From Dermatophilus congolensis (GTDB lineage: Bacteria; Actinomycetota; Actinomycetes; Actinomycetales; Dermatophilaceae): a stretch of DNA of 64,000 nucleotides. Of this stretch, positions 1 to 64,000 are shown one piece after another. The stretch covers positions 2,418,001-2,482,000 of the forward strand of contig NZ_LT906453.1 of NCBI RefSeq assembly GCF_900187045.1, written 5' to 3'. The notes beneath the pieces are model-generated. The model worked only from the letters and a program-made list of their open reading frames with translations. It was not told the DNA's origin and made no database searches. The stretch's first letter is position 1; each line of letters starts with the position of its first letter. The translations under genes were made by a program, and so were the position numbers.

Positions 1-288
1 GTCAACGAGCCCTACCCCATGAGCGTCCTAGAAGCCCTCGCCCTAGGCACACCCACCATCATCACCAACACATGCGGCCTGGCCGAAACCATCGCCAACG
101 GCAACGCCGGAACCGTCATCCAACCCGGCCCAGACCACCTCACCACCGCCATACACCACCTCCTCACCGACACCACCGCCCGCACAAACGCAGCCGCCGG
201 CGCATACGCGACCGCCCGCAACCACCTCGACATCACCACCGTCGCCACCCACCTCGAAAAGCTCTACACCACCATCACCCAGCCATAA
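1..288 (+). CDS. Glycosyltransferase family 4, C-terminal fragment (cut by window edge)
   Basis: Reading frame 1 is open from the first base to a TAA stop. The visible 95 residues are the nucleotide-sugar-binding C-terminal half of a GT-B glycosyltransferase: NEPYPMSVLEALALGTP is the E-x7-E type motif of GT4 enzymes, followed by a G-LAETI segment that contacts the donor sugar phosphate. The start lies left of the window. It is followed by Wzz-like, Wzy-like and glycosidase genes on the same strand, so it probably adds one sugar of the exopolysaccharide repeat unit on the cytoplasmic side of the membrane. Donor and acceptor cannot be told. Confidence 0.85.
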   Translation, partial: VNEPYPMSVLEALALGTPTIITNTCGLAETIANGNAGTVIQPGPDHLTTAIHHLLTDTTARTNAAAGAYATARNHLDITTVATHLEKLYTTITQP

Positions 289-399
289 CACCCACTCCCA
301 GCACCCATCACACCCTCGGTTGGCAACCACATCCACTCGTCATGGAGAATCAACCTCACCCCCCACCCACGACGACGGCCACGGAAACGGAGCCCACCC

Positions 400-1647
400 T
401 TGTTCGTCCGCGAATACCTGAGCCTCCTCACACGCCGACCCCTCCTACACACCATCATCGGCGCCCTCGTGTTCGCCGCCGTCATGGCCCAAGGGCTCAT
501 CACCCAACCCACCTACGGCGCAACCACCTCACTGCTGTTCGCAGCAACCGGCGGTAACTCAGCCACAGAACTCAACCAAGCCGCCACCTATCTCCAACGC
601 GAGATGGCCTCCTACGTACGCGTCGCCACCTCACCCAACGTCCTCAACCCCGTCATCCAACAACTCCACCTCACCGGCGAAACACCCGCCACCCTCGCCA
701 AAAGCATCAACGTCACCAACCCCACCATGACCGTGATCCTCGACATCACCGTCACCCGAGAAAACCCCACCGAAGCAGCCAGCATCGCCAACACCCTCAC
801 CCGACAACTAGCCGCCACCGTCCAAAAAACCGCCCCCACACAAAGCGACGGCCACCGCACCCAACAAACCATCTCCGCATCCCCCCTGGCCGAAGCCCAA
901 ACCCCCGAAAAACCCACCGGCCTCACCTGGCCCCTACGCGCCGCCATCGCCATCGCCGCCGCGCTCATCACCGCATTCATCACCGCAATCCTCTTCGGCG
1001 GCCTCGACCAACGCATCCGCGTCACCAACGACCTACGCCGCATCCCCCACACCCGCCTCCTGAGCACCATCCCCCACCGCTCACTACGCAGCCTCCTACG
1101 CCGCACACCCCAACCAGCCACACCCGAAACAACCAACCCCACCTACGAACGCACCGCCGGCCTTCTCATCGGCGAACACAGCACCAACCACGCCCCCATC
1201 ACCCTCATCACCAGCCCCAACCCCACCACCAACACCTACTCCACCGCACTCGCCCTCGCCCAAGCCGCCCACCGCATCGGCGCCACCGCCGCCATCATCG
1301 ACACAACCTCCCTGCCCCCAGCCACCATCACCACCCTTATCACCGGCAACAGCGACAACACACCCGAAATCACCATCACCACCCTCACCACCACCGGCGA
1401 AACCCAAACCACCACGCCAGCAAACCTCACCGAACTGGCCAACAACTACGAACTCATCCTCCTGGCCACACCCCCACACCCAGCCAGCGCACATAGCCAA
1501 CTCCTGACCGCCACCGCCAACACCACCCTCCTCGTCGTCCCCCTCACCACCCACAAAAACGACCTCAACGCCACCCTCGCCGCACTCCACCCCAGCGACG
1601 AAAACCTCATCTACATCCTCGCCACTGACACCCCCGACCACCACTAA
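400..1647 (+). CDS. Wzz-like polysaccharide chain-length/export protein with degenerate kinase domain
   Basis: 415 residues from a TTG start, the only start upstream of the first membrane helix. An N-terminal helix (about 17-36), an extracytoplasmic Wzz-type region with a TREN-PTEAASIAN stretch, and a second helix (about 177-200) frame a polysaccharide co-polymerase domain. The C-terminal 160 residues look like a BY-kinase domain (ITSPNP at the Walker A position, then ALALAQAAHRIGATAAIID), but the P-loop reads PTTNTYST with no Gly-Lys-Ser/Thr, and no tyrosine-rich tail follows. I infer control of chain length without tyrosine kinase activity. It sits between the glycosyltransferase and the polymerase. 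Confidence 0.75.
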   Translation: MFVREYLSLLTRRPLLHTIIGALVFAAVMAQGLITQPTYGATTSLLFAATGGNSATELNQAATYLQREMASYVRVATSPNVLNPVIQQLHLTGETPATLAKSINVTNPTMTVILDITVTRENPTEAASIANTLTRQLAATVQKTAPTQSDGHRTQQTISASPLAEAQTPEKPTGLTWPLRAAIAIAAALITAFITAILFGGLDQRIRVTNDLRRIPHTRLLSTIPHRSLRSLLRRTPQPATPETTNPTYERTAGLLIGEHSTNHAPITLITSPNPTTNTYSTALALAQAAHRIGATAAIIDTTSLPPATITTLITGNSDNTPEITITTLTTTGETQTTTPANLTELANNYELILLATPPHPASAHSQLLTATANTTLLVVPLTTHKNDLNATLAALHPSDENLIYILATDTPDHH

Positions 1648-1660
1648 CCCCCCACCCACC

Positions 1661-3184
1661 GTGACGCCCGGCCCTATCAACCTCATCCACCTCGCCCTAA
1701 CCGTCCTAACCCTTACAGGCATCGCCTCCATCCTCATTGCCGCGCACCTATACAAACGCGGCCACGACGGACTGCGCCTACGCACCTGGCTCGTCATCGA
1801 CTTCGCCATCACCTACGTCGTCTCCGGCCTCATCCACCTCACCGGCACACTGTCCACCTCACGTGGCTTCTACGAAGCCATACCCAACAACCCCTACAGC
1901 AACGACACCGGCCTCCTCCAAGCAGCTCTGACCACTCCCCTAGCCCTGAGCGCACTAACCATCGGCCTGCTCATCCGCTGGCGCCGCAACAACACCCCCA
2001 CCAACAGCGCCACCTACTCAATGGCCACCTCCCACCCCATCCTCACCCTCACCGCCGGCCTCACCCTCACCACAGCCGCCGCGATCGGCAGCATCCGCAT
2101 CCGCGGCCACCTAGCCAACAGCGCTGGAGAACGCGTCATCGGCGTCGACGGAGGCATGGCCCGCTACGCCTTCCTCGCCTCCTGGATGCCCTGGGGCGTT
2201 CTTCTCCTAGCGCTCTGGAGCATCACCCGACGCAAAAACCCCGCCGCAGACATGCGCAACGCCCTCATCATGGCCGCCTGCACCGGCATCATCGCCGTCA
2301 ACTCCAGCTGGACCGGAGGCCGCGTCGACATCGTCGTCTTCTCCCTACCCCTGCTCATCCTCGTCCTACCCTGGATCCGAGGACTACGCACCCCGCTACT
2401 CATCGCCGGAGCCGGCGGGGCTCTAGCCGTCATCTATAACCAAACCATCAGCCGAGCTGGCGTCACCAGCTTCGACGTCCCTGCGCTCCTGGACTGGCAA
2501 TGGGGCAGGTTCTCCATGGTGGCCTGGGCAGCCCGCTTCGCCACCGAACATAACTACCTCAACGGCGAAACCCTCATGTCAGGGTTCCTCACCGTGCCTG
2601 CAGCGCTCCTACACTTCGCTGGCGTCCCCACCCAAACATGGCGCTCCATCGTCCAATACAGCGGCTGGTGGTTCTCCGGCAGCGAAGAACTTATCTTCAC
2701 CGTTCCCGGCATGACCGCCGAACTATTCATTAACCACGGCTACATCGGCGTCGCCATCGGCTACCTCATCCTCGGCCTAGTCACCTCACTCATCGCCGAC
2801 ACCTACCGACACTGCCGCACCGAATTAGGCCGCGCTCTACTCATTTACATCGCCGCCATCCTGCTCTTCCAAACCGTCACCGCCCAGTCAGGAGCAACCA
2901 CTCCCCTCATCATCATGACCGGCGCCCCTCTCATCGGTCTGGCCACCCTCGAAACGTTCTGCCGCTGGTACGACACCACCCACACACGCCTAGTCACCGA
3001 CACTTATATCCCTGCTTCTGCTCTACCCCAGCGCGCACCGAACCAACCAGACGGAAACCATGGCCCAACCCACACGCACCCGAATCACGATCGCCATACT
3101 CCTGATCACGGCACTCATCGCCGCGATCACGATCTGGTACGCCCGCCACGAACCACCCAGCCCCACCCCGACACCCCCCAGTAA
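1661..3184 (+). CDS. O-antigen/exopolysaccharide polymerase-like membrane protein (Wzy-like)
   Basis: 507 residues from a GTG start 13 bases after the Wzz-like gene. About ten to twelve hydrophobic helices span residues 8-425, with a long extracytoplasmic loop near 265-350, the usual shape of Wzy-type polymerases that join lipid-linked repeat units outside the membrane. Family members share little sequence, so the call rests on topology and context. The last 40 residues are hydrophilic, rich in His, Pro and Arg, and are encoded in DNA that also encodes the N-terminus of the next gene, a 125-base overlap. Alternatives are another polytopic polysaccharide enzyme such as an acyltransferase. Confidence 0.65.
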   Translation: MTPGPINLIHLALTVLTLTGIASILIAAHLYKRGHDGLRLRTWLVIDFAITYVVSGLIHLTGTLSTSRGFYEAIPNNPYSNDTGLLQAALTTPLALSALTIGLLIRWRRNNTPTNSATYSMATSHPILTLTAGLTLTTAAAIGSIRIRGHLANSAGERVIGVDGGMARYAFLASWMPWGVLLLALWSITRRKNPAADMRNALIMAACTGIIAVNSSWTGGRVDIVVFSLPLLILVLPWIRGLRTPLLIAGAGGALAVIYNQTISRAGVTSFDVPALLDWQWGRFSMVAWAARFATEHNYLNGETLMSGFLTVPAALLHFAGVPTQTWRSIVQYSGWWFSGSEELIFTVPGMTAELFINHGYIGVAIGYLILGLVTSLIADTYRHCRTELGRALLIYIAAILLFQTVTAQSGATTPLIIMTGAPLIGLATLETFCRWYDTTHTRLVTDTYIPASALPQRAPNQPDGNHGPTHTHPNHDRHTPDHGTHRRDHDLVRPPRTTQPHPDTPQ

Positions 3185-4151
3185 CAGCACCCCAGGGGCA
3201 GGGAAACTCTCCGGAATCGCGATCCCCGGAAGCGAACTGGCCTACGTCCCCTCCGAACGTCTCGCCGCTGACCTCGACACCGTCAAAAACTCCGGCGCCA
3301 CCTGGATCCGCTTCGACATTCCCTGGACCCACGTTCAATGGGAACCCGAGGACTACCACTGGGACCCCTACGACCGCGTCGTCAACGAAGCCAACAGCCG
3401 CGGACTACGCATCCTCGCAGTCCTAGGAACCGTCGCTCCCCACCAGCGGCCACCTGGCAGCTCCTGGACAGCCGGTCTGACCACACCTGACCAACTCACT
3501 GGCTTCACCAACTACGCCGCCACCGCAGCCACCCGCTACGCAGGCAAAGTCCACGCCTGGGAAATCTGGAACGAACCCAACGTCGACCGCTCATGGGCCC
3601 CTCACCCCGACCCGGCAGCATACGCACCCGTACTCACCAAAACTGCCGACACGCTCAGAGCCACCTGCCCTACATGCATGATCATCGCCGGCGGCACTGG
3701 CGGAGCAGCACCAGGCTCACCAGATGTACCCACCATGGACTGGTGGCATGCCTTGGCCACCTCCCCAGCCCTCACCCATGTCGATGGTGTCGCGCTGCAC
3801 CCCTACTCAGATATGCGTAACGGCGCCGCCGGCGAGATGGAGTACGTCAAACCACTGCGGGAACTACTCGACACTCACGGTCACACCAAACTCCAGATCT
3901 GGGGCACTGAAGTCGGTGTACCTACTGGCGAAGGACACGTCACCGACGACGAAGCCGCCCGGCTCATGCGCGAAGGCGCTCAGGCCTGGAATGAACTGGC
4001 ATACGCCAACAAACTCGGCCCGCTGTTTTGGTACACCCTGCGCGACCGCCGCAACGCTGGCCGCGAAGGAGCATTCGGGCTACTCACGCACGAAGGAAAC
4101 CCCAAAGGCACCCGCCAAACTTTCGAAGAGCTGCTCACGAAACACCACTAG
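3060..4151 (+). CDS. Membrane-anchored GH39/PslG-like glycoside hydrolase
   Basis: 363 residues. One N-terminal helix (about 9-27) acts as signal anchor, a Pro/Thr-rich linker follows (31-46), then a TIM-barrel glycosidase. The acid/base glutamate is in WEIWNEPN (E172); the likely nucleophile is in WGTEVGVP (E284). The family resemblance is to clan GH-A enzymes of the GH39 type such as PslG, which trims polysaccharide linked to a Psl-type export system. Lying directly after the polymerase, and starting inside it, it most likely cuts or edits the same exopolysaccharide outside the membrane. Substrate is not deducible. Confidence 0.8.
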   Translation: MAQPTRTRITIAILLITALIAAITIWYARHEPPSPTPTPPSNSTPGAGKLSGIAIPGSELAYVPSERLAADLDTVKNSGATWIRFDIPWTHVQWEPEDYHWDPYDRVVNEANSRGLRILAVLGTVAPHQRPPGSSWTAGLTTPDQLTGFTNYAATAATRYAGKVHAWEIWNEPNVDRSWAPHPDPAAYAPVLTKTADTLRATCPTCMIIAGGTGGAAPGSPDVPTMDWWHALATSPALTHVDGVALHPYSDMRNGAAGEMEYVKPLRELLDTHGHTKLQIWGTEVGVPTGEGHVTDDEAARLMREGAQAWNELAYANKLGPLFWYTLRDRRNAGREGAFGLLTHEGNPKGTRQTFEELLTKHH

Positions 4152-4163
4152 CTCCCCGCCAGG

Positions 4164-5321
4164 TCACTTACCAGAGCGCAGCAGCTCAGCTAAAGCCTTC
4201 CCCGCCTGCCCATGCCCCTGCGCGTTGGGATGCAACGGGCCATATTGAGTGAACGGATCATTCACCCACGGATCCTGACTGCACACACCGTGGAAAGCAC
4301 CTGCTGATTCGAACCCTAAAGCGGTATTCATATCGACATATCCGATCGTCACACCATTGTGAGACAACGCTGTCTGCGCCTTTTCTGCTGACTTTTGGAT
4401 GCCGGTGTTCAGTTCCGTGATGGTCTCTCGCACACGTTTCATCGACTCGGGGGGCATGCCATTGCAGCTGCCAGCTGTGGCGTACAAGCCAGGTATTTTG
4501 TTCCAGCGTTGCGCCAGTGAGCTGTGGTTCGGGTCAGTGATGATCTGTGGGTACCCCATGATGAGGATCCGCCCTCCAGGCTTGACGAACCGCGCTAGCG
4601 CAGAAAGCAGCGGCTCCACCTCTCCCTGGTCAGGGTTAGGTGACCACAGCGGCACCTGCCCAGCAGGTAGAGGTACCGATGCGTTGCCTTGAGTGAGGGT
4701 GTCGAGAATCTTTGTGGCTTGTTCGGGTGGAACATCGCAGCTTCCCCAGCCTGGTGAATCCCAATCCAGGGCTTCGCCTTGGACATTTTTAGTGTCCATG
4801 CATAGTTCGCCCAGTGCCCCCAAGGCAGCGTTGTTCGCGCCGAAAGTCATGGTTATCAGATCGAATCGGTTACCGCTGGCGGCAATAGCATCGAGTTCTT
4901 TAACCAGTGCAGAGTTGCGAGTAGGGGTGCCTGGTTCGATGGGCGTGTTGATTTTCACACCGAGCTGGCGGTACGCCTCCGCGAGTTGGATCGCCCAGTC
5001 ATCGGTGGTTGCGCCGGCGCAGGCGGTGAAGGCTTGCCGGTAGCTGATGCCTGAAGACGCCAGTTGTTTTTGGGCGATGACTGGCATTGCTGCCTCGTTG
5101 CTTGTAGCTCCGTCGGCGCGGCCACACTGCGCTCCCCACGCCGAAGGGGTGGGGCTGACGCTGGTGATGCCGTAGCCGCTGCTGATGCTGTCGCCAAGGG
5201 CAGCCCAGGTGGGTTCACCGTTAGTGGGTTTTGCTGAGGCGGTTGGCGCGGCGGTAAGGCAGGTCAGAAGGGCTGCGCTGATCAGCGCAGCAGCGGCGGT
5301 GCGGCGTGTGTGTCGGGGCAT
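4164..5321 (-). CDS. Secreted SGNH/GDSL-family hydrolase
   Basis: 385 residues with a Sec signal peptide (twin arginines, hydrophobic core, cleavage after about ASA30). Block I is GDSIS (Ser45 nucleophile), block III is FGANNA, and block V ends in LHPNAQGH (catalytic His near 364; the usual preceding Asp is replaced, as the motif reads GPLH). Family members are extracellular esterases or lipases. Several cysteines suggest disulfides, fitting secretion. Its ATG overlaps the TAA of the upstream lipoprotein gene by one base, so the two are co-translated. Substrate unknown. Confidence 0.85.
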   Translation of the reverse strand: MPRHTRRTAAAALISAALLTCLTAAPTASAKPTNGEPTWAALGDSISSGYGITSVSPTPSAWGAQCGRADGATSNEAAMPVIAQKQLASSGISYRQAFTACAGATTDDWAIQLAEAYRQLGVKINTPIEPGTPTRNSALVKELDAIAASGNRFDLITMTFGANNAALGALGELCMDTKNVQGEALDWDSPGWGSCDVPPEQATKILDTLTQGNASVPLPAGQVPLWSPNPDQGEVEPLLSALARFVKPGGRILIMGYPQIITDPNHSSLAQRWNKIPGLYATAGSCNGMPPESMKRVRETITELNTGIQKSAEKAQTALSHNGVTIGYVDMNTALGFESAGAFHGVCSQDPWVNDPFTQYGPLHPNAQGHGQAGKALAELLRSGK

Positions 5322-5836
5322 TACTTCTCTCCCGTGCGAGCTGTGGTGTCAAGGCGAGCGCGTAGGAGGGCCAGGGCGTTGTGTGCTGCTTGGGGTGATG
5401 GTGGGTTTCCTGCAGCGCAACGGCTGAGGTAGGTGCCGATGTGGGTGCGGGCGGCAAGGGTGAGGGAGCGCAGGTCGGGGTCGTTGAGGGTGACTGCGGC
5501 GGTGAGGAGTTCTTGTGGTGTTGCTGCCTTATCGATGAGTTCGGCGGCGTCGTGGCATTGGTTGGCTTGAGGTGGGTTGGGGGTGATGAGGGCGCGTTGT
5601 GCTGCGTCGGCGAAGGCGGTGATGGTGTGGCGTGCTTTGGTGTTTTTTTCGTTGCTGTTGGCTGGCGGTGGGGGTAATTGAGCGATAGTGCTGGCTGCGG
5701 CGGAGCTGATGGCGCTGGGCAGTGGTGGGACGGGGCCTGCCTCGTGAGGGGCGGCGCAGGCGGTGGTGAGCAGGAGCGCGGCTGCAGCGATGGCCAGTGG
5801 TGTTTTGCTCCGGTGGGGCCTGGCGTGTGGGGTCAT
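5321..5836 (-). CDS. Putative lipoprotein, co-transcribed with SGNH hydrolase
   Basis: 171 residues from ATG at 5836, chosen because a lipoprotein signal peptide starts there (LAIAAAALLLTTAC, lipobox TTAC with lipidated Cys). The open frame continues upstream but without signal features. The mature part is Pro/Ala-rich, then helical with two or three cysteines. I recognise no domain. Its stop overlaps the start of the secreted hydrolase, so the two probably act together at the cell surface. Confidence 0.65.
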   Translation of the reverse strand: MTPHARPHRSKTPLAIAAAALLLTTACAAPHEAGPVPPLPSAISSAAASTIAQLPPPPANSNEKNTKARHTITAFADAAQRALITPNPPQANQCHDAAELIDKAATPQELLTAAVTLNDPDLRSLTLAARTHIGTYLSRCAAGNPPSPQAAHNALALLRARLDTTARTGEK

Positions 5837-6059
5837 GGGGTTGTCACCGTTCCTCGTCGTGGTCGAGGTGGTGTGCACCGAGTCTCGACGGGTGTGGTGT
5901 TCTGACGCTACTGGTTTTTGGGTGTCCCACTGCTGCGGTGTTCCACGCAACGGTCGCCAGATTCGGTTGTGGCGCTGACTACATGTGAGGTGGGCGCGTT
6001 GTGCTAGGGCGCTCTAGGCAGATCAGATCGGATCGAGCGTGCCCTTCCCCACGAGAGAG

Positions 6060-7343
6060 TCAGCCTTGTCCTGGCATTAGCTGTCCGGTGAGGTGGTCGC
6101 GGGCGCATTCGACCATGAGTTTGACGCCTGTGGCGAGGGTGTCGTCGTCGGCGTAGAAGCGGGGGTTGTGGTTGGGTACGCCGCCGCGGCCGTCTTCGGG
6201 GATGTATAGCTCGCCGTCTTCGGTGAATGCTGTGTCTTGCACGCCGAGGCCGATGTAGAGGCCGCCGAACGCTTTGACGAACTCGGAGACGTCGTCGTAT
6301 CCGAGGGTTGGGGGCGCGGGGATGACGTTGGCGCTGCCGACAACGCGTTCGATCGTGGGTCGGGCTGCTGCCACCCACTCGGGCGTGTTCGTCACCGCTG
6401 GCACATCCTGCAGGTACTCCACGTTGACCTGGCAGTTGTTGGCCTTCGCTGCGCCTTCGGCGAGAGTGCGCACCCGTTCCTGTACGTCGCTCATTGTGGC
6501 TTCACGGTGTGAGCGGATTGTGCCCCACAACGTCACCCGCTGACCGATGATGTTGAACCGCCCTACGTCTTCGATGTGTCCGATGGAGACGGTGAAGGGG
6601 TCGAATGCGTCGACTTGGCGGTAGATCTGCCCGATGCCGGTGAGGATGGCACCGACCGCGGGCATCGGGTCGATTCCTGCCCATGGCGTCGAGCCGTGTA
6701 CTTGTTCTCCGGTGAGGGTGATTTTCACCAGGCATGATGCGCCGAACTGGTTGCCTTCACGCATAGCCACGACGCCCTTGGGGAAGGGCTGCACGTGCAT
6801 CCCGAACGCCATCGTCGGCGAGTACTGCTCGAAGATGCCGGACTCGAGCATGCTGCGAGCGCCGCCCTCCTCATCGACGGGCGGGCCTTCTTCGGCTGGT
6901 TGGAAGACGAATAGGACGCGGCCGGGCAGTTCGTCGCGGTGCTTGGCCAGAACTGATGCTGCGCCCATGAGCATTGCGGTGTGGCAGTCGTGTCCGCAGG
7001 CGTGGGAGACGGGGAATGGTCCGCCTGGGTAGTGCTCGTCGATGACGGTGGAGGCGAAATCTACACCGGATTCGTCGGGAACGGGTAGCGCGTCGATGTC
7101 AGCTCGCAGCAGGATGGTGCGCTGCCCTTTCTGGGCACCGTTCAGCACTCCAATCACGCCGTGGCCAGCGACGTCGGTGTGAATCTCGTCCAGGTTCAGG
7201 GTGGTGAGATGGTCGACGATGTACTTGGCTGTGTTTACTTCACGGTTTGATAATTCGGGGTTGGCGTGAACGTGGTGGCGCCACTTGATGACGTCACCCG
7301 CGATGGCGTCGACTGCTGCGCTCAGGTCCGACGGTGTCTTCAT
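6060..7343 (-). CDS. M20-family amidohydrolase/carboxypeptidase
   Basis: 427 residues. Start ATG at 7343 is preceded by AAGGAG at good spacing, so an in-frame start six codons upstream is rejected. The fold is M20D (hippurate hydrolase/IAA-amino-acid hydrolase type): RRADIDALPV, the metal-binding SHACGHDCHTAML, FVFQPAEEG with the catalytic Glu pair, and FGMHVQPFPKG. Such enzymes cleave N-acyl amino acids or related amides in the cytosol. It stands alone between a lipoprotein gene and the CoA-disulfide reductase gene. The substrate cannot be predicted. Confidence 0.88.
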   Translation of the reverse strand: MKTPSDLSAAVDAIAGDVIKWRHHVHANPELSNREVNTAKYIVDHLTTLNLDEIHTDVAGHGVIGVLNGAQKGQRTILLRADIDALPVPDESGVDFASTVIDEHYPGGPFPVSHACGHDCHTAMLMGAASVLAKHRDELPGRVLFVFQPAEEGPPVDEEGGARSMLESGIFEQYSPTMAFGMHVQPFPKGVVAMREGNQFGASCLVKITLTGEQVHGSTPWAGIDPMPAVGAILTGIGQIYRQVDAFDPFTVSIGHIEDVGRFNIIGQRVTLWGTIRSHREATMSDVQERVRTLAEGAAKANNCQVNVEYLQDVPAVTNTPEWVAAARPTIERVVGSANVIPAPPTLGYDDVSEFVKAFGGLYIGLGVQDTAFTEDGELYIPEDGRGGVPNHNPRFYADDDTLATGVKLMVECARDHLTGQLMPGQG

Positions 7344-7536
7344 GACTCTCCTTGGGGGCAAGTTCAGCCGTGAGCATGGCTGGTGCGGAACGGTTTGAGG
7401 CCGTAAGACTGAGACGGAGCGGAGGCTCCCACGTGTGTCACATGGGCAACGACGTCGATCGTTCTATCAGCATGTCACCATGCTGTTTCGATTATGGCTA
7501 GAGAGGTAGGACACATGGAGGCGGGGTGTTATTGGC

Positions 7537-9177
7537 CTAGTTTTGCTTGGGGGTGGGGTGAGTTGTGGTTCCGGCTGCCCAGGTGCGGTAGCCGCCGTCG
7601 AGGTTGCGGACGTGGTATCCGGCAGCTGTGAGGATGCGGCTTGCGATGTGGCCGCGGATTCCGACGGCGCAGTGAACGATGACGTTGTTTTGGGGGATTT
7701 CGGTGAGGCGTTCGCGGAGTTCGTCGAGGGGGACGTTGATTGCGCCGGGGATTGCTCCGGCGGTGAATTCGGTGGGGGTGCGAACGTCGATGAGTGTGGC
7801 GCCATCATGTTGGGCAGTGGCTAGTTCGTGCCATTGAATGGTTTTTTCGACGCCGGTGGCCCGATTTTCTGCGATGAATCCGAGCATGTTGATGGGGTCT
7901 TTTGCTGATCCGAATTGTGGCGCGTAGGCCAGTTCTAGTTCGGCGAGGTCGCAGGCGTGTAGTCCGGCTTGCATGGCTGTGGCGATGATGTCGATGCGTT
8001 TGTCTGCGCCGTCTTTTCCGATGGCTTGTGCACCGAGGATGGTGTCGGTGTGTGGGTCGATGAGGAGTTTGAGGGCGAGTGAGTTTGCTCCTGGGTAGTA
8101 GTTGGCGTGTGTGGTGGGGTGTGTGTGGATTGCTCGGTATTGCCGTCCGGCTGCGATGAGGCGTTTTTCGTTCCAGCCAACGGTTGCGACTTGCAGGCCG
8201 AGGATGCCGACGATGGCGGTGCCGAGTACTGGCCGGTTGGGGACGTCACGTCCGGTGATGGTGTCGGCGATGCGGCGTCCTTGGAGGTTGGCGGTATTGG
8301 CCAGTGGTATGAGGGTGTCCGTGCCGGTGATGGCGTCTTTCTTTTGTGCGGCGTCGCCGGCGGCGTAGATGGATGGGTCGCTGGTTCGGTAGTGGTCATC
8401 GACGATGATGCCTCCGTGTTCGCCGAGTTGTAGTCCGGCTTGTGCTGCGAGGTGTGATTCGGGCCGGACGCCGATGGCGGTGATGACGAGGTCGGCGGTG
8501 AGTTGTTCGCCGTTGTGGAGTTCGACGTGGTTTTCGCTGATGGCGGTCACTGTGGTGGATAGGCGTAGCGTGATTCCGGCATCGGTGATTGTTTGGTGTA
8601 CTTGGGCCACCATTTCTTTGTCGATGGGTGGCATGACTTGGGGTGATGCTTCGATGAGGGTGACTTTGAGTCCGCGGTGGAGGAGGTTTTCTGCCATTTC
8701 GACTCCGATGAAGCCGCCTCCGATGACGATGGCGGTTTGTGCTTTGGCGGCTGCGTCGATGATGGCGTCGGTGTCTTCGATGTTGCGTAGCGTTTTTGCT
8801 CGTTCGATTCCGGGGATGGGTGGGCGGATTGGGGTTGCCCCGGGTGCGAGGACGAGTGCGTCGTAGGGCAGGTCTGTTTCGTTGCCTGTGGTGAGGTCGC
8901 GGATGTGCAGTGTTTTGGCATCGCGGTTAATGGCGGTGGCTTCGGTGCGTGTGCGTACGTTGATGTTGAATCTGGTGGTGAGGGTTTGGGGGGTTTGTAG
9001 TAGCAGTGCCGTGCGTTCCTCGATGATGCCGCCTACGTGGTAGGGCAGGCCGCAGTTGGCGAAGGATACGTGGTTGCTTTTTTCGATGACGGTGATGGTG
9101 GCTGTTTCTTCGAGTCGGCGCAGACGGGCGGCTGTAGACATTCCGGCGGCGACGCCGCCCACGATGACGATATCCAT
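7537..9177 (-). CDS. CoA-disulfide reductase with C-terminal rhodanese domain
   Basis: 546 residues. An N-terminal FAD Rossmann fold (VIVGGVAAGMSTAARLRR) is followed by the redox motif SFANCGLPYHVGG (Cys42), an NAD(P)H fold (VIGGGFIGVEMAENL) and a dimerisation domain. A rhodanese domain fills the last 100 residues with loop HCAVGIRG (Cys503). The single active cysteine is typical of CoADR/Npx enzymes that use CoA; fusion to rhodanese marks the CoADR-RHD group, which reduces CoA persulfide or polysulfide. A TACCC-N4-GGGTA palindrome lies 10 bases upstream of the start, the same as in front of the nearby CstR-like gene, so I infer repression by that regulator and release by persulfide. Confidence 0.9.
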   Translation of the reverse strand: MDIVIVGGVAAGMSTAARLRRLEETATITVIEKSNHVSFANCGLPYHVGGIIEERTALLLQTPQTLTTRFNINVRTRTEATAINRDAKTLHIRDLTTGNETDLPYDALVLAPGATPIRPPIPGIERAKTLRNIEDTDAIIDAAAKAQTAIVIGGGFIGVEMAENLLHRGLKVTLIEASPQVMPPIDKEMVAQVHQTITDAGITLRLSTTVTAISENHVELHNGEQLTADLVITAIGVRPESHLAAQAGLQLGEHGGIIVDDHYRTSDPSIYAAGDAAQKKDAITGTDTLIPLANTANLQGRRIADTITGRDVPNRPVLGTAIVGILGLQVATVGWNEKRLIAAGRQYRAIHTHPTTHANYYPGANSLALKLLIDPHTDTILGAQAIGKDGADKRIDIIATAMQAGLHACDLAELELAYAPQFGSAKDPINMLGFIAENRATGVEKTIQWHELATAQHDGATLIDVRTPTEFTAGAIPGAINVPLDELRERLTEIPQNNVIVHCAVGIRGHIASRILTAAGYHVRNLDGGYRTWAAGTTTHPTPKQN

Positions 9178-9186
9178 ACTAGAAAG

Positions 9187-9204
9187 TATACCCCCCGGGG
9201 TATA
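9187..9204. promoter_or_regulatory. CsoR/CstR-family operator 1
   Basis: Perfect inverted repeat TATACCCC-CC-GGGGTATA between the divergent starts of the CoA-disulfide reductase gene (minus) and the small Cys-rich gene (plus). C/G-tract palindromes flanked by TA are the known binding sites of CsoR/CstR/RcnR proteins, and such a regulator gene starts at 9555. Confidence 0.8.
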
Positions 9205-9284
9205 TCTTAGGGGTGTCGCTTAGGACACATCCCCCTCTCCTTAACCACATCAAGCGCATTGACATACTTACCGAGGAGTAGCGC

Positions 9285-9449
9285 ATGTGCCGATCTGTCA
9301 CCTGTAAAACCTGCGGAAAAACCACATGGGCTGGTTGCGGTCAACACATTGAAGCTGTGAAGCACACTGTCCCTGCTGACCAATGGTGCAACGGCCACCC
9401 CCCTACCAGCACTAGCAGCAGTCTTATTGCGCGTCTTTTAGGGCGGTGA
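9285..9449 (+). CDS. Small Cys-rich (zinc-ribbon-like) protein of the persulfide module
   Basis: 54 residues, ATG at 9285 with GAGGAG upstream at good spacing, stop TGA at 9447-9449. The protein starts MCRSVTCKTCGKTTWAGCGQ and has five cysteines (2, 7, 10, 18, 35) plus HTVP-WCNGH. The CxxC, CxxxxxxxC and CNGH arrangement suggests a zinc knuckle or thiol-reactive protein. I recall similar short proteins beginning MCR-VTCKTCGK in actinobacteria, without known function. It lies exactly between two CsoR/CstR-type operators and before the regulator gene, so it is probably part of the same regulon. Confidence 0.75.
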   Translation: MCRSVTCKTCGKTTWAGCGQHIEAVKHTVPADQWCNGHPPTSTSSSLIARLLGR

Positions 9450-9475
9450 CTGGTCAGGTCAGCGCGAGGGCCGCG

Positions 9476-9505
9476 GGGTATCTACATTCGATACCCATTG
9501 GGGTA
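9476..9505. promoter_or_regulatory. CsoR/CstR-family operator 2, upstream of the regulator gene
   Basis: TACCC-ATTG-GGGTA at 9492-9505 repeats the TACCC-N4-GGGTA pattern of operator 1. It overlaps a second inverted repeat, GGGTATC (9476-9482) with GATACCC (9490-9496). The regulator start is 50 bases further on, so this is the expected autoregulatory site. Confidence 0.75.
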
Positions 9506-9545
9506 CTTTGCAGTGGTACCGGTGTCATTTCTGTTGCATCTGTAA

Positions 9546-9818
<273 letters not shown>

Positions 9819-9937
9819 CCGCTTCCGGCGCATCTACCCCTGTTGTTTTTGAAGAGCTGGCCGTAAAACACGGAGCACTCTGATCCTCATCTCCCCTCCC
9901 TTGCGCCAGCGAGCCTTGCTTCGGCCGTGACGCGGTT

Positions 9938-11083
9938 CTATCGGAGAGTGATAGATGACCCAACGGCGCGTCCAATGAACCACCCAACCGAGGAGATTCC
10001 TTCCAGGTTTACGGTTGGCTGCCTTGGGTGCAGTGAGTTCACGTCAAGTACAGACAGGGAGGGGCTTTCCCCTTCGGGCCAATCAACAACAAATACCTTG
10101 TCTTCCCTGATGGTGATGTTGGATGATGCGTTGACTTCTTTAATTAACGGGTGACTGAAAGAGGTTTTTCCTGTAAGTGGATCAGTTTTCCCCAGTCGGC
10201 CGTCGCATTCAGGACGGATAATTCCTTCAGTAGTCCACGCGGCACCTTTTCCACCTAAGCCCTTACCTAGGTACAAATTCCCTTGCATATCTTTAATCGA
10301 TATATAGGCCGCTTTGACGTTTTCAAGTTCGATTATTACCGCTCCCTGTTCCTGCCGTTTTCCGCCTTTTTCAGATCGACTGGCGGCAACGGCAGCCCTG
10401 TTGTTTCGACAAACGAGTTCTCCAGGTTCAACATTAACCCCGTTCTGCAGTCGCAGGGGAGTTTTTCTGGGGGCTTCGTTGTCTACTCGAGAGATGCGAG
10501 TGATTTGATACGGAATCCCCCCAGGGTTCCCGTTGGCTGTAGACGTCACTAGAACCATCTCATCTGAGCAGATACCAGCGGCCCATACCATCGCTTTGAG
10601 ATTGATCTGCGAAATGATTTTTCCGCTGCCATCTATTTCAAGAATTAAATGTCTGTATGACTCCAGGTCGCCTTTGGCTCCGAGATCTAGAAGTACTGTG
10701 CCCCCTCCCCCGCGTCGTTCCCAAAGTCCCACGGGTCGAGCTGAAGGGACAGGGTAGGGGATCTGTTTCTTCTGCCCTTTTGTCCAGCTGAATAGCGCCT
10801 CATCGCTAGCAGCCCATACAGTTTTTCCTGAGGTAGCTATGGGTGGCGATACGCCTTTATTCATGTCGATTGAGTCGACCAGCGCTCCAGTGTCGTCAAG
10901 CAGTTGAAGCTGCGTTCTCCTTTTGCCTTCATCTATTGGCGAGGTGACTGTTGTTATTCCCACTGTTGCTGGCTTAGGTCCTCCTGTTTGGGCGACACCG
11001 CAACCAGACAGTATCAATGCCAGTCCACACGATTGAATGAGCACATTAGGTGTCAGCGGTCTCTTAATTTCGTACCGCCTCAT
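9938..11083 (-). CDS. Putative lipoprotein, possibly beta-propeller-like
   Basis: 381 residues, ATG preceded by AAGGA at good spacing. The signal peptide ends in a lipobox (LILSGC, lipidated Cys about 28). The mature part has repeated beta-rich stretches (for example TVWAASDEALFSW, AAWTTEGIIRPECDG and KVFVVDWPEG) that read like blades of a WD40/quinoprotein-like propeller, but I cannot assign a family. It is transcribed alone, convergent with the CstR-like gene. GC content appears lower than in its neighbours, which may indicate separate ancestry. Confidence 0.65.
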   Translation of the reverse strand: MRRYEIKRPLTPNVLIQSCGLALILSGCGVAQTGGPKPATVGITTVTSPIDEGKRRTQLQLLDDTGALVDSIDMNKGVSPPIATSGKTVWAASDEALFSWTKGQKKQIPYPVPSARPVGLWERRGGGGTVLLDLGAKGDLESYRHLILEIDGSGKIISQINLKAMVWAAGICSDEMVLVTSTANGNPGGIPYQITRISRVDNEAPRKTPLRLQNGVNVEPGELVCRNNRAAVAASRSEKGGKRQEQGAVIIELENVKAAYISIKDMQGNLYLGKGLGGKGAAWTTEGIIRPECDGRLGKTDPLTGKTSFSHPLIKEVNASSNITIREDKVFVVDWPEGESPSLSVLDVNSLHPRQPTVNLEGISSVGWFIGRAVGSSITLR

Positions 11084-11190
11084 TAGTTTTTCCTTAGAAA
11101 GATGGCTATGCAGCCGCGGAAGGTTTTCCCTAATGTTCGTAGGGTAACCGCCATCTCCTCTATCTGCGTCTAAGGCGACAGGTGATTAGA

Positions 11191-11562
11191 TCAGGGCTGT
11201 GTTATTTCGGCGATGAATGCGGGTACGCGGTCTTTGGGGCGTCCGATGATTGCCCGGTTAGCGGCAATGAGGACAGGTCGTTGCATGAGGGCGGGGTGCT
11301 TGGCGATGAGGGCAGCGACTTTTTGGGCGGTGTCGATGTCGTTGTCACTTAGACCGAGCTGGGTGAAGGTGTTGTCGCGGCGGATGAGGTCGGCGGGTGC
11401 GTCTTCGAGTTTGCTGAGGAGGTCTAGGGTTTGCTGCTTGTTGAGTGGGGTGTCGAGATAGCGGACGATGTCGTGTTTGATGCCGGCGTTTTCTAGTTCT
11501 GCCAGTGCGGGGCGGGATGTGGAGCAGCGGGGGTTGTGCAGGATCGTGTTTTCCATAGTCAC
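11191..11562 (-). CDS. arsC: ArsC-family reductase (arsenate reductase-like)
   Basis: About 123 residues of thioredoxin-like ArsC fold. HNPRCSTSRPALAEL carries the catalytic Cys and the CSTSR anion loop; RRDNTF and RPVLIAANRAIIGRP match the arginines that stabilise arsenate in glutaredoxin-coupled ArsC. Two starts are possible: GTG at 11562, with AAGG seven bases upstream, or ATG two codons later. No arsenic pump or ars regulator is near, so the arsenate role is a family-level inference; Spx/ArsC relatives act on other substrates. Confidence 0.8.
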   Translation of the reverse strand: MTMENTILHNPRCSTSRPALAELENAGIKHDIVRYLDTPLNKQQTLDLLSKLEDAPADLIRRDNTFTQLGLSDNDIDTAQKVAALIAKHPALMQRPVLIAANRAIIGRPKDRVPAFIAEITQP

Positions 11563-11688
11563 GTCTTTACCTTGTTGTTGTTGATTGGTTCAAGGATCTG
11601 GCCTGTCAGGGGCTGTGGTGTGCCTTTGAGGTTTCCGGCTTTGTGGCCTCTGTGGTGAGCTCGCGGTTTTGTGCCTGATAGATGCCGT

Positions 11689-12423
11689 TTAGGCAGTGGC
11701 CCAGTTCAGGGCAACCAGGGCTGCAGTGGCGAGGGTGTAGATCCAGGGCTGGAGACGTAGGGCGTGGTTGATTCTGCGCGCACTGGGGGTGCCGTCATCG
11801 AAGTGGTCTTTGTTAGTGAGGGGGTTGATGACTGGGTCAGCTACTGCTGTGCGATTGCGCAGTTCGAGTGTGATTTGCGTGACGAGCATCGCCACGGTGA
11901 GGACGGCAGCAATAGCGATCGGGATATCGAACGCGGGGTTGTTGAGGATGACCATGAGGGCAGCAATACCGGCAAAGAAGCCGCTGAGAACGAGGGTGGC
12001 AAGTATGGGGTGCTCGATGATGATGCGTAGAGGTTGAGTTAGGGCTGCGGTGGCGAGGATGAGGAGCGCCAGGAGGGAAAACCCGGTCAGATGCCCCCAT
12101 GTGACGATTACATCGCTGTTGAGTTTTGCTGCGCGCGCGGTTTCTGGCCCTATAGCTACGGCAAGGATGCCGCACGCCATGGGTGCAATGATAGGCATCC
12201 AGCTTCTGAGGGTGTTTGTGTCCATTTGGTCAGGGCGAAATCGCAATTCCCGGGCGTAGGTGCGGGGGTCTCCGAAGGCGTCGGTGAGGCTTTCTGCGGA
12301 TTCTGTGGCATATGAGGTGGCAGTTGCTAGGGCGTCGCCGATGGCTGTGCCATTGACGCCATGAAGTCGCAGTTCGGTGACGAAGTCATCGATCCATTGT
12401 TTGTCTGCATCGGTGGTGCTCAT
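11689..12423 (-). CDS. Membrane protein paired with PadR regulator (HAAS-type N-terminal domain)
   Basis: 244 residues from ATG at 12423, which overlaps the PadR stop codon by four bases (ATGA). A cytosolic helical N-terminus (ADKQWIDDFVTELRLHGVNG, then a LTDAFGDPRTYA turn) resembles the HAAS/DUF1700-type domain often coupled to PadR regulators. Five to six hydrophobic helices follow. Family members are thought to transmit envelope signals or to be regulated together with PadR, but function is unproven. The longer open frame upstream lies inside padR and is discarded. Confidence 0.7.
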   Translation of the reverse strand: MSTTDADKQWIDDFVTELRLHGVNGTAIGDALATATSYATESAESLTDAFGDPRTYARELRFRPDQMDTNTLRSWMPIIAPMACGILAVAIGPETARAAKLNSDVIVTWGHLTGFSLLALLILATAALTQPLRIIIEHPILATLVLSGFFAGIAALMVILNNPAFDIPIAIAAVLTVAMLVTQITLELRNRTAVADPVINPLTNKDHFDDGTPSARRINHALRLQPWIYTLATAALVALNWATA

Positions 12424-12758
12424 GTGGCCTCCTTGTTGATGAAGCGGGTTGTATGTTGGGCGAATTCGGCCCATTTGGTGGCTTCTTGCTGGAAGCGGGA
12501 TTCGCCATCGGGGGTGAGGCGGAAGTATTTGCGGCCGGGACCGTTGTCGCCTTGGCGCCATTCGCTGGTGATGTCGCCTGAGGCTTCGAGGCGACTGAGG
12601 AGGGGATAAAGGGTGCCGCCTTTGACGTCACCGAATCCGGCTTCTGCCAGGGCGGTGGAGATTGCGTACCCGTAGGTGGGGCCTTCGAGAAGGGTTCTTC
12701 GCACCGCTAGTGACAGCAGTCCGCGGAGCCATTCGCTCGGCCAGGGTTGATCGGCCAT
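12420..12758 (-). CDS. PadR-family transcriptional regulator
   Basis: 112 residues. A PadR winged helix is clear: LLSLAVRRTLLEGPTYGYAI, then GTLYPLLSRLEASGDI and GRKYFRLTPDGE. The protein is short and lacks a large C-terminal domain, like PadR subfamily 2. It forms an overlapping pair with the membrane protein gene, the common PadR-HAAS arrangement. The start ATG sits two bases from a nested palindrome and no Shine-Dalgarno sequence is visible, suggesting a leaderless message and autorepression. Confidence 0.88.
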   Translation of the reverse strand: MADQPWPSEWLRGLLSLAVRRTLLEGPTYGYAISTALAEAGFGDVKGGTLYPLLSRLEASGDITSEWRQGDNGPGRKYFRLTPDGESRFQQEATKWAEFAQHTTRFINKEAT

Positions 12759-12759
12759 A

Positions 12760-12799
12760 TCTAGATAGTATGACTACCTAGTAGGTCTGTCTATCTAGA
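12760..12799. promoter_or_regulatory. Candidate PadR operator and leaderless promoter
   Basis: Two nested inverted repeats share one region: outer arms TCTAGATAG (12760-12768) and CTATCTAGA (12791-12799), and inner ACCTA-G-TAGGT (12776-12786). On the minus strand a TACTAT-like -10 element lies about seven bases before the padR ATG, which fits leaderless transcription. PadR proteins usually bind such palindromes over their own promoter. Confidence 0.55.
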
Positions 12800-12823
12800 G
12801 CGGCTTAGTCGCTCCTTGCAGCA

Positions 12824-12899
12824 CCTCAAAGGGAGCCGAATGTGTGTTGTGTGGTTTCGCTGCCCTTTGAGGTTGTCTGAGTCGTTTTCAAAGGGCAGC
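12824..12899 (-). terminator. Three-arm hairpin region after mfd (mutually exclusive stems)
   Basis: Segment B (12859-12872) can pair with C (12888-12899, GCTGCCCTTTGA with TCAAAGGGCAGC, 12 bp) or with A (12824-12833, CCTCAAAGGG with CCCTTTGAGG, 10 bp, plus CGAA/TTCG). On the minus strand the C-B hairpin forms first, directly after the mfd stop, and would act as terminator. The B-A hairpin competes with it. Confidence 0.55.
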
Positions 12900-12905
12900 G
12901 GTGGT

Positions 12906-15900
12906 TTAGCGGCTAGTGGGGGCGTCGAGGAAGATTTGCTGAATGAGTTCGGTGGTCCAGGCGAGGATTTCTTTGTTTTTGAGGGGCGTTCCTCCGATGG
13001 GTGCAGTCATGGGGCGTCGGACGAGGATTTGTCGGACGGCTGCTTTGATGGTGGTGCCTTTGTACATGCGGGTGAGGCGGAGTTGTTGGCTGTCTTTGAG
13101 GTCGACGGGGCCGAATCGGATCATGTTGCCTTGGATGCCGATGTCGCTGATTCCGGCGCGTTTGGCGACGGTGCGGAGTTTGGCGACTTCGATGAGGTTT
13201 GCGACGGGTTCGGGGTAGGGGCCGTAGCGGTCAACAATTTCTTCGATGAGTGCCGTGAGTTCGATGTCGTCGGTGACGGCGGCGAGGCGTTTGTAGGCTT
13301 CGAGGCGTAGGCGTTCTTCGGCGACGTAGTTGTGGGGTATGTGGGCGTCGACGGGTAGTTCGATTTTGACTTCGCGGGGGGCTTCGTCCATTTCGCCGGT
13401 TTTGAATTCGGCAACTGCTTCTCCGACGAGTCTGACGTAGAGGTCAAATCCGACGCCGTCGATATGTCCGGCTTGTTCACCGCCGAGGAGGTTTCCTGCT
13501 CCTCGCATTTCGAGGTCTTTCATGGCTACTTGCATGCCGGCGCCGAGGTCGGTGTTTGCGGCGATGGTGGCGAGTCGGTCGTGGGCGGTTTCGGTGAGGG
13601 GTTTGCCGGTGGGGTACATGAAGTAGGCGTAGGCGCGTTCGCGGCCTCGTCCGACGCGTCCGCGGAGTTGGTGGAGTTGGGAGAGCCCGAAGTTGTCGGC
13701 GCGGTCGAGGATGAGTGTGTTGGCGTTGGAGATGTCGAGTCCGGTTTCGACGATGGTGGTGCAGACGAGGACGTCGAATTCTTTTTCCCAGAAGTCGACG
13801 ACGACTTTTTCTAGTCGTGCTTCGCCCATTTGGCCGTGGGCGGTTTCGACTCTGGCTTCGGGGACGAGTTCGCGGATGTGGGCTGCGACTTTTTCGATGT
13901 CAGAGACTCTGTTGTGGACGTAGAAGACTTGGCCTTCGCGCAGGAGTTCGCGGCGGATAGCTGCGGCGACTTGTTTGTCGTTGTAGGGGCCGACGAAGGT
14001 GAGCACGGGGTGGCGTTCTTCGGGTGGGGTTGCGAGGGTGCTCATTTCGCGGATTCCGGTGACGGCCATTTCGAGGGTGCGTGGGATGGGGGTGGCGGAC
14101 ATGGCTAGGACGTCGACGTTGGTGCGCATGGCTTTGAGTTGTTCTTTGTGTTCGACGCCGAAGCGTTGTTCTTCGTCGATGATGACGAGGCCGAGGTCTT
14201 TGAAGCGCACGGTGGAGGAGAGGAGTCGGTGAGTTCCGATGACGAGGTCGACTTTTCCGTCGGCGAGTCCGGCGATGGTTTCGTCGGACTCTTTTTTGTT
14301 TTGGAATCGGGAAAGTGCTTTGACGTTGACGGGGAATTGGGCGTAGCGCTCGGTGAAGGTTTGGAAGTGTTGTTGGACTAGGAGGGTGGTGGGTACGAGG
14401 ACGGCGACTTGTTTGCCGTCCTGGATGGCTTTGAAGGCGGCGCGGACTGCGATTTCGGTTTTTCCGTAGCCGACGTCGCCGGAGATGAGACGGTCCATGG
14501 GGATTTCTTTTTCCATGTCGTCTTTGACTTCGTCGATGCTGGAGAGTTGGTCGGGGGTTTCGACGTAGGCGAAGGCGTCTTCGAGTTCGCGTTGCCAGGG
14601 GGTGTCTGGGCCGAAGGCGTGGCCTTTGGTTGCCATGCGGGCGCTGTAGAGACGGACGAGTTCTCCGGCGATTTGTTTGACGTGCTTTTTGGCGCGGGTT
14701 TTGGTTTTGCTCCAGTCTGAGCCGCCGAGTTTGTTGAGGTTGGGTGCGTCGTTGCCGACATAGGCGGTCACTTGGTCGAGTTGGTCGGTGGGTACGAAGA
14801 GGCGGTCTGCGGGGCCGCCGCGTTTGCTGGGTGCGTATTCGATGAGGAGGTATTCGCGGGTTGCGCCTTGGACGGTGCGTTGGGTCATTTCAATGAATCG
14901 TCCGACGCCGTGTTGTTCGTGGACGACGTGGTCGCCGGGTTTAAGGGAGAGGGGGTCGACTTGGCGGCGGCGTCGGGAGGGCATTTTGCGCATGTCTTTG
15001 GTGGTGCCGCCGGTGGCGCGGCGCCCTTTGCCGCTGATGAGGTCTGTTTCGCTGATGAGGACGATGCCGGCGCTGGGTGCAGTGAAGCCTTCGGTGATGT
15101 CTGCTTTGGTGACGTGGACTAGGCCGGTGCGGTTGTCGGTTCCGGAGGCGTCGATGTGGACGGGGATGTCTGCGTTGGTGAGGACTTCGGAGAGTCGTTC
15201 GGCTAGGCCTTTGCCTGCGGTGGTGACGACGATGAGTTTGTTTTCGTGGGTCCAGGTGGCGAGGTCTGTTGTGGCTTTGGGTATGTCGCCGTGGTAGTCG
15301 GGGGTTTCGTGGGTGTCAGTGCGTAGGTAGGTGGTGTTGGCGTCGTCGCCAAAGTTGTCTTCGACGGTAGTGGCGGTGTCGGGGTCGTTGGTGAAGGAGG
15401 TGAGGGTCCACCAGGGGATGTTGGCGTGCTGTGCGGCGGTGCGGGTGTGGGCTAGGGAGTGGTAGCTGGCTTGGTCGAGTATGCCGCGCAGGTCGATGGG
15501 GGCGTTGCCGCCGCCTGATGCTGATGACCAGCTGGCGTCGAGGAATTCTTCGCTGGTGGCGACGAGGTCATGGGCGCGGGTGCGGATTTTTTCGGGGTCG
15601 AGCAGGAGGATGTGGGCTCCGCCGACGCGGTGGAGGACATCGAGGAAGGTTTCCATGCCGTCAACGAGGGCGGGGGTGAGGGATTCCATGCCTTCGACGC
15701 CGATGCCTTCGGCGATTTTTTCGACCATGTCGGTGATGCCGGGGAGTTTGTTGGCTAGGTCTAGGGCGCGTTGTTTGACGGTGTCGGTCAGGAGGAGTTC
15801 GCGGCAGGGCGGTGCCCATAGGTGGGCGGGGACCATGCCTGCTTTGATGGCGGCGGGGCGGGCTGCGTCACTGACGGCGGGGAAGCTGCGTTGGTCGGCG

Positions 15901-16553
15901 ACTTTGAAGTAGCGCAAGTCTTCGATTTCGTCGCCGAAGAATTCGATGCGGATGGGGTGTTGTTCGGTGGGTGGGAAGACGTCGAGAACGCCTCCGCGAA
16001 CGGCGAATTCGCCGCGTCGTTCAACGAGGTCAGTGCGGGTGTAGGCGGCGGCGGTAAGGGCGTCGACGACGTCGGTGAGGGGGCGTCCTTCTCCCCAGTG
16101 GAGGTAGACGGGGGCGAGGTTGGCCAGGCCGGTAGCGATGGGTTGCAGGAGGGATCGGATGGGGACGATGACGATGTCGATAGGGCCGTGGGGACCGTCG
16201 GGGTCGGGGTTTTCGAGGCGGCGCAGTACGGAGAGTCGGGTGCCTACGGTGTCGCTTCGGGGGCTGAGTCGTTCGTGGGGAAGGGTTTCCCAGCTGGGGA
16301 ATTGGGTGATGGATGCGTTGGGCAGGTAGGCATGGAGGGCGTCGTTGAGGTCGTTGGCGGCGCGGGTGGTGGCGGTGACGGCTACGAGTGGGCCAGTGCG
16401 TTCAGGGGCGTGGGCGAGGGCCGCCAGGAGGGCGGGGCGTGCACCGGGGGCGATGGTGATATCGACGAAGGGTTCGCCTTGGGTGAAGGCTTCGAGTGCT
16501 TGGGTGACTCCTCGGTCTCGGCGGAGGTGGTCTACGACGGCGGTGAGGGTCAT
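12906..16553 (-). CDS. mfd: Transcription-repair coupling factor Mfd
   Basis: 1215 residues from ATG at 16553, chosen over a start 19 codons upstream because GGAG lies eight bases before it. Mfd strips stalled RNA polymerase from DNA and recruits UvrA. Domains in order: UvrB-like N-terminal module, RNA polymerase-interaction domain ([17 protein letters not shown]), SF2 translocase with Walker [15 protein letters not shown] box ([10 protein letters not shown]), motif [12 protein letters not shown], motif [11 protein letters not shown], and the C-terminal UvrA-binding-region regulatory domain. Length is normal for the family. All helicase residues are intact, so it should be functional. Confidence 0.97.
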
Positions 16554-16868
16554 GTGTGGAGCTCCATCGCGGTGGTGTGGTGGCGTGGGGGCGGTTTGTG
16601 TTGTCTTCAACGATAGGTCGCTTGGGTGTGGGGTTCGAGGTGGTGGCTTGTGTTGGGCAGACTGTAGGGGGGGTGGGGTGTTGTGGGGCTGGTTTGTGTG
16701 GCTGTGGCCTTATTCCCCATTTGGTGTATTTACGCTTTTGCTTGTGTGTCAGAGCTACCCGTAAGTAGCGTGTTTTTCCAGCCACCCACACTCACGTGTT
16801 ACCGACTTTCCAGTGGATACAGTTGAAGGGACAACGGAACGCGATCCGTTGCTTTTGGGGGGAATTAC
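16554..16868. promoter_or_regulatory. Divergent intergenic region with candidate operator for the ligase/ACP/amidase operon
   Basis: No gene here. An inverted repeat CAACGGA-N6-TCCGTTG at 16832-16851 lies 17 bases before the first gene of the four-gene operon. Just upstream, a TTTCCA/GGATACAGT stretch (about 16807-16823) could be a sigma-70-like promoter. GGGGGGAA precedes the ATG at 16869. The operator role is inferred from position only. Confidence 0.4.
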
Positions 16869-18164
16869 ATGGGGTTCATGCGGGAAGATGCGTCTGTACT
16901 GGTACGCCACACTGAGACGGAAGTTTCGGTGGCATTATCCAACTATGCCCGCGAATTCACTGCAGGCGGCTCGGTTTTAGTGCGCCCTATCGAAGCATAC
17001 GAGGGCCTGGAACGCGTGATGGATTGCCTGCGCGAGCAGTCTCGAAACCCCCTTTTTGTCACAGATTTATCTTCTCATCAGCAGCGCTTAGATTCGGTGG
17101 TGGGGTCAACCGGTGAGGGCGAGCAGGCATTACCACCGTTGGAGTCTTTGGTGGCCTTCCACACCTCCGGTTCGACGGGGTCGCCCTCATGCGTGGTGTA
17201 CAAGAAGGAAACGCTTATTGAGCACGCCCGCGTGATTGCTTCTTCTTTGGATTTGAGTGATTCGCAGATTTATGTGGCGTTGCCTCCCCCACGGTTCGCT
17301 TATGGCCTGTCGATTGTTGATTCACATTTGGTCTCTGGCGTTCCTGTGACATTCGCGGATGCGGTGTGGGGGCTTCCTGGCCTGAGCGCGGCGGTAACGC
17401 AAGCCGATGCTGAGGTACCGGATCAGGTGCGGGATATCGCGATTTATGCGTTGCCGCAGCACATGCCGTTGTTACTTTCAGCGGATGTGGATCCGCAGCG
17501 TGTAACGCGAATTTTCGTTGCTGGCGGTCGTATTTCGGCAACAAGCGTGGCTCGTCTTGCAGAGCGTTTTCCGCGGTTGCGGCTGACCAATATGTATGGG
17601 CAGGCCGAGATGGGGCCACGGATTTCTGTATGGGATGGCGACCCTGCTGATTTTATTGAGGGCATGGTGGGCTCGGCGTTGCCGGGTGTGAGCATGCGCG
17701 TGGCTTTTAAAGAGCACGAGGATGCTGACGAGGTAGGGCGGTTGGTGGTCGCGAGCAAGTTCGCGATGGATAGGGTCCTGCGAGCGCCGTATACCTCGGT
17801 GGCTGCTGGTCCTGGTGCTGAGGAGGTAGTGACCTCGGATGTGGCGGTGGTGGCTGCGGATGGGTCGGTGCGGCATGCGGGGCGGGCTGATTCAGTTTTG
17901 AATGTGGCGGGGACGAAGGTGGATCTTCGGCGGGTGTCTGAGATTGTCGCTGCGGCGGCGCAGCCGCTGGTTCTGAAAATTCGTAGCAGGCCTGGCACGG
18001 TTTCGGGGGACGACATTCCTGTCGTCGAGATTGTTCCTGGTCCTGAGACTCCTGAGCGGGCGGGTCCGATCCGTCGCGCTCTTCATTCCGAATTCGGCAA
18101 GCTTGCGGGCTTGTTCGATATCAGGTTCGTCCGCGAACTGACGCTCAAGGAGAGTGGCAAGTGA
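16869..18164 (+). CDS. Adenylate-forming acyl/aminoacyl ligase (ANL superfamily)
   Basis: 431 residues, first gene of a four-gene operon. ANL motifs are complete: A3 P-loop TSGSTGSPS (99-107), A5 NMYGQAEMGPR, A8 GRADSVLNVAGTKVDLRR, and the C-terminal catalytic lysine in LTLKESGK at the very end. It should activate a carboxylic acid to an acyl-AMP. At 431 residues it is shorter than typical acyl-CoA synthetases (about 500-550), being trimmed at the N-terminus. Because an acyl carrier protein gene lies in the same operon, loading onto that carrier is a reasonable inference; CoA cannot be excluded. The substrate is unknown. The stop overlaps the next GTG. Confidence 0.85.
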   Translation: MGFMREDASVLVRHTETEVSVALSNYAREFTAGGSVLVRPIEAYEGLERVMDCLREQSRNPLFVTDLSSHQQRLDSVVGSTGEGEQALPPLESLVAFHTSGSTGSPSCVVYKKETLIEHARVIASSLDLSDSQIYVALPPPRFAYGLSIVDSHLVSGVPVTFADAVWGLPGLSAAVTQADAEVPDQVRDIAIYALPQHMPLLLSADVDPQRVTRIFVAGGRISATSVARLAERFPRLRLTNMYGQAEMGPRISVWDGDPADFIEGMVGSALPGVSMRVAFKEHEDADEVGRLVVASKFAMDRVLRAPYTSVAAGPGAEEVVTSDVAVVAADGSVRHAGRADSVLNVAGTKVDLRRVSEIVAAAAQPLVLKIRSRPGTVSGDDIPVVEIVPGPETPERAGPIRRALHSEFGKLAGLFDIRFVRELTLKESGK

Positions 18165-19108
18165 GTTCCAATCTGCAGGATCGCCTCGACTGGATCGTGG
18201 GGCAGCTCGGTGAGATGAGTAAAAAGGGTGCCCTGGTGCAGCTGTCTGGTGGAGTGGATTCCAGCACAGTGCTGCATTTGGCTGCGCGGGCTTTGGGCGC
18301 GGATCGGGTGAAGGCGTTGTATCTGCCGGATCGCGCAACGGGTCCAGAGACGAAGCGGTATGTGCAGGAGGCTGCGCAGAGCGCGGGGGTGGAGCTTATT
18401 GAGCGTTCTATCGCTGAGACGATTGAGGCGCAGTTCAGCCAGGATGAAGTTGCGGACATTATCCGCAAGTATGAGCCGGATTATGACCCGCAGACGCAGG
18501 CGTATGCGGTGAATGCCTCGCCGACAATGGCGCGTCGTTTGGGTGCTTTGGTTTACCAGGTGGTGATTGGTCCGCGTAATGGTAAGGCGGAGAAGACGCT
18601 GCGGATGAGCGCGGATGATTTGCGCGCGATCATTGCCTACCAGAACCGCAAGCAGCGTACTCGTATGTTGTTTGCGTATGCGGAGGCTGAGCGGCTCAAC
18701 TATGCGGTTGTTGGTGCCAGTAATGGCGATGAGCTGCGTAGTGGTTTTGTGGTCAAGTACGGGGACGATGCTGCCGATATTTGCGCGATTGGTGACTGCG
18801 CGAAGGAAGAGGTGTACGAGCTTGCGCGTGAGTTGGGTGTGCCGCAGTCAATTATTGACCGCACTCCCACGACGGATACGTACGCGTTGGAGCAGTCTCA
18901 GGAGGATTACTACTACGCGCTGCCGGCTGGGGTTTTAACAGCTGTTGTGACCATGTCTGATGCGGATTTGGCAGATGATGCGTCGTTGCAGCCGTTGGTA
19001 GATGAGTTGCCGGGATGGTCAGTGGCTTCACTGCGTCAGGCTGCTGTGGGACTGCGCGCTTCGTTGCGTTACCTGCAGATTCGTAGTCGGGTGTGGGATC
19101 ACTCCTGA
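18161..19108 (+). CDS. NAD-synthetase-like ATP pyrophosphatase amidase
   Basis: 315 residues from GTG overlapping the ligase stop by four bases. The PP-loop SGGVDSS (29-35) and the region RTPTTDTYALEQSQEDYYYAL place it in the NadE-type N-type ATP pyrophosphatase family, which adenylates a carboxylate and then amidates it with ammonia. No glutaminase domain is fused. Position between a ligase and a carrier protein argues against plain NAD synthesis and for amidation of a pathway intermediate, perhaps using ammonia from the AsnB-like partner. Housekeeping NadE cannot be excluded without a genome search. Confidence 0.78.
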   Translation: MSSNLQDRLDWIVGQLGEMSKKGALVQLSGGVDSSTVLHLAARALGADRVKALYLPDRATGPETKRYVQEAAQSAGVELIERSIAETIEAQFSQDEVADIIRKYEPDYDPQTQAYAVNASPTMARRLGALVYQVVIGPRNGKAEKTLRMSADDLRAIIAYQNRKQRTRMLFAYAEAERLNYAVVGASNGDELRSGFVVKYGDDAADICAIGDCAKEEVYELARELGVPQSIIDRTPTTDTYALEQSQEDYYYALPAGVLTAVVTMSDADLADDASLQPLVDELPGWSVASLRQAAVGLRASLRYLQIRSRVWDHS

Positions 19109-19195
19109 TCGTCTGAGTTTTCCCTAGGGCTGGATTCTGGCTCTGGGTTTTTGATCGATGTTTTCGTGGTTTGTGTAAAAGAAAGTGATTGATTG

Positions 19196-19444
19196 ATGAG
19201 TGAGAAGAAGCCCTGGAGCGAGGTCGAGGCCGACCTCATGGACAACGTTTTTTATGCACATGATGAGCAGGCTGTTCGTGACTCGAGTGATCTTGCTGAA
19301 GATGGTTTGCTCGATTCGTTGTCCATTGTGGTGATTTTGGAGACGTTCGCGGATGCGGGCGTGGATGAAGAGGCTCTTGAGCAAGCGCAGGCCACGGACT
19401 TCCGCAACTTGGAGGTCATGAAGGCTGCTTACGAGCGGCTCTGA
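19196..19444 (+). CDS. Acyl carrier protein
   Basis: 82 residues from ATG at 19196 (a TTG one codon upstream is also in frame). Acidic four-helix carrier with motif DGLLDSLSIVVILE; Ser41 of D-S-L is the expected phosphopantetheine site. It differs from FabD-linked ACPs and is closer to the small discrete carriers in secondary-metabolite and D-alanylation clusters. It lies between the NadE-like gene and the AsnB-like gene, with only three bases to the latter, so it probably carries the intermediate both enzymes act on. Confidence 0.85.
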   Translation: MSEKKPWSEVEADLMDNVFYAHDEQAVRDSSDLAEDGLLDSLSIVVILETFADAGVDEEALEQAQATDFRNLEVMKAAYERL

Positions 19445-19447
19445 CGT

Positions 19448-21331
19448 ATGTGCGGTTTTGCATTGGCCGTCCGCGACGCGGCTGCTGAAGTGGTTCCGAG
19501 CCCTGGTGTAGATGCGGCATTGTCGCGCCGGGGCCCGGACACGACAGCTCGTCACGTCGAGGGCGGCCTGGCTGCTGTGAGTACGCGTTTGATCCACTGG
19601 GAGGAGGGCGCATCGCAGCAGCCGTTGCTCACTGAAGACGGCGGGATGGCTGTTTTTAATGGTGAGTTGTTTAACTTGTCTGAGTTGCAGGATGTGCTTG
19701 GGCTGCCTGGTGCCAGTGAGATCGAAGTGCTGCTGGCGGGGGTTCGAGCTGAGGGTCCGGAGTTTGCTCGGCGTATTGATGGCCAGTTCGCGGCCGTGGT
19801 GCGTGTGGGGGCTGATGCTCCGGTGTTGGCGTTGCGTGACCGGTTTGGGATTTCGCCGTTGTATGTGATGCGGCGGGATGGTGCGACATATTTGGCGTCT
19901 GCATTGGAGGCGTTGTCAGAGATTTCTGGCGGCTTTTCCGGTGGTGTGGATGGCTTGGATGTGTCGGGTGTTGCTTCGATTCTTCATGATTGGGCGCCGA
20001 CGCATGGTCGTACTCCGTTCGCTGGTGTTGATCAGGTGATGCCGGGGCAGGTTGTGCAGTTGCAGGGTGATGCGCCTGTGCGTCGGTGGATGTGGGCTGA
20101 TCATCGGGCGGCACCTGTGCCTTCGGCGCGTATCGGGGCAGCGCATGAGGCGGTGACTGCGCAGGGGCAGGAGCTTGATGCTTCGCCTTTGTCTGAGGCT
20201 GATCTTGCTGAATTTGAGCAGTTGATGCGGGATTCGGTGGCTGCTCGGATGAGGTCTACGAGTGAGATCGTGGCGCTTATTTCCGGTGGTATTGATTCCA
20301 CGATCATTGCCACGCTTGCTCATGATGAGGGTGCGCGTACTGGGTTGGCTTTGTTCCTGGAGGGCGATGAGATTGTGCGCGGCCGCCAGGTCGAGGTTGC
20401 CGAGGCTATTGGCTATGACCTGGTTCATCACATGCTGCGTCCTCGTGCTGCGGTGACGTTGCTTGAGGAGTATGTACGTACTCGTCGGGTTCCGTTGGTG
20501 CGAATGGGCCCGATAGGCATGATGAGTTTGGCGCGCCGGGCGGCGAGTGAGGGTATCCGTGGGGTGCTTTCTGGTGAGGGTGCTGATGAGTTGTTTGGAG
20601 GTTACGACTCTTATCGCATCTTGGCTGCTCGGGCGGGTGCTTTTGGTGATCCGAAGCGTTTGCCGTGGGATGAGTTTGGTGAGCCTGAGTTTGGTGGCGA
20701 TCGTGGTCCGCGATGGGCGAGGTCGTATTGGCGTGCAGTGATCGCGTTGTCGAGCAGTGCTGGTAGTCGTCGCGCGGACATTATGAAGCCGGTAGCGGAG
20801 TTGTTTGGCCCGCAGTTGCGGACGGCTTTTGATGCTGCTGCCGTGCTGCCGGAGGGCTTTGGGTTAGAGGACCGTCGTCAGGTTGATTTGCGGGATTTGC
20901 TTGGCTCGTATCTTTTGACTGTCCAGGGTGACCATGCCTGGATGGAGGAGGGCGTGGAGCTTCGCCCTGCGTATTTGGCGACGCCGGTTGCGCGGTATGC
21001 GTTGCGTCGGGATCCGGCTTCGTTTGTGTCGATCCGGGATGGGAAGGTGCCGGTTCGGTCTTTGTTGCGCCGCCTTGCGGCCCAGCGCCCTGCGATAGCT
21101 GGGTTGGGTTTCCCGAAGTCTGCTTTCCGAGTGGATGCCTCGTTTGTGTTGCGTGACAGTGAGGCGACTGCGCATATGCGTCGTTTGGTGACGCAGTGTC
21201 CGGATGCGTTGATTAATACCGATGGGGTGATTGATCGGTTTGATCGTGCGGTGGGTGCTGGCACGTGTTCGGAGTCGGAGTCGATGGTGTTTTTGTTGGC
21301 TGCGAGTTTAGGTGTGTTGGCCGCGGATTGA
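19448..21331 (+). CDS. AsnB-like glutamine-dependent amidotransferase
   Basis: 627 residues. The N-terminal class II glutaminase has Cys2 (MCGF), SRRGPDT and the VFNGELFN oxyanion region. The C-terminal synthetase domain has the PP-loop ISGGIDST and LSGEGADELFGGYDSY, the AsnB signature. Both halves appear active. True asparagine synthetases are usually about 520-610 residues and stand alone; AsnB paralogues in biosynthetic clusters instead amidate carrier- or CoA-bound acids (for example OxyD). Here it is the last gene of an operon with ligase, NadE-like enzyme and ACP. A strong hairpin follows its stop. Confidence 0.9.
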   Translation: MCGFALAVRDAAAEVVPSPGVDAALSRRGPDTTARHVEGGLAAVSTRLIHWEEGASQQPLLTEDGGMAVFNGELFNLSELQDVLGLPGASEIEVLLAGVRAEGPEFARRIDGQFAAVVRVGADAPVLALRDRFGISPLYVMRRDGATYLASALEALSEISGGFSGGVDGLDVSGVASILHDWAPTHGRTPFAGVDQVMPGQVVQLQGDAPVRRWMWADHRAAPVPSARIGAAHEAVTAQGQELDASPLSEADLAEFEQLMRDSVAARMRSTSEIVALISGGIDSTIIATLAHDEGARTGLALFLEGDEIVRGRQVEVAEAIGYDLVHHMLRPRAAVTLLEEYVRTRRVPLVRMGPIGMMSLARRAASEGIRGVLSGEGADELFGGYDSYRILAARAGAFGDPKRLPWDEFGEPEFGGDRGPRWARSYWRAVIALSSSAGSRRADIMKPVAELFGPQLRTAFDAAAVLPEGFGLEDRRQVDLRDLLGSYLLTVQGDHAWMEEGVELRPAYLATPVARYALRRDPASFVSIRDGKVPVRSLLRRLAAQRPAIAGLGFPKSAFRVDASFVLRDSEATAHMRRLVTQCPDALINTDGVIDRFDRAVGAGTCSESESMVFLLAASLGVLAAD

Positions 21332-21341
21332 ACGCGGTGTA

Positions 21342-21392
21342 CGTAAAAGGTGTGGCCTTTCCCGTTTTATGGGAAAGGCCACACCTTTTACG
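21342..21392. terminator. Bidirectional terminator hairpin
   Basis: Perfect 22-bp stem (arms 21342-21363 and 21371-21392, starting CGTAAAAGG) around a GTTTTAT loop, between the convergent ends of the AsnB-like gene and the His-rich small gene. Confidence 0.85.
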
Positions 21393-21405
21393 AGTGAGAG
21401 TGTGC

Positions 21406-21558
21406 TCAGTGCTCGTCGTAGTGGTCGCCGTGCTCGGCGTGCTTGTGACCGTCGTGAAGGTAGTCCACGTGGTCCTCGTGCTTGACGGCTTCGTGGCCGC
21501 AGTCTTCACCGTGCTTGTGCTCGGCGATGGTGTGGTGGATCTTGTGCTCGTCGGTCAT
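21406..21558 (-). CDS. His-rich small metal-binding protein, in operon with ArsR
   Basis: 50 residues from ATG at 21558 with AGGAG eight bases upstream; the longer open frame is not used. About 14 of 50 residues are His, plus Asp/Glu and one Cys (KHGEDCGH, then HEDHVDYLHDGHKHAEHGDH). Such peptides bind zinc or nickel. It starts 22 bases after the zinc-type ArsR gene on the same strand, so it likely buffers or delivers zinc under that regulator. Similar short proteins with a GDHVDYLHDG core occur in other actinobacteria beside ArsR genes, as I recall. Confidence 0.8.
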   Translation of the reverse strand: MTDEHKIHHTIAEHKHGEDCGHEAVKHEDHVDYLHDGHKHAEHGDHYDEH

Positions 21559-21580
21559 GGCTGTCTCCTGGTGGGGGTGA

Positions 21581-21859
21581 TCACTCTTCTTGGACGTGCT
21601 CGAGCGCGTCGGCGAGGACATGCCCGATATGTTCATCACTCACGGAATAGATCACCTCGCGCCCTTCTCGCGCGGCTGTGACGAGACCGGCTTCTCGTAG
21701 AGTGCGCAGGTGCTGTGAGGCCATCGGCTGGGACAGGTCTACTGCCTCGGTGATTTCCCCAACGGAGCGGGGTTTTTCCAGGAGAACGACCATGATGTGG
21801 AGTCTTGCCTGGTGACCGAGTGCTTTGAACAAGTCCGCGGCACGATCGATGTGCTTCAT
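21581..21859 (-). CDS. ArsR/SmtB-family zinc-responsive repressor
   Basis: 92 residues from ATG at 21859 (GGAAAGG upstream). Winged helix: ALGHQARLHIMVVL, QPMASQHLRTLREAGLV and REGREVIYSV. The C-terminal helix carries Asp, His, His and Glu at relative positions 0, 2, 13 and 16 (SDEHIGH then EHVQE), exactly the alpha-5 zinc site spacing of SmtB/CzrA. I infer derepression by excess zinc. A palindrome sits upstream of the gene and a His-rich protein gene lies downstream. Confidence 0.9.
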   Translation of the reverse strand: MKHIDRAADLFKALGHQARLHIMVVLLEKPRSVGEITEAVDLSQPMASQHLRTLREAGLVTAAREGREVIYSVSDEHIGHVLADALEHVQEE

Positions 21860-21887
21860 TCCGTGTTGCCTTTCCAGCCTGACACAC

Positions 21888-21905
21888 ATATTTAAATATT
21901 GCAAT
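21888..21905. promoter_or_regulatory. ArsR/SmtB-type operator
   Basis: Perfect 12-bp palindrome ATATTTAAATAT at 21888-21899, overlapping a second palindrome ATTGCAAT at 21898-21905. It lies about 30 bases upstream of the ArsR start and is AT-rich in a GC-rich context, like known SmtB/CzrA operators. Confidence 0.6.
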
Positions 21906-22361
21906 GCATCTATCCGTTGCTATCGCTTCCGTCCTGACGCGACCTAGTCCGTCATCGATGCACGAACACAAAGCCTGCATAGACTCACCAAAGCGTCCAC
22001 GTAAAGGAAACTTCTTACCCAGCAGAGGCATTCAGGGTTTCGTATCCGCCCACAAGCCGACCCGTCAAAATTGTGAACTGCGTCTCACAAGCACCGAATC
22101 ACTGTGACACCTGAAATACATGCCATGCGTCCACACCAATCCAGTCCCACGCAGCAGAGCCATGCCCTCATCAGAACATGCACGCCTCACGAAACAGGAG
22201 CACAATAGCCAGCTGCCCAAATACCACTGAGCAACCGGAATAGATCGCCGAATACCGATCACCGCACCGTGACCACAACCGACGACATACAGGATGCCTC
22301 CTGCCACCTGAACCACACCGCTCAACGCAGCTACATGCGCACAGAAGCTCCTGCCACCCGG
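21906..22361. other. Gene-free region
   Basis: About 456 bases with no convincing gene; a minus-strand open frame at 22065-22325 has no ribosome-binding site or recognisable domain. TTGTGA and TCACAA at 22071-22090 form an inverted repeat with eight bases between, which does not match the six-base spacing of Crp/GlxR sites. Confidence 0.5.
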
Positions 22362-23014
22362 CTAGTAAGCGCCGCTACTGGTAAACACCGCCGAGAAGGT
22401 GCGGAACAAAATATGCAAATCACCCATCGGTGACCAGTTATCGACGTACCGAAGATCAAGCCGCAATGACTCTTCCCATGACAAATCAGAACGGCCGCTC
22501 ACCTGCCACAGCCCCGTCATTCCAGGCTTGACATGCAGTCGTCGCAACGCATCTGGCTCATACTGCTCCACCTCGCGAGCCAATGGCGGCCGCGGCCCCA
22601 CCAGCGACATATCGCCAATAAGAACGTTAATGAGCTGCGGCAACTCATCAAGGGAGTATCGGCGAAGGAAATGACCAATCTTCGTGATACGGGGGTCATC
22701 CTTCATCTTGAACAGCACACCATTGCCGTCACTACGCGCTTCCAGGGCTTCGAGCCGCTTCTCAGCATCGACAACCATCGTGCGGAATTTGAAAATCCAA
22801 AAGAACTTGCCGCGCACCCCCACCCGCTGCTGCCGGAAAAACACCGGCCCAGGGTCACTGATCTTGATCGCAACCGCAATCACAACCATCAGTGGAGACA
22901 GCAGGAAAAGCAAAAGAGCCGCCAAACTACAGTCCATAAACCCTTTAAGAATCGCTGAGCGTCGCGCAGCCGCCGGACGTTCAATGTGAAGCAGGGAAAG
23001 GTTTGTCGAGGGAC
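22362..23014 (-). pseudogene. Undecaprenyl-phosphate sugar phosphotransferase, C-terminal catalytic half (after frameshift)
   Basis: This frame encodes the complete bacterial sugar transferase domain: a membrane re-entrant helix ([19 protein letters not shown]), DPGPVFFRQQRVG, FKFRTMV, RRYSLDELPQLINVL, SLVGPRP and PGMTGLWQVSGRSDLSW. These motifs define WcaJ/WbaP/CpsE-type initiating enzymes that put the first sugar-1-phosphate on undecaprenyl phosphate. The upstream sensor half is in another frame. Removing one G at 23015-23016 (plus strand) joins the halves to read LSIRPSTNLSLLHIERP, as expected for the family. As sequenced the catalytic half has no own good start; the gene is broken or has a sequencing error. 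Confidence 0.82.
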
Positions 23015-23922
23015 GGTATAGACAAACGCGGACCAGCAACATCCAGCAATCCAGGCGAGACAATCAGCTCAATGCCACGTTCTTCCAGTGCCCACGCCAA
23101 CCGCCGCAAGGACTTTCCAGCCAGATCTGGGTGGCTTGCCACTACCACCACCTCAGCGTCATACAAATCAGCAGCAGCAAGTGCATCACGTGGACGCCCC
23201 ATCACCGGCACGCCCTCCAGTGAAGTTGTCGTGTCCCACTCAGCGTCGAATCCGGTAGCACATACTGCAACCGGCCGCAGTCCTTGCCCAGGCTCAGATT
23301 TAATAGAGCGAATGAGATTAGCCGCAGCATCAGCGCGCCCCACAACAATCGTGCGCTGCATCAGTTCACCAACACGTCGATGACGCACAAGCCAACGACG
23401 CATCACCCAACGAGCAGCTAATCCACCAGCAAACAACAGCGGCAGCATAAGGAACACCCACATGCGTGCCAATGGATAGTTGCTCGCGAAGGCGCCGATT
23501 GCCAGCACTGACAGCAAACCGACCGTGGCTCGCCCCACCGACCGATACTCTTCGGTGCTCACGCCGAGGAACCGCCGCTCGTATGCGTTTGCCATCACCA
23601 ATGCGAGTACCCATACGAACGGAATCGCAACAGTTGCCATCCAGTAGCCAGCTGTAACTTCCGAACCAAACCGCGTAACCGATGCTGCCACTGCGCCAGC
23701 AGCACCAATCACAAAATCACCTGCAACCAAGCGCAATAAATACGCACGAGCCCACTCCCCACCGGGAGCATGTGCGGGGGCATTGACCGGGCCTAAAGAC
23801 GGCGCAAACGGGATGTCGGATTCGTCGCGCAGTACGAGGCGAGCGGTCTCACTCTCGGTCTTCGCCGAAGTCCGGCGACCGGACCGATGCCACCCCCTGG
23901 TTGATCGGTTCTCGACAGTCAC
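23015..23922 (-). pseudogene. Undecaprenyl-phosphate sugar phosphotransferase, N-terminal half (before frameshift)
   Basis: N-terminal half of the same gene. The start is taken as GTG at 23922, eight bases after GGAGAG; longer starts exist. After a cytosolic tail come four or so membrane helices and a CoA-binding-like Rossmann region (RTIVVGRADAAANLIRSI and VVVVASHPDLAGKSLR, then ELIVSPGLLDVAGPRLSI), the usual order in WcaJ-like proteins. The frame then runs into a stop at 22981 after an unrelated tail. It could supply the initiating transferase for the exopolysaccharide cluster at the left edge, if functional. Confidence 0.8.
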
Positions 23923-24300
23923 TTTTCGTTCTCTCCACATGTTGAGGAACTGGGTTCGAAAAATAGGCACACAGCTGTGCGCACACGATCCGACACTGCC
24001 CCCGACGTCATGTGCGTCTCCCCTGACAGCCCCGCAGGCCGATATCGCGATATCGCATCATCGACCATTGCTCCCCCAGAGCTTTGTAACGCCAATTTTC
24101 TCATGCGGTGTGGTGCCGTGTCCCTGTTGAAAAGATTCGGCTACCACTTCCACGGTAATCTCCTCGGCAACTCAATTGCCTACTCTTGTGCCACCTTTGC
24201 AGAATTCTTGAGTTTCGCGCAGCAGACTCTCCGCGGGCAGGTAAAGCATCCATACAAATTACTGATCCTCGACACCTTGTTTAGATGCCGAGGACCTGCA
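23923..24300. other. Gene-free region with 16-bp palindrome
   Basis: No gene seen. Positions 24040-24055 hold a perfect 16-bp palindrome CGATATCGCGATATCG, roughly 120 bases upstream of the sugar transferase start; it may be an operator. Near 24266-24297, TCCTCG and CGAGGA arms downstream of pth could form a weak terminator. Confidence 0.45.
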
Positions 24301-24894
24301 TTACGAAGCGGCGTGAAAAACCTGCTGAGTTGCTACAACTCCGCGTTCAGCGAGCATTTCCACAGCATCTGCAGCACGCGCAACCATGACTTCTGCCTCA
24401 ACTTTTTCTGAAGAGCTGAAGTTCTTCAGAACATAGTCAGCCGGATCCTGCCTGCCCGGCGGGCGCCCCACACCTACTCGCACACGCACGTAATCCTTAC
24501 TACCTACCGCAGCGCTGATAGATCGCAAGCCATTGTGGCCCCCCTCTCCCCCACCCTTTTTGATGCGCACATCACCGAAAGGAATGTCCAGTTCGTCATG
24601 CACGACGATCAAGTGCTCAAGCGGGATCGAGTAGTACTGCAGCAAGGCACTGACTGGCCCACCCGAGAGGTTCATAAATGACATTGGTTGAGCCAAAACA
24701 GCCTTAGGCCCAGGTTCCCCACCTGCCGCCACCCCTAAACGCACATCTGCCACATGCGCACGAGCTTTGTGCCGCTTGAGGTTCGCATGCGAACGCGCAG
24801 CTAACTCTGTGATCACCATTGCACCGGCGTTGTGCCGATTGCCGGCATATTGCGTACCCGGATTACCGAGTCCCACCACAAGAAAAGCGTCCAT
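24301..24894 (-). CDS. pth: Peptidyl-tRNA hydrolase
   Basis: About 197 residues. Recycles peptidyl-tRNA released from stalled ribosomes. Motifs: VVGLGNPGTQYAGNRHNAGAM (catalytic His in the RHNAG box), QPMSFMNLSG, VVHDELDIPFGDVRIKKGGGEGGHNGLRS. Complete and normal in length. The start may be ATG at 24894 or GTG two codons upstream; neither has an ideal ribosome-binding site. It follows rplY across a strong hairpin, in the common actinobacterial glmU-prs-rplY-pth order. Confidence 0.95.
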   Translation of the reverse strand: MDAFLVVGLGNPGTQYAGNRHNAGAMVITELAARSHANLKRHKARAHVADVRLGVAAGGEPGPKAVLAQPMSFMNLSGGPVSALLQYYSIPLEHLIVVHDELDIPFGDVRIKKGGGEGGHNGLRSISAAVGSKDYVRVRVGVGRPPGRQDPADYVLKNFSSSEKVEAEVMVARAADAVEMLAERGVVATQQVFHAAS

Positions 24895-24930
24895 TCCCAC
24901 AGGCTACGGGCCCACCCCTGGGAGAAAGAA

Positions 24931-24972
24931 AGCGCGGGGGTGAAAGCACCATGATGCTTTCACCCCCGCGCT
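24931..24972. terminator. Terminator hairpin after rplY
   Basis: Perfect 18-bp stem (24931-24948 with 24955-24972, AGCGCGGGGG-type) around a six-base loop. On the minus strand it is followed by a T-rich stretch (TTTCTTTCTC), a good Rho-independent terminator between rplY and pth. Confidence 0.85.
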
Positions 24973-25012
24973 CAGCATGAAGCGCATGCACGCTAGAACG
25001 CTGACAACAGGG

Positions 25013-25648
25013 TCACTCCTGCTTGTCGTCCTCAGCGGCTTCGGGCTCGTCTTTCTCGATACCAGCTTCGGCTTCAGCCTCTTCGAGCTCGGCCTCGAGC
25101 TGCTCAGCGGTGGTGGCAGCGGTGACGTTGACAACGAGGGTCTCAGCGTCGGTCTCAAGCTCAACGCCTGCGGGCAGCTTGATGTCCTTAGCGAAGATCT
25201 GGGTGCCAACGGCAGCGTCAGTCACGTCGATCTCCACGTTTTCGGGGATATCCGTGGCCGGAGCGAGAACGGTGAGGGTGTTGGCGTCAAGGTCAACGTA
25301 GGTCTCTGGTGCAGCTTCACCGGTGACAGTGATGGACACGTCAACGGAAACCTTCTCGCCCTTCTTTACGCGAACGAGGTCAACGTGAACGATCTCGGGA
25401 CGGATCGGGAAACGCTGAATGTCCTTGACCAGGCAGAGGTGCTCCTGACCATCAAGCACAACGGTCAACAAAGCGTTAGCGGTCTTGGTGGCCATCATGG
25501 TGTCGTGCCCGGGAAGGACAACGTGCACCGGGGCTTCGCCGCCGCCGTAGATCACGGCGGGGATTTTGCTAGCGCGACGGATGGAACGGGCAGCGCCTTT
25601 ACCGAACTGGCTGCGAGCTTCAGCCTCAATACGAATGCTGTCGGACAT
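25013..25648 (-). CDS. rplY: 50S ribosomal protein L25/general stress protein Ctc
   Basis: 211 residues from ATG at 25648 with AGGAG six bases upstream. The N-terminal L25 domain (EARSQFGKGAARSIRRASKIPAVIYGGG, split by loops) binds 5S rRNA; a second TL5/CTC-type beta domain follows, and a Glu-rich acidic tail (EAELEEAEAEAG) ends the protein. Two-domain Ctc architecture and length are normal. It lies between prs and pth. Confidence 0.95.
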   Translation of the reverse strand: MSDSIRIEAEARSQFGKGAARSIRRASKIPAVIYGGGEAPVHVVLPGHDTMMATKTANALLTVVLDGQEHLCLVKDIQRFPIRPEIVHVDLVRVKKGEKVSVDVSITVTGEAAPETYVDLDANTLTVLAPATDIPENVEIDVTDAAVGTQIFAKDIKLPAGVELETDAETLVVNVTAATTAEQLEAELEEAEAEAGIEKDEPEAAEDDKQE

Positions 25649-25863
25649 GGTGTCTCCTGACTGCGGGTCAATGATGGACAGTTCTCGACAAGACACGGGA
25701 AAGTCCACACATACAGCAGGGACACCGCGTCGATAACGGCCAGCCGGGACGCACCTCTCCGATCCCGCGCCGTCCTACCCAATGTGTTGGGTGGACGGTG
25801 GGAGATCGGAGCTGCACGTCACCAGCGGCCCTCGCCGAGGTAACTACACGAGTTTAGGGGTTC

Positions 25864-26844
25864 TCAGCCCTCTACCTCAAACAGGCTGGTAACTGACCCA
25901 TCCTCAAAAACTTCACGGATAGCTTGGCTGACCAGCGGCGCAATGGACAACACTGTGAGCTTGTCGAAACGACGCTCTGCAGGAATAGGCAAGGTGTTGG
26001 TCACAATCACCTCGCGTGCCACGCTCGCCTTGAGACGTTCAATGGCCGGGTCCGAGAAAATACCGTGTGTAGCAGCAATAACCACACCCGCAGCACCGTG
26101 CTCCATCAGCGCCGCAGCGGCCTGACAGATCGTGCCACCGGAGTCGATCATGTCATCGACAAGAATGCACAGGCGCCCCTCAACCTCACCAACAACGCGG
26201 TTGGCATGTGACTGGTTCGGGCGCGTGATGTCGCGTGTTTTGTGAATGAACGCCAACGGTGCGCCACCGAGCTTCTTGCTCCACTGCTCAGCAACCTTGA
26301 TACGCCCAGCATCGGGGCTAACAATCGCAAGGTTCTCGTGCCCGTAACGCTCAAAAACGTAGTCAGAGAGCATCGGCATGGCCTGTAGGTGGTCGACCGG
26401 GCCGTTGAAGAAACCCTGCGTCTGCGCGGTGTGCAAATCAACACAAATAAGGCGGTCAGCACCCGCAGCTTTAAACAGGTCAGCCATCAGACGAGCCGAA
26501 ATAGGTTCACGGCCACGGTGCTTCTTGTCTTGACGGGCGTACCCATAGAACGGCACCACCGCAGTGATGCGTTTAGCCGAAGCACGCTTCAACGCATCGA
26601 TCATGATGAGGTGTTCCATGATCCATTTGTTGATAGGAGCAGTGTGGCTCTGCACAACAAAGGCATCCGAGCCACGGACTGACTCATCAAACCGGACGTA
26701 GATTTCCGAGTTAGCGAACTCGTACGCGGTAGTTGGCACGAGATCGATGTCCAGGCAGTCAGCAATCTCTTCAGCGAGCTCGGGGTGCGATCGCCCCGAC
26801 ATCACCAACAGGTTTTTCTGGTTGGGACGCGTCATCGCGTTCAT
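25864..26844 (-). CDS. prs: Ribose-phosphate pyrophosphokinase
   Basis: 326 residues. Makes PRPP from ribose-5-phosphate and ATP for nucleotide, His and Trp synthesis. Motifs: FANSEIYVRFDESVRG, YGYARQDKKHRGREPIS (ATP loop), DLHTAQTQGFF (metal site) and the PRPP loop VDDMIDSGGTI. Start ATG at 26844 is eight bases after GGAG and overlaps the glmU stop (ATGA), so translation is coupled to glmU. Confidence 0.96.
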   Translation of the reverse strand: MNAMTRPNQKNLLVMSGRSHPELAEEIADCLDIDLVPTTAYEFANSEIYVRFDESVRGSDAFVVQSHTAPINKWIMEHLIMIDALKRASAKRITAVVPFYGYARQDKKHRGREPISARLMADLFKAAGADRLICVDLHTAQTQGFFNGPVDHLQAMPMLSDYVFERYGHENLAIVSPDAGRIKVAEQWSKKLGGAPLAFIHKTRDITRPNQSHANRVVGEVEGRLCILVDDMIDSGGTICQAAAALMEHGAAGVVIAATHGIFSDPAIERLKASVAREVIVTNTLPIPAERRFDKLTVLSIAPLVSQAIREVFEDGSVTSLFEVEG

Positions 26845-27947
26845 CGACAATTCTCCTGCTGATCTGTGATGTGTGGGTGGGTGGTGAAAGAAGTGATGGC
26901 TGTGCCGTCTGGGATGTCACTGCCTGCACGAATCTGGACATAAGGCCCAACTGTCACGGCAGAACCAATGGTGGCAGCGTCGATCTCGCAACGGCGCACG
27001 TGGGTACCGTCGCCGACTGCCGAGTCACTGATGGTTGCTTCTGGACCAACGGTTGCATCTGCCCCGATGGTTGTTTCCCCTAGCAGCTGCACATTCGGGC
27101 GAATGATCGTGTCCACGCCGATAAAGACATCAACATCGATCCATGTGCTGGCGGGGTCAATGATGGTCACGCCCTGACGCATCCACTTTTCACAGACACG
27201 TCGGTTGAGCTCTGCGCCCATGCGTGCGAGCTGCACCCGGTCGTTGACCCCTTCGGTCTGCCACAAATCATCAATGACATGAGCTGCGACGCGACGGCCA
27301 CGGTCCCTGGCGATGGCGAGTACGTCGGTGAGGTATTTCTCGCCTTGCGCGTTATCCGTACCTACCTGGCTCAGAGCAGAGCGCAACAGCTCACCGTCAA
27401 AGGCATAAATGCCGGAGTTGATTTCCGTGATGAGTGCTTGCTCAGCGGTGGCATCTTTTTGCTCGACGATTCCGGTGACAGCCCCGGTCTCATCACGCAG
27501 AATCCGTCCATAACCGTGCGGGTCAGGGACATGAGCTGTCATCACCGTGACGCCGTTACCGTTCGTCTCATGCTCAGCAACGAGAGCAGCGAGGGTTTCG
27601 CTGGCCAGCATCGGCACATCCCCGTAGGTGACAACAACTGTGCCTGATAGATCAGCTGGAAGTTTTTCCAGACCGCACTCAGCGGCCCGACCAGTGCCTT
27701 TGACCTCATCCTGATCAGCAACAACGGCCTGCGGAGCAACCTGCGATACGTGCGCAGCCACAAGTTCACGCTTGTGTCGAACAACTACAGCAAGATGCTC
27801 AGGTTCAAGCCCCTCAGCTGCCTTGATCGCGTGACCGAGGAGCGTACGCCCACCGATGGCATGCAAGACCTTGGGGACTGCGGACTTCATACGAGTGCCC
27901 TCGCCCGCAGCGAGGACAACAACAGCGGCGGGCCTGTGGATGGTCAC
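26841..27947 (-). CDS. glmU: GlmU uridylyltransferase, lacking most of the acetyltransferase domain
   Basis: 368 residues, against about 450-500 in the family. The N-terminal pyrophosphorylase is intact: LAAGEGTRMKSAVPKVLH, GTGRAAECG, VTYGDVPML, EQKDAT and INSGIYAF. It forms UDP-GlcNAc from GlcNAc-1-P and UTP. The left-handed beta-helix begins (TIGADATVGPEATI) but the protein stops soon after VGPYVQIRAGSDI, where complete GlmU has LRPG and then the lysine, catalytic His and asparagines that bind acetyl-CoA and GlcN-1-P. Acetyltransferase activity is therefore not expected. The early stop overlaps the prs start, so it is not an obvious frameshift. GTG start after GGAG. Confidence 0.88.
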   Translation of the reverse strand: MTIHRPAAVVVLAAGEGTRMKSAVPKVLHAIGGRTLLGHAIKAAEGLEPEHLAVVVRHKRELVAAHVSQVAPQAVVADQDEVKGTGRAAECGLEKLPADLSGTVVVTYGDVPMLASETLAALVAEHETNGNGVTVMTAHVPDPHGYGRILRDETGAVTGIVEQKDATAEQALITEINSGIYAFDGELLRSALSQVGTDNAQGEKYLTDVLAIARDRGRRVAAHVIDDLWQTEGVNDRVQLARMGAELNRRVCEKWMRQGVTIIDPASTWIDVDVFIGVDTIIRPNVQLLGETTIGADATVGPEATISDSAVGDGTHVRRCEIDAATIGSAVTVGPYVQIRAGSDIPDGTAITSFTTHPHITDQQENCR

Positions 27948-28249
27948 GATCAGTTCGTCTCCGGGAGGCTGAAGCGGCTTGTGGGCAGTGCCATAGCGAG
28001 CAAAAGATCAACGCTGCACGCATATAGCGTCCACGACCGTGCACGCATCGAGCGATCTGCGGCCGTGATCCGATCGCAACAATACTCGTCCGTACGTGTC
28101 TGCGGTGTCCTGAGAACCTCCACACGACTTCCGACAACGAAGTATCGCGAGCGAACACTAAGAAATTCGTTCACAGGTGCGTGGGCACCTCTATACGCCG
28201 ATGGGGCCCTGCGCACACCATGCAAGGCCCCACCCAAACGCTAGTCACA
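27948..28249 (-). terminator. Gene-free region with candidate terminator of the BCCT gene
   Basis: No convincing gene in about 300 bases. TGGGGCC (28202-28208) and GGCCCCA (28226-28232) form a 7-bp GC stem directly after the minus-strand BCCT stop. The rest probably holds the glmU promoter, which I cannot define. Confidence 0.45.
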
Positions 28250-29360
28250 TCAGCGGCTACGGCGCTGCTGCTGTTTTTGCTTAGCGCGGCGACGGCGTTC
28301 CTCACGCTCGTCCGCTTCACGGTGTAGACGCCGCTCCAGAGCAAGCTGACGTCCAAACCGCTCACGCTCACGCAGATCCAGATAAATCACATCGCGCTGA
28401 AGCCCCTTAACAATCGCGAACATCAACCCCACGATCACAAATAGGAAGGGGGTCGATGCCACGATCGTGACGCTCTGCACGCTGTTAAGCGCATCATCAC
28501 CACCAGCAAGAAGCAGGGTGATGCCAACCAAGGCCGTGAGCAGACCCCACAGTGCAGAAAGCCACGGTGCTGCGTCGCCACGACCGTTCTGGGACATCGA
28601 CCCCATCACTGTGGACGCAGAATCAGCCGAGGTGATGAAGAACGTGGCAAGCAGCAAAATCGCAACAAACCCAGCTGCAGTGCCCCCGGGGAACTGGTGC
28701 AGAAGGTTGAACAACTGCTGCTCAGCATTCCCGTCGCCGTAGATCGACTTTCCGGTCTGCTCCATGACGATGGCCGTGCCACCAAAAATCGCGAACCAGA
28801 CTGTTGAAAGCCCCGCAGGAACAAGCATCACACCCAAGCAGAACTCTTTAATGGTTCGACCACGCGAAATACGCGCAAGGAACATACCAACGAAAGGTGA
28901 CCAGCTAATCCACCACGCCCAGTAGAAGATTGACCACGAGGATAGCCATTTACCGGCGGTGCCATTTGCAGAAGCCGCTGTTCGACTTGCCATCTCGAAA
29001 AATTGGCTCAAATACGAACCAATCGACCCTGGCAGCAAGTTGAGTTGCGTCACTGTCGGCCCAAAAGCGAAAACAAAAAGGGCGAGCACAGCAGCAAGAA
29101 TCATGTTGATGTTCGAGAGGATTTGAATCCCCCGACCCACGCCGGAAAACGCAGACATCATGAACGCCAAAGTGAGAATCGCCACGATCGTGACGATGAG
29201 GCCATTCCCCGGGTTGTGAACCAACCCTGAGGCCTCAAGACCGGCACGGATCTGCAATGCTCCTAACCCAAGCGAGCAAGCAGTACCGAACACCGTCGCA
29301 AAGATCGACAGAATGTCGATGCAGCGACCAAACAACCCGTTCGCATGCTTCTCCCCCACT
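28250..29360 (-). pseudogene. BCCT-family transporter, C-terminal part (after frameshift)
   Basis: This frame encodes helices 5 to 12 of a betaine/choline/carnitine transporter: [34 protein letters not shown], the substrate-site segment [22 protein letters not shown] (split in families as W-x-YWAWW), and TSADSAS. The highly charged tail ([14 protein letters not shown]) is also typical. It is joined to the N-terminal part by deletion of one A at 29361-29363 (plus strand), giving [14 protein letters not shown]. As sequenced it cannot be made in frame. BCCT carriers import glycine betaine or choline for osmoprotection. Confidence 0.85.
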
Positions 29361-30053
29361 AAACGGAGTAAAAGCTGCCGAGATGAGCTGCTTACGCCCC
29401 ACACGGTACGTGGAGTAAGCGATGGCCAGACCGACAATCGCGTAGACCGCCCACGGATGCAACGTCCAGTGGAACATCGCCGTAGCCATAGCGGTCCCGA
29501 CCTCTTGCTTGGCATGCCCTGGAACGCCATCGCGATAGAAAGACAACGGCTCAGAAGCTCCGTAGAACATCAGACCGATACCCATACCCGCCGCGAACAT
29601 CATCGCGATCCATGAACTCGTGCGGAATTCCGGCTGCTCATCCATCGAACCGAGACGAATGTTGCCGAAACGCCCAAAGGCGATGGTGAGCACGAAAGCC
29701 ACGAACACCGTGCCGAAGAACACGAAGGCCCATCCCAGGTTGTCTAGAACCCAAGAAAAAGCAACCTTCGCAGCAGCCGAGAACGTCTCACCTGACAACA
29801 AACCCCACGCAACCACGATCGCAATAAGCACCGAGGCAGGGATGATCACGCTGTAGTCAATTGGTGCATCAGCACGCTCAGACTCAAGCTCGACCGGCTT
29901 TTCACGCAGGTCTTCTGGTGTTAATTCACGGTCGCTCGAGAGGATTGTGGCGAGTTCCTGCATAGCACTCGTCGTCGGCCCCACGAACTGGCCTTTATCT
30001 TCGCCGACGGGATCCGGGGCATCAGCTGATGGCGGATTTTCTTTATCGGTCAT
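29361..30053 (-). pseudogene. BCCT-family transporter, N-terminal part (before frameshift)
   Basis: N-terminal half of the same gene, ATG at 30053. A hydrophilic tail of about 75 residues precedes helices 1-4, with [18 protein letters not shown], the glycine-rich signature of sodium-coupled BCCT carriers, and [20 protein letters not shown]. After [11 protein letters not shown] the frame leaves the family sequence (it continues to a stop at 29235). No strong ribosome-binding site is visible. The two halves together would give a protein of about 600 residues. Confidence 0.85.
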
Positions 30054-30235
30054 ACAAGTGAAACTACCGAGGAAAACGCACCACACCCAACAAGCGAGCA
30101 TGGATAACACACATTTCGCGTCGCCTGATTCAGTGAAAATAAATAACTTCGCAGAGACGAATATCACTGACGCACATACGCGTCACCGGCGGAAACACAA
30201 CCGCCCCAGAAGGACAGCAGTTAATGCGCAATAAA

Positions 30236-30317
30236 TGGTTCCCCGGGTAGGAATCGAACCTACGTCGCTTGTCCTGATTCAAAGTCAGGCGGGCCCTACC
30301 AGCAGACCAACCGGGGA
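30236..30317 (-). tRNA. tRNA-Gln (anticodon UUG)
   Basis: Cloverleaf on the minus strand: acceptor TCCCCGG with CCGGGGA, D arm GGTC/GGCC, anticodon stem CCTGA/TCAGG with loop CTTTGAA (anticodon TTG), T arm GTAGG-TTCGATT-CCTAC, discriminator A and encoded CCA. The variable loop, about nine bases, is longer than usual for this class. Confidence 0.85.
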
Positions 30318-30434
30318 GCGGTCTCGTGTGAAACCGCCCCTAGCCTACGCCACATCAGGGCATGCTCGAACCAACATGGGCACCACGGCTCGTCGAGGAC
30401 CACGCATCACCAGCAAATTGGCACAATAGGATCC

Positions 30435-31118
30435 GTGCCTCCCGAACGCCCCACACGCCCCTCCCGCAACCGCATGACCGGCAAAGAACGCCGTGAACAG
30501 CTCATCGGCATCGGCCGTGCCCTCTTCGCCGACCACGGGTTCGAAGGCACCACAGTCGAAGAAATTGCTTCTCGCGCAAACGTCAGCAAACCCGTCGTCT
30601 ACGAACACTTCGGCGGAAAAGAAGGCCTCTACGCCGTCGTCGTCGACCGAGAAATCCGTGCCCTCCTCGACACCATCACCACCGCCCTCACCACCCCCGA
30701 CATGGGCTCCCGCGCCCTCATCGAACTCGCCGCCCTAGCCCTGCTCGACTACATCGATACCTCAACCGACGGATTCCGCATCCTCGTCCGAGACTCCCCC
30801 ACCGGACAATCCACCGGATCCTTCGCCTCACTCATCTCCGACGTCGCCAGCCAAGTCGAACATCTCCTCGCAGCAAAATTCCGCTCCGCAGGCCTAGAGC
30901 CCCGCATGGCCCCCATGTACGCACAAATGCTCGTCGGCATGGTCGCCCTCACCGGCCAATGGTGGCTCGACAACGGAAAATTCAAAAAAGAAGACGTCGC
31001 CACCCACATCATCAACCTCGCCTGGAACGGCATGACCGGACTCGAACCCGACCCCACCTTGACCGTCCACGTCCGAGAACACCGCCACACCCCCGACACC
31101 ACGGACCACCAATCGTGA
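30435..31118 (+). CDS. TetR-family transcriptional regulator
   Basis: 227 residues from GTG. TetR helix-turn-helix is clear: REQLIGIGRALFADHGFEGT, TVEEIASRANVSKPVVYEHF, GGKEGLYAVVVDRE. The C-terminal helical ligand domain (residues 75-205) is of unknown specificity. Its stop overlaps the GTG of a MarR gene, so two regulators are co-translated with no target gene attached. Coding strand is very C-rich. Confidence 0.9.
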   Translation: MPPERPTRPSRNRMTGKERREQLIGIGRALFADHGFEGTTVEEIASRANVSKPVVYEHFGGKEGLYAVVVDREIRALLDTITTALTTPDMGSRALIELAALALLDYIDTSTDGFRILVRDSPTGQSTGSFASLISDVASQVEHLLAAKFRSAGLEPRMAPMYAQMLVGMVALTGQWWLDNGKFKKEDVATHIINLAWNGMTGLEPDPTLTVHVREHRHTPDTTDHQS

Positions 31119-31627
31119 CCCCCCAGGACCCCCCATCTGCCCACCACGACGAAGTCGACCGCATCGTCGCAGCCTGGGAACGAGAACTACCTAACCTCGA
31201 CGCCACCCCTTTGCACGTACTCTCACGAATCTCACGCCTAAGCCGACACCTAGAATTCGCGCGCCGCAGCGCATTCGAAGCCAACAACCTCGAACCCTGG
31301 GAATTCGACGTCCTCTCCGCACTACGCCGCGCAGGAGCCCCCTTCGAAATGTCCCCAGGAGAACTCGTCCACGACACCCTCTCCACCAGCGGCACCATGA
31401 CAAACCGCATCGCCCGACTAGAAAAACGCGGACTCGTCACCCGCCACCGCGACCCTCACGACGGCCGAAGCATGCGCATCCGCCTGACCACCGCAGGCAA
31501 AGACGCAGCCGAAAACACCCTCACAGCCCTCATCGACCGCGAAAACGACCTCCTAGCCGCACTAGGCAACACCGAACGCAACGAACTCATCAACCACCTA
31601 CGCCACATGCTGCTCAGCTTCGACTAA
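31115..31627 (+). CDS. MarR-family transcriptional regulator
   Basis: 170 residues from GTG at 31115, overlapping the TetR stop (GTGA). The longer open frame upstream lies inside tetR and is not real. MarR winged helix: EPWEFDVLSALRRAGAPFEM, MSPGELVHDTLSTSGTMTNRIARLEKRGLV, and wing RHRDPHDGRSMRIRLTTAG. It ends 55 bases before the convergent ABC-F gene. Ligand unknown. Confidence 0.9.
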   Translation: MTPQDPPSAHHDEVDRIVAAWERELPNLDATPLHVLSRISRLSRHLEFARRSAFEANNLEPWEFDVLSALRRAGAPFEMSPGELVHDTLSTSGTMTNRIARLEKRGLVTRHRDPHDGRSMRIRLTTAGKDAAENTLTALIDRENDLLAALGNTERNELINHLRHMLLSFD

Positions 31628-31682
31628 CCCACCCCATGTGTGGCGGCCATCCCCCACCCAGACATCCGCCACACAACACCCC

Positions 31683-33506
31683 TCACTGCACCAACTCAGA
31701 AACCTCCAACCACCGCTCCTCCAAACTCAACTCCTCATCCTCCAAGGCACGCAACGCCGACGCGAGCTCAGCCAACGCCCCCACATCCGTAGCCTTCACC
31801 GCCATCTGGTCGTGAATCTTTTCTTTCTCCTGCGCAATACGCCCCAGACGGCGCTCGATCTTGCTCATCTCCTTACGGATCTCCCGCGCCTGCGCACCCG
31901 AAACAGCAGGAACATCCTCCGTCACCTCAACCGGAGCAGCCCCGCGCTGCGCACGCGCAGCCTCAGAACGCTCCATCTCCTCCCGGCGACGCAAATACTC
32001 CTCCACCCCACCAGGCAAATCCCTGATCTTCCCATCGCCATACAACGCCACCTGGCTGTCAGTAACCCGCTCCAACAAATACCGGTCGTGGCTCACCACA
32101 AGAAGCGTCCCGACCCACCCATCAAGAAGATCTTCCAAACTGGTCAGCGTCTCGATATCCAGATCATTCGTCGGCTCATCAAGAATCAGAACATTCGGCT
32201 CCGTCATCAACAAGCGCGTCAACTGCAACCGCCGCCGCTCACCACCAGACAACTCCCCCACCCGATCACGCTGCCGCGTAGGACTAAAACCAAGCCGCTG
32301 CGCAAGCTGACTAGCGCTGATCTCCTTATCACCCAACTGGATGTACTGCCGCACCTCAGCAACAGCCTCAACCACACGCGCATCAGCTAACCGATCCAGC
32401 TCACGTACCTCCTGACTGAGATACCCGAACACCACCGTCTTACCCTGCTTACGCTTACCACCATCGAGCGGTACATCCCCACTGACCACACGCATCAACG
32501 TGGACTTACCCGCACCATTGACCCCAACAATGCCGATACGCGCCCCCGGCGCTAACCGCCACGTGACGTTATCCAAAATCGGGCGATCACCAAACCCCAA
32601 CGAGGCGTTCTCCAGATCAACCACGTCTTTACCCAGACGCGTAGCAGCAAAACGCGTCAACTTCACCTCATCACGAGGCGGCGGCTCATCAGCAATCAAC
32701 TCCGAAGCAGCATCAAGCCGGAACTTCGGCTTACTCGTACGCGCAGGCGCCCCACGCCTCAACCAAGCAAGTTCCTTACGCAGCAGGTTGTCACGTTTCT
32801 GGGCAGCCACCGCAGCTGCCCGCTCCCGCTCAGCCTTACTCAACACAAAAGCCGCATAACCACCCTCATAAATATCGACATGACCACCCACCACCTCCCA
32901 CGTCATCGTGCTCACCGCATCAAGGAACCAGCGATCGTGTGTCACCACCACCAGCGCCGACCCCGAACGCGGACGATGCACCGCAAGATGATTGGCCAAC
33001 CACGCCACACCCTCCACATCAAGGTGGTTAGTCGGCTCATCCAACAGCAACAAATCCGGATCCGCGACAAGAAGACGCGCAAGCGCCAACCTACGCCGCT
33101 CACCACCTGACATCGGCCCCACCACGGCATCCCACCCACCCATGGCTGCCGCATCCAAACCACCCAACAGCCCTACAAGCACATCCCGGATACGCCCGCT
33201 GCCGGCCCACTCATGCTCAGGCAAATCACCAAGAACAACATCACGAACCGTAGCCTGAGGGTCCAGAACATCAGCCTGATCAAGCATCCCAACAGTCAGA
33301 TCGTTGTTGCGCGTAATACGGCCAGAGTCAACAGCAAGCTTGCCGGCGATGACCCGCATCAACGTCGATTTGCCGCCACCGTTGCGCCCCACCACCCCGA
33401 TGCGATCCCCATCAAGAATGCCCAGAGAAACATCATCGAGAAGCACCTGAAGACCAAGGGTGACAGAAGCTTTCTCCACCGAAACTAGATTCGAAGGCTG
33501 ATTCAT
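31683..33506 (-). CDS. ABC-F family ATPase (Uup-like)
   Basis: About 607 residues with two ABC domains and no membrane segment: Walker A GRNGGGKST and GVNGAGKST, signatures MSGGERRRLALARLL and LSGGERRRLQLTRLL, Walker B LLLLDEPTNHLD and LILDEPTNDLD. A charged linker joins them, and a C-terminal coiled coil (REIRKEMSKIERRLGRIAQE) resembles Uup. ABC-F proteins act on ribosomes, rescuing stalls or protecting from antibiotics. Start ATG at 33506 gives the family-like N-terminus; a GTG at 33521 overlapping ispE (GTGA) is the alternative. Confidence 0.93.
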   Translation of the reverse strand: MNQPSNLVSVEKASVTLGLQVLLDDVSLGILDGDRIGVVGRNGGGKSTLMRVIAGKLAVDSGRITRNNDLTVGMLDQADVLDPQATVRDVVLGDLPEHEWAGSGRIRDVLVGLLGGLDAAAMGGWDAVVGPMSGGERRRLALARLLVADPDLLLLDEPTNHLDVEGVAWLANHLAVHRPRSGSALVVVTHDRWFLDAVSTMTWEVVGGHVDIYEGGYAAFVLSKAERERAAAVAAQKRDNLLRKELAWLRRGAPARTSKPKFRLDAASELIADEPPPRDEVKLTRFAATRLGKDVVDLENASLGFGDRPILDNVTWRLAPGARIGIVGVNGAGKSTLMRVVSGDVPLDGGKRKQGKTVVFGYLSQEVRELDRLADARVVEAVAEVRQYIQLGDKEISASQLAQRLGFSPTRQRDRVGELSGGERRRLQLTRLLMTEPNVLILDEPTNDLDIETLTSLEDLLDGWVGTLLVVSHDRYLLERVTDSQVALYGDGKIRDLPGGVEEYLRRREEMERSEAARAQRGAAPVEVTEDVPAVSGAQAREIRKEMSKIERRLGRIAQEKEKIHDQMAVKATDVGALAELASALRALEDEELSLEERWLEVSELVQ

Positions 33507-33517
33507 GTGTGCGAGTT

Positions 33518-34441
33518 TCACTCTCCTGCAATGAGATGGGCGCCGTGAACCGAGCCAGATGCGCGCAGCACCTGATCCCCAACACCAGCGGAAGTAAGGG
33601 CATGGGTAAGCTCACGCGCATGCCCAAGATCACGGGCAAGGAACACAACCGTGGGACCAGACCCGGAAACAAAACCAACGAGCGCGCCAGCCTGACGCCC
33701 CGCATCAATAACACCAGCCAAATCAGGCCGTAAAGAAAGCGCAGCTTCTTCCATATCGTTATGCACCGCAGCCGCCAAAGCATCCACATCCCCCGCGCGC
33801 AACGCAGCAGCGAGCGCCTCTGAAGGCACCGGTGTAGGAATCTGCCGGTCAGCGCGGATACGGTCAAGCTCGCCGAACACCGACGGTGTCGAAAGCCCCT
33901 CCTGGCTGACCACGAAAACCCACTCGTAGCTGCCCTCGCTGAGCACCGGGACAACGTTCTCGCCCCGCCCAGACCCAATCGCTGTCCCGCCAACAAGTGC
34001 GAAGTTAACGTCACTGCCTAACTCCGCCGCGAGGATGTGCAGAGCCTCATCTTCAAGGCCGCAGCACCACAGCGCATTCGCACCGATGAGGGCAGCGGCC
34101 GCATCCGCGGACCCGCCAGCCATCCCCGCAGCCACGGGGATGCGCTTGTCAATAACCATGCGGCAGGCTGCTTCCACCTCGGCATACTCAGCGACCCGCT
34201 GCGCAGCCCGCAGCGCAAGATTGTCCGCGGGATCACCTAACAGCTGCGCATACGGTCCTCTTACCTCCACTGACCATTCATCGGCATCGATCAGTGTGAC
34301 CTCGTCAAACACCCCAACGGCATGAAACGTAGTCGATAGATCGTGGTACCCGTCATCGCGGCGCGGCCCCACAATCAACTCCAGATTGATCTTGGCTGGG
34401 ACCCGCACTGTCACACTCGTGGGAGTGGGGTTCGGCTGCAT
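33518..34441 (-). CDS. ispE: 4-diphosphocytidyl-2-C-methyl-D-erythritol kinase
   Basis: 307 residues, GHMP kinase of the MEP isoprenoid pathway; phosphorylates CDP-ME. Motifs: VRVPAKINLELIVGPRRDDGYHDL (substrate site, split), IPVAAGMAGGSADAAAAL (ATP-binding GHMP loop) and FVSGSGPTVVF. Complete. It belongs to the common actinobacterial run metG-tatD-rsmA-ispE-ABC-F. Confidence 0.96.
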   Translation of the reverse strand: MQPNPTPTSVTVRVPAKINLELIVGPRRDDGYHDLSTTFHAVGVFDEVTLIDADEWSVEVRGPYAQLLGDPADNLALRAAQRVAEYAEVEAACRMVIDKRIPVAAGMAGGSADAAAALIGANALWCCGLEDEALHILAAELGSDVNFALVGGTAIGSGRGENVVPVLSEGSYEWVFVVSQEGLSTPSVFGELDRIRADRQIPTPVPSEALAAALRAGDVDALAAAVHNDMEEAALSLRPDLAGVIDAGRQAGALVGFVSGSGPTVVFLARDLGHARELTHALTSAGVGDQVLRASGSVHGAHLIAGE

Positions 34442-34514
34442 ACACCAACCCTACGTGTTCACCGCTACCTTCCCTGCCCGGCACATCAACGCCACAACGC
34501 TGAGGCGAAGAGCA

Positions 34515-35429
34515 TCACTGTGCGGCTATCTTCGTTTGAGCGATCCGCGTGAAGTCTTCGATCGTGAGGCGTTCACCACGCGTGGTGGGGTCAATCCCGG
34601 CCGCACGCAAAAACGCCTCCGAAGAGGCCGTTCCACCCGCCCACGTCGCCAACGCACCCCGCAAGGCCTTACGGCGCTGCGCGAAAGCAGCATCGATACA
34701 GGCGAACACCTCTGAACGTGGCACGTCTGTGCTTGCAGGCTTATGGCGCACCACCTCAACCAACCCGGACTCCACGCGCGGAGCGGGCCAAAACACGTTC
34801 TTTCCCACAGTGCCAGCAAGCCGGGCCGTGCCATACCAGGCTGTTTTCACACTGGGCACCCCGTACACCTTGGAACCTGGTGCAGCTGAAAGACGCTCAG
34901 CGACCTCCAACTGCACCATCACCAGCACACGCTTGAGAGTGGGGAACCGCTCGAAAAAATTGAGCAGCACTGGCACCGAAACGTTGTAGGGCAAGTTCGC
35001 AACCAGAGCTGTCGGTTGCGGCTGCGGTAATTCAGTGACACGCATCGCATCGGCTTGCACCAGCCGCAAAGCATGCGCTCGTGAAGGCGCGAAGCGTTCC
35101 ACCGTCCCAGGAAGAGCTTCAGCAAGGACGGGGTCGATCTCTACCGCCGTCACCGAATCCACGTGCTCCAGCAGCGCTAGAGTCAACGACCCAAGACCTG
35201 GCCCCACCTCAACCACCACATCATCGGCGCCCACTCCTGCAGTCGCCACGATCCGGCGAACAGTGTTCCCGTCAATGACGAAATTCTGTCCCAGCTGTTT
35301 GGTGGGGTTAACTCCCACCGCCGAGGCAAGTTCACGAATAGCGCCAGCACCAAGTAGCTGTACCCCCTCATGGGTGGGAGTGTATCCCGCTCCAGCGGTG
35401 CCATCTGCTCCCGGATGCCCGCCGCTCAT
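34515..35429 (-). CDS. rsmA: 16S rRNA dimethyladenosine transferase RsmA/KsgA
   Basis: 304 residues from ATG at 35429 (strong GGAGGAGG upstream; overlaps the tatD stop as ATGA). Dimethylates A1518 and A1519 of 16S rRNA. Motifs: [32 protein letters not shown] (SAM site), TAVEIDP, and catalytic [10 protein letters not shown]-terminal helical domain complete. Confidence 0.96.
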
Positions 35430-36292
35430 GCGACCTCCTCCCACGGACCGTACAGCCGTTCTGCGTTCGCTGCTGTGACCTCACACACCTCAGCCGTGCT
35501 GACTCTCAACACCTCGGCAATAGTGCGCACCGTGAAAGGCATGAGCGAGGGCGCGTTGGTGGCGCCACGGTTTGGTGTTGGGGTCAAATACGGGGCGTCA
35601 GTCTCGACAAGAATCTGTTCTAACGGCACGACCGCTAGAGCTTGCCGCAGTTCATGGGCATTTTTAAATGTGATTGTTCCGGCAAATGACAGGTAATACC
35701 CTCGCGCTACGCATTCCCGGGCCATCTGTACGTCACCAGAAAAACAGTGGAACACCGTCACATCTGGGGCGCCTTCCTGGGCGAGAACACGCAGCACGTC
35801 TTCATGCGCGTCCCGGTCATGGATCTGCATCGGCTTGCCCACGCGTTTAGCGATAGCGATGTGCTCACGGAAAGAACGGTGCTGTGCCTGAATGCCTTCA
35901 GGTCCAGTGCGGAAGTAGTCCAGACCGGTCTCTCCGACTGCACGAACACGCTGGTGGCGAGCTAGTTGCTCAATCTGTTCTAGCGAGGTCTCGAGCGTGC
36001 CCGCTTGAGCCAAAATGGGTGCCTTATTCGGGTGCAGAGCAACTGCTGCAACCAGCGCAGGGTGCTCCTGCGCCAGCTGCACTGCAACTTGCGAATCAGC
36101 TAGCGAGCAGCCGACGTGGACAACTCTATCCACGCCGAAGCGGGCAGCTTCGGCGAGGATTTCCTCCACCGCGCGAGGGCTCTGGCCCTCACGCGCCATG
36201 TCGAGATGGCAGTGGTTGTCCACCACAGGTATTGGCAAGGGGTCGGGCATCTTCACTGGGCGAGATGCCCGACCTGACGTTGAGTTAGTCAC
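35426..36292 (-). CDS. tatD: TatD-family metal-dependent DNase
   Basis: 288 residues from GTG overlapping the metG stop (GTGA). TIM-barrel hydrolase: [41 protein letters not shown] and VETDAPYL are the metal-binding and catalytic motifs. TatD proteins have 3'-5' exonuclease or D-aminoacyl-tRNA deacylase-like activity. Complete. Confidence 0.94.
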
Positions 36293-38148
36293 TCGGACTC
36301 GTCCTTGGGGTCACCGTTGAGACGAGCTAGTTCCTCGTCTACCACTGCGGTGTCCAGCTTGACGAACACGGGCTTTGGTTTAGCCACAGGTGTACCCGCC
36401 ACAACCGGGGTGGATTCCCACTTCGGGAAGTTTGAGTAGTCACCGGTGATGATCGGGAACGTTGTCAGTTCAGCAGATGCTCCTTCAACATCGGTGAGCA
36501 GGCCCTCCAGCGGCGCATCCAGGTCGCTTACTTCCTCCATGCGTGGCATGGGAGTCAAAGTGCCATCACCGCCGAGCACTGCATGCACTGCATTGGAGCT
36601 GTGCGGCAAGAACGGAGAAAGGATGAGGTTGAGGTCACTGACGCACTGGGCGAGAACGTGCAGCACCGTCTCCAAGCGAGGACGTTGCTCTTCGCTCTTG
36701 AGTTTGAACGGCTCAGTTGCCGAGACGTAGGCGTTCACTTCACCGACCACATGCATTGCCTCACCGATAGCAGCGCGTTGCTTATGGCGGGCGATGAGAT
36801 CACCGACGGTGTCGAAGGCCTCCCGAACCTGGGAAAGGATTACCTCATCCACAGGCTCCAGCTCACCTAGCGGGGGAATCTCGCCGAAGTTTTTAGCAAT
36901 CATGCTGGCGGTCCGGTTAACCAGGTTTCCCCATCCAGCCACCAATTCGGAGTTGGTGCGTTGGACGAATTCTGACCAGGTGAAGTCCGAGTCGCTGGTC
37001 TCCGGGCCAGCTGCAGAGATGAAGTAGCGCAGTGCGTCAGGCTGGTAGCGAGAAAGCAGGTCGCGCACATAGATGACCACGCCACGGCTGGAGGAGAAAC
37101 GCTTGCCCTCCATGGTCATGAACTCGCTGGCTACAACCTCGGTGGGCAGGTTCAATTTCCCGAAAGTGCCTGGTTCACCACCGTTGTCCCCGGCACCGTT
37201 GTAGCCGAGAAGTTCAGCAGGCCAGATCTGGGAGTGGAACGTGATGTTGTCTTTGCCTTGGAAGTAGTAGGACAAAGTCTGTGGGTCGTTCCACCATTCG
37301 CGCCACCGCTCGGGGTCGCCGATACGCCGTGCCCATTCGATAGAGGCCGATAGGTATCCGATGACCGCGTCAAACCAGACGTAGAGACGTTTGGTGTTCT
37401 GTTCACGCCAGTCTTCTAGCGGAATCGGGATACCCCAGTCGATGTCGCGGCTCATTGCTCGGGGCTTCATGTCTTTGAGTAGCCCTTGAGAGAAACGAAT
37501 CACGTTGGTTCGCCAGGTGCCGGAAGCTTCACGTTCGTCTAGCCATGCCCCCAGGGCTGTGGCCAGAGCAGGCAGGTCAAGGAAGAAATGTTGAGATTCG
37601 ACGAATTCTGGTGTTTCGCCGTTGATTTTGCTGCGGGGGTTGATCAGGTCCGTCGGGTCGAGCTGGTTACCGCAGTTGTCGCACTGGTCACCGCGGGCGT
37701 CGGTGGCGCCACAGATAGGGCAGGTGCCTTCGATGTACCGGTCGGGCAGGGTGCGGCCTGTGCTGGGGCTGATTGCCCCTTTCGTGGTTTTTTCGACCAT
37801 GTACCCGTTGGCGTGCACTACGCGGAACATTTCCTGAACAACGGCGTAGTGGTTACGGGTGGTGGTGCGGGTGAACAGGTCGTAAGACAAACCAAGTTTC
37901 GTCAAGTCTTCGACGATTACTCGGTTATTTGTGTCTGCCAATTCGCGGGCTGAGACTCCCGCGGCATCTGCGCCGACGAGAATCGGGGTGCCGTGTTCGT
38001 CCGTACCGCTGACCATGAGGACGTCATGCCCAGCCATGCGCATGTACCGACTGAAAACGTCGGAAGGCACACCGAAACCGGCGACGTGCCCGATATGGCG
38101 GGGGCCGTTGGCGTACGGCCATGCGACAGCGGAAAGCACCTTGGTCAT
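36289..38148 (-). CDS. metG: Methionyl-tRNA synthetase
   Basis: 619 residues. Class I synthetase: [20 protein letters not shown] (HIGH motif), a zinc knuckle [18 protein letters not shown], and GKRFSSSRG at the KMSKS position (second and third positions differ from the classic KMSKS, a variation seen in this enzyme type). The anticodon-binding domain follows. No C-terminal EMAP-like dimerisation domain. First gene of the run with tatD, rsmA, ispE. Confidence 0.96.
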
Positions 38149-38254
38149 GTCACGAGTCTAGAGCGGTATGAGGTGTCCTCTTCACCGAGTTCACGCCAGT
38201 GCATGCCATAAACGCCGTTCTGGGTGTGTCCTTCAACCGCTCTAGTGTGCTGGG

Positions 38255-38294
38255 ACGAGTAGATCTGCCCGTTGTGGCAGGCAGATCTACTCGT
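38255..38294. terminator. Terminator hairpin
   Basis: Perfect 15-bp stem (38255-38269 ACGAGTAGATCTGCC with 38280-38294) around a ten-base loop, directly after the stop of the minus-strand secreted protein gene and before the metG promoter. Confidence 0.75.
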
Positions 38295-38302
38295 TGCCGC
38301 TG

Positions 38303-39205
38303 TTAGGCCTTTATGCGGCCGCTGGCTTGGCCGACCCGGCGGATATCTGTGCCCAAGCCATCGTGGATATTTTCGTCGGCGAAAACTGTCGCGCTGCCGC
38401 TACGGTCAAAGGCGATGAACCCGCCCTTGTCTTCTGGGCACTGCAGCCGACGCACCGACTGGTATCCGGCAAATCCAGTTTTCAGCACGTTCGTGGTGGC
38501 TTTACCTGACGCGTAGGGAACCGTGATTTCGCTCAGATCCCCTGTAGCAGAGTTCATGGCAGTAAGGACGTCAGCGACTGTTGTCGTGGTCCCGTCTTTA
38601 CCGGGCTGCTCTACGTAGCGACCAAAAGACAAATCAGTGATCGCACCTGCTTTGTTTGCTACCACTTCTTCGCCGCCTAGCCCTTTGACATCGGAGTAGC
38701 TGTATCGACGAATGACGCCATTCTTATCTGCGGTGTAAACAAAACCTGCATTGTCTTCTAGCGGATCTACCTGTGCCGCCAGAGCGGTCGGCGCGAATCC
38801 ACGGCCGATGGTTTTCACCTGCATTTTTGCTCGATAACCATGCTCACTGGCAGTCGTGACCAATATGCGCTGCATACGGCCACTAGGAGTCACTGCAAAG
38901 TGAACCCGTACTCCGGCCGCAATATCGCCAGCTTCAGCAGCGAACGTGAATGCCGCAGGACGGTGACTGAGCTTGCCGTCACTTCCGCGCAAGGTAACTT
39001 TTGCCCCCGCATCTTCTCCCGCCACGTCGTAGGTGTTGACCCGCCCGGAGGAATCCACAAATACGGCTTGTCCACCGCAGTCTGCCAGCGTTGGGGCTGC
39101 GGGTCCGGCCGCTGATGCCGGGGCAGGCAAACCTGCACCCATGCATGCTGCCACCATGACCGACATAGCTATACCAACCTGTCGCGACCTGTCCTTACCG
39201 AACAT
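38303..39205 (-). CDS. Secreted protein of unknown function, propeller-like repeats
   Basis: 300 residues from ATG at 39205 with a strong GAGGAGG. A Sec signal peptide (VGIAMSVMVAACMGAGLPAPASA) is cleaved near ASA. The mature part repeats short beta motifs (GQAVFVDSSGRVNTYDV, GFVYTADKNGVIRRYSYSD, GGFIAFDRSGSATVFAD) spaced as in a beta-propeller or tachylectin-like fold, and has two Cys likely to pair. I do not recognise a family. It stands alone between metG and sdhB. Confidence 0.72.
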   Translation of the reverse strand: MFGKDRSRQVGIAMSVMVAACMGAGLPAPASAAGPAAPTLADCGGQAVFVDSSGRVNTYDVAGEDAGAKVTLRGSDGKLSHRPAAFTFAAEAGDIAAGVRVHFAVTPSGRMQRILVTTASEHGYRAKMQVKTIGRGFAPTALAAQVDPLEDNAGFVYTADKNGVIRRYSYSDVKGLGGEEVVANKAGAITDLSFGRYVEQPGKDGTTTTVADVLTAMNSATGDLSEITVPYASGKATTNVLKTGFAGYQSVRRLQCPEDKGGFIAFDRSGSATVFADENIHDGLGTDIRRVGQASGRIKA

Positions 39206-39385
39206 TTCAACCTCCTCTAAACACGATCGACGTTTTGGGGCCTGGCGCCCAATAACCACGACGCTCTCTCACCGCCGTATATACCCATTGTGTCTAGGTA
39301 CCCCATCGCTCAGATAGGTAAATCGGTGACGTTTTGGGCACGAGTACATTCCAATACACAGACGCTCCCCACCTAAAAGGAAAGA

Positions 39386-39407
39386 GCGCCCCGGAAAACC
39401 GGGACGC
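39386..39407 (-). terminator. Intrinsic terminator after sdhB
   Basis: On the minus strand a GC-rich stem (GCGTCCCGG-TTTT-CCGGGGCGC, one mismatch) is followed by CTCTTTCCTTTT, a classic Rho-independent terminator about 50 bases after the sdhB stop. Confidence 0.8.
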
Positions 39408-39456
39408 CCCTAACCAATTCGCTTATCTCGTTGCTGTAAACAACGGATAACCGTGA

Positions 39457-40215
39457 TCAGATATGCAAGAAAGATTTCCGCAGATCTGTATTGAGTCGCG
39501 AGATAACATCCATCGGGATGTCCTTCGGGCATGCAGCCGAACACTCACCGATGTTGGTGCACCCCCCAAACCCTTCGCTGTCATGCGTGGCAACCATGGC
39601 CTGCACCCGATCCCAACGCTCTGGCTGCCCCTGTGGAAGCAATCCCAAGTGCGTCACCTTCGCGCCAAGGAAGAGCATGCCTGCCGCGTTCGGACATGCA
39701 GCCACACACGCAGCACAGCCAATGCACGCAGCCGATTCGAAGGATCGATCAGCATCTTTCTTCGGCACAGGCACCGAGTGCGCCTCTGGAGCAGCACCGG
39801 TGTTAACCGAAATGAAGCCGCCCGAGGCAATAATGCGGTCGAAAGCCGTGCGGTCCACGATCAAGTCTTTAATCACCGGGAACGCATTGGCTCGCCACGG
39901 CTCAATCGTGATCGTCTCGCCGTCGCGGAAGCTACGCATATGTAGCTGGCACGTTGTCGTGTTGGTGCGGGTAGCACCACCATCATTACCGTGAGGGCGG
40001 CCGTTAATGACCAAACCACACATGCCGCAAATACCTTCACGGCAGTCAGAGTCGAACGCGATCGGTTCTTCACCACGATCATTCAACTCTTCATTGAGCA
40101 CATCGAGCATTTCCAGGAACGACATGTCCTCGCTGATGTCATCAACAACATAGTCATGCAGCGCCCCCTGAGCGGTGGGGCCGGCCTGACGCCAGATCTT
40201 CAGGTTGATTCTCAC
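39457..40215 (-). CDS. sdhB: Succinate dehydrogenase iron-sulfur subunit
   Basis: 252 residues from GTG overlapping the sdhA stop (GTGA). N-terminal [2Fe-2S] domain with [10 protein letters not shown] and a later Cys; C-terminal cluster motifs [14 protein letters not shown] and [16 protein letters not shown] bind [4Fe-4S] and [3Fe-4S]. Passes electrons from SdhA flavin to quinone. The short 252-residue form and the operon sdhC-sdhA-sdhB fit the actinobacterial type with a single cytochrome subunit. Confidence 0.95.
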
Positions 40216-42227
40216 TTGTAGCTCCGCTGCTTCATCTCGATGAACTCGTACACGAGGTCTTCCTTATGCAGGATCGGTGGGTTGCCCTCGCCATTCCATT
40301 CCCACGCCGCGACATATGCGAACTCGTCATCGTGACGCAACGCCTCACCGTCTTCGGTCTGCGATTCCTCACGGAAGTGACCACCACAAGACTCACGACG
40401 ATGCAGAGCATCGATACACATAAGCTCCCCCAGCTCGAGGAAGTCAGCCACACGGCCTGCCTTCTCCAAAGACTGGTTCAGCTCATCGGCCTTGCCAAGC
40501 ACACGTAGATTGCTCCAGAACTCCTTGCGCAGCTGGCGAATCAAATCAATCGCCTTACGCAGGCCCTCTTCACTGCGAGACATTCCGCAGTACTCCCACA
40601 TGATCTGGCCGAGTTCTTTGTGGTAGCTGTCCACTGAACGAGTGCCATTGGAGTTGAGGAAGTAATTGATTCGATCCTGTACCGACTTACGGGCCTCAGT
40701 AACTGCCGGGTGATCTTCACCCAGCGGCTCAAACGGCGCGGCCGCAAGGTAGTCGCGGATTGTGTTGGGCAAGACGAAGTACCCATCAGACAAGCCCTGC
40801 ATCAACGCTGAAGCACCAAGCCGGTTAGCGCCGTGATCAGAGAAGTTCGCCTCCCCAGTAACAAACAATCCCGGGATGGAGGACTCCAGGTCGTAGTCCA
40901 CCCACATGCCACCCATGGTGTAGTGGACAGCTGGGTAGATACGCATCGGAACTTCATACGGGTTATCGCCCGTGATCCGCTCGTACATGTCGAAAAGGTT
41001 GCCGTACTTAGCCTCTACGGCAGCGCGCCCCATCCGACCGATAGCCTCGGAGAAGTCGAGGTACACCCCACGGCGAACCATGGTCTCAGTGCCGGTGCTG
41101 GGGTCAATTTCAGCGATAGCTGGGCCAACACCGCGGCCTTCGTCACACATGTACTTGGCCTGACGCGAAGCGATGTCACGCGGCACAAGGTTTCCGAACG
41201 CAGGGTAGATACGCTCCAGGTAGTAGTCCCGGTCCTGCTCAGGAATCTGCCGAGGGTCTTTATCGCAGTCCTCTTTACGTTTAGGCACCCAGATACGGCC
41301 GTCATTACGCAAGGACTCACTCATCAACGTGAGCTTGGACTGTTTGTCACCGTGCTGCGGAATACAGGTCGGGTGGATCTGCGTGTAGCACGGGTTCGCG
41401 AAGTAGCCACCCTTACGGTGTGCACGCCACGTAGCCGTGACATTGCAACCCATCGCGTTCGTGGACAGGAAGAACACGTTGCCGTAGCCACCTGAAGCCA
41501 AAACGACAGCGTCCGCTACGTGGGTCTCAATTTCACCAGTGACCATGTCACGCACGATGATTCCGCGCGCCCGCCCGTCGGCGACCACGAGCTCAACCAT
41601 TTCGTGGCGAGAGTACATCGTCACAGTTCCCGCACCGACCTGACGCTCCAGCGCCTGATAGGCACCGATGAGCAGCTGTTGCCCTGTCTGACCGCGGGCG
41701 TAGAACGTGCGCGAAACCTGCACACCACCGAACGAACGGTTATCGAGCAAACCGCCATATTCGCGAGCGAACGGGACACCCTGCGCAACACACTGGTCAA
41801 TGATGTTCGCGCTCACCTCAGCCAGGCGGTACACGTTCGACTCACGGGCGCGATAGTCACCACCTTTAACCGTGTCGTAGAAGAGGCGATAGATCGAGTC
41901 GCCATCCTCTTTATAGTTCTTCGCCGCGTTCATACCACCTTGAGCAGCAATCGAGTGCGCTCGCCGCGGGGAGTCCTGATAGCAGAAAGCCTTAACGACG
42001 TAGCCAGCTTCACCGAGCGTGGCAGCAGCAGCAGCTCCAGCCAGCCCTGTACCAACAACGATGACGCTCATCTTTCGCCGGTTGGACGGGTTCACCAGCT
42101 TCGCGTCGAATTTACGCTGCGCCCAACGCCCCTGAATCGGACCGCTCGGAGCCTTCGTGTCCTTGACTGGCTCACCGACGTAGTACAGGCCGTCGACGAG
42201 CTCTCCATGTGTGGAAGTCGTAGTCAT
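40212..42227 (-). CDS. sdhA: Succinate dehydrogenase flavoprotein subunit
   Basis: 671 residues. FAD-binding [20 protein letters not shown], the covalent flavin His in [11 protein letters not shown], active-site region [13 protein letters not shown], and HPTCIP. Oxidises succinate to fumarate in the TCA cycle and respiratory chain. Encoded between sdhC (17-base gap) and sdhB (overlap). Complete. Confidence 0.96.
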
Positions 42228-42244
42228 GATGTCTAGCAGTCCCC

Positions 42245-42943
42245 TCAGTGGATCAGACCGAACTGGATGGCCAGCGGTGGGATGAGGAACCCAACCACCA
42301 CAACCACCGCAACGAACAAACCAATGCCCTTAGCCCAAGCACGCGCCTTGGCGGTGTTCGTGAAACCGAGCGTCTGACAGGCCGACCAGGTGCCGTGATG
42401 CAGATGCAGCCCCAGCGCCACCATCGCCCCGATGTAAATAAGCGTCACCCACCACACCTGGAAGCTCGAGACCACCAACGACGCTGGGTCAGCAGCTGGC
42501 AACGGACCAACGTTGAACTGCACGATCGTGAATTGCAGCAAGTGCCAGATCAAGAACAGCAGCAGCGCAATACCACCCCAACGCATCGCCTTCGAAGAGG
42601 CACTCGCAGCAGCGGACTTGTTCACCGCGTACCGGGTTCCGCGCGCAGCTTTAGCTCGCTTCCACAACGTGACAGCTGAGTAAATGTGCGCAATTACAGC
42701 AACAAGAAGAACAATGCGGAAGAGCCACAAGAACCCTGAATAAGGGAGGATGGGCATGAACATGGTGCGCAGGTGGTGCGCATATTCATTGAAAAGCTCA
42801 TGTCCGGCGAGAATCTTCAAGTTTCCGTACATGTGCATCAGCACAAAGAAAACAAAGAAAAGACCCGAGACGGCCATCATGAGCTTGAGCCCGATGGTCG
42901 ACCGACCGGGGGACGTCGGTTTTGTGAGGGTATTAGTAGCCAC
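42245..42943 (-). CDS. sdhC: Succinate dehydrogenase cytochrome b subunit
   Basis: 232 residues from GTG at 42943 with AGGA at good spacing; the ORF extends upstream without support. Five hydrophobic helices with conserved His residues ([34 protein letters not shown]), which bind the two hemes b of B-type succinate:quinone oxidoreductases. It anchors SdhAB in the membrane. No separate sdhD, as expected for this type. Confidence 0.94.
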
Positions 42944-43243
42944 GGAAAGATCCTGCCTTGTCACGCGGAAGCTATGTCGGGTTTTCGATACTGCGCTCAC
43001 GAATCACACGGGTGCGCTTGGGCCGCTGCCCCAGCAGGGACAGAATGTGCGATGCGTGGACGCCATCACGATTGATGCTAGACCCCTGAAGGACCTTGAA
43101 AGGTCAGGACAGCCTGATCCATGAACACAGGTCACGAAAATAAAAAAACTTCTCCGTGAAAAATGGGTAGACAGCACTGCAGTGCGGTGACAATCCTCAC
43201 CATTTCGGCCTCCAAAAAGCCAAGCCGTACGTAAAATGCGCCG

Positions 43244-44074
43244 TTACTTCGCCACAAATGCGTTGTACAACTCTTTACGAGAGTGTCCCGTGGCTTTCGC
43301 CACAGTTGCCGTCACAGTGGTCAATTTCTCACCGGCTGCCACTCGCGCAGCAACTTCTTCCACCGCGCTCTCGAAGTCCACTGCCTGCTCCACTTCGCAA
43401 GCCCCAGCAACCACGATGACAATCTCGCCCCGGATTTCACCTTTGGCCCACTCAACTAGCTCAGCCAACGTGCCACGCACCACTTCTTCGTACGTTTTCG
43501 TTAGCTCACGACACACTGCCGCTGAACGATCGGCGCCAAAGGCCTGCAGCATCGCCGCCAAAGTCGCCGCTGTACGGTGAGGCGCTTCGAAATAGATCAA
43601 CGTGCGACGTTCCTGCGTGACCTGTTCGAGCGCGGCGGCTCGAGGGCCTGCTTTGCGAGGCAAGAAACCTTCAAAGCAGAACCTGTCCACTGGAAGTCCT
43701 GAAACTGCAAGAGCAGTTAACGCAGCGCTCGGCCCGGGCAGGCATGTCACTGTCACCTGCGCTTGCACTGCCTCTACTACGAGCCGGTATCCGGGGTCAC
43801 TCACCGAAGGCATGCCAGCGTCTGTCACCAACAAGACATCCACTCCGGCTTTCAGGCGTTCTACTAATTCCGGGGCCTTTGACGCCTCGTTGTGTTCGTG
43901 GAAGCTGACCGCTTCGCCGGCGTATCGGATACCTAAACGTTCACACAAACGCGTCAAGCGGCGGGTGTCTTCTGCGGCGATAACGGGAGCTGACTGCAGC
44001 AGTTCGCGCAGCCTTAATGACGCATCACCGTCGTTACCGATAGGGGTTGCCGCTAGAAACAAAGTTCCACTCAT
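43244..44074 (-). CDS. rsmI: 16S rRNA 2'-O-ribose methyltransferase RsmI
   Basis: 276 residues from ATG at 44074. Methylates C1402 of 16S rRNA. Tetrapyrrole-methylase fold: LFLAATPIGNDGDASLRL, AAEDTRR, SFHEHN, VTDAGMPSVSDPGYRLV, CLPGPSAALTALAVSGLP, FCFEGFLPRK and RTLIYFEAPHR. Faces the pmt gene, a layout conserved in actinobacteria. Confidence 0.95.
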   Translation of the reverse strand: MSGTLFLAATPIGNDGDASLRLRELLQSAPVIAAEDTRRLTRLCERLGIRYAGEAVSFHEHNEASKAPELVERLKAGVDVLLVTDAGMPSVSDPGYRLVVEAVQAQVTVTCLPGPSAALTALAVSGLPVDRFCFEGFLPRKAGPRAAALEQVTQERRTLIYFEAPHRTAATLAAMLQAFGADRSAAVCRELTKTYEEVVRGTLAELVEWAKGEIRGEIVIVVAGACEVEQAVDFESAVEEVAARVAAGEKLTTVTATVAKATGHSRKELYNAFVAK

Positions 44075-44156
44075 ACTCTGATCCTGCCAGGCGCTCACAG
44101 CACCTGAAGCAGCCTTGTGCAGAGCTGCTTCAGCTACGTCCCCCTACCATGTACAC

Positions 44157-45749
44157 ATGGCCGAGATCACTATGCTGCGCCAACGACTACTCGGTCATCG
44201 ACCCCCGAACCTTCTTCGTGACTGGATAGCAGCCATCGCGATCACTCTGTGGGCCGGAATCATCCGCGTCGTCGGGCTCGCACACCCCAACACCCTTGTC
44301 TTTGACGAGACGTACTACGTCAAGCAGGGCTGGTCGATGATCCTCTATGGGCACGAACGTCGTGTCGAGAACTCTCTCGCTTCTGCCAATGCCTCTCCAA
44401 AGGTCGACGAGGTTTTCGCTGCCGGGACTCCGGATGTGTTTGGCCCGGTGGCAGATTTTGTAGTCCACCCGCCGGTCGGGAAGTGGCTTATTGGTTTTGG
44501 CCAGTGGGCGTTTGGTGTTGAAAACCCATTCAGCTGGCGTATCGCCTCTGCAGTTTTTGGCACGTTGTCGATTCTGATGATCATACGAATCGGGCGCCGT
44601 CTTTTCGGTTCAACGAGCCTGGGGCTCATCGCTGGTGTACTCATGGCTTTCGACGGTCAGCATTTTGTGCACTCCCGCACTGGCCTACTCGACGTATTCG
44701 TCATGTTTTTTGCCCTTGCGGCATTCGGTGCGCTGCTTATTGATCGTGACCGTTCGCGTGAACGCCTCGCCGAAATTGTGGGGACGTGGCGAGCCGAAGG
44801 CATGCGGGCAGATGACCCACGGTTGCGTTTTGGCCCGTGGCTTGGCCTGCGCCCGTGGCGTCTTGTGGCTGGGGTGAGTTTGGGATTGGCCACAGGAGTG
44901 AAGTGGTCAGGTCTGTATTTTCTTGTCGCGTTCGGCCTGTTGACTGTTTTTTGGGATATGGGTGCCCGTCGCTCTGCGGGGATTCGTCGATGGTGGTTCG
45001 CAGCGATGCTTATCGAAGCACCTCAGGCGGCAGTCACTATGGTCGGCGCAACGGTCGTTACATATGTCACAACGTGGACTGGCTGGTTCCTCACAGACAG
45101 CGGGTTTGACCGGCATTGGGCTGATGAGAACCCCGTGGCAAAGACTTTTAGTTTTGTACCAGATGCTCTTCGTTCTCTATGGCACTACCACGTGCAGATG
45201 TACGAATTTCATCGCGGATTGCACACCAAGCACGATTACATGAGCAATCCGTGGTCATGGATTGTGCAGGGGCGCCCAACCTCTTTCTATTACCAGAGCT
45301 ACCACAATGGTCAACCTGGTTGCACAACGGATAATTGCAGCGCAGCGATCACTAATCTCGGAAATCCCGTGATCTGGTGGGCTGGAGCGTTGTCTATTGC
45401 TGTGCTTTTCATCATGTGGGCGTGGCGGCGTGATTGGCGGGCGGGAGCGATTCTTGCCGGCTATGCCGGCGGTTACCTGCCTTGGTTTACTCTGCAGGAC
45501 CGCACTATTTACACCTTTTACTCGGTGGCTTTTTTGCCGTTCGTGGTGTTGGGAGTGGTGTACTGCCTCGGATTGGCGATTGGCCCAGCAACGGCATCAC
45601 CAGGACGTCGCCGTAGCGGCCTGATCGCTGTAAGCATGTACGTGGTTCTGGCTGCAGCCGTTTTCGTGTTCTTCTACCCGGTACTAGCTGCTGAAGTCAT
45701 TCCGTACGAGAGCTGGCGAGCCCGAATGTGGTTCCCCTCCTGGATTTAA
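44157..45749 (+). CDS. pmt: Protein O-mannosyltransferase (GT39)
   Basis: About 530 residues from ATG at 44157; earlier in-frame starts exist and no strong ribosome-binding site is present. Multi-span enzyme that moves mannose from polyprenyl phosphate to Ser/Thr of exported proteins at the outer face of the membrane. VFDETYYVKQGWSM holds the catalytic Asp-Glu, and HPPVGKWLI and FDGQHFVHSRTGLLDVF are family motifs. Ten or more helices. Divergent from rsmI, as usual. Confidence 0.93.
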   Translation: MAEITMLRQRLLGHRPPNLLRDWIAAIAITLWAGIIRVVGLAHPNTLVFDETYYVKQGWSMILYGHERRVENSLASANASPKVDEVFAAGTPDVFGPVADFVVHPPVGKWLIGFGQWAFGVENPFSWRIASAVFGTLSILMIIRIGRRLFGSTSLGLIAGVLMAFDGQHFVHSRTGLLDVFVMFFALAAFGALLIDRDRSRERLAEIVGTWRAEGMRADDPRLRFGPWLGLRPWRLVAGVSLGLATGVKWSGLYFLVAFGLLTVFWDMGARRSAGIRRWWFAAMLIEAPQAAVTMVGATVVTYVTTWTGWFLTDSGFDRHWADENPVAKTFSFVPDALRSLWHYHVQMYEFHRGLHTKHDYMSNPWSWIVQGRPTSFYYQSYHNGQPGCTTDNCSAAITNLGNPVIWWAGALSIAVLFIMWAWRRDWRAGAILAGYAGGYLPWFTLQDRTIYTFYSVAFLPFVVLGVVYCLGLAIGPATASPGRRRSGLIAVSMYVVLAAAVFVFFYPVLAAEVIPYESWRARMWFPSWI

Positions 45750-45754
45750 GGAGA

Positions 45755-46234
45755 TCAGCGGCGCCGCAGCGCGATGAGACCTACTACCGCTGCAGTAATA
45801 AGGAGTAGCAGCGAACCCACCAATTGAAGGATGCGTGCCCGATCATCTAGCACAACCCACGCCACTAAGGCCGCGCCCGCAAGAAGAAGCAGGAAGGCCC
45901 AGGAGAGCGCAGCACGACCGCGCAGATCATTAGAGCGTTTGGTTACCTGCTTGCGGGAACGCCGGGTTTCAGGCTGTGGTTGAGCCGCGGAGGGTTTGTC
46001 CACGGTCGAAGGTTCGGCCCCTGGCCAGGACCCGCCAGGAGTGGGGTTGGGTGCCTTCTTTGCTTGGCGTCGCTGCCGAGTTTTGTTGCCTTCTGGTGCG
46101 AGATGGATAGGGCCACTGGGCCACGTTGGTACGTCCGGGGCTACCGATTTTTGCCCGGCAGCTCCTGGCCACGACTCTGGCGGACGTAACTCGTCCTCTA
46201 CGGCTATGGGTGCCCCGAAGATGTCCTCGTCCAT
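45755..46234 (-). CDS. Hypothetical two-helix membrane protein
   Basis: 159 residues from ATG at 46234 (MDEDIFGAP). A long Pro/Lys/Arg-rich cytosolic region is followed by two C-terminal helices (LSWAFLLLLAGAALVAWVVL and ILQLVGSLLLLITAAVVGL) joined by a short DDRAR turn. No family recognised. Convergent with pmt, five bases apart. Confidence 0.6.
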   Translation of the reverse strand: MDEDIFGAPIAVEDELRPPESWPGAAGQKSVAPDVPTWPSGPIHLAPEGNKTRQRRQAKKAPNPTPGGSWPGAEPSTVDKPSAAQPQPETRRSRKQVTKRSNDLRGRAALSWAFLLLLAGAALVAWVVLDDRARILQLVGSLLLLITAAVVGLIALRRR

Positions 46235-46310
46235 CTCGCCAGCGTGACATGCACAGGCGCAGTTTCTGTTTCTTCTGAGACACATCGACGCACACGAGGA
46301 ATTGTTCTGA

Positions 46311-46436
<126 letters not shown>

Positions 46437-46490
46437 AGGTGCGAAACCGACCATAGCACCACCTGATCGCCAACACCGAATCGGAATCGA

Positions 46491-47381
46491 TCAGGCCCCC
46501 AAGACCCTCGACTGCCCCTCACCGTCGTCGTAATACGCGTCACCGTAATCAAATTCGACGGGAGCTGGAGGTGCGACAGGCTTCGGCGCCGCCGGACGAC
46601 GAGCCTTAGCTTTCATCGTGTACGTGGGAGGTGGAACCGGCTTGGGCTCCCAGCCACCATCAGCGAAAAGCGGATCGACTGCCAGCTGGGACGGCACAGA
46701 CGTACCTGTCTGCACCGCGGGAGCATCGCAGGTTCGGTGATCGCGAACATCAACGAACTCTTGAGCCACCGGCATGGTCCGGGCAGCGGGCCGTGCCTCA
46801 TGTGCAACTTCAGCGCGGTAACGCACATTTCGCTCGTATTCGCGGCTACGCGCAGCCGCTGCTCGTGTACGCGCAGAGTGGCGAGCCAGAACGGCCGCAC
46901 GCATCCGCACGAACGTCAATACAGCTACTCCGAAAGCACTCACCGGAATGAGACCAGAAACCATCCCAAGTATGGCCATCGGCACAGTGACGAGGAAGGC
47001 AACCAAAGACCCAAGGAGGAACACTGCACGGACCTGGTTGCGACGGATCTCACGAGCACGCACATGGGCGGCACTTTGACGATCCGACTCGGAGTCGACA
47101 TGGATCGCCTCCACCACGGTGCGGCCCCCTACAGGAGCCGTACGCATAGAGGCACCCGCGACAAGTGGACGACCTATTCCAGAAGACGCGGATTTCAGTC
47201 TTACGGAAGGGCCCACATCAGCGCTGGCCACCGCCCGACGCTGCAAGACACGCATCTGATTTGAGAAGCGGTCGACATTACGAGCGGTCGCCAATTGCTC
47301 CCGTCGGCGAGCGACGTGGACCACGAAATAAATAACCCACGACGCCACGACGGCCACGAAGATCAGGCTGCTCGGCGACAC
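46491..47381 (-). CDS. sepX: Divisome protein SepX/GlpR
   Basis: 296 residues. An N-terminal helix (LIFVAVVASWVIYFVVHVARRREQ) is followed by a basic linker with RFSNQMRVLQRR, then a pair of helices (VFLLGSLVAFLVTVPMAILG, then LIPVSAFGVAVL) and a Pro-rich acidic C-terminus. This order matches the actinobacterial protein called SepX in Streptomyces and GlpR in corynebacteria, which helps place FtsZ and binds Glp. Its expected partner glp lies 1.4 kb away at 48751. Identification is from architecture and synteny. Confidence 0.8.
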   Translation of the reverse strand: MSPSSLIFVAVVASWVIYFVVHVARRREQLATARNVDRFSNQMRVLQRRAVASADVGPSVRLKSASSGIGRPLVAGASMRTAPVGGRTVVEAIHVDSESDRQSAAHVRAREIRRNQVRAVFLLGSLVAFLVTVPMAILGMVSGLIPVSAFGVAVLTFVRMRAAVLARHSARTRAAAARSREYERNVRYRAEVAHEARPAARTMPVAQEFVDVRDHRTCDAPAVQTGTSVPSQLAVDPLFADGGWEPKPVPPPTYTMKAKARRPAAPKPVAPPAPVEFDYGDAYYDDGEGQSRVLGA

Positions 47382-47660
47382 ACTCCAACCTTATAGGCAT
47401 GTGACCTGCCCCAATCCGCCGAATTCGGCGTGTTGACGGAAAAGTTACAACGCTGTGATTACAACTATGGAATCCGATGCTCTTGGCAACCCTTAAGCAC
47501 AGAGAATCCACAGGAAAAATCCAGCCGAGTCGCGTTTTAGCGCACTTTTCCCCAGAAGCATCAATGACAGCCATAGATCAAATCGAAAATGGATTTATCG
47601 CAATCTCCCCCACACCCCACAAAAGCAACGAAACTCACCCCAAACCAAATTCAATCCAGC

Positions 47661-48263
47661 TCAAACACTGCCCGTTTGAACAAGAACATGCGGAAGCACA
47701 TCCGCCAAAACATCAAGAGCATCCCGAGTCGCACCAGAAGACCCCGGAAGATTCACCACAAAAGACTCCCCAGCCATCCCCGCACACCCACGACTAAGCA
47801 TCGACGTAGGCACACCACGAGCAATTCCCACCGCTCGGATCGCCTCAGCAACCCCCGGCAACGGGCGATCAATGAACGCCTCGGTCATCTCCGGAGTCAG
47901 ATCACGCGAAGCAACCCCCGTACCTCCGCTGGTCAACACAACCCGCACCCCCGCCCGAACAGCAGCACCCACAGCATCCCGAACAGGCTCACCATCACCA
48001 ACGAGAACAGCAGCTACCTCAAACCCCCACGCAGTAAGCCGCTCACACAAAATCCGGCCAGAAACATCCTCATACTCACCCGAACTAGCTCGATCCGAGC
48101 AGGTGATCACACAAGCAGAAGCACCATCAGCGAAAGAAGAGCGAGCCGCCGCCCGCCCCACAAAAGGATCAGGAACCACTACCCCACCAGCACCATGAGG
48201 CCGCTCAGCCTGCCCTGCCTGACCCGGCACACCAACCGCCCCCAAACCCTCAACAGCACTCAC
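47661..48263 (-). CDS. mogA: Molybdopterin adenylyltransferase-like MogA/MoaB
   Basis: 200 residues from GTG overlapping the moaC stop (GTGA). MoCF_biosynth fold: VITCSDRASSGEYEDVSGRI, VLTSGGTGVASRDLTPE, ARGVPTSMLSRGCAG, VVNLPGS. Adenylates molybdopterin before metal insertion. An extra 45 Ala/Gly-rich residues precede the domain. Third gene of the glp-moaC-mogA operon. Coding strand strongly G+T-rich. Confidence 0.92.
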   Translation of the reverse strand: MSAVEGLGAVGVPGQAGQAERPHGAGGVVVPDPFVGRAAARSSFADGASACVITCSDRASSGEYEDVSGRILCERLTAWGFEVAAVLVGDGEPVRDAVGAAVRAGVRVVLTSGGTGVASRDLTPEMTEAFIDRPLPGVAEAIRAVGIARGVPTSMLSRGCAGMAGESFVVNLPGSSGATRDALDVLADVLPHVLVQTGSV

Positions 48264-48754
48264 TGTGATTCACACCAATCACCCGAACGACCACCCGATT
48301 TAGCAGTGACCCGCACATCCGTGATCCGACCGTGCTTATCAACAGCTTTCACCATGTCAATCAACGTCAACGCCGCAACCGTCACACACGTCAAAGCCTC
48401 CATCTCAATGCCGGTGCGATCAGCTGTGCGAACAGTCGCCGCGATGTCCACCCGATCCTGAGCAACAGACAAATCCACCTCCACCGCATGCACAGCCACA
48501 GGATGCGCCAACGGCACAAGATCAGGAGTGCGTTTAGCCGCCTGAATCCCCGCGATACGCGCCACCGCCAACGCATCACCCTTAGGCACCTCACCGCACC
48601 GAAGCGCCTGAATCGCTGCCGCGCTCAACACCACCGAACCAGCTGCCGACGCCGACCGAGCCGTCACCGGCTTAGCCGAAACATCAACCATGTGAGCCGA
48701 CCCATCAGCGCGAATATGCGTCAAACCCTTGGCATCCTGCCCCTGATCACTCAT
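48260..48754 (-). CDS. moaC: Cyclic pyranopterin monophosphate synthase MoaC
   Basis: 164 residues from ATG at 48754 (GGGAGGGCAGGT upstream; overlaps the glp stop as ATGA). Converts the MoaA product into cPMP. Motifs: MVDVSAKPVTARSASAAG, KGDALAVARIAGIQAAKRT, LVPLAHP, GIEMEALTCVTVAALT and DMVKAVDK. Complete. moaA, moaE and moaD are not in the window. Confidence 0.94.
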   Translation of the reverse strand: MSDQGQDAKGLTHIRADGSAHMVDVSAKPVTARSASAAGSVVLSAAAIQALRCGEVPKGDALAVARIAGIQAAKRTPDLVPLAHPVAVHAVEVDLSVAQDRVDIAATVRTADRTGIEMEALTCVTVAALTLIDMVKAVDKHGRITDVRVTAKSGGRSGDWCESQ

Positions 48755-50004
48755 ACCTGCCCTCCCAATCTGGCATCCATCAAAACCAAGCAACGATACG
48801 TCGAGACCCCAACCGCACCACCATCAGAAACAGCAGGAATCTCCATAAGCCCATCGGCATCAGCTAAAGCCTGCAACATATGCGACCCCTGACCAGGCAA
48901 CACCGTCGCAACAGCACAACCAGCCCCATCTCGCTCCAACCGCACCCGCACAAACTGCGTACGATCCCGAGGCTGCGGGCACTGCCCCACCACCTGCACC
49001 ACCTCAACAGGAACGCCACACGGCTCAGCCCCTGCCATCGCCTGCAAGGCAGGCAACACAAACACACAAAAAGACACATAAGCGCTCACCGGATTGCCCG
49101 GCAACGTAAACACCGGCACCCCAGCCTCAACATCCTCCAGCGCAAGACGACCAAATCCCTGCGGCTTACCCGGCATCATCGCCACCTTCTCAAACCGCAC
49201 TCCCCGATCCGCCAACGCAGCCTTCACTGCGTCATAAGCACCCATCGAGACCCCACCAGTAGAAATCACCACAGAGCACCCCTGAGCAACCCCCCGATCA
49301 ATCGCCCCCAACACTTCCTCCACCGTGTCTTTCACCCCACTGATATGCACCGACTCGATCCCCCAGGAACCCAGCAACGCCTCCAGCATCACCCCATTGC
49401 TGTCCACGACCTCACCAAAACCAGGCACCTGCCCCAGCGGCACCAACTCATCACCCGTGGAAAGAATCAACACCTTCGGCAACGGGTACACCCAAGCCGA
49501 AACACATCCCGCCGCTGCACCCAACGCCAGTTCCCGCGCCCCCAAAACACGCCCAGCAGGGACCACAACCTCCCCAGCACGAACGTCCTCACCCCGGCGA
49601 CGTACATGCCGACCAACAGCAACTGGCATATCCACCCGGACACGATCAACTCCACCATCAGTGTGCTCCAGCTGCACCACCGCATCCGCGCCCTGCGGCA
49701 TCGCAGCCCCCGTCATGATGCGCATCGCCGTCCCCGCAGCCAGCGACACCCGCTCACGCGAACCAGCCGCGATATCTGCCTGCACCGGCAAAAACACGGG
49801 CGTTTGTTCCCCAGCGTCCGCGACATCACCAGCCCGCACTGCGTACCCATCCATCGCCGAGTTATCAAACCCAGGCAAATCCACCGCACTGACCAACGGC
49901 TCCGCCAGCACTCGCCCCACCGCACCTCGCAGCGGCAACTCCACTGCAGGCGCCACCTGCACATGGGACAACACACGAGAACGGTATTCAGCGACGCTCA
50001 GCAT
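48751..50004 (-). CDS. glp: Molybdotransferase-like divisome protein Glp (MoeA family)
   Basis: 417 residues from ATG at 50004 (AGGGTGG upstream). MoeA fold: PGFDNSAMDGYAVRAGDV, IMTGAAMPQGADAVV, RRRGEDVRAG, LSTGDELV, VISTGGVSMGAYD, and FTLPGNPVSAYVSF. Residues for molybdenum insertion look intact, so it may still serve Moco synthesis together with moaC and mogA. In corynebacteria the MoeA homologue in this neighbourhood (Glp) is a divisome protein binding FtsZ and GlpR, and a SepX/GlpR gene lies nearby here. Both roles are possible. Confidence 0.85.
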   Translation of the reverse strand: MLSVAEYRSRVLSHVQVAPAVELPLRGAVGRVLAEPLVSAVDLPGFDNSAMDGYAVRAGDVADAGEQTPVFLPVQADIAAGSRERVSLAAGTAMRIMTGAAMPQGADAVVQLEHTDGGVDRVRVDMPVAVGRHVRRRGEDVRAGEVVVPAGRVLGARELALGAAAGCVSAWVYPLPKVLILSTGDELVPLGQVPGFGEVVDSNGVMLEALLGSWGIESVHISGVKDTVEEVLGAIDRGVAQGCSVVISTGGVSMGAYDAVKAALADRGVRFEKVAMMPGKPQGFGRLALEDVEAGVPVFTLPGNPVSAYVSFCVFVLPALQAMAGAEPCGVPVEVVQVVGQCPQPRDRTQFVRVRLERDGAGCAVATVLPGQGSHMLQALADADGLMEIPAVSDGGAVGVSTYRCLVLMDARLGGQV

Positions 50005-50136
50005 GCTCACCACCCTAATCTCGACCATCGGATTAACCACGCCGCCTCCCATGTTGAGAACATGGGAGCAAAAGCACGAATAGCGGCCTGGGGCGCTTCT
50101 CACAAGCGCCGGGGCCGCCTCAAACCTGGAGAAACC

Positions 50137-50439
50137 ATGCCCACGTACCCCTACCAGTGCAAGAACTGCGACCACGCTTTTGAAGCTCACCAGTCCTTCA
50201 CTGACGATGCCCTTACCGAGTGCCCCGAATGCGGCGGCAACCTGCGCAAAGTGTTTTCGTCTGTGGGGATCGTCTTCAAAGGGTCGGGTTTCTACAAGAA
50301 CGATTCCCGCTCCACCTCCACAAACACCTCATCGAGCAGCTCAACAAGCAGCTCAACATCGAGTTCCAGCACCTCTTCTTCTGACTCCACCAGCTCTTCA
50401 ACTGCATCATTAACGTCATCCACCAGCAGCAAGAGCTGA
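50137..50439 (+). CDS. FmdB-family zinc-ribbon protein with Ser/Thr-rich tail
   Basis: 100 residues from ATG at 50137 with GGAG seven bases upstream. The first 50 residues are the FmdB zinc ribbon: MPTYPYQCKNCDHAFE with CxxC, then LTECPECGGNLRKVFSSVGI and FKGSGFYKND. The last 45 residues are almost only Ser and Thr and probably disordered. FmdB proteins were named as putative regulators of formamidase genes, but function is unclear. It diverges from glp across 130 bases. Confidence 0.9.
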   Translation: MPTYPYQCKNCDHAFEAHQSFTDDALTECPECGGNLRKVFSSVGIVFKGSGFYKNDSRSTSTNTSSSSSTSSSTSSSSTSSSDSTSSSTASLTSSTSSKS

Positions 50440-50530
50440 CCGCTAACAACCCGGCACGGCGGTGCAGAGTTGTCCACAACACGCACTCCGCACCGCCAAC
50501 ACACCTCCCGAGGCGACCTACCGTGCCGAC

Positions 50531-51103
50531 ATGCCTCTGCCATCTCCGCAGCACCCAAGCACACGCGCCATCCCCTCCCGCCGGTCGCTCTACCGACGCG
50601 CGCTCCTGCGCAAAGCTCTCGCGGGACTGCTCACCATCATTGCTGTGTGGCTGTTCACTACTGTTCTGGGGCTCACACGCGGGGCAGAAGCTAGCGCTTG
50701 GGTAGCTATCCGCGATATGGAAGCCGGTGAACAACTCACCGAGAACGATGTCCGCTCCGTTCCCATCGAAGCTTCCCTGCTCACCCCTGCCGCCAACGCT
50801 ATTACGCGTGAATATCTGGCTTCCGGTAACGTGCTTACGGCTCCCATCACCTCTGGGGAAGTTGTCACAGCCTCCCGGCTTCGCGCCGGAAGCCACGTTG
50901 ACATCCACTCCCCCAGCAACGGCGCTGTCATCGCCGCTGACGTGCCTGTTCTTCAGGTCGACACGCCCACCGGGGACAGCGACACCAAAACCGCTGGAGC
51001 AATCCTTGATGTCCCCGCTGACCGGGCACCCCAGCTCATGGCCACGCTCGGCACCGCAACTCATGACGGCGGCGCAGTTACTCTAGCCATCCGGAGTCGC
51101 TGA
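50531..51103 (+). CDS. SAF-domain protein (CpaB/RcpC-like), membrane-anchored
   Basis: 190 residues from ATG at 50531. A basic N-terminus (RRSLYRRALLRKA) leads into one helix (LAGLLTIIAVWLFTTVLGL), then a SAF domain (VAIRDMEAGEQLTENDVRSV, ITSGEVVTASRLRAG) and a short beta-rich end. SAF domains occur in pilus assembly protein CpaB/RcpC and flagellar FlgA, but no pilus gene is nearby. Commonly found between fmdB and mscL in actinobacteria. Role unknown. Confidence 0.75.
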   Translation: MPLPSPQHPSTRAIPSRRSLYRRALLRKALAGLLTIIAVWLFTTVLGLTRGAEASAWVAIRDMEAGEQLTENDVRSVPIEASLLTPAANAITREYLASGNVLTAPITSGEVVTASRLRAGSHVDIHSPSNGAVIAADVPVLQVDTPTGDSDTKTAGAILDVPADRAPQLMATLGTATHDGGAVTLAIRSR

Positions 51104-51259
51104 ACCGCAGCCATACCCGTAGTGCATTGCCTTACAAGCACACAGATATGATCAGCTGGGTAACAGAACGTACACAGGTACGTTTCACCTTCACCCTGGC
51201 TCTCTTCTCACACGAGGCTCGAGCCCATTTCACTCCCCGAAAATTAGACAGAGGTTTTC

Positions 51260-51664
51260 ATGTTCCAAGGCTTCAAGGACTTCATTCTCCGCGGAAACGT
51301 CATCGAGCTCGCGGTTGCCGTGGTCGTTGGCTCCGCGTTCCAGAAGGTTGTGGACACGTTCGTGTCTTCGATCGTCACCCCGATCATCAACGCTGTCGGA
51401 GCACCGCAGTCCAGCGGCCTGGGCTTCTCGCTGCGCTCGGACAAAGCCGCCGCCACCTTCATTAACTTCTCGACCATCATCAACGCGTTCGTGGTGTTCA
51501 TCATCACTGCGGCAGTTGTCTACTTCATCTTCGTTCTTCCGATGAACAAACTCGCTGAGCGTCGCGCCAAGGGTGTTGAGCCCGAGCCCGAGGTTGTCTC
51601 CGAAGACATCGCTCTTCTACGCGAAATCCGTGACGAGCTCGCCGCTCAGCGCCGCCAGGCATAA
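51260..51664 (+). CDS. mscL: Large-conductance mechanosensitive channel MscL
   Basis: 134 residues. Opens under membrane tension to release solutes on osmotic downshock. GFKDFILRGNVIELAVAVVVGSAF is helix N1-TM1 with the RGN motif, VDTFVSSIVTPIINAV the constriction-side loop, FINAF-type TM2 (TIINAFVVFIITAAVVYFIFV), and a charged C-terminal helix. Normal length. A very strong hairpin follows. Confidence 0.95.
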   Translation: MFQGFKDFILRGNVIELAVAVVVGSAFQKVVDTFVSSIVTPIINAVGAPQSSGLGFSLRSDKAAATFINFSTIINAFVVFIITAAVVYFIFVLPMNKLAERRAKGVEPEPEVVSEDIALLREIRDELAAQRRQA

Positions 51665-51686
51665 ATAGAGGCTTCTTGCAGCGTTA

Positions 51687-51743
51687 CTGTTGTGTTGGAG
51701 GAGGGGGCCACCCATTAGGTGGCCCCCTCCTCCAACACAACAG
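51687..51743. terminator. 26-bp perfect hairpin, bidirectional terminator
   Basis: Arms 51687-51712 and 51718-51743 are perfectly complementary (26 bp) with a five-base loop, followed on the plus strand by CTTTTAA. It separates the convergent ends of mscL and the small gene at 51747. Confidence 0.9.
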
Positions 51744-51746
51744 CTT

Positions 51747-51968
51747 TTAACCCCAATGCGGGGGGCGCTGTGAAAGTATCCATTTCTCCCGCTCATCGAG
51801 GCGAGAAGTATCGACCACGGGTGCGTCTTGATCATCCGTGGTGGGGTCGATGATCGGGGTGACTTCGCCAGGTGGAGAGCTCACTGCGCGGCGTCGTCCT
51901 ACTTTTTTGATACTGCGCTTATCTGTTCCTGTGCTTGAGGGATCTGGCGGTGTGGAAGAGGTCACCAT
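51747..51968 (-). CDS. Small hypothetical protein, coupled to the helicase-like gene
   Basis: 73 residues, ATG overlapping the end of the large ATPase gene by seven bases. Hydrophilic, with a basic patch (KRSIKKVGRRR), a Pro/Asp-rich middle and a C-terminal DEREKWILSQRPPHWG motif. No family recognised. The tight overlap suggests it is translated with the ATPase. Confidence 0.55.
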   Translation of the reverse strand: MVTSSTPPDPSSTGTDKRSIKKVGRRRAVSSPPGEVTPIIDPTTDDQDAPVVDTSRLDEREKWILSQRPPHWG

Positions 51969-54900
51969 AGGTCGCTCGAGGTTCCGGTAGAACGGTTGCG
52001 CGCCGACCGGCCAGCCACCCGGCCAGCTCGGGCATCGGCAGTGCGGATCGCTTCGATCACACGAGCAACGTCAGCACTTGGCTTTTCAGCAAGATCTTCG
52101 CTCCACACACGCACATATTCCCATCCCATCGCGTCGAACTGTTCACCACGCAAACGTTCTCGCTCACGGGTGGAAGTCATGTCCGCGTATCGGCGCCCAT
52201 CGGACTCGATCGCAACAACGATGCGTCCTGGCACGTACGGATCTTCAACAGCCAGGTCCAGTGGCGCACACGAGCTGCCGAGGCGCTCATGCACAACAAG
52301 TCCCTCTTTGCGGAGCTGGAGCGCGAATTCGCCGAGGATGGCGTCATCGCTGCGTCGGATAGTACGCAGTGGGGTGACGTTGGAGGCGTGTCCACCGACT
52401 TGGCGACGCAGCACCTCACGATCGCCCCCGGAGTCTGCATAGGCAATGAGGTCGTGCAGGGCACGGGCTCCCCGACTTGTCATGCGTCCGCCGTCGAGGT
52501 CACTGGCAGTCAGTGAGGTGACTACGGTCAAGCGGGAACGTGCTGCAGCAACAACACAGTTGATGCGACGTTCGCCTCCGTCGAGGCCCAGCGGGCCTGC
52601 CCGGTGCAAAGCTCGCCCGTCTTGGCCAGCAGCGGTACCAATAGCGAAAATCATGCGGTCACGCATGTCTCCGGGTACGCGTTCAAGGTTTTTGACGTAG
52701 AACGGTTCACCTTCAGGGCCTGCGGTGGAATGTTCTTGCGCCTCGAAGAAGGCCAGAACAACCGGGTCAGGCTCATCGGTGAGTCGGTGACGCAGTTCGC
52801 TGAGGATATGCACGGTGTGCTCAGCGCTGACCGTAGCGATACCGAGACTGAGTTCTGGCGTGTTCCTGGCATGTTCAAGGGCCAGGCGGACGACTTCGGC
52901 GACTTCAAGGCGAGTGAGATCGCGGCTGAAGGCAGTGCTGGTGTCTCCAGGGTGCTCTTCCGGGGCGCTGACGGTGACCAAATCGATAGGCCGATCCGAG
53001 CGGGTACTCGCGAAGGTGACGAACTCCTCGTTGTATTCGTGCAGGTTAGCGAACCCGAAAATACGTTCATCGTCGCATCCATATTGCCAACCGAGTCGAT
53101 GCTGAGGCAGGACCGAGGCGAGCTGGCTAAGGACAGACTCCGCGTGTTGGCTGGTAGCAACCATGTCGCCACGTGCCGGGGTGGATGCGGTGAGAGAGAA
53201 GGGGGCCGGGGGCAGGCCATGGGTGTCACCAACAAGAACGACTTGTCCAGCTCGTGCGATAGCGGAGATGGATTCAGCTGTGGTGATTTGCTCGGCACCT
53301 TCGATGATGACCAGGTCAAACCATTGCCCGGGCGGAACGGTGGCACCGACGACGAGGGGACTCATCGTCCAGATGGGGCGGGCAGCCAAGAGCGCGTCAG
53401 CGGTGTACGTGAGTAGGTCGCGAGGCCGGTCGTGGTGGCTGACTTGGCGTGCTTGTGAAGCGAGGTAGGCAGCTTGGTCTGCGTAGACAACTTTGGCGTG
53501 CTTCATACGGCTGGTGGCGCGTGCCGCGACGCGACGCCCACCAGTGCGGATGTACTGCTGGTCGAGGCGGATGTACTCGGCGAGTGCCTCGGCGATGGTT
53601 TCCTCATGTGTGGGTTCGTTACCGAGAGTTTCGAGGATTGACTCCCACCAAACGTGTTCGAGTTCTTCGACGGCATCGTCGGGTTTGACGTTGCGGTTGG
53701 CGAGATCATCGACGAGGGGTTGCAGGCCCAGGCGGGTGAGTTCGTCCAGTAGTGGCGTGACGGTGGGCAAGATGGTGAGCCGGTCGGTGTGTTCGGCGAG
53801 GCGCGTGAGCCGGTCACCCACCTGCGGGACCGGCTGGTGTAGGAGATCTGCGCCTTCACGGCTGGCTGCGAGGACTTCTTCGAGTCGGGCGATGTCCGAA
53901 GCGAGCCCGTTCCAGAGGCGGATTGCTTCGTCGAGTGCGTCGGGGATGCGTGGCCCGCCTCGTCCGCCGAGTGTTTGCCAGCGGGTGCGTTCGTCGCGGG
54001 CGCTGACGAGGGGGTCGTGGAGTTTGATGTGGCTGTTTTGGTTTTCGCGTAGTAGATCTTTGGCGCGGCGGGTCAGGGAGTTGCGGGCCCACCAGCCCAG
54101 GGTGATTCCTGCACGTTCGCGTTGTTCTCGGTCGGCAGTGGCGTCAACAAGCGAGTCAAGGTCTGCGGTGTAGACGTCCTCGGAAAATATGCCCATGGTG
54201 CGGCGGGCTGAGGTGAGGACGGCGAGAGCTTCGGCCCAGTCAGCAGGGCAGGTGGCGGCAGGTAGGCCGACGTCGGCGAATATGGCGTCTAGTCGGGTGG
54301 TGTCGTTGGTGAAGCGTTTACCGGCCAGGTCACGCACGAGGGTGGTGAGGCTATCGACCTGGGTTTGTTCGGTGACGCGGGCCCCCGCCCAGGGGTCTTG
54401 GGGGCCGTGTGTCCAGGCACCTGCTAGCGCTGCTTGTTTGAGTGTTGCCCCTGCGGTTTCGCAGGTGGCGCGGTCCATGTGGTTGAGGACCTCGGCGGGC
54501 AGGCGCACGGTTGAGGTGGGTGGGATGCTGCGTCGAGCTAGGCGGGTACGGGCACTGAGTGCGTCGAAGATGCTGACGCCCCAGGGGGTTCGGGGGGCGT
54601 GGAGGTGTTCGCGGTGCGCGGCGAGGCGGGCTCGGTAGTGCTCGTGGCGTTTGGTGAGGTCGGTGATGTCGGGTTCGTCGTCGTTGGTTTGGGTGGAGAT
54701 GGAGTCGACGTAGGCGCGGCTGGGTTCTGCAGGTGAGTGGGCTCCGTCGGGAAAGTCCAGGACGAAGCCGCCAAGTTCGCATTGGTTGAGCCGTTTATGT
54801 AGGTCGACCAGCGCTGTACGCTTGTTCGCCACGACGAGGACGCGTTTACCGACGGCGAGGGCTCCGGCAACGATGTTGGCGACGGTTTGGGTGCGGCCGG

Positions 54901-55876
54901 TGCCAGGTGCGCCGGTAATGGCTAGGGATACGCCTGCACGGACAGCGTTGATGGCGTTTTCTTGGTGGGAGTCGGCGTCTAGGACAAGGAGTTCGCGCAC
55001 GGCAGTGATGTCGCCGTGGTTGTCGGTGACGTCGTCGTTGGCTAGGAGCGCGCCAGCTTGGGTGTCTCCGGCGAGGGCGGCGATGACGTCGTGGTCCACG
55101 AGGGTGTCGCCCAGGTCGCGTAGGTCGGCGATCATGGGCAGTTTGGCTGGCGAGAAAGTGCTGACGACTTTGCGGTCGATGACTTTGAGGTCATCGAGTT
55201 CCGCTCCGAGTCGTTGGATTTCACGGAAGACCGGTTGAGGGTCGAAGCGTTGCGAAGTGTAGGCGAGGTCGACGATGTTTTCGGGGTCGATGGTGATGCC
55301 GCGGCTAGCGAGATAGTTGACGAGGACGGGGTTGAGGTCGAGATCATCTCCCAGGTCGATGTCGTAGTCGCGGTGGGCGGGATCGACGGGGTGCAGGGTG
55401 CAGGAGCGGATGAGAACGGGGGCGCAGGCGCGCTGCTGGGCGCCGGGTACGTTCCAGGTGGCCATGCCGATGGCCATGAAGCAGGTGCGTAGGCCGCGTT
55501 CTTCTTCGAGTTCGATGGCTTTTCCGCGGATGAGTTCTACGGTGCGGCAGGCTTGAAGGAATGCGCTGCGCTCGCGGACAAGGTCGGAGAGGCGAGTGGC
55601 GCGGCCGGCCATGAGCATGGAGACTCCGCCGGGGTGGGCGGTGGTGAGTTCGAGGTCGCTTTCGACGGAGTCTTTGTGCCAGAGGAGGGTGTTGGGGCCG
55701 CCAAGTTCGGAGAGTTCGCGTTGCCAGCGGCGCACGGCGGTAGCGACGCGGTTGGCGCGGCCGGGGCGGCCGGTTTCGGTGTGGTCGTTGAGGGTGTCGC
55801 GGGCGGGGGCCTGGGCGACGTGGGTGTTGTCGGGGGAGGTGCCGGTGCCGTTGGGCTCGTTAGGCGTTGAACTCAC
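51962..55876 (-). CDS. Large SF1-helicase-like ATPase with degenerate P-loop and endonuclease-like C-terminus
   Basis: 1304 residues from GTG (AGGA upstream). Region 300-360 is an SF1 helicase start: DADSHQENAINAV (Q-motif-like) and P-loop TGAPGTGRTQT, where Arg328 replaces the Walker A lysine. The Walker B equivalent reads DLVIIEGAEQ instead of DEA-Q, and later NCVVAAARSRLTVVTSL stands for helicase motif VI. A C-terminal segment (VVAIESDGRRYADMTSTRER then GEQFDAMGWEYVRVWSED) looks like a Vsr/DUF559-type endonuclease fold. The layout resembles DUF4011-type helicase-nucleases. ATP hydrolysis is doubtful. Function unknown; a DNA-repair or defence role is speculative. Confidence 0.75.
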   Translation of the reverse strand: MSSTPNEPNGTGTSPDNTHVAQAPARDTLNDHTETGRPGRANRVATAVRRWQRELSELGGPNTLLWHKDSVESDLELTTAHPGGVSMLMAGRATRLSDLVRERSAFLQACRTVELIRGKAIELEEERGLRTCFMAIGMATWNVPGAQQRACAPVLIRSCTLHPVDPAHRDYDIDLGDDLDLNPVLVNYLASRGITIDPENIVDLAYTSQRFDPQPVFREIQRLGAELDDLKVIDRKVVSTFSPAKLPMIADLRDLGDTLVDHDVIAALAGDTQAGALLANDDVTDNHGDITAVRELLVLDADSHQENAINAVRAGVSLAITGAPGTGRTQTVANIVAGALAVGKRVLVVANKRTALVDLHKRLNQCELGGFVLDFPDGAHSPAEPSRAYVDSISTQTNDDEPDITDLTKRHEHYRARLAAHREHLHAPRTPWGVSIFDALSARTRLARRSIPPTSTVRLPAEVLNHMDRATCETAGATLKQAALAGAWTHGPQDPWAGARVTEQTQVDSLTTLVRDLAGKRFTNDTTRLDAIFADVGLPAATCPADWAEALAVLTSARRTMGIFSEDVYTADLDSLVDATADREQRERAGITLGWWARNSLTRRAKDLLRENQNSHIKLHDPLVSARDERTRWQTLGGRGGPRIPDALDEAIRLWNGLASDIARLEEVLAASREGADLLHQPVPQVGDRLTRLAEHTDRLTILPTVTPLLDELTRLGLQPLVDDLANRNVKPDDAVEELEHVWWESILETLGNEPTHEETIAEALAEYIRLDQQYIRTGGRRVAARATSRMKHAKVVYADQAAYLASQARQVSHHDRPRDLLTYTADALLAARPIWTMSPLVVGATVPPGQWFDLVIIEGAEQITTAESISAIARAGQVVLVGDTHGLPPAPFSLTASTPARGDMVATSQHAESVLSQLASVLPQHRLGWQYGCDDERIFGFANLHEYNEEFVTFASTRSDRPIDLVTVSAPEEHPGDTSTAFSRDLTRLEVAEVVRLALEHARNTPELSLGIATVSAEHTVHILSELRHRLTDEPDPVVLAFFEAQEHSTAGPEGEPFYVKNLERVPGDMRDRMIFAIGTAAGQDGRALHRAGPLGLDGGERRINCVVAAARSRLTVVTSLTASDLDGGRMTSRGARALHDLIAYADSGGDREVLRRQVGGHASNVTPLRTIRRSDDAILGEFALQLRKEGLVVHERLGSSCAPLDLAVEDPYVPGRIVVAIESDGRRYADMTSTRERERLRGEQFDAMGWEYVRVWSEDLAEKPSADVARVIEAIRTADARAGRVAGRSARNRSTGTSSDLW

Positions 55877-56159
55877 GCTGAAATCCTATCCACTGGCGGG
55901 GGTTTCTCTTTGGAACGTATGGGTACTGGTTGTTGTCGTGGTGTGTGTGTTGCTGTGTGGGTGCTGTGTGAGCGGGGGTGCCGGTGGGGTAGTCGGGGTG
56001 ATGGTGCAGGGCGTGTCGGGTGGGTTTTAGGGATGCTGCGGTGTGGGGCGGTCGTTCTGGACGATTGCGTGAATCTCCTTGACAATGTTGAAGTTAACGG
56101 CAAGGTCCCACATATCACGCGAACCGTCGTCCACTGTCTTCGCTAGGAAAGTTCGGTAC

Positions 56160-57143
56160 ATGCCTTCGGAATCATCTATTTCGCCGGATCAGCACATCGA
56201 CGCCCATATGTTGCGTCCTGCTCCTCCTGTGCCTCGCACGGGGTGGAGGGGGGTTGCTTACCGGGTAACTGATGGGCGCTGGAATCCGGGGGTTTCGAGT
56301 GCCGAGCAGCGTCGCCGTGCTCGGGAGGCGCAGATCGGTGCGGCGTTAAATGGCAAGCATGTGACGGCGTACTTCTGCTTGAAGGGTGGGATTTCGAAGA
56401 CGTCGACGACGGCTGCGGTGGCGACTGCGTTGGCGAATTTGCGCCCGGACCCGGTGTTGGCGATTGATGCCAACCCTGATGCCGGTGATCTTTCGGAACG
56501 TCTTGTTGGTAAAAAATTATCGGGCATTACGGAATTGGCGCGCAACATCGAGAGCGTGCACTCGGTAGAGGATTTGGCGCAGTTCACGGTGTCGGCTGGG
56601 CGGCTGGTGGTGTTGCCTGGTGAGCCGAACCCTGTGTTGGGTGATTCGTTGTCGTCTCAGGATTTTGAGCGGATCTTGGGGACGGTGCAGCGGTTTTATT
56701 CGAATGTACATGTGGACTGCGGCACCGGGGTGACGCATCCGTTGATGAGTGGAATTTTGCGGCATGCGACGACGGTGGTGATTCCGGCTGCGTGGTCGGT
56801 GACGGGGGCGCGGCGTGCGATGGAGTCGATCCAGTGGTTGCGTGACAGTGGGTTTGTGCACCTGGCTGATAACTGCGTGGTGGTGTTGACGTCGAAAGAC
56901 ATCGTGTCTTCGCACGTGGATAAGAAGTCGGTGCAGCGTCATTTGGCTGCTCGTTCGGAACTGATCGTGGTGCCCGCAGATCCGCATATGGCTGATGGTG
57001 GGCAGATCGATTGGGAGCATTTGAAGCCCAAAACGCGTGAGGCGTTTTTAAATATTGCTGAAGCGGTGTCGCGGCGATTCGCGACGCAGCAAAGCAATGA
57101 CCACGCAGCGTCCACAGGTTCGGATCTGGTGCTGCAGTCATGA
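56160..57143 (+). CDS. ParA/MinD-like ATPase of the type VII secretion-associated kind
   Basis: 327 residues from ATG at 56160 with AGGAAAG eight bases upstream. The deviant Walker A is KGGISKTST (Lys75 and Lys80), with VLAIDANPDAGDLSE (switch) and VHVDCGTGVTHPLMSG following. The N-terminal 65 residues contain PPVPRTGWRGVAYRVTDGRWNPG, a motif I associate with EspI-like ATPases at ESX/type VII loci. No other secretion gene is in the window. It diverges from the helicase-like gene and is followed by tRNA-Arg. A chromosome- or cargo-positioning role is inferred. Confidence 0.82.
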   Translation: MPSESSISPDQHIDAHMLRPAPPVPRTGWRGVAYRVTDGRWNPGVSSAEQRRRAREAQIGAALNGKHVTAYFCLKGGISKTSTTAAVATALANLRPDPVLAIDANPDAGDLSERLVGKKLSGITELARNIESVHSVEDLAQFTVSAGRLVVLPGEPNPVLGDSLSSQDFERILGTVQRFYSNVHVDCGTGVTHPLMSGILRHATTVVIPAAWSVTGARRAMESIQWLRDSGFVHLADNCVVVLTSKDIVSSHVDKKSVQRHLAARSELIVVPADPHMADGGQIDWEHLKPKTREAFLNIAEAVSRRFATQQSNDHAASTGSDLVLQS

Positions 57144-57178
57144 GAGACTAGCGTGGTCGTGGTCTTTGCAGGCCATTT

Positions 57179-57251
57179 GCCCTCGTAGCTCAGGGGATAG
57201 AGCACCGCTCTCCTAAAGCGGGTGTCGCAAGTTCGAATCTTGCCGGGGGCG
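57179..57251 (+). tRNA. tRNA-Arg (anticodon CCU)
   Basis: 73-base cloverleaf: GCCCTCG with CGGGGGC, D arm with AGGGGATAG, anticodon stem CCGCT/AGCGG with loop CTCCTAA (anticodon CCT), T arm GCAAG-TTCGAAT-CTTGC, discriminator G. CCA is not encoded. Confidence 0.95.
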
Positions 57252-57392
57252 CAGATTAAATCTACTGGTCAGGGCGTATATGACGTCACGGCTTGTCTAT
57301 CTTCTAAAGGTTCTAAAGCCTTGCTATGGCGCACGGGCGTCCCGTGACAGCCTCCGCGGCGTTGACGGGCAGGGAGGCCAGTCACTTCGCGA

Positions 57393-57857
57393 TCAGTTGG
57401 CCGTTGGTCTCTGCGAGAGGCGTTTGGAAAGCTTCGCGCTGTCTCGCGCGATTTCTTCCAAATCCGCTGTAGGCCAGCTAGCGTCCGGCGATTTAGAGAC
57501 GTCAACTATATTGACCGTGACATATTCAGTTATCTCATCCACCCTCGCTGCAAGGTAGCGGCCAAACATCACAAGCCCGCGATCTGTCGCATCCGGCTGA
57601 TCGACCAGCACAGTCTCATAGTGCCCCAAAAGCTCTGATACCAGCTCGGGTGAGAGCTTCGCACCAGAAGCGGCGAGCACGGTTTGGATGAACTTGTCGA
57701 AACGCTCACCATTGGCCTCTTTCCAATCCCAGTTGCACCCATTTCCCCAGTCTTCAGGCGCAGCCGAGATCAGGTGTGCCACTACGCCAGCAACATCCCC
57801 GCTCTCCACACGTTCGACAAAACCTGCCAGCACTTCATCCGGCATCTCATCCCGCAT
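57393..57857 (-). CDS. Hypothetical cytosolic protein
   Basis: 154 residues from ATG at 57857 (a GTG one codon upstream is also in frame). Acidic and helical, with GNGCNWDWKEANGERFDKF and LLGHYETVLVDQPD. No family recognised; small acidic proteins of this kind include immunity proteins of toxin systems, but nothing here proves it. It lies alone between tRNA-Arg and gene remnants, with a weak ribosome-binding site, so it may be a leftover of a decayed island. Confidence 0.5.
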   Translation of the reverse strand: MRDEMPDEVLAGFVERVESGDVAGVVAHLISAAPEDWGNGCNWDWKEANGERFDKFIQTVLAASGAKLSPELVSELLGHYETVLVDQPDATDRGLVMFGRYLAARVDEITEYVTVNIVDVSKSPDASWPTADLEEIARDSAKLSKRLSQRPTAN

Positions 57858-58002
57858 CACTTCACCATCCGTTACTTATCTCGCAAGGCGCAGGGCACTG
57901 CGCACACAGGAACCAACACCCAGCCACAGGCTAGGGACCAGCACAACTCATACACGTTTCTCCCCCAATGAAACAGTGCGAGCGCCTATCTCGCCTCATC
58001 AG

Positions 58003-58408
58003 TTAACCTTCGCGCACGTCGTGAGCGATCGTGGTCGAGGCAGCAAGTCTTTTGGAGGGTTCACGATCAGCGGCCGAGTGGAGAAGTAACCCGCATACCA
58101 GGTAGGCGACGGCGAAGAACACTGAAACGATCCCTACGGCGATGCCGATGAGGTAGACCCAGCGCAGCTCAGCGCTCCTGCGATCCACAGCAGCGGAACT
58201 AAAGCCAAAACGGCAGCGCGCACCCATGCAGAAAGATCACGGTGCGTCGCTTATTCCAGCGGTCGCCCCAGGCGCCGGCGAGGCAGTGAGATACCCAACT
58301 TGTGCTGGGCTCGTACTGAACAGGTTGATCGCGACAATCGGAAGGGCGAACAGTTCAAAATGCTGCCCGAACTGAGAGATTGTTTGCGCTGCAAAGGCGG
58401 CAAGGGAC
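58003..58408 (-). pseudogene. Remnant of an MFS transporter
   Basis: Pieces of a major facilitator N-terminal half are readable in different frames on the minus strand: QFGQHFELFALPIVAINLF followed by STSPAQVGYLTA (about 58400-58285), then GDRWNKRRTVI (helix 2-3 loop motif), then WVYLIGIAVGIVSVFFAVAY and KRLAASTTIA (58003-58165). Frameshifts and deletions separate them and the C-terminal half is gone. It resembles macrolide/enterobactin-type MFS exporters. Confidence 0.7.
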
Positions 58409-58414
58409 GATCAA

Positions 58415-58819
58415 TTACAGCCCCCAGTTAGGCGAGGTTCCATCGCCACACGCGAGCTCCCTCAGGGGATTCTGGCATTCCATGGCGGAGTCGGCGCGCC
58501 ATTGCCACAAGAAGAACGCGAGCATGAAGGCCAAGACGCCTCCGACCGGCCGGAACCAGGGAGTAAAGCAACATAAAAAACTGACTAGAGTGAGGCGGGC
58601 AGCATTGTTGAAATACACCGCGTTCTGCAGTTCCAATTCGGGTGATTTATCCCTCATTGGGCGGGCCACGGCTAACCAGTAAGCTCCCGGGGCTACAAAT
58701 CCAAGCAGCAGCCATGTGATTTCGCCGCTGGTTTGGCTGGCCATCAGCGACGTCACAATCGACAGAATCCAGCAGCCTGCTTCAACGGCAGGATGTGCAT
58801 GAGGCGTCACGGCTTTCAT
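58415..58819 (-). CDS. Hypothetical membrane protein
   Basis: 134 residues from ATG at 58819 (the frame is open further upstream). Four hydrophobic stretches (WILSIVTSLMA, ITWLLLGFVAPGAYWLAV, AARLTLVSFLCCF, GVLAFMLAFFLWQW). No family recognised. It sits between two gene remnants, so it may itself be part of a decaying region. Confidence 0.5.
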   Translation of the reverse strand: MKAVTPHAHPAVEAGCWILSIVTSLMASQTSGEITWLLLGFVAPGAYWLAVARPMRDKSPELELQNAVYFNNAARLTLVSFLCCFTPWFRPVGGVLAFMLAFFLWQWRADSAMECQNPLRELACGDGTSPNWGL

Positions 58820-58949
58820 GGGACGCAACCCACCTGAGGGGTAAAGCTGTATTCCAAGGTTCCTCCCGAGAGGCTGCACGGGCTAGTCACTTGCAGTCCA
58901 TAAGCGCTAGTCCTTCAAGGAAATCAACACTAAGGCTGCGTGTTTTCAC

Positions 58950-59175
58950 ACCTTAATCAAGACCAGACACCTCACGGGGGGGTCGGCGCAGCTAATACCT
59001 GTTCTGAGAATGAGTTCGACTTCGAACGGCATGCTGCTGGCCTCCAGGAGTCGACGTGCAGCCAGGACGCGCTGGTGCAGGATCCATTGCAGGGGGTTTT
59101 GCCCGGTCTCGGCAACAAGACGCCGGGAGGGCTAATCGCTCTGACAATTGAGCTCGGCGCGCCAGGGTGCCGACA
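58950..59175 (-). pseudogene. Remnant of an AraC-family regulator
   Basis: On the minus strand, TVGTLARRAQLSER is in one frame and SRRLVAETGQNPLQWILH then QRVLAARRLLEASSMPFEVE is in another; together they spell the first helix-turn-helix and linker helix of an AraC domain (GlxA/FtrA-like). The second helix-turn-helix has decayed and the N-terminal domain is missing. Confidence 0.75.
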
Positions 59176-59179
59176 GTCA

Positions 59180-59232
59180 GGGGTTGATCGCGGCTAGTGC
59201 AGCCTGCGGTGGCACTAGCCGCGATCAACCCC
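59180..59232. terminator. 21-bp perfect hairpin
   Basis: Arms 59180-59200 and 59212-59232 are perfectly complementary (GGGGTTGATCGCGG-type), loop 11 bases. It lies at the upstream edge of the AraC remnant; a terminator or a recent duplication-inversion are both possible. Confidence 0.55.
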
Positions 59233-59364
59233 GCCCCCTGCACCACTCCCCCATAGGTGGCGAAAATCCCTAGAGCGTAACAATATTCATTCGAAGTCAT
59301 TACAGTCGCTCCCATAGCCCCCGCGCCAAAACACCAGGCCAACCCCAGCTACACGGAGCCACAC

Positions 59365-59706
59365 ATGACGAAAAAACCACCCACCAGCATCGACACCTCC
59401 TCATGCACTCTCATGCCCTGGCTCCTCGTCGCCTCCTGCGCCATGACATCCATCCACGCAGCCCACCCCTTCTGGCTCGCCACCAACTTCCTCCTCGTCA
59501 TCGCCCACCTGACCCTCAGCGCCCTGCACCCACACCGAAAACGACCCGCCCCCCGCGCAAGCGCCCCACTCATGTTCGCCGCAGCCGCCCTCTGCCTGCT
59601 AACCCCCTTGCACCGCCCCACTGGGGCAGTCATCGCCATCGCCTTGACCTACCAGCTCATCCGCCAAGAACTCCAGCACACCACCACCGCCGCATCCCGT
59701 ACATAA
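59365..59706 (+). CDS. Small hypothetical membrane protein
   Basis: 113 residues, ATG with GGAG six bases upstream. Three to four helices (MPWLLVASCAMTSIHAA, FWLATNFLLVIAHLTLSAL, SAPLMFAAAALCLLTPL, GAVIAIALTYQLI). No family recognised. It precedes the potassium channel gene by about 90 bases on the same strand and may be co-transcribed. Confidence 0.6.
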   Translation: MTKKPPTSIDTSSCTLMPWLLVASCAMTSIHAAHPFWLATNFLLVIAHLTLSALHPHRKRPAPRASAPLMFAAAALCLLTPLHRPTGAVIAIALTYQLIRQELQHTTTAASRT

Positions 59707-59798
59707 CCCCCTTGCCCAACACCACCACCTGAACCCACCTCAACCACGACACACCCGACAGTGGGTGGACCGCCATCCAGCGAGTAATCTCTCGCTGC

Positions 59799-61184
59799 GT
59801 GCCCTCACAAACACGCACACCCCCGCACAAATCCCCGACGACCACCGCCCCCGCGCGCAAGCTACGGCTGCGGCCAGGACAAGCTGTCGTCGCCGGATTC
59901 GCCGCAGCCATCGCCGTCGGCACCGCCCTACTCATGCTGCCCATCGCCAAAACAGGCCCCGGCGGCGCCACCTTCGTTGAAGCACTCTTCACCGCAACCT
60001 CAGCCGTGTGCGTCACCGGCCTGACCGTCGTAGACACCGCCACCTACTGGACACCCCTAGGCCAAGTCATCATCATCGCGCTCATCCAAGTAGGCGGCCT
60101 GGGCATCATGACCGTCGCTTCCCTACTCGTTGCGCTGCTCTCCCACCGCTTCGCCCTGACCACCGCACTCAACGCCGCCGAAGAAACCAAAGCACTCGGC
60201 CCCGGCCAAGCCCTCGCAGTGGTCCGCCGCGTCGTCCTCTACTCCCTAGCAATCGAAACCATCACCGCCCTAGCCCTCACCGGACGGTTCATCCTCCACT
60301 ACCACCAAACCCCCGGACTGGCCCTCTGGCACGGAACCTTCCACGCCATCTCCGCATTCAACAACGCCGGATTCGCGCTGTGGACCGACAACCTCATGCA
60401 CTTCGTCACCGACCCATGGATCTGCCTACCCATCGCCGCAGCCATCATCGTCGGCGGTATCGGCTTCCCCGTGCTATTCGAACTACGCCACACCTGGAAC
60501 AAACCCAACCGGTGGACCGTCCACACCCGCATCGCCCTATACGCCACCGCAGCGTTCCTCATCATCGGCTGGATCGCCATCTGTGCCCTCGAATGGACCA
60601 ACCCCCACACCATGGGACCCCTGGACACCAAAGGCAAACTCCTCAGCGGATTCTTCCAATCCGTCATGCCCCGAACCGCCGGATTCAACAGCCTCGACTA
60701 CAGCACCATGCACCCCCAAACATGGCTCGTCACCGACATGCTCATGTTCGTCGGTGGCTCCAGCGCGGGCACCGCAGGCGGCATCAAAGTCACCACCTTC
60801 TCCGTCCTCGCCTTCGTCATCCTCGCCGAAATCCGCGGCGAACCTTCCGTACGCGTCTACAACCGCCGCCTCGGACACGGTATCCAACGAGCCGCCATCA
60901 CCGTGGTCCTTCTATCAGCCCTCCTGGTCATCACCGCCACCACCGTCTTCATCATCTGCACCGAATACAGCCTCGACCGCTCACTCTTCGAGGTCATATC
61001 CGCATTCGCCACCGTCGGCCTGACCACCGGTATCACCCCCACCCTGCCCACGCCAGAACGCCTCATCCTCGTAGCACTCATGTTCATCGGACGGCTTGGC
61101 CCCACCACCTTCGCCTCCGCCCTAGCGCTACAACAGCGCCGCCGCGTCTATGAACTACCCGAAGAACGCCCCATCATCGGATAA
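59799..61184 (+). CDS. ktrB: Potassium transporter subunit KtrB/TrkH
   Basis: 461 residues from GTG. Four MPM repeats give four selectivity-filter segments: TSAVCVTGLTV, SAFNNAGFALW, MFVGGSSAGTAGGIK (with the gating-loop region) and ISAFATVGLTTGIT. Each filter has its key glycine, so the pore appears intact. Takes up potassium with sodium or protons. The soluble RCK partner KtrA/TrkA usually lies next to it but is absent here; it must be encoded elsewhere. Confidence 0.94.
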   Translation: MPSQTRTPPHKSPTTTAPARKLRLRPGQAVVAGFAAAIAVGTALLMLPIAKTGPGGATFVEALFTATSAVCVTGLTVVDTATYWTPLGQVIIIALIQVGGLGIMTVASLLVALLSHRFALTTALNAAEETKALGPGQALAVVRRVVLYSLAIETITALALTGRFILHYHQTPGLALWHGTFHAISAFNNAGFALWTDNLMHFVTDPWICLPIAAAIIVGGIGFPVLFELRHTWNKPNRWTVHTRIALYATAAFLIIGWIAICALEWTNPHTMGPLDTKGKLLSGFFQSVMPRTAGFNSLDYSTMHPQTWLVTDMLMFVGGSSAGTAGGIKVTTFSVLAFVILAEIRGEPSVRVYNRRLGHGIQRAAITVVLLSALLVITATTVFIICTEYSLDRSLFEVISAFATVGLTTGITPTLPTPERLILVALMFIGRLGPTTFASALALQQRRRVYELPEERPIIG

Positions 61185-61201
61185 ACCACCCAGCACACGC
61201 A

Positions 61202-61747
61202 TCACCCCTGCGAGGTCTGCAACAACACCGGCACATCTCCAACGATCTTCTGCACCATCGCTCGCCCCTGCTCCACCTCCTTGCCGTACAACCGAACCCC
61301 CACGCTGTTGCCCTTCACATCACTCCACACCGCAGCCACCCGCACCCCCTTAGACAACAACGAATCTGCCTGCGACTCCACCGCAGCCTTCGCCGTCTCC
61401 AAGTCCGTCAACGAGTGATCCACCACCACCTCAACCCCATCCACATCAGCCAAACGCTCCCGCGCCAGAACCGCACCCGCAGCAGTCACCTGAACACGCA
61501 ACCCGCCGGTTTCCTCATCCGCCACAACCCCCGCTTGAGCTTCCCGCGGCAACGTCCGCACAATCTCATCCACCCGCTGACGCACCTGAGCCTGCGACTC
61601 GTATGCGTGCACCGCACTCACTGGCTGTTGGCTACCCGACACCGCAGCATCCGTCACCATATATACGCCCGTCAGCACGCATGCCCCCACCAAAGCCGCC
61701 ACTACCAAACGATTCCGCTGCTCCGACACCCGGCTTTCACTATCCAC
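61202..61747 (-). CDS. Membrane-anchored extracytoplasmic protein of unknown function
   Basis: 181 residues from GTG (AGGGGG upstream). A single N-terminal helix (RLVVAALVGACVLTGVYMVT) anchors an alpha/beta domain outside the membrane (QVRQRVDEIVRTLP, VTAAGAVLARERLADVDGV, SVGVRLYGKEVEQGRAMVQK). No family recognised. Convergent with ktrB, 18 bases apart. Confidence 0.65.
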   Translation of the reverse strand: MDSESRVSEQRNRLVVAALVGACVLTGVYMVTDAAVSGSQQPVSAVHAYESQAQVRQRVDEIVRTLPREAQAGVVADEETGGLRVQVTAAGAVLARERLADVDGVEVVVDHSLTDLETAKAAVESQADSLLSKGVRVAAVWSDVKGNSVGVRLYGKEVEQGRAMVQKIVGDVPVLLQTSQG

Positions 61748-61905
61748 TCCGCCCCCTTCAACGACAAAGAAGTACTAACTGTGCCCTCTCCCATCGACGC
61801 ATCCACGACGAAGTTCACCCGTTCAACACGAACGCATTAGTTATTTCTGAACCAACCAGAAACAAAAACCGAACCAAGTTTTTGCACCCCACCCCAACCG
61901 CACCC

Positions 61906-62418
61906 CTACCTGCTCTCCACCCAATCCCGCACAAACCCAACAATCCCCGGCAACGCCCCCGAAATCTGGGCGAACGTCACATCAAAATCCTCATCACCGC
62001 CGTACCACGGGTCAGCCATACCAACATCACCCGAAGCCACCGCAGCTGGATCAAACTCGCGAATCATCCGGATCTTTCCCTCAGCATCACCATCCCCACC
62101 AGCCAACGAACGCAACATACGCTCGTGCCGATAATCCGCAGGCAACAGCAAATCCACCTCACCAAACCACCCCACCTCAAACTGCCTCGCCCGATGCCCA
62201 GCAAAACCCGAATCCGCAACCCCATGACGCCGTAACGCCGCCACCGCACGCCGATCCATCCCATTGCCCACCTCTTCAGCTGAAACCCCACACGAAGACA
62301 CCTCCACCACATCCCCCAACCCCTGGCTGTCCACAGCGGCACGCACCATGAACTCCGCCATCGGAGAACGACAAATGTTGCCCCAACACACCGTCATCAC
62401 ACGACACACCTCAGTCAT
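61906..62418 (-). CDS. Low-molecular-weight protein-tyrosine phosphatase
   Basis: 170 residues from ATG at 62418 (the open frame extends upstream without support). Catalytic loop VCWGNICRSPMAEF (C-x5-R), and the general acid in ADPWYGGD. Cytosolic dephosphorylation of phosphotyrosine; in exopolysaccharide systems such enzymes oppose BY-kinases. Here it diverges from kgd and is far from the polysaccharide cluster. Complete. Confidence 0.92.
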   Translation of the reverse strand: MTEVCRVMTVCWGNICRSPMAEFMVRAAVDSQGLGDVVEVSSCGVSAEEVGNGMDRRAVAALRRHGVADSGFAGHRARQFEVGWFGEVDLLLPADYRHERMLRSLAGGDGDAEGKIRMIREFDPAAVASGDVGMADPWYGGDEDFDVTFAQISGALPGIVGFVRDWVESR

Positions 62419-62734
62419 GCCCGCGAGTATGCCAACCCCAGCGGACCAACCCAACCCCCTTCCACACCACCCCAAAACCACCCCACCCGAACAGCATCAA
62501 CACCACCCCACCAACCCCAGACACACATACGCCAACCGCTTCCGCAAAGACCGCCGAGATGTGACATGCGACATGTAGTGTGGTTCGTAAAGGATTGCCG
62601 AGACGGACTCGTTCCACTCGTCGCCAACGATCACGGAAAATGCACTCATCACACCGTGACCGGCCCACCAACGACGACGTGAGGCATCCGTCCGGTAGAC
62701 AACGCAGTCGCCACAACGAAAGAGGCGTTTCCTC

Positions 62735-64000
62735 GTGTCCCAGCAGCCGCCCAACGACTCACCGTCGACCTCGTTCGGAGCCAACTCCTGGCTTGTGGAC
62801 GAAATGTACGAGCAATACAAAGCCGACAAAAACTCAGTCGACAGCTCATGGTGGCCCCTCTTCCAAGAACGCGACGCCCAAGCAACCCCCACACCCCCAA
62901 CCACACCCCACGACATCGGCACCAGCAACCCCCCACGTGCCAGCCACACCGACACCACCCCCACCACCACACCAGCCTCACCCGCCCGCCAAGCCATCGG
63001 GAAAGGCTCCGCCCCCCTCTCGGGCACACGCACCAACTACGACGTCTCCCGCCGCAGAGAAGCAACCCACTCACCAGCAGCCAACGCCACCGTCATGAGC
63101 TCGGCCGAACCCGCACCCGACCGCGGCATCCGCCACCAGCCCATGCCCGCCCAAATGCCCACACCCCGCGACACCCCCGCCGTACGCCCCACCAACTCCG
63201 ACGCACAAGACACAACCAAAGCCCTCAAAGGCCCAGCAGCCCGCATCGTCAAAAACATGGACGCCAGCATCCATGTCCCCACCGCGACCTCATTCCGGCA
63301 GCTGCCCGCCAAAGCACTCATCGAAAACCGCACCGCAATCAACGCCCACCTCACCCGCAACCGCGGCGGCAAAGTTTCCTTCACCCACATCATCGGCTAC
63401 GCCATCGTCCGGGCACTGCAAACCATGCCCGACATGAACTACAACTTCACCGAAATCGACGGAAAACCCCACGTCGTACATCCCGCACACGTCAACTTCG
63501 GCCTAGCCGTCGACCTACCCAAACCCGACGGCACCCGCTCCCTAGTCGTCCCCAACATCAAAGCCGCCGAACAACTCGACTTCTTCGGCTTCTGGCGCGC
63601 CTACGAAGACCTCGTCGACAAAGCACGCAACAACAAACTCACCGTCGACGACTTCGCCGGCACCACCGTCTCCCTCACCAACCCCGGCGGCATCGGCACC
63701 TTCCAATCAGTCCCCCGCCTCATGCCCGGCCAAGGCACCATCATCGGCGTCGGCTCCATGGACTACCCCGCCGAATGGCAAGGAGCCTCCCCCGAAACCC
63801 TGGCCCGCCACGGCGTCAGCAAAATCATGACCATCAGCAGCACCTACGACCACCGCATCATCCAAGGCGCTGCCTCCGGTGAATTCCTCCGCACCGTGCA
63901 CCAACTCCTGCTCGGCGCCAACAACTTCTACGACGACATCTTCGAATCCCTACGGATCCCCTACGAACCCATCCGCTGGAGCATCGACCACTACGCCGGA
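62735..64000 (+). CDS. kgd: Multifunctional 2-oxoglutarate decarboxylase/dehydrogenase Kgd, N-terminal part (cut by window edge)
   Basis: The frame from GTG at 62735 (AGAGG nine bases upstream) is open to the window end, 422 codons. It begins SQQPPNDSPSTSFGANSW with LVDEMYEQYKADKNSVDSSW, the E1o helix of OdhA/Kgd, then a Pro/Thr-rich linker (about 50-140) and an E2o succinyltransferase catalytic domain (PTATSFRQLPAKALIENR, VSLTNPGGIGTFQSVPRLMPG, TYDHRIIQGAASGEFL with the active-site His). The thiamine-dependent decarboxylase domain lies beyond the edge. This fused E2o-E1o is an actinobacterial trait. It joins succinate dehydrogenase in the TCA cycle. Confidence 0.95.
   Translation, partial: MSQQPPNDSPSTSFGANSWLVDEMYEQYKADKNSVDSSWWPLFQERDAQATPTPPTTPHDIGTSNPPRASHTDTTPTTTPASPARQAIGKGSAPLSGTRTNYDVSRRREATHSPAANATVMSSAEPAPDRGIRHQPMPAQMPTPRDTPAVRPTNSDAQDTTKALKGPAARIVKNMDASIHVPTATSFRQLPAKALIENRTAINAHLTRNRGGKVSFTHIIGYAIVRALQTMPDMNYNFTEIDGKPHVVHPAHVNFGLAVDLPKPDGTRSLVVPNIKAAEQLDFFGFWRAYEDLVDKARNNKLTVDDFAGTTVSLTNPGGIGTFQSVPRLMPGQGTIIGVGSMDYPAEWQGASPETLARHGVSKIMTISSTYDHRIIQGAASGEFLRTVHQLLLGANNFYDDIFESLRIPYEPIRWSIDHYAG

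Follow-up and report, generated by a model that had tools for sequence, protein, structure and literature searches.

A conserved ligase, carrier and amide synthetase gene module in Dermatophilus congolensis that may supply a carboxamide acyl group to a cell-surface polysaccharide

The window, a stretch of 64,000 nucleotides from the Dermatophilus congolensis genome, contains four tightly packed genes on the forward strand with an inverted repeat at either end. The features of the locus are listed below, together with a sugar transferase gene that lies outside the operon.

16832..16851, palindrome with arms CAACGGAACG/CGATCCGTTG, 5' of the operon, candidate operator or leader hairpin
16869..18164 (+), short class I adenylate-forming ligase, 431 aa, PF00501
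18161..19108 (+), NadE-like PP-loop amide synthetase, 315 aa, PF02540, glutaminase domain absent
19196..19444 (+), discrete acyl carrier protein, 82 aa from the ATG, conserved phosphopantetheine Ser in DSL
19448..21331 (+), AsnB-like glutamine amidotransferase, 627 aa, PF00733 and GATase_7
21342..21392, terminator-like inverted repeat from the repeat search, common to the operon and a convergent downstream gene
22362..23970 (-), polyprenyl-phosphate sugar transferase, about 1 kb downstream, outside the operon

The ORF coordinates confirmed the positions and dense packing of the four genes in the original prediction. The ligase and NadE-like reading frames overlap by 4 bases, a gap of 87 bases precedes the carrier gene and 3 bases separate the latter from the AsnB-like gene. 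The carrier start was taken as the ATG at 19196; the ORF list has a TTG start at 19193. Both predicted flanking elements were recovered by the inverted-repeat search. The upstream palindrome has 10-nt arms that are 90% complementary, with no spacer. The proposed strong terminator corresponds to 22-nt arms (21342-21363 and 21371-21392) that are 100% complementary around a 7-nt loop, although this hairpin is missing from the output of the terminator scan of the window, probably because the T-run sits within the stem. The convergent gene downstream ends at this hairpin as well. Three of the four proteins were assigned by Pfam as anticipated. The carrier protein had no Pfam match and was recognized by its Asp-Ser pair (Asp41-Ser42 in the numbering of the TTG-start ORF), which all 30 aligned homologues retain.

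The gene set recurs far outside this genome. The NadE-like gene was found in 10 of the 148 relatives searched, with the other three genes nearby in all 10, and the module is present in 3 of 395 genomes of the host's class; its distribution is patchy. A scan of genome contigs confirmed relatives of the NadE-like gene on at least 549 contig stretches. Among the best 80 of these, which are the top-ranked relatives and not a random sample, 59 contain all four genes, in 13 gene orders, and at 56 of the 59 complete loci the genes lie within 7.5 kb. The remaining 21 loci lack some detected partner, partly from contig ends; for those of the best 80 that are at least 14 kb long, 39 of 48 carry all four genes. 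The best 80 cover at least 8 phyla, including Bacteroidota, Alpha-, Gamma- and Deltaproteobacteria, Chloroflexota, Acidobacteriota, Planctomycetota, Verrucomicrobiota, Nitrospirota and Actinomycetota, and in rhizobia all four genes are present in another order. Across 64 loci the four proteins have diverged in step, their pairwise divergences correlating at r 0.85-0.92. This conservation is far beyond chance expectation, and judging from the sequences the four proteins behave as a single unit despite the reshuffling of their genes. The original prediction had made its case depend on conserved linkage in relatives, and such linkage is what the 59 complete loci in the best 80 display across phyla.

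The gene mfd adjoins the module here, and also at two loci (L125 and L126, in genomes G365 and G486) that carry a different module clade in another family of the class. It may flank an insertion hot spot.

The ligase combines the A3 motif TSGSTG, an A10 lysine and a linked carrier protein, which are the features expected of an acyl-ACP ligase. The lysine (Lys431) is the final residue of the protein and is conserved in 46 of 46 aligned module ligases. Two further positions bear on the substrate. In the register derived from the DltA alignment, Gly146 occupies the position of the Asp that binds the alpha-amino group in DltA, again in 46 of 46 ligases. Arg251, three or four residues past the A5 glutamate, is equally conserved (46/46), with a one-residue spacing difference in this region between the two main ligase subgroups, and the aligned DltA and CysF sequences have no equivalent arginine. 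By established A-domain numbering we take this to be a position in the specificity pocket; the assignment of Arg251 rests on the alignment. Together, Gly146 and Arg251 suggest that the substrate is probably an acid that lacks an alpha-amino group and carries a second negative charge. Loading of an amino acid, as in Dlt or NRPS systems, is disfavoured by the replacement of the alpha-amino Asp with an invariant glycine. The AlphaFold model of the ligase was confident (pLDDT 87.7; plasmid-derived rows were left out of the structure-prediction inputs), and a Foldseek search with it returned the whole adenylate-forming superfamily, naming no substrate. The best NCBIfam relative is the 2-oxoglutaryl-ACP ligase AmcH (NF058661, E 1.2e-17). 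Identity with AmcH was rejected at 63.6 bits against a cut-off of 370, and the score for the XrtA EPS ligase family TIGR03098 was 48.9 against a cut-off of 592.

The model of the NadE-like protein (pLDDT 89.9) is nearest to NAD synthetases (best Foldseek match 1xng, TM 0.67). The protein shares its fold and PP-loop with NH3-dependent NAD synthetase NadE, the SGG-D-S residues being invariant among aligned homologues, but differs by an insert of about 45 residues (near 106-150) and by its linkage to a carrier and a ligase. It falls in subfamily PRK00876 below the cut-off (230.7 versus 313 bits). A profile search of the genome placed the true housekeeping nadE separately, at C1:535506 (E 1.5e-67), and the NadE encoded there is without the insert. 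With a separate nadE present and an insert of its own, the module protein is not the NAD synthetase of this genome. The AsnB-like protein keeps the glutaminase Cys2, the PP-loop SGGIDS and the motif GEGADE; in the homologue alignment A2 the PP-loop is invariant and Cys2 nearly so. It scored 188.9 bits against the asparagine-synthase cut-off of 267.1 (TIGR01536), and 91.8 against 817 for the XrtA EPS amidotransferase family (TIGR03108).

The original prediction held that both enzymes would be housekeeping if the genome had no other nadE or asnB. A separate nadE exists; a profile search of the 2.63-Mb single-contig genome found no other asnB, which is not fatal to the prediction. GatB is present and no asparaginyl-tRNA synthetase (AsnRS) was matched at the cut-off; asparagine is therefore probably made on tRNA by transamidation, and the AsnB-like protein would not be needed for translation. 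The lack of a second asnB does speak for a reading in which AsnB supplies asparagine and NadE supplies NAD as chance neighbours. We rejected this reading and give it next to no credence, in view of the nadE gene elsewhere, GatB without AsnRS, scores under the asparagine-synthase and NadE-subfamily cut-offs, and a linkage with carrier and ligase that is conserved across phyla. As the sole AsnB of the genome, and with envelope-related neighbours, the AsnB-like protein might instead amidate a carboxylate of a cell-wall polymer, in the manner of LtsA, and the other genes would then contribute to that polymer as well. This is very improbable, as the protein is linked to a carrier and a ligase, and a module found in just 10 of 148 relatives is unlikely to have a peptidoglycan function. 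A role in anti-phage defence was also rejected, since PADLOC-DB gave no matches for the four proteins.

The statement that no described pathway has just these four parts needs correction. On the pSymB replicon of Sinorhizobium meliloti, one operon (L020) encodes all four protein types, which are likewise together in the window, and its ligase has been partly studied. According to PMC7232532, which cites Ramos-Vega 2009, the carrier SMb20651 is co-transcribed with the ligase SMb20650 and is reported to become acylated by it in E. coli, and the ligase is reported to be unable to substitute for FadD on oleate. From the replicon and gene content we infer that these locus tags belong to L020. The S. 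meliloti order is asnB-acp-ligase-nadE, its ligase is about 85 aa longer than that of the window, and identity to the window proteins is 34% for the NadE-like and 27% for the AsnB-like protein. In the record of S. meliloti ml56 (L020 8359-9905, +) the ligase of the module is spread over two ORFs, and this copy looks broken. The four-gene set is not categorically new, as it is found in annotated genomes and one homologue has been partly studied. The open-licence papers searched include none on the module as a pan-bacterial unit, on its link to polysaccharide or on its product, and looking there for the four parts in combination gave no match.

Several known systems share part of this arrangement. 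AmcH loads 2-oxoglutarate onto the ACP AmcB in cispentacin biosynthesis, as demonstrated in vitro (PMC10698177). The likeness lies in a short ligase that places a dicarboxylic acid on a discrete ACP, which is an activity of AmcH and, for the window ligase, a family resemblance; AsnB and NadE are absent from that pathway as described (PMC10698177). For the glutarimide antibiotics (ChxB/C/D, SmdF/G/H), an asparagine-synthetase homologue has been proposed to amidate malonyl-ACP to malonamyl-ACP (PMC7756379). As in the module, a discrete ACP is paired with such a homologue, which is proposed to act on an ACP-bound dicarboxylic acid, but the system uses an acyltransferase and a PKS and, as described, has neither an adenylating ligase nor a NadE-like protein (PMC7756379). 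XrtA/PEP-CTERM exopolysaccharide loci have the polysaccharide setting in common with the module, whereas the TIGR03098 and TIGR03108 matches of the ligase and AsnB-like protein are weak and far below the cut-offs. In DltA-DltC D-alanylation a ligase and a carrier pass an acyl group to a surface polymer, as we propose for the module. DltB is an MBOAT protein, and some module relatives have an MBOAT neighbour of this class. The module differs from the Dlt system in having Gly for the alpha-amino Asp and the additional AsnB- and NadE-like parts, and the window is without DltB and DltD.

The genes surrounding the module in other genomes point to surface polysaccharides. In high-GC flanks genes were called by longest ORF, and some clustered neighbours are antisense frames (one is the representative of cluster 0); neighbours were counted only if annotated, profile-supported or in clusters read in the right frame. 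Neighbour clustering placed polysaccharide genes at 32 of 72 loci of at least 10 kb, a raw count with no random-locus control, and found none in most alphaproteobacterial loci. Sugar transferases, Poly_export and GNVR chain-length proteins, glycosyltransferases and some MBOAT acyltransferases are neighbours in Bacteroidota, and glycosyltransferases, polysaccharide deacetylases, O-antigen ligase and FemAB-like GNAT domains in other phyla; XrtA-type glycosyltransferase matches occur near some modules. The module of Azospirillum thermophilum (ACP-ligase-asnB-nadE-GNAT acyltransferase) lies inside an O-antigen/EPS locus, where it follows a sugar transferase, an O-antigen ligase, glycosyltransferases and a deacetylase in one row. 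In a member of the host's own family (G042), the module is flanked by glycosyltransferases and two sugar transferases. The Shinella module was counted as polysaccharide context and also has lipid-synthesis genes nearby. PrmC-like methyltransferases with the amide-methylation motif NPPY are found near 7 modules in three phyla, which suggests an amide in the product.

Two protein types without a Pfam family accompany the module. A GNAT-like protein of about 370 aa is encoded near most alphaproteobacterial modules and one acidobacterial module (for example L019 10958-12070, -, and L021 8883-9992, +). The second type, about 270 aa long and probably exported, contains the motif FFGHQSVGWNIIQGI and occurs near the module in four phyla (L038, L064, L066, L070, L080 and L106).

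In the window itself, no acyltransferase, flippase or glycosyltransferase is attached to the operon, and no acyltransferase for a final transfer was identified in this genome. The remark that no tailoring gene is attached was thus right for the window and too narrow for the relatives, which add GNAT-like, PrmC-like, MBOAT and exopolysaccharide genes. The main polysaccharide locus of the genome (C1:2481500-2499900, L127) is about 50 kb away, just past the right end of the window, and encodes a 4,6-dehydratase, an aminotransferase, a sugar transferase, a UDP-GlcNAc 2-epimerase, glycosyltransferases and a flippase. Downstream of the operon, the sugar transferase gene is broken up into two ORFs that overlap and differ in frame (22362-23063 and 22981-23970, -), and both parts are contiguous in a sister genome (L022 13640-15244). 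A BCCT transporter gene is also split (overlapping ORFs 28250-29530 and 29235-30167, -), and the genome may carry several frameshifts, real or assembly-derived.

We propose, with a probability of roughly 0.55, that the four-protein module makes a carrier-bound carboxamide acyl group for a cell-surface polysaccharide. The polysaccharide part of this reading is based on the Bacteroidota, Azospirillum, Shinella and G042 loci and on the sugar transferase gene near the operon. A product of another kind, a small soluble amide (a secondary metabolite, osmolyte or signal) that is released from the carrier and merely has polysaccharide genes as frequent neighbours, is unlikely, yet has several points in its favour. 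Most rhizobial loci and the window have no attached polysaccharide operon, the presence of the module is patchy (3 of 395 genomes of the class), and AsnB action on an ACP has been proposed for antibiotic starter units (PMC7756379). Against it, the relatives' loci have no recurrent gene for an exporter, a thioesterase, a PKS or an NRPS close to the module, and polysaccharide genes recur across several phyla. The loading and amidation steps could also proceed as proposed with a lipid or protein as the acyl acceptor and no polysaccharide, since acyl groups on carriers are passed to many kinds of acceptor; the GNAT-like companion without a Pfam family and the lipid-synthesis genes of Shinella would fit. 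We judge this quite improbable because of the sugar transferases and glycosyltransferases that recur in Bacteroidota, Azospirillum and the host's family.

For the carrier-bound carboxamide and its transfer to a polysaccharide, the following sequence of steps can be envisaged. The ligase would adenylate a small organic acid, probably a dicarboxylic one, that lacks an alpha-amino group and has a second anionic group, and load it as a thioester onto the phosphopantetheine of the carrier, as suggested by the ligase residues and family and by the reported carrier loading of the S. meliloti homologue (PMC7232532). The AsnB-like protein, acting as its family does, would hydrolyse glutamine, adenylate the free carboxylate and amidate it to a carboxamide acyl-carrier, in line with the proposal for malonamyl-ACP of the glutarimide antibiotics. 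The role of the NadE-like protein in the module is a guess and the least certain step: it may adenylate another carboxylate and couple it to ammonia or an amine, with a specificity altered by its insert. To judge from the neighbours in relatives, an acyltransferase of the GNAT or MBOAT type would then acylate the repeat unit of a polysaccharide on an amino or hydroxyl group, sometimes after N-methylation of the amide by a PrmC-like enzyme. The logic of stepwise activation, loading and amidation foreseen in the original prediction is supported, and bis-amidation is possible. Tentatively, the module may represent an unrecognized, horizontally mobile pathway of many phyla, in which the AsnB- and NadE-type enzymes build a doubly amidated or N-substituted dicarboxylic acyl-carrier for an undescribed surface-polysaccharide substituent.

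Relatives of the NadE-like gene are present in hundreds of genomes (at least 549 contig stretches), and the annotated plasmid records examined label the module genes NAD synthase and asparagine synthase. If the proposal is true, those labels are wrong and mask a shared pathway of surface chemistry, and the four genes would offer a short pathway, open to reconstitution, that leads to carrier-bound amides of a new type.
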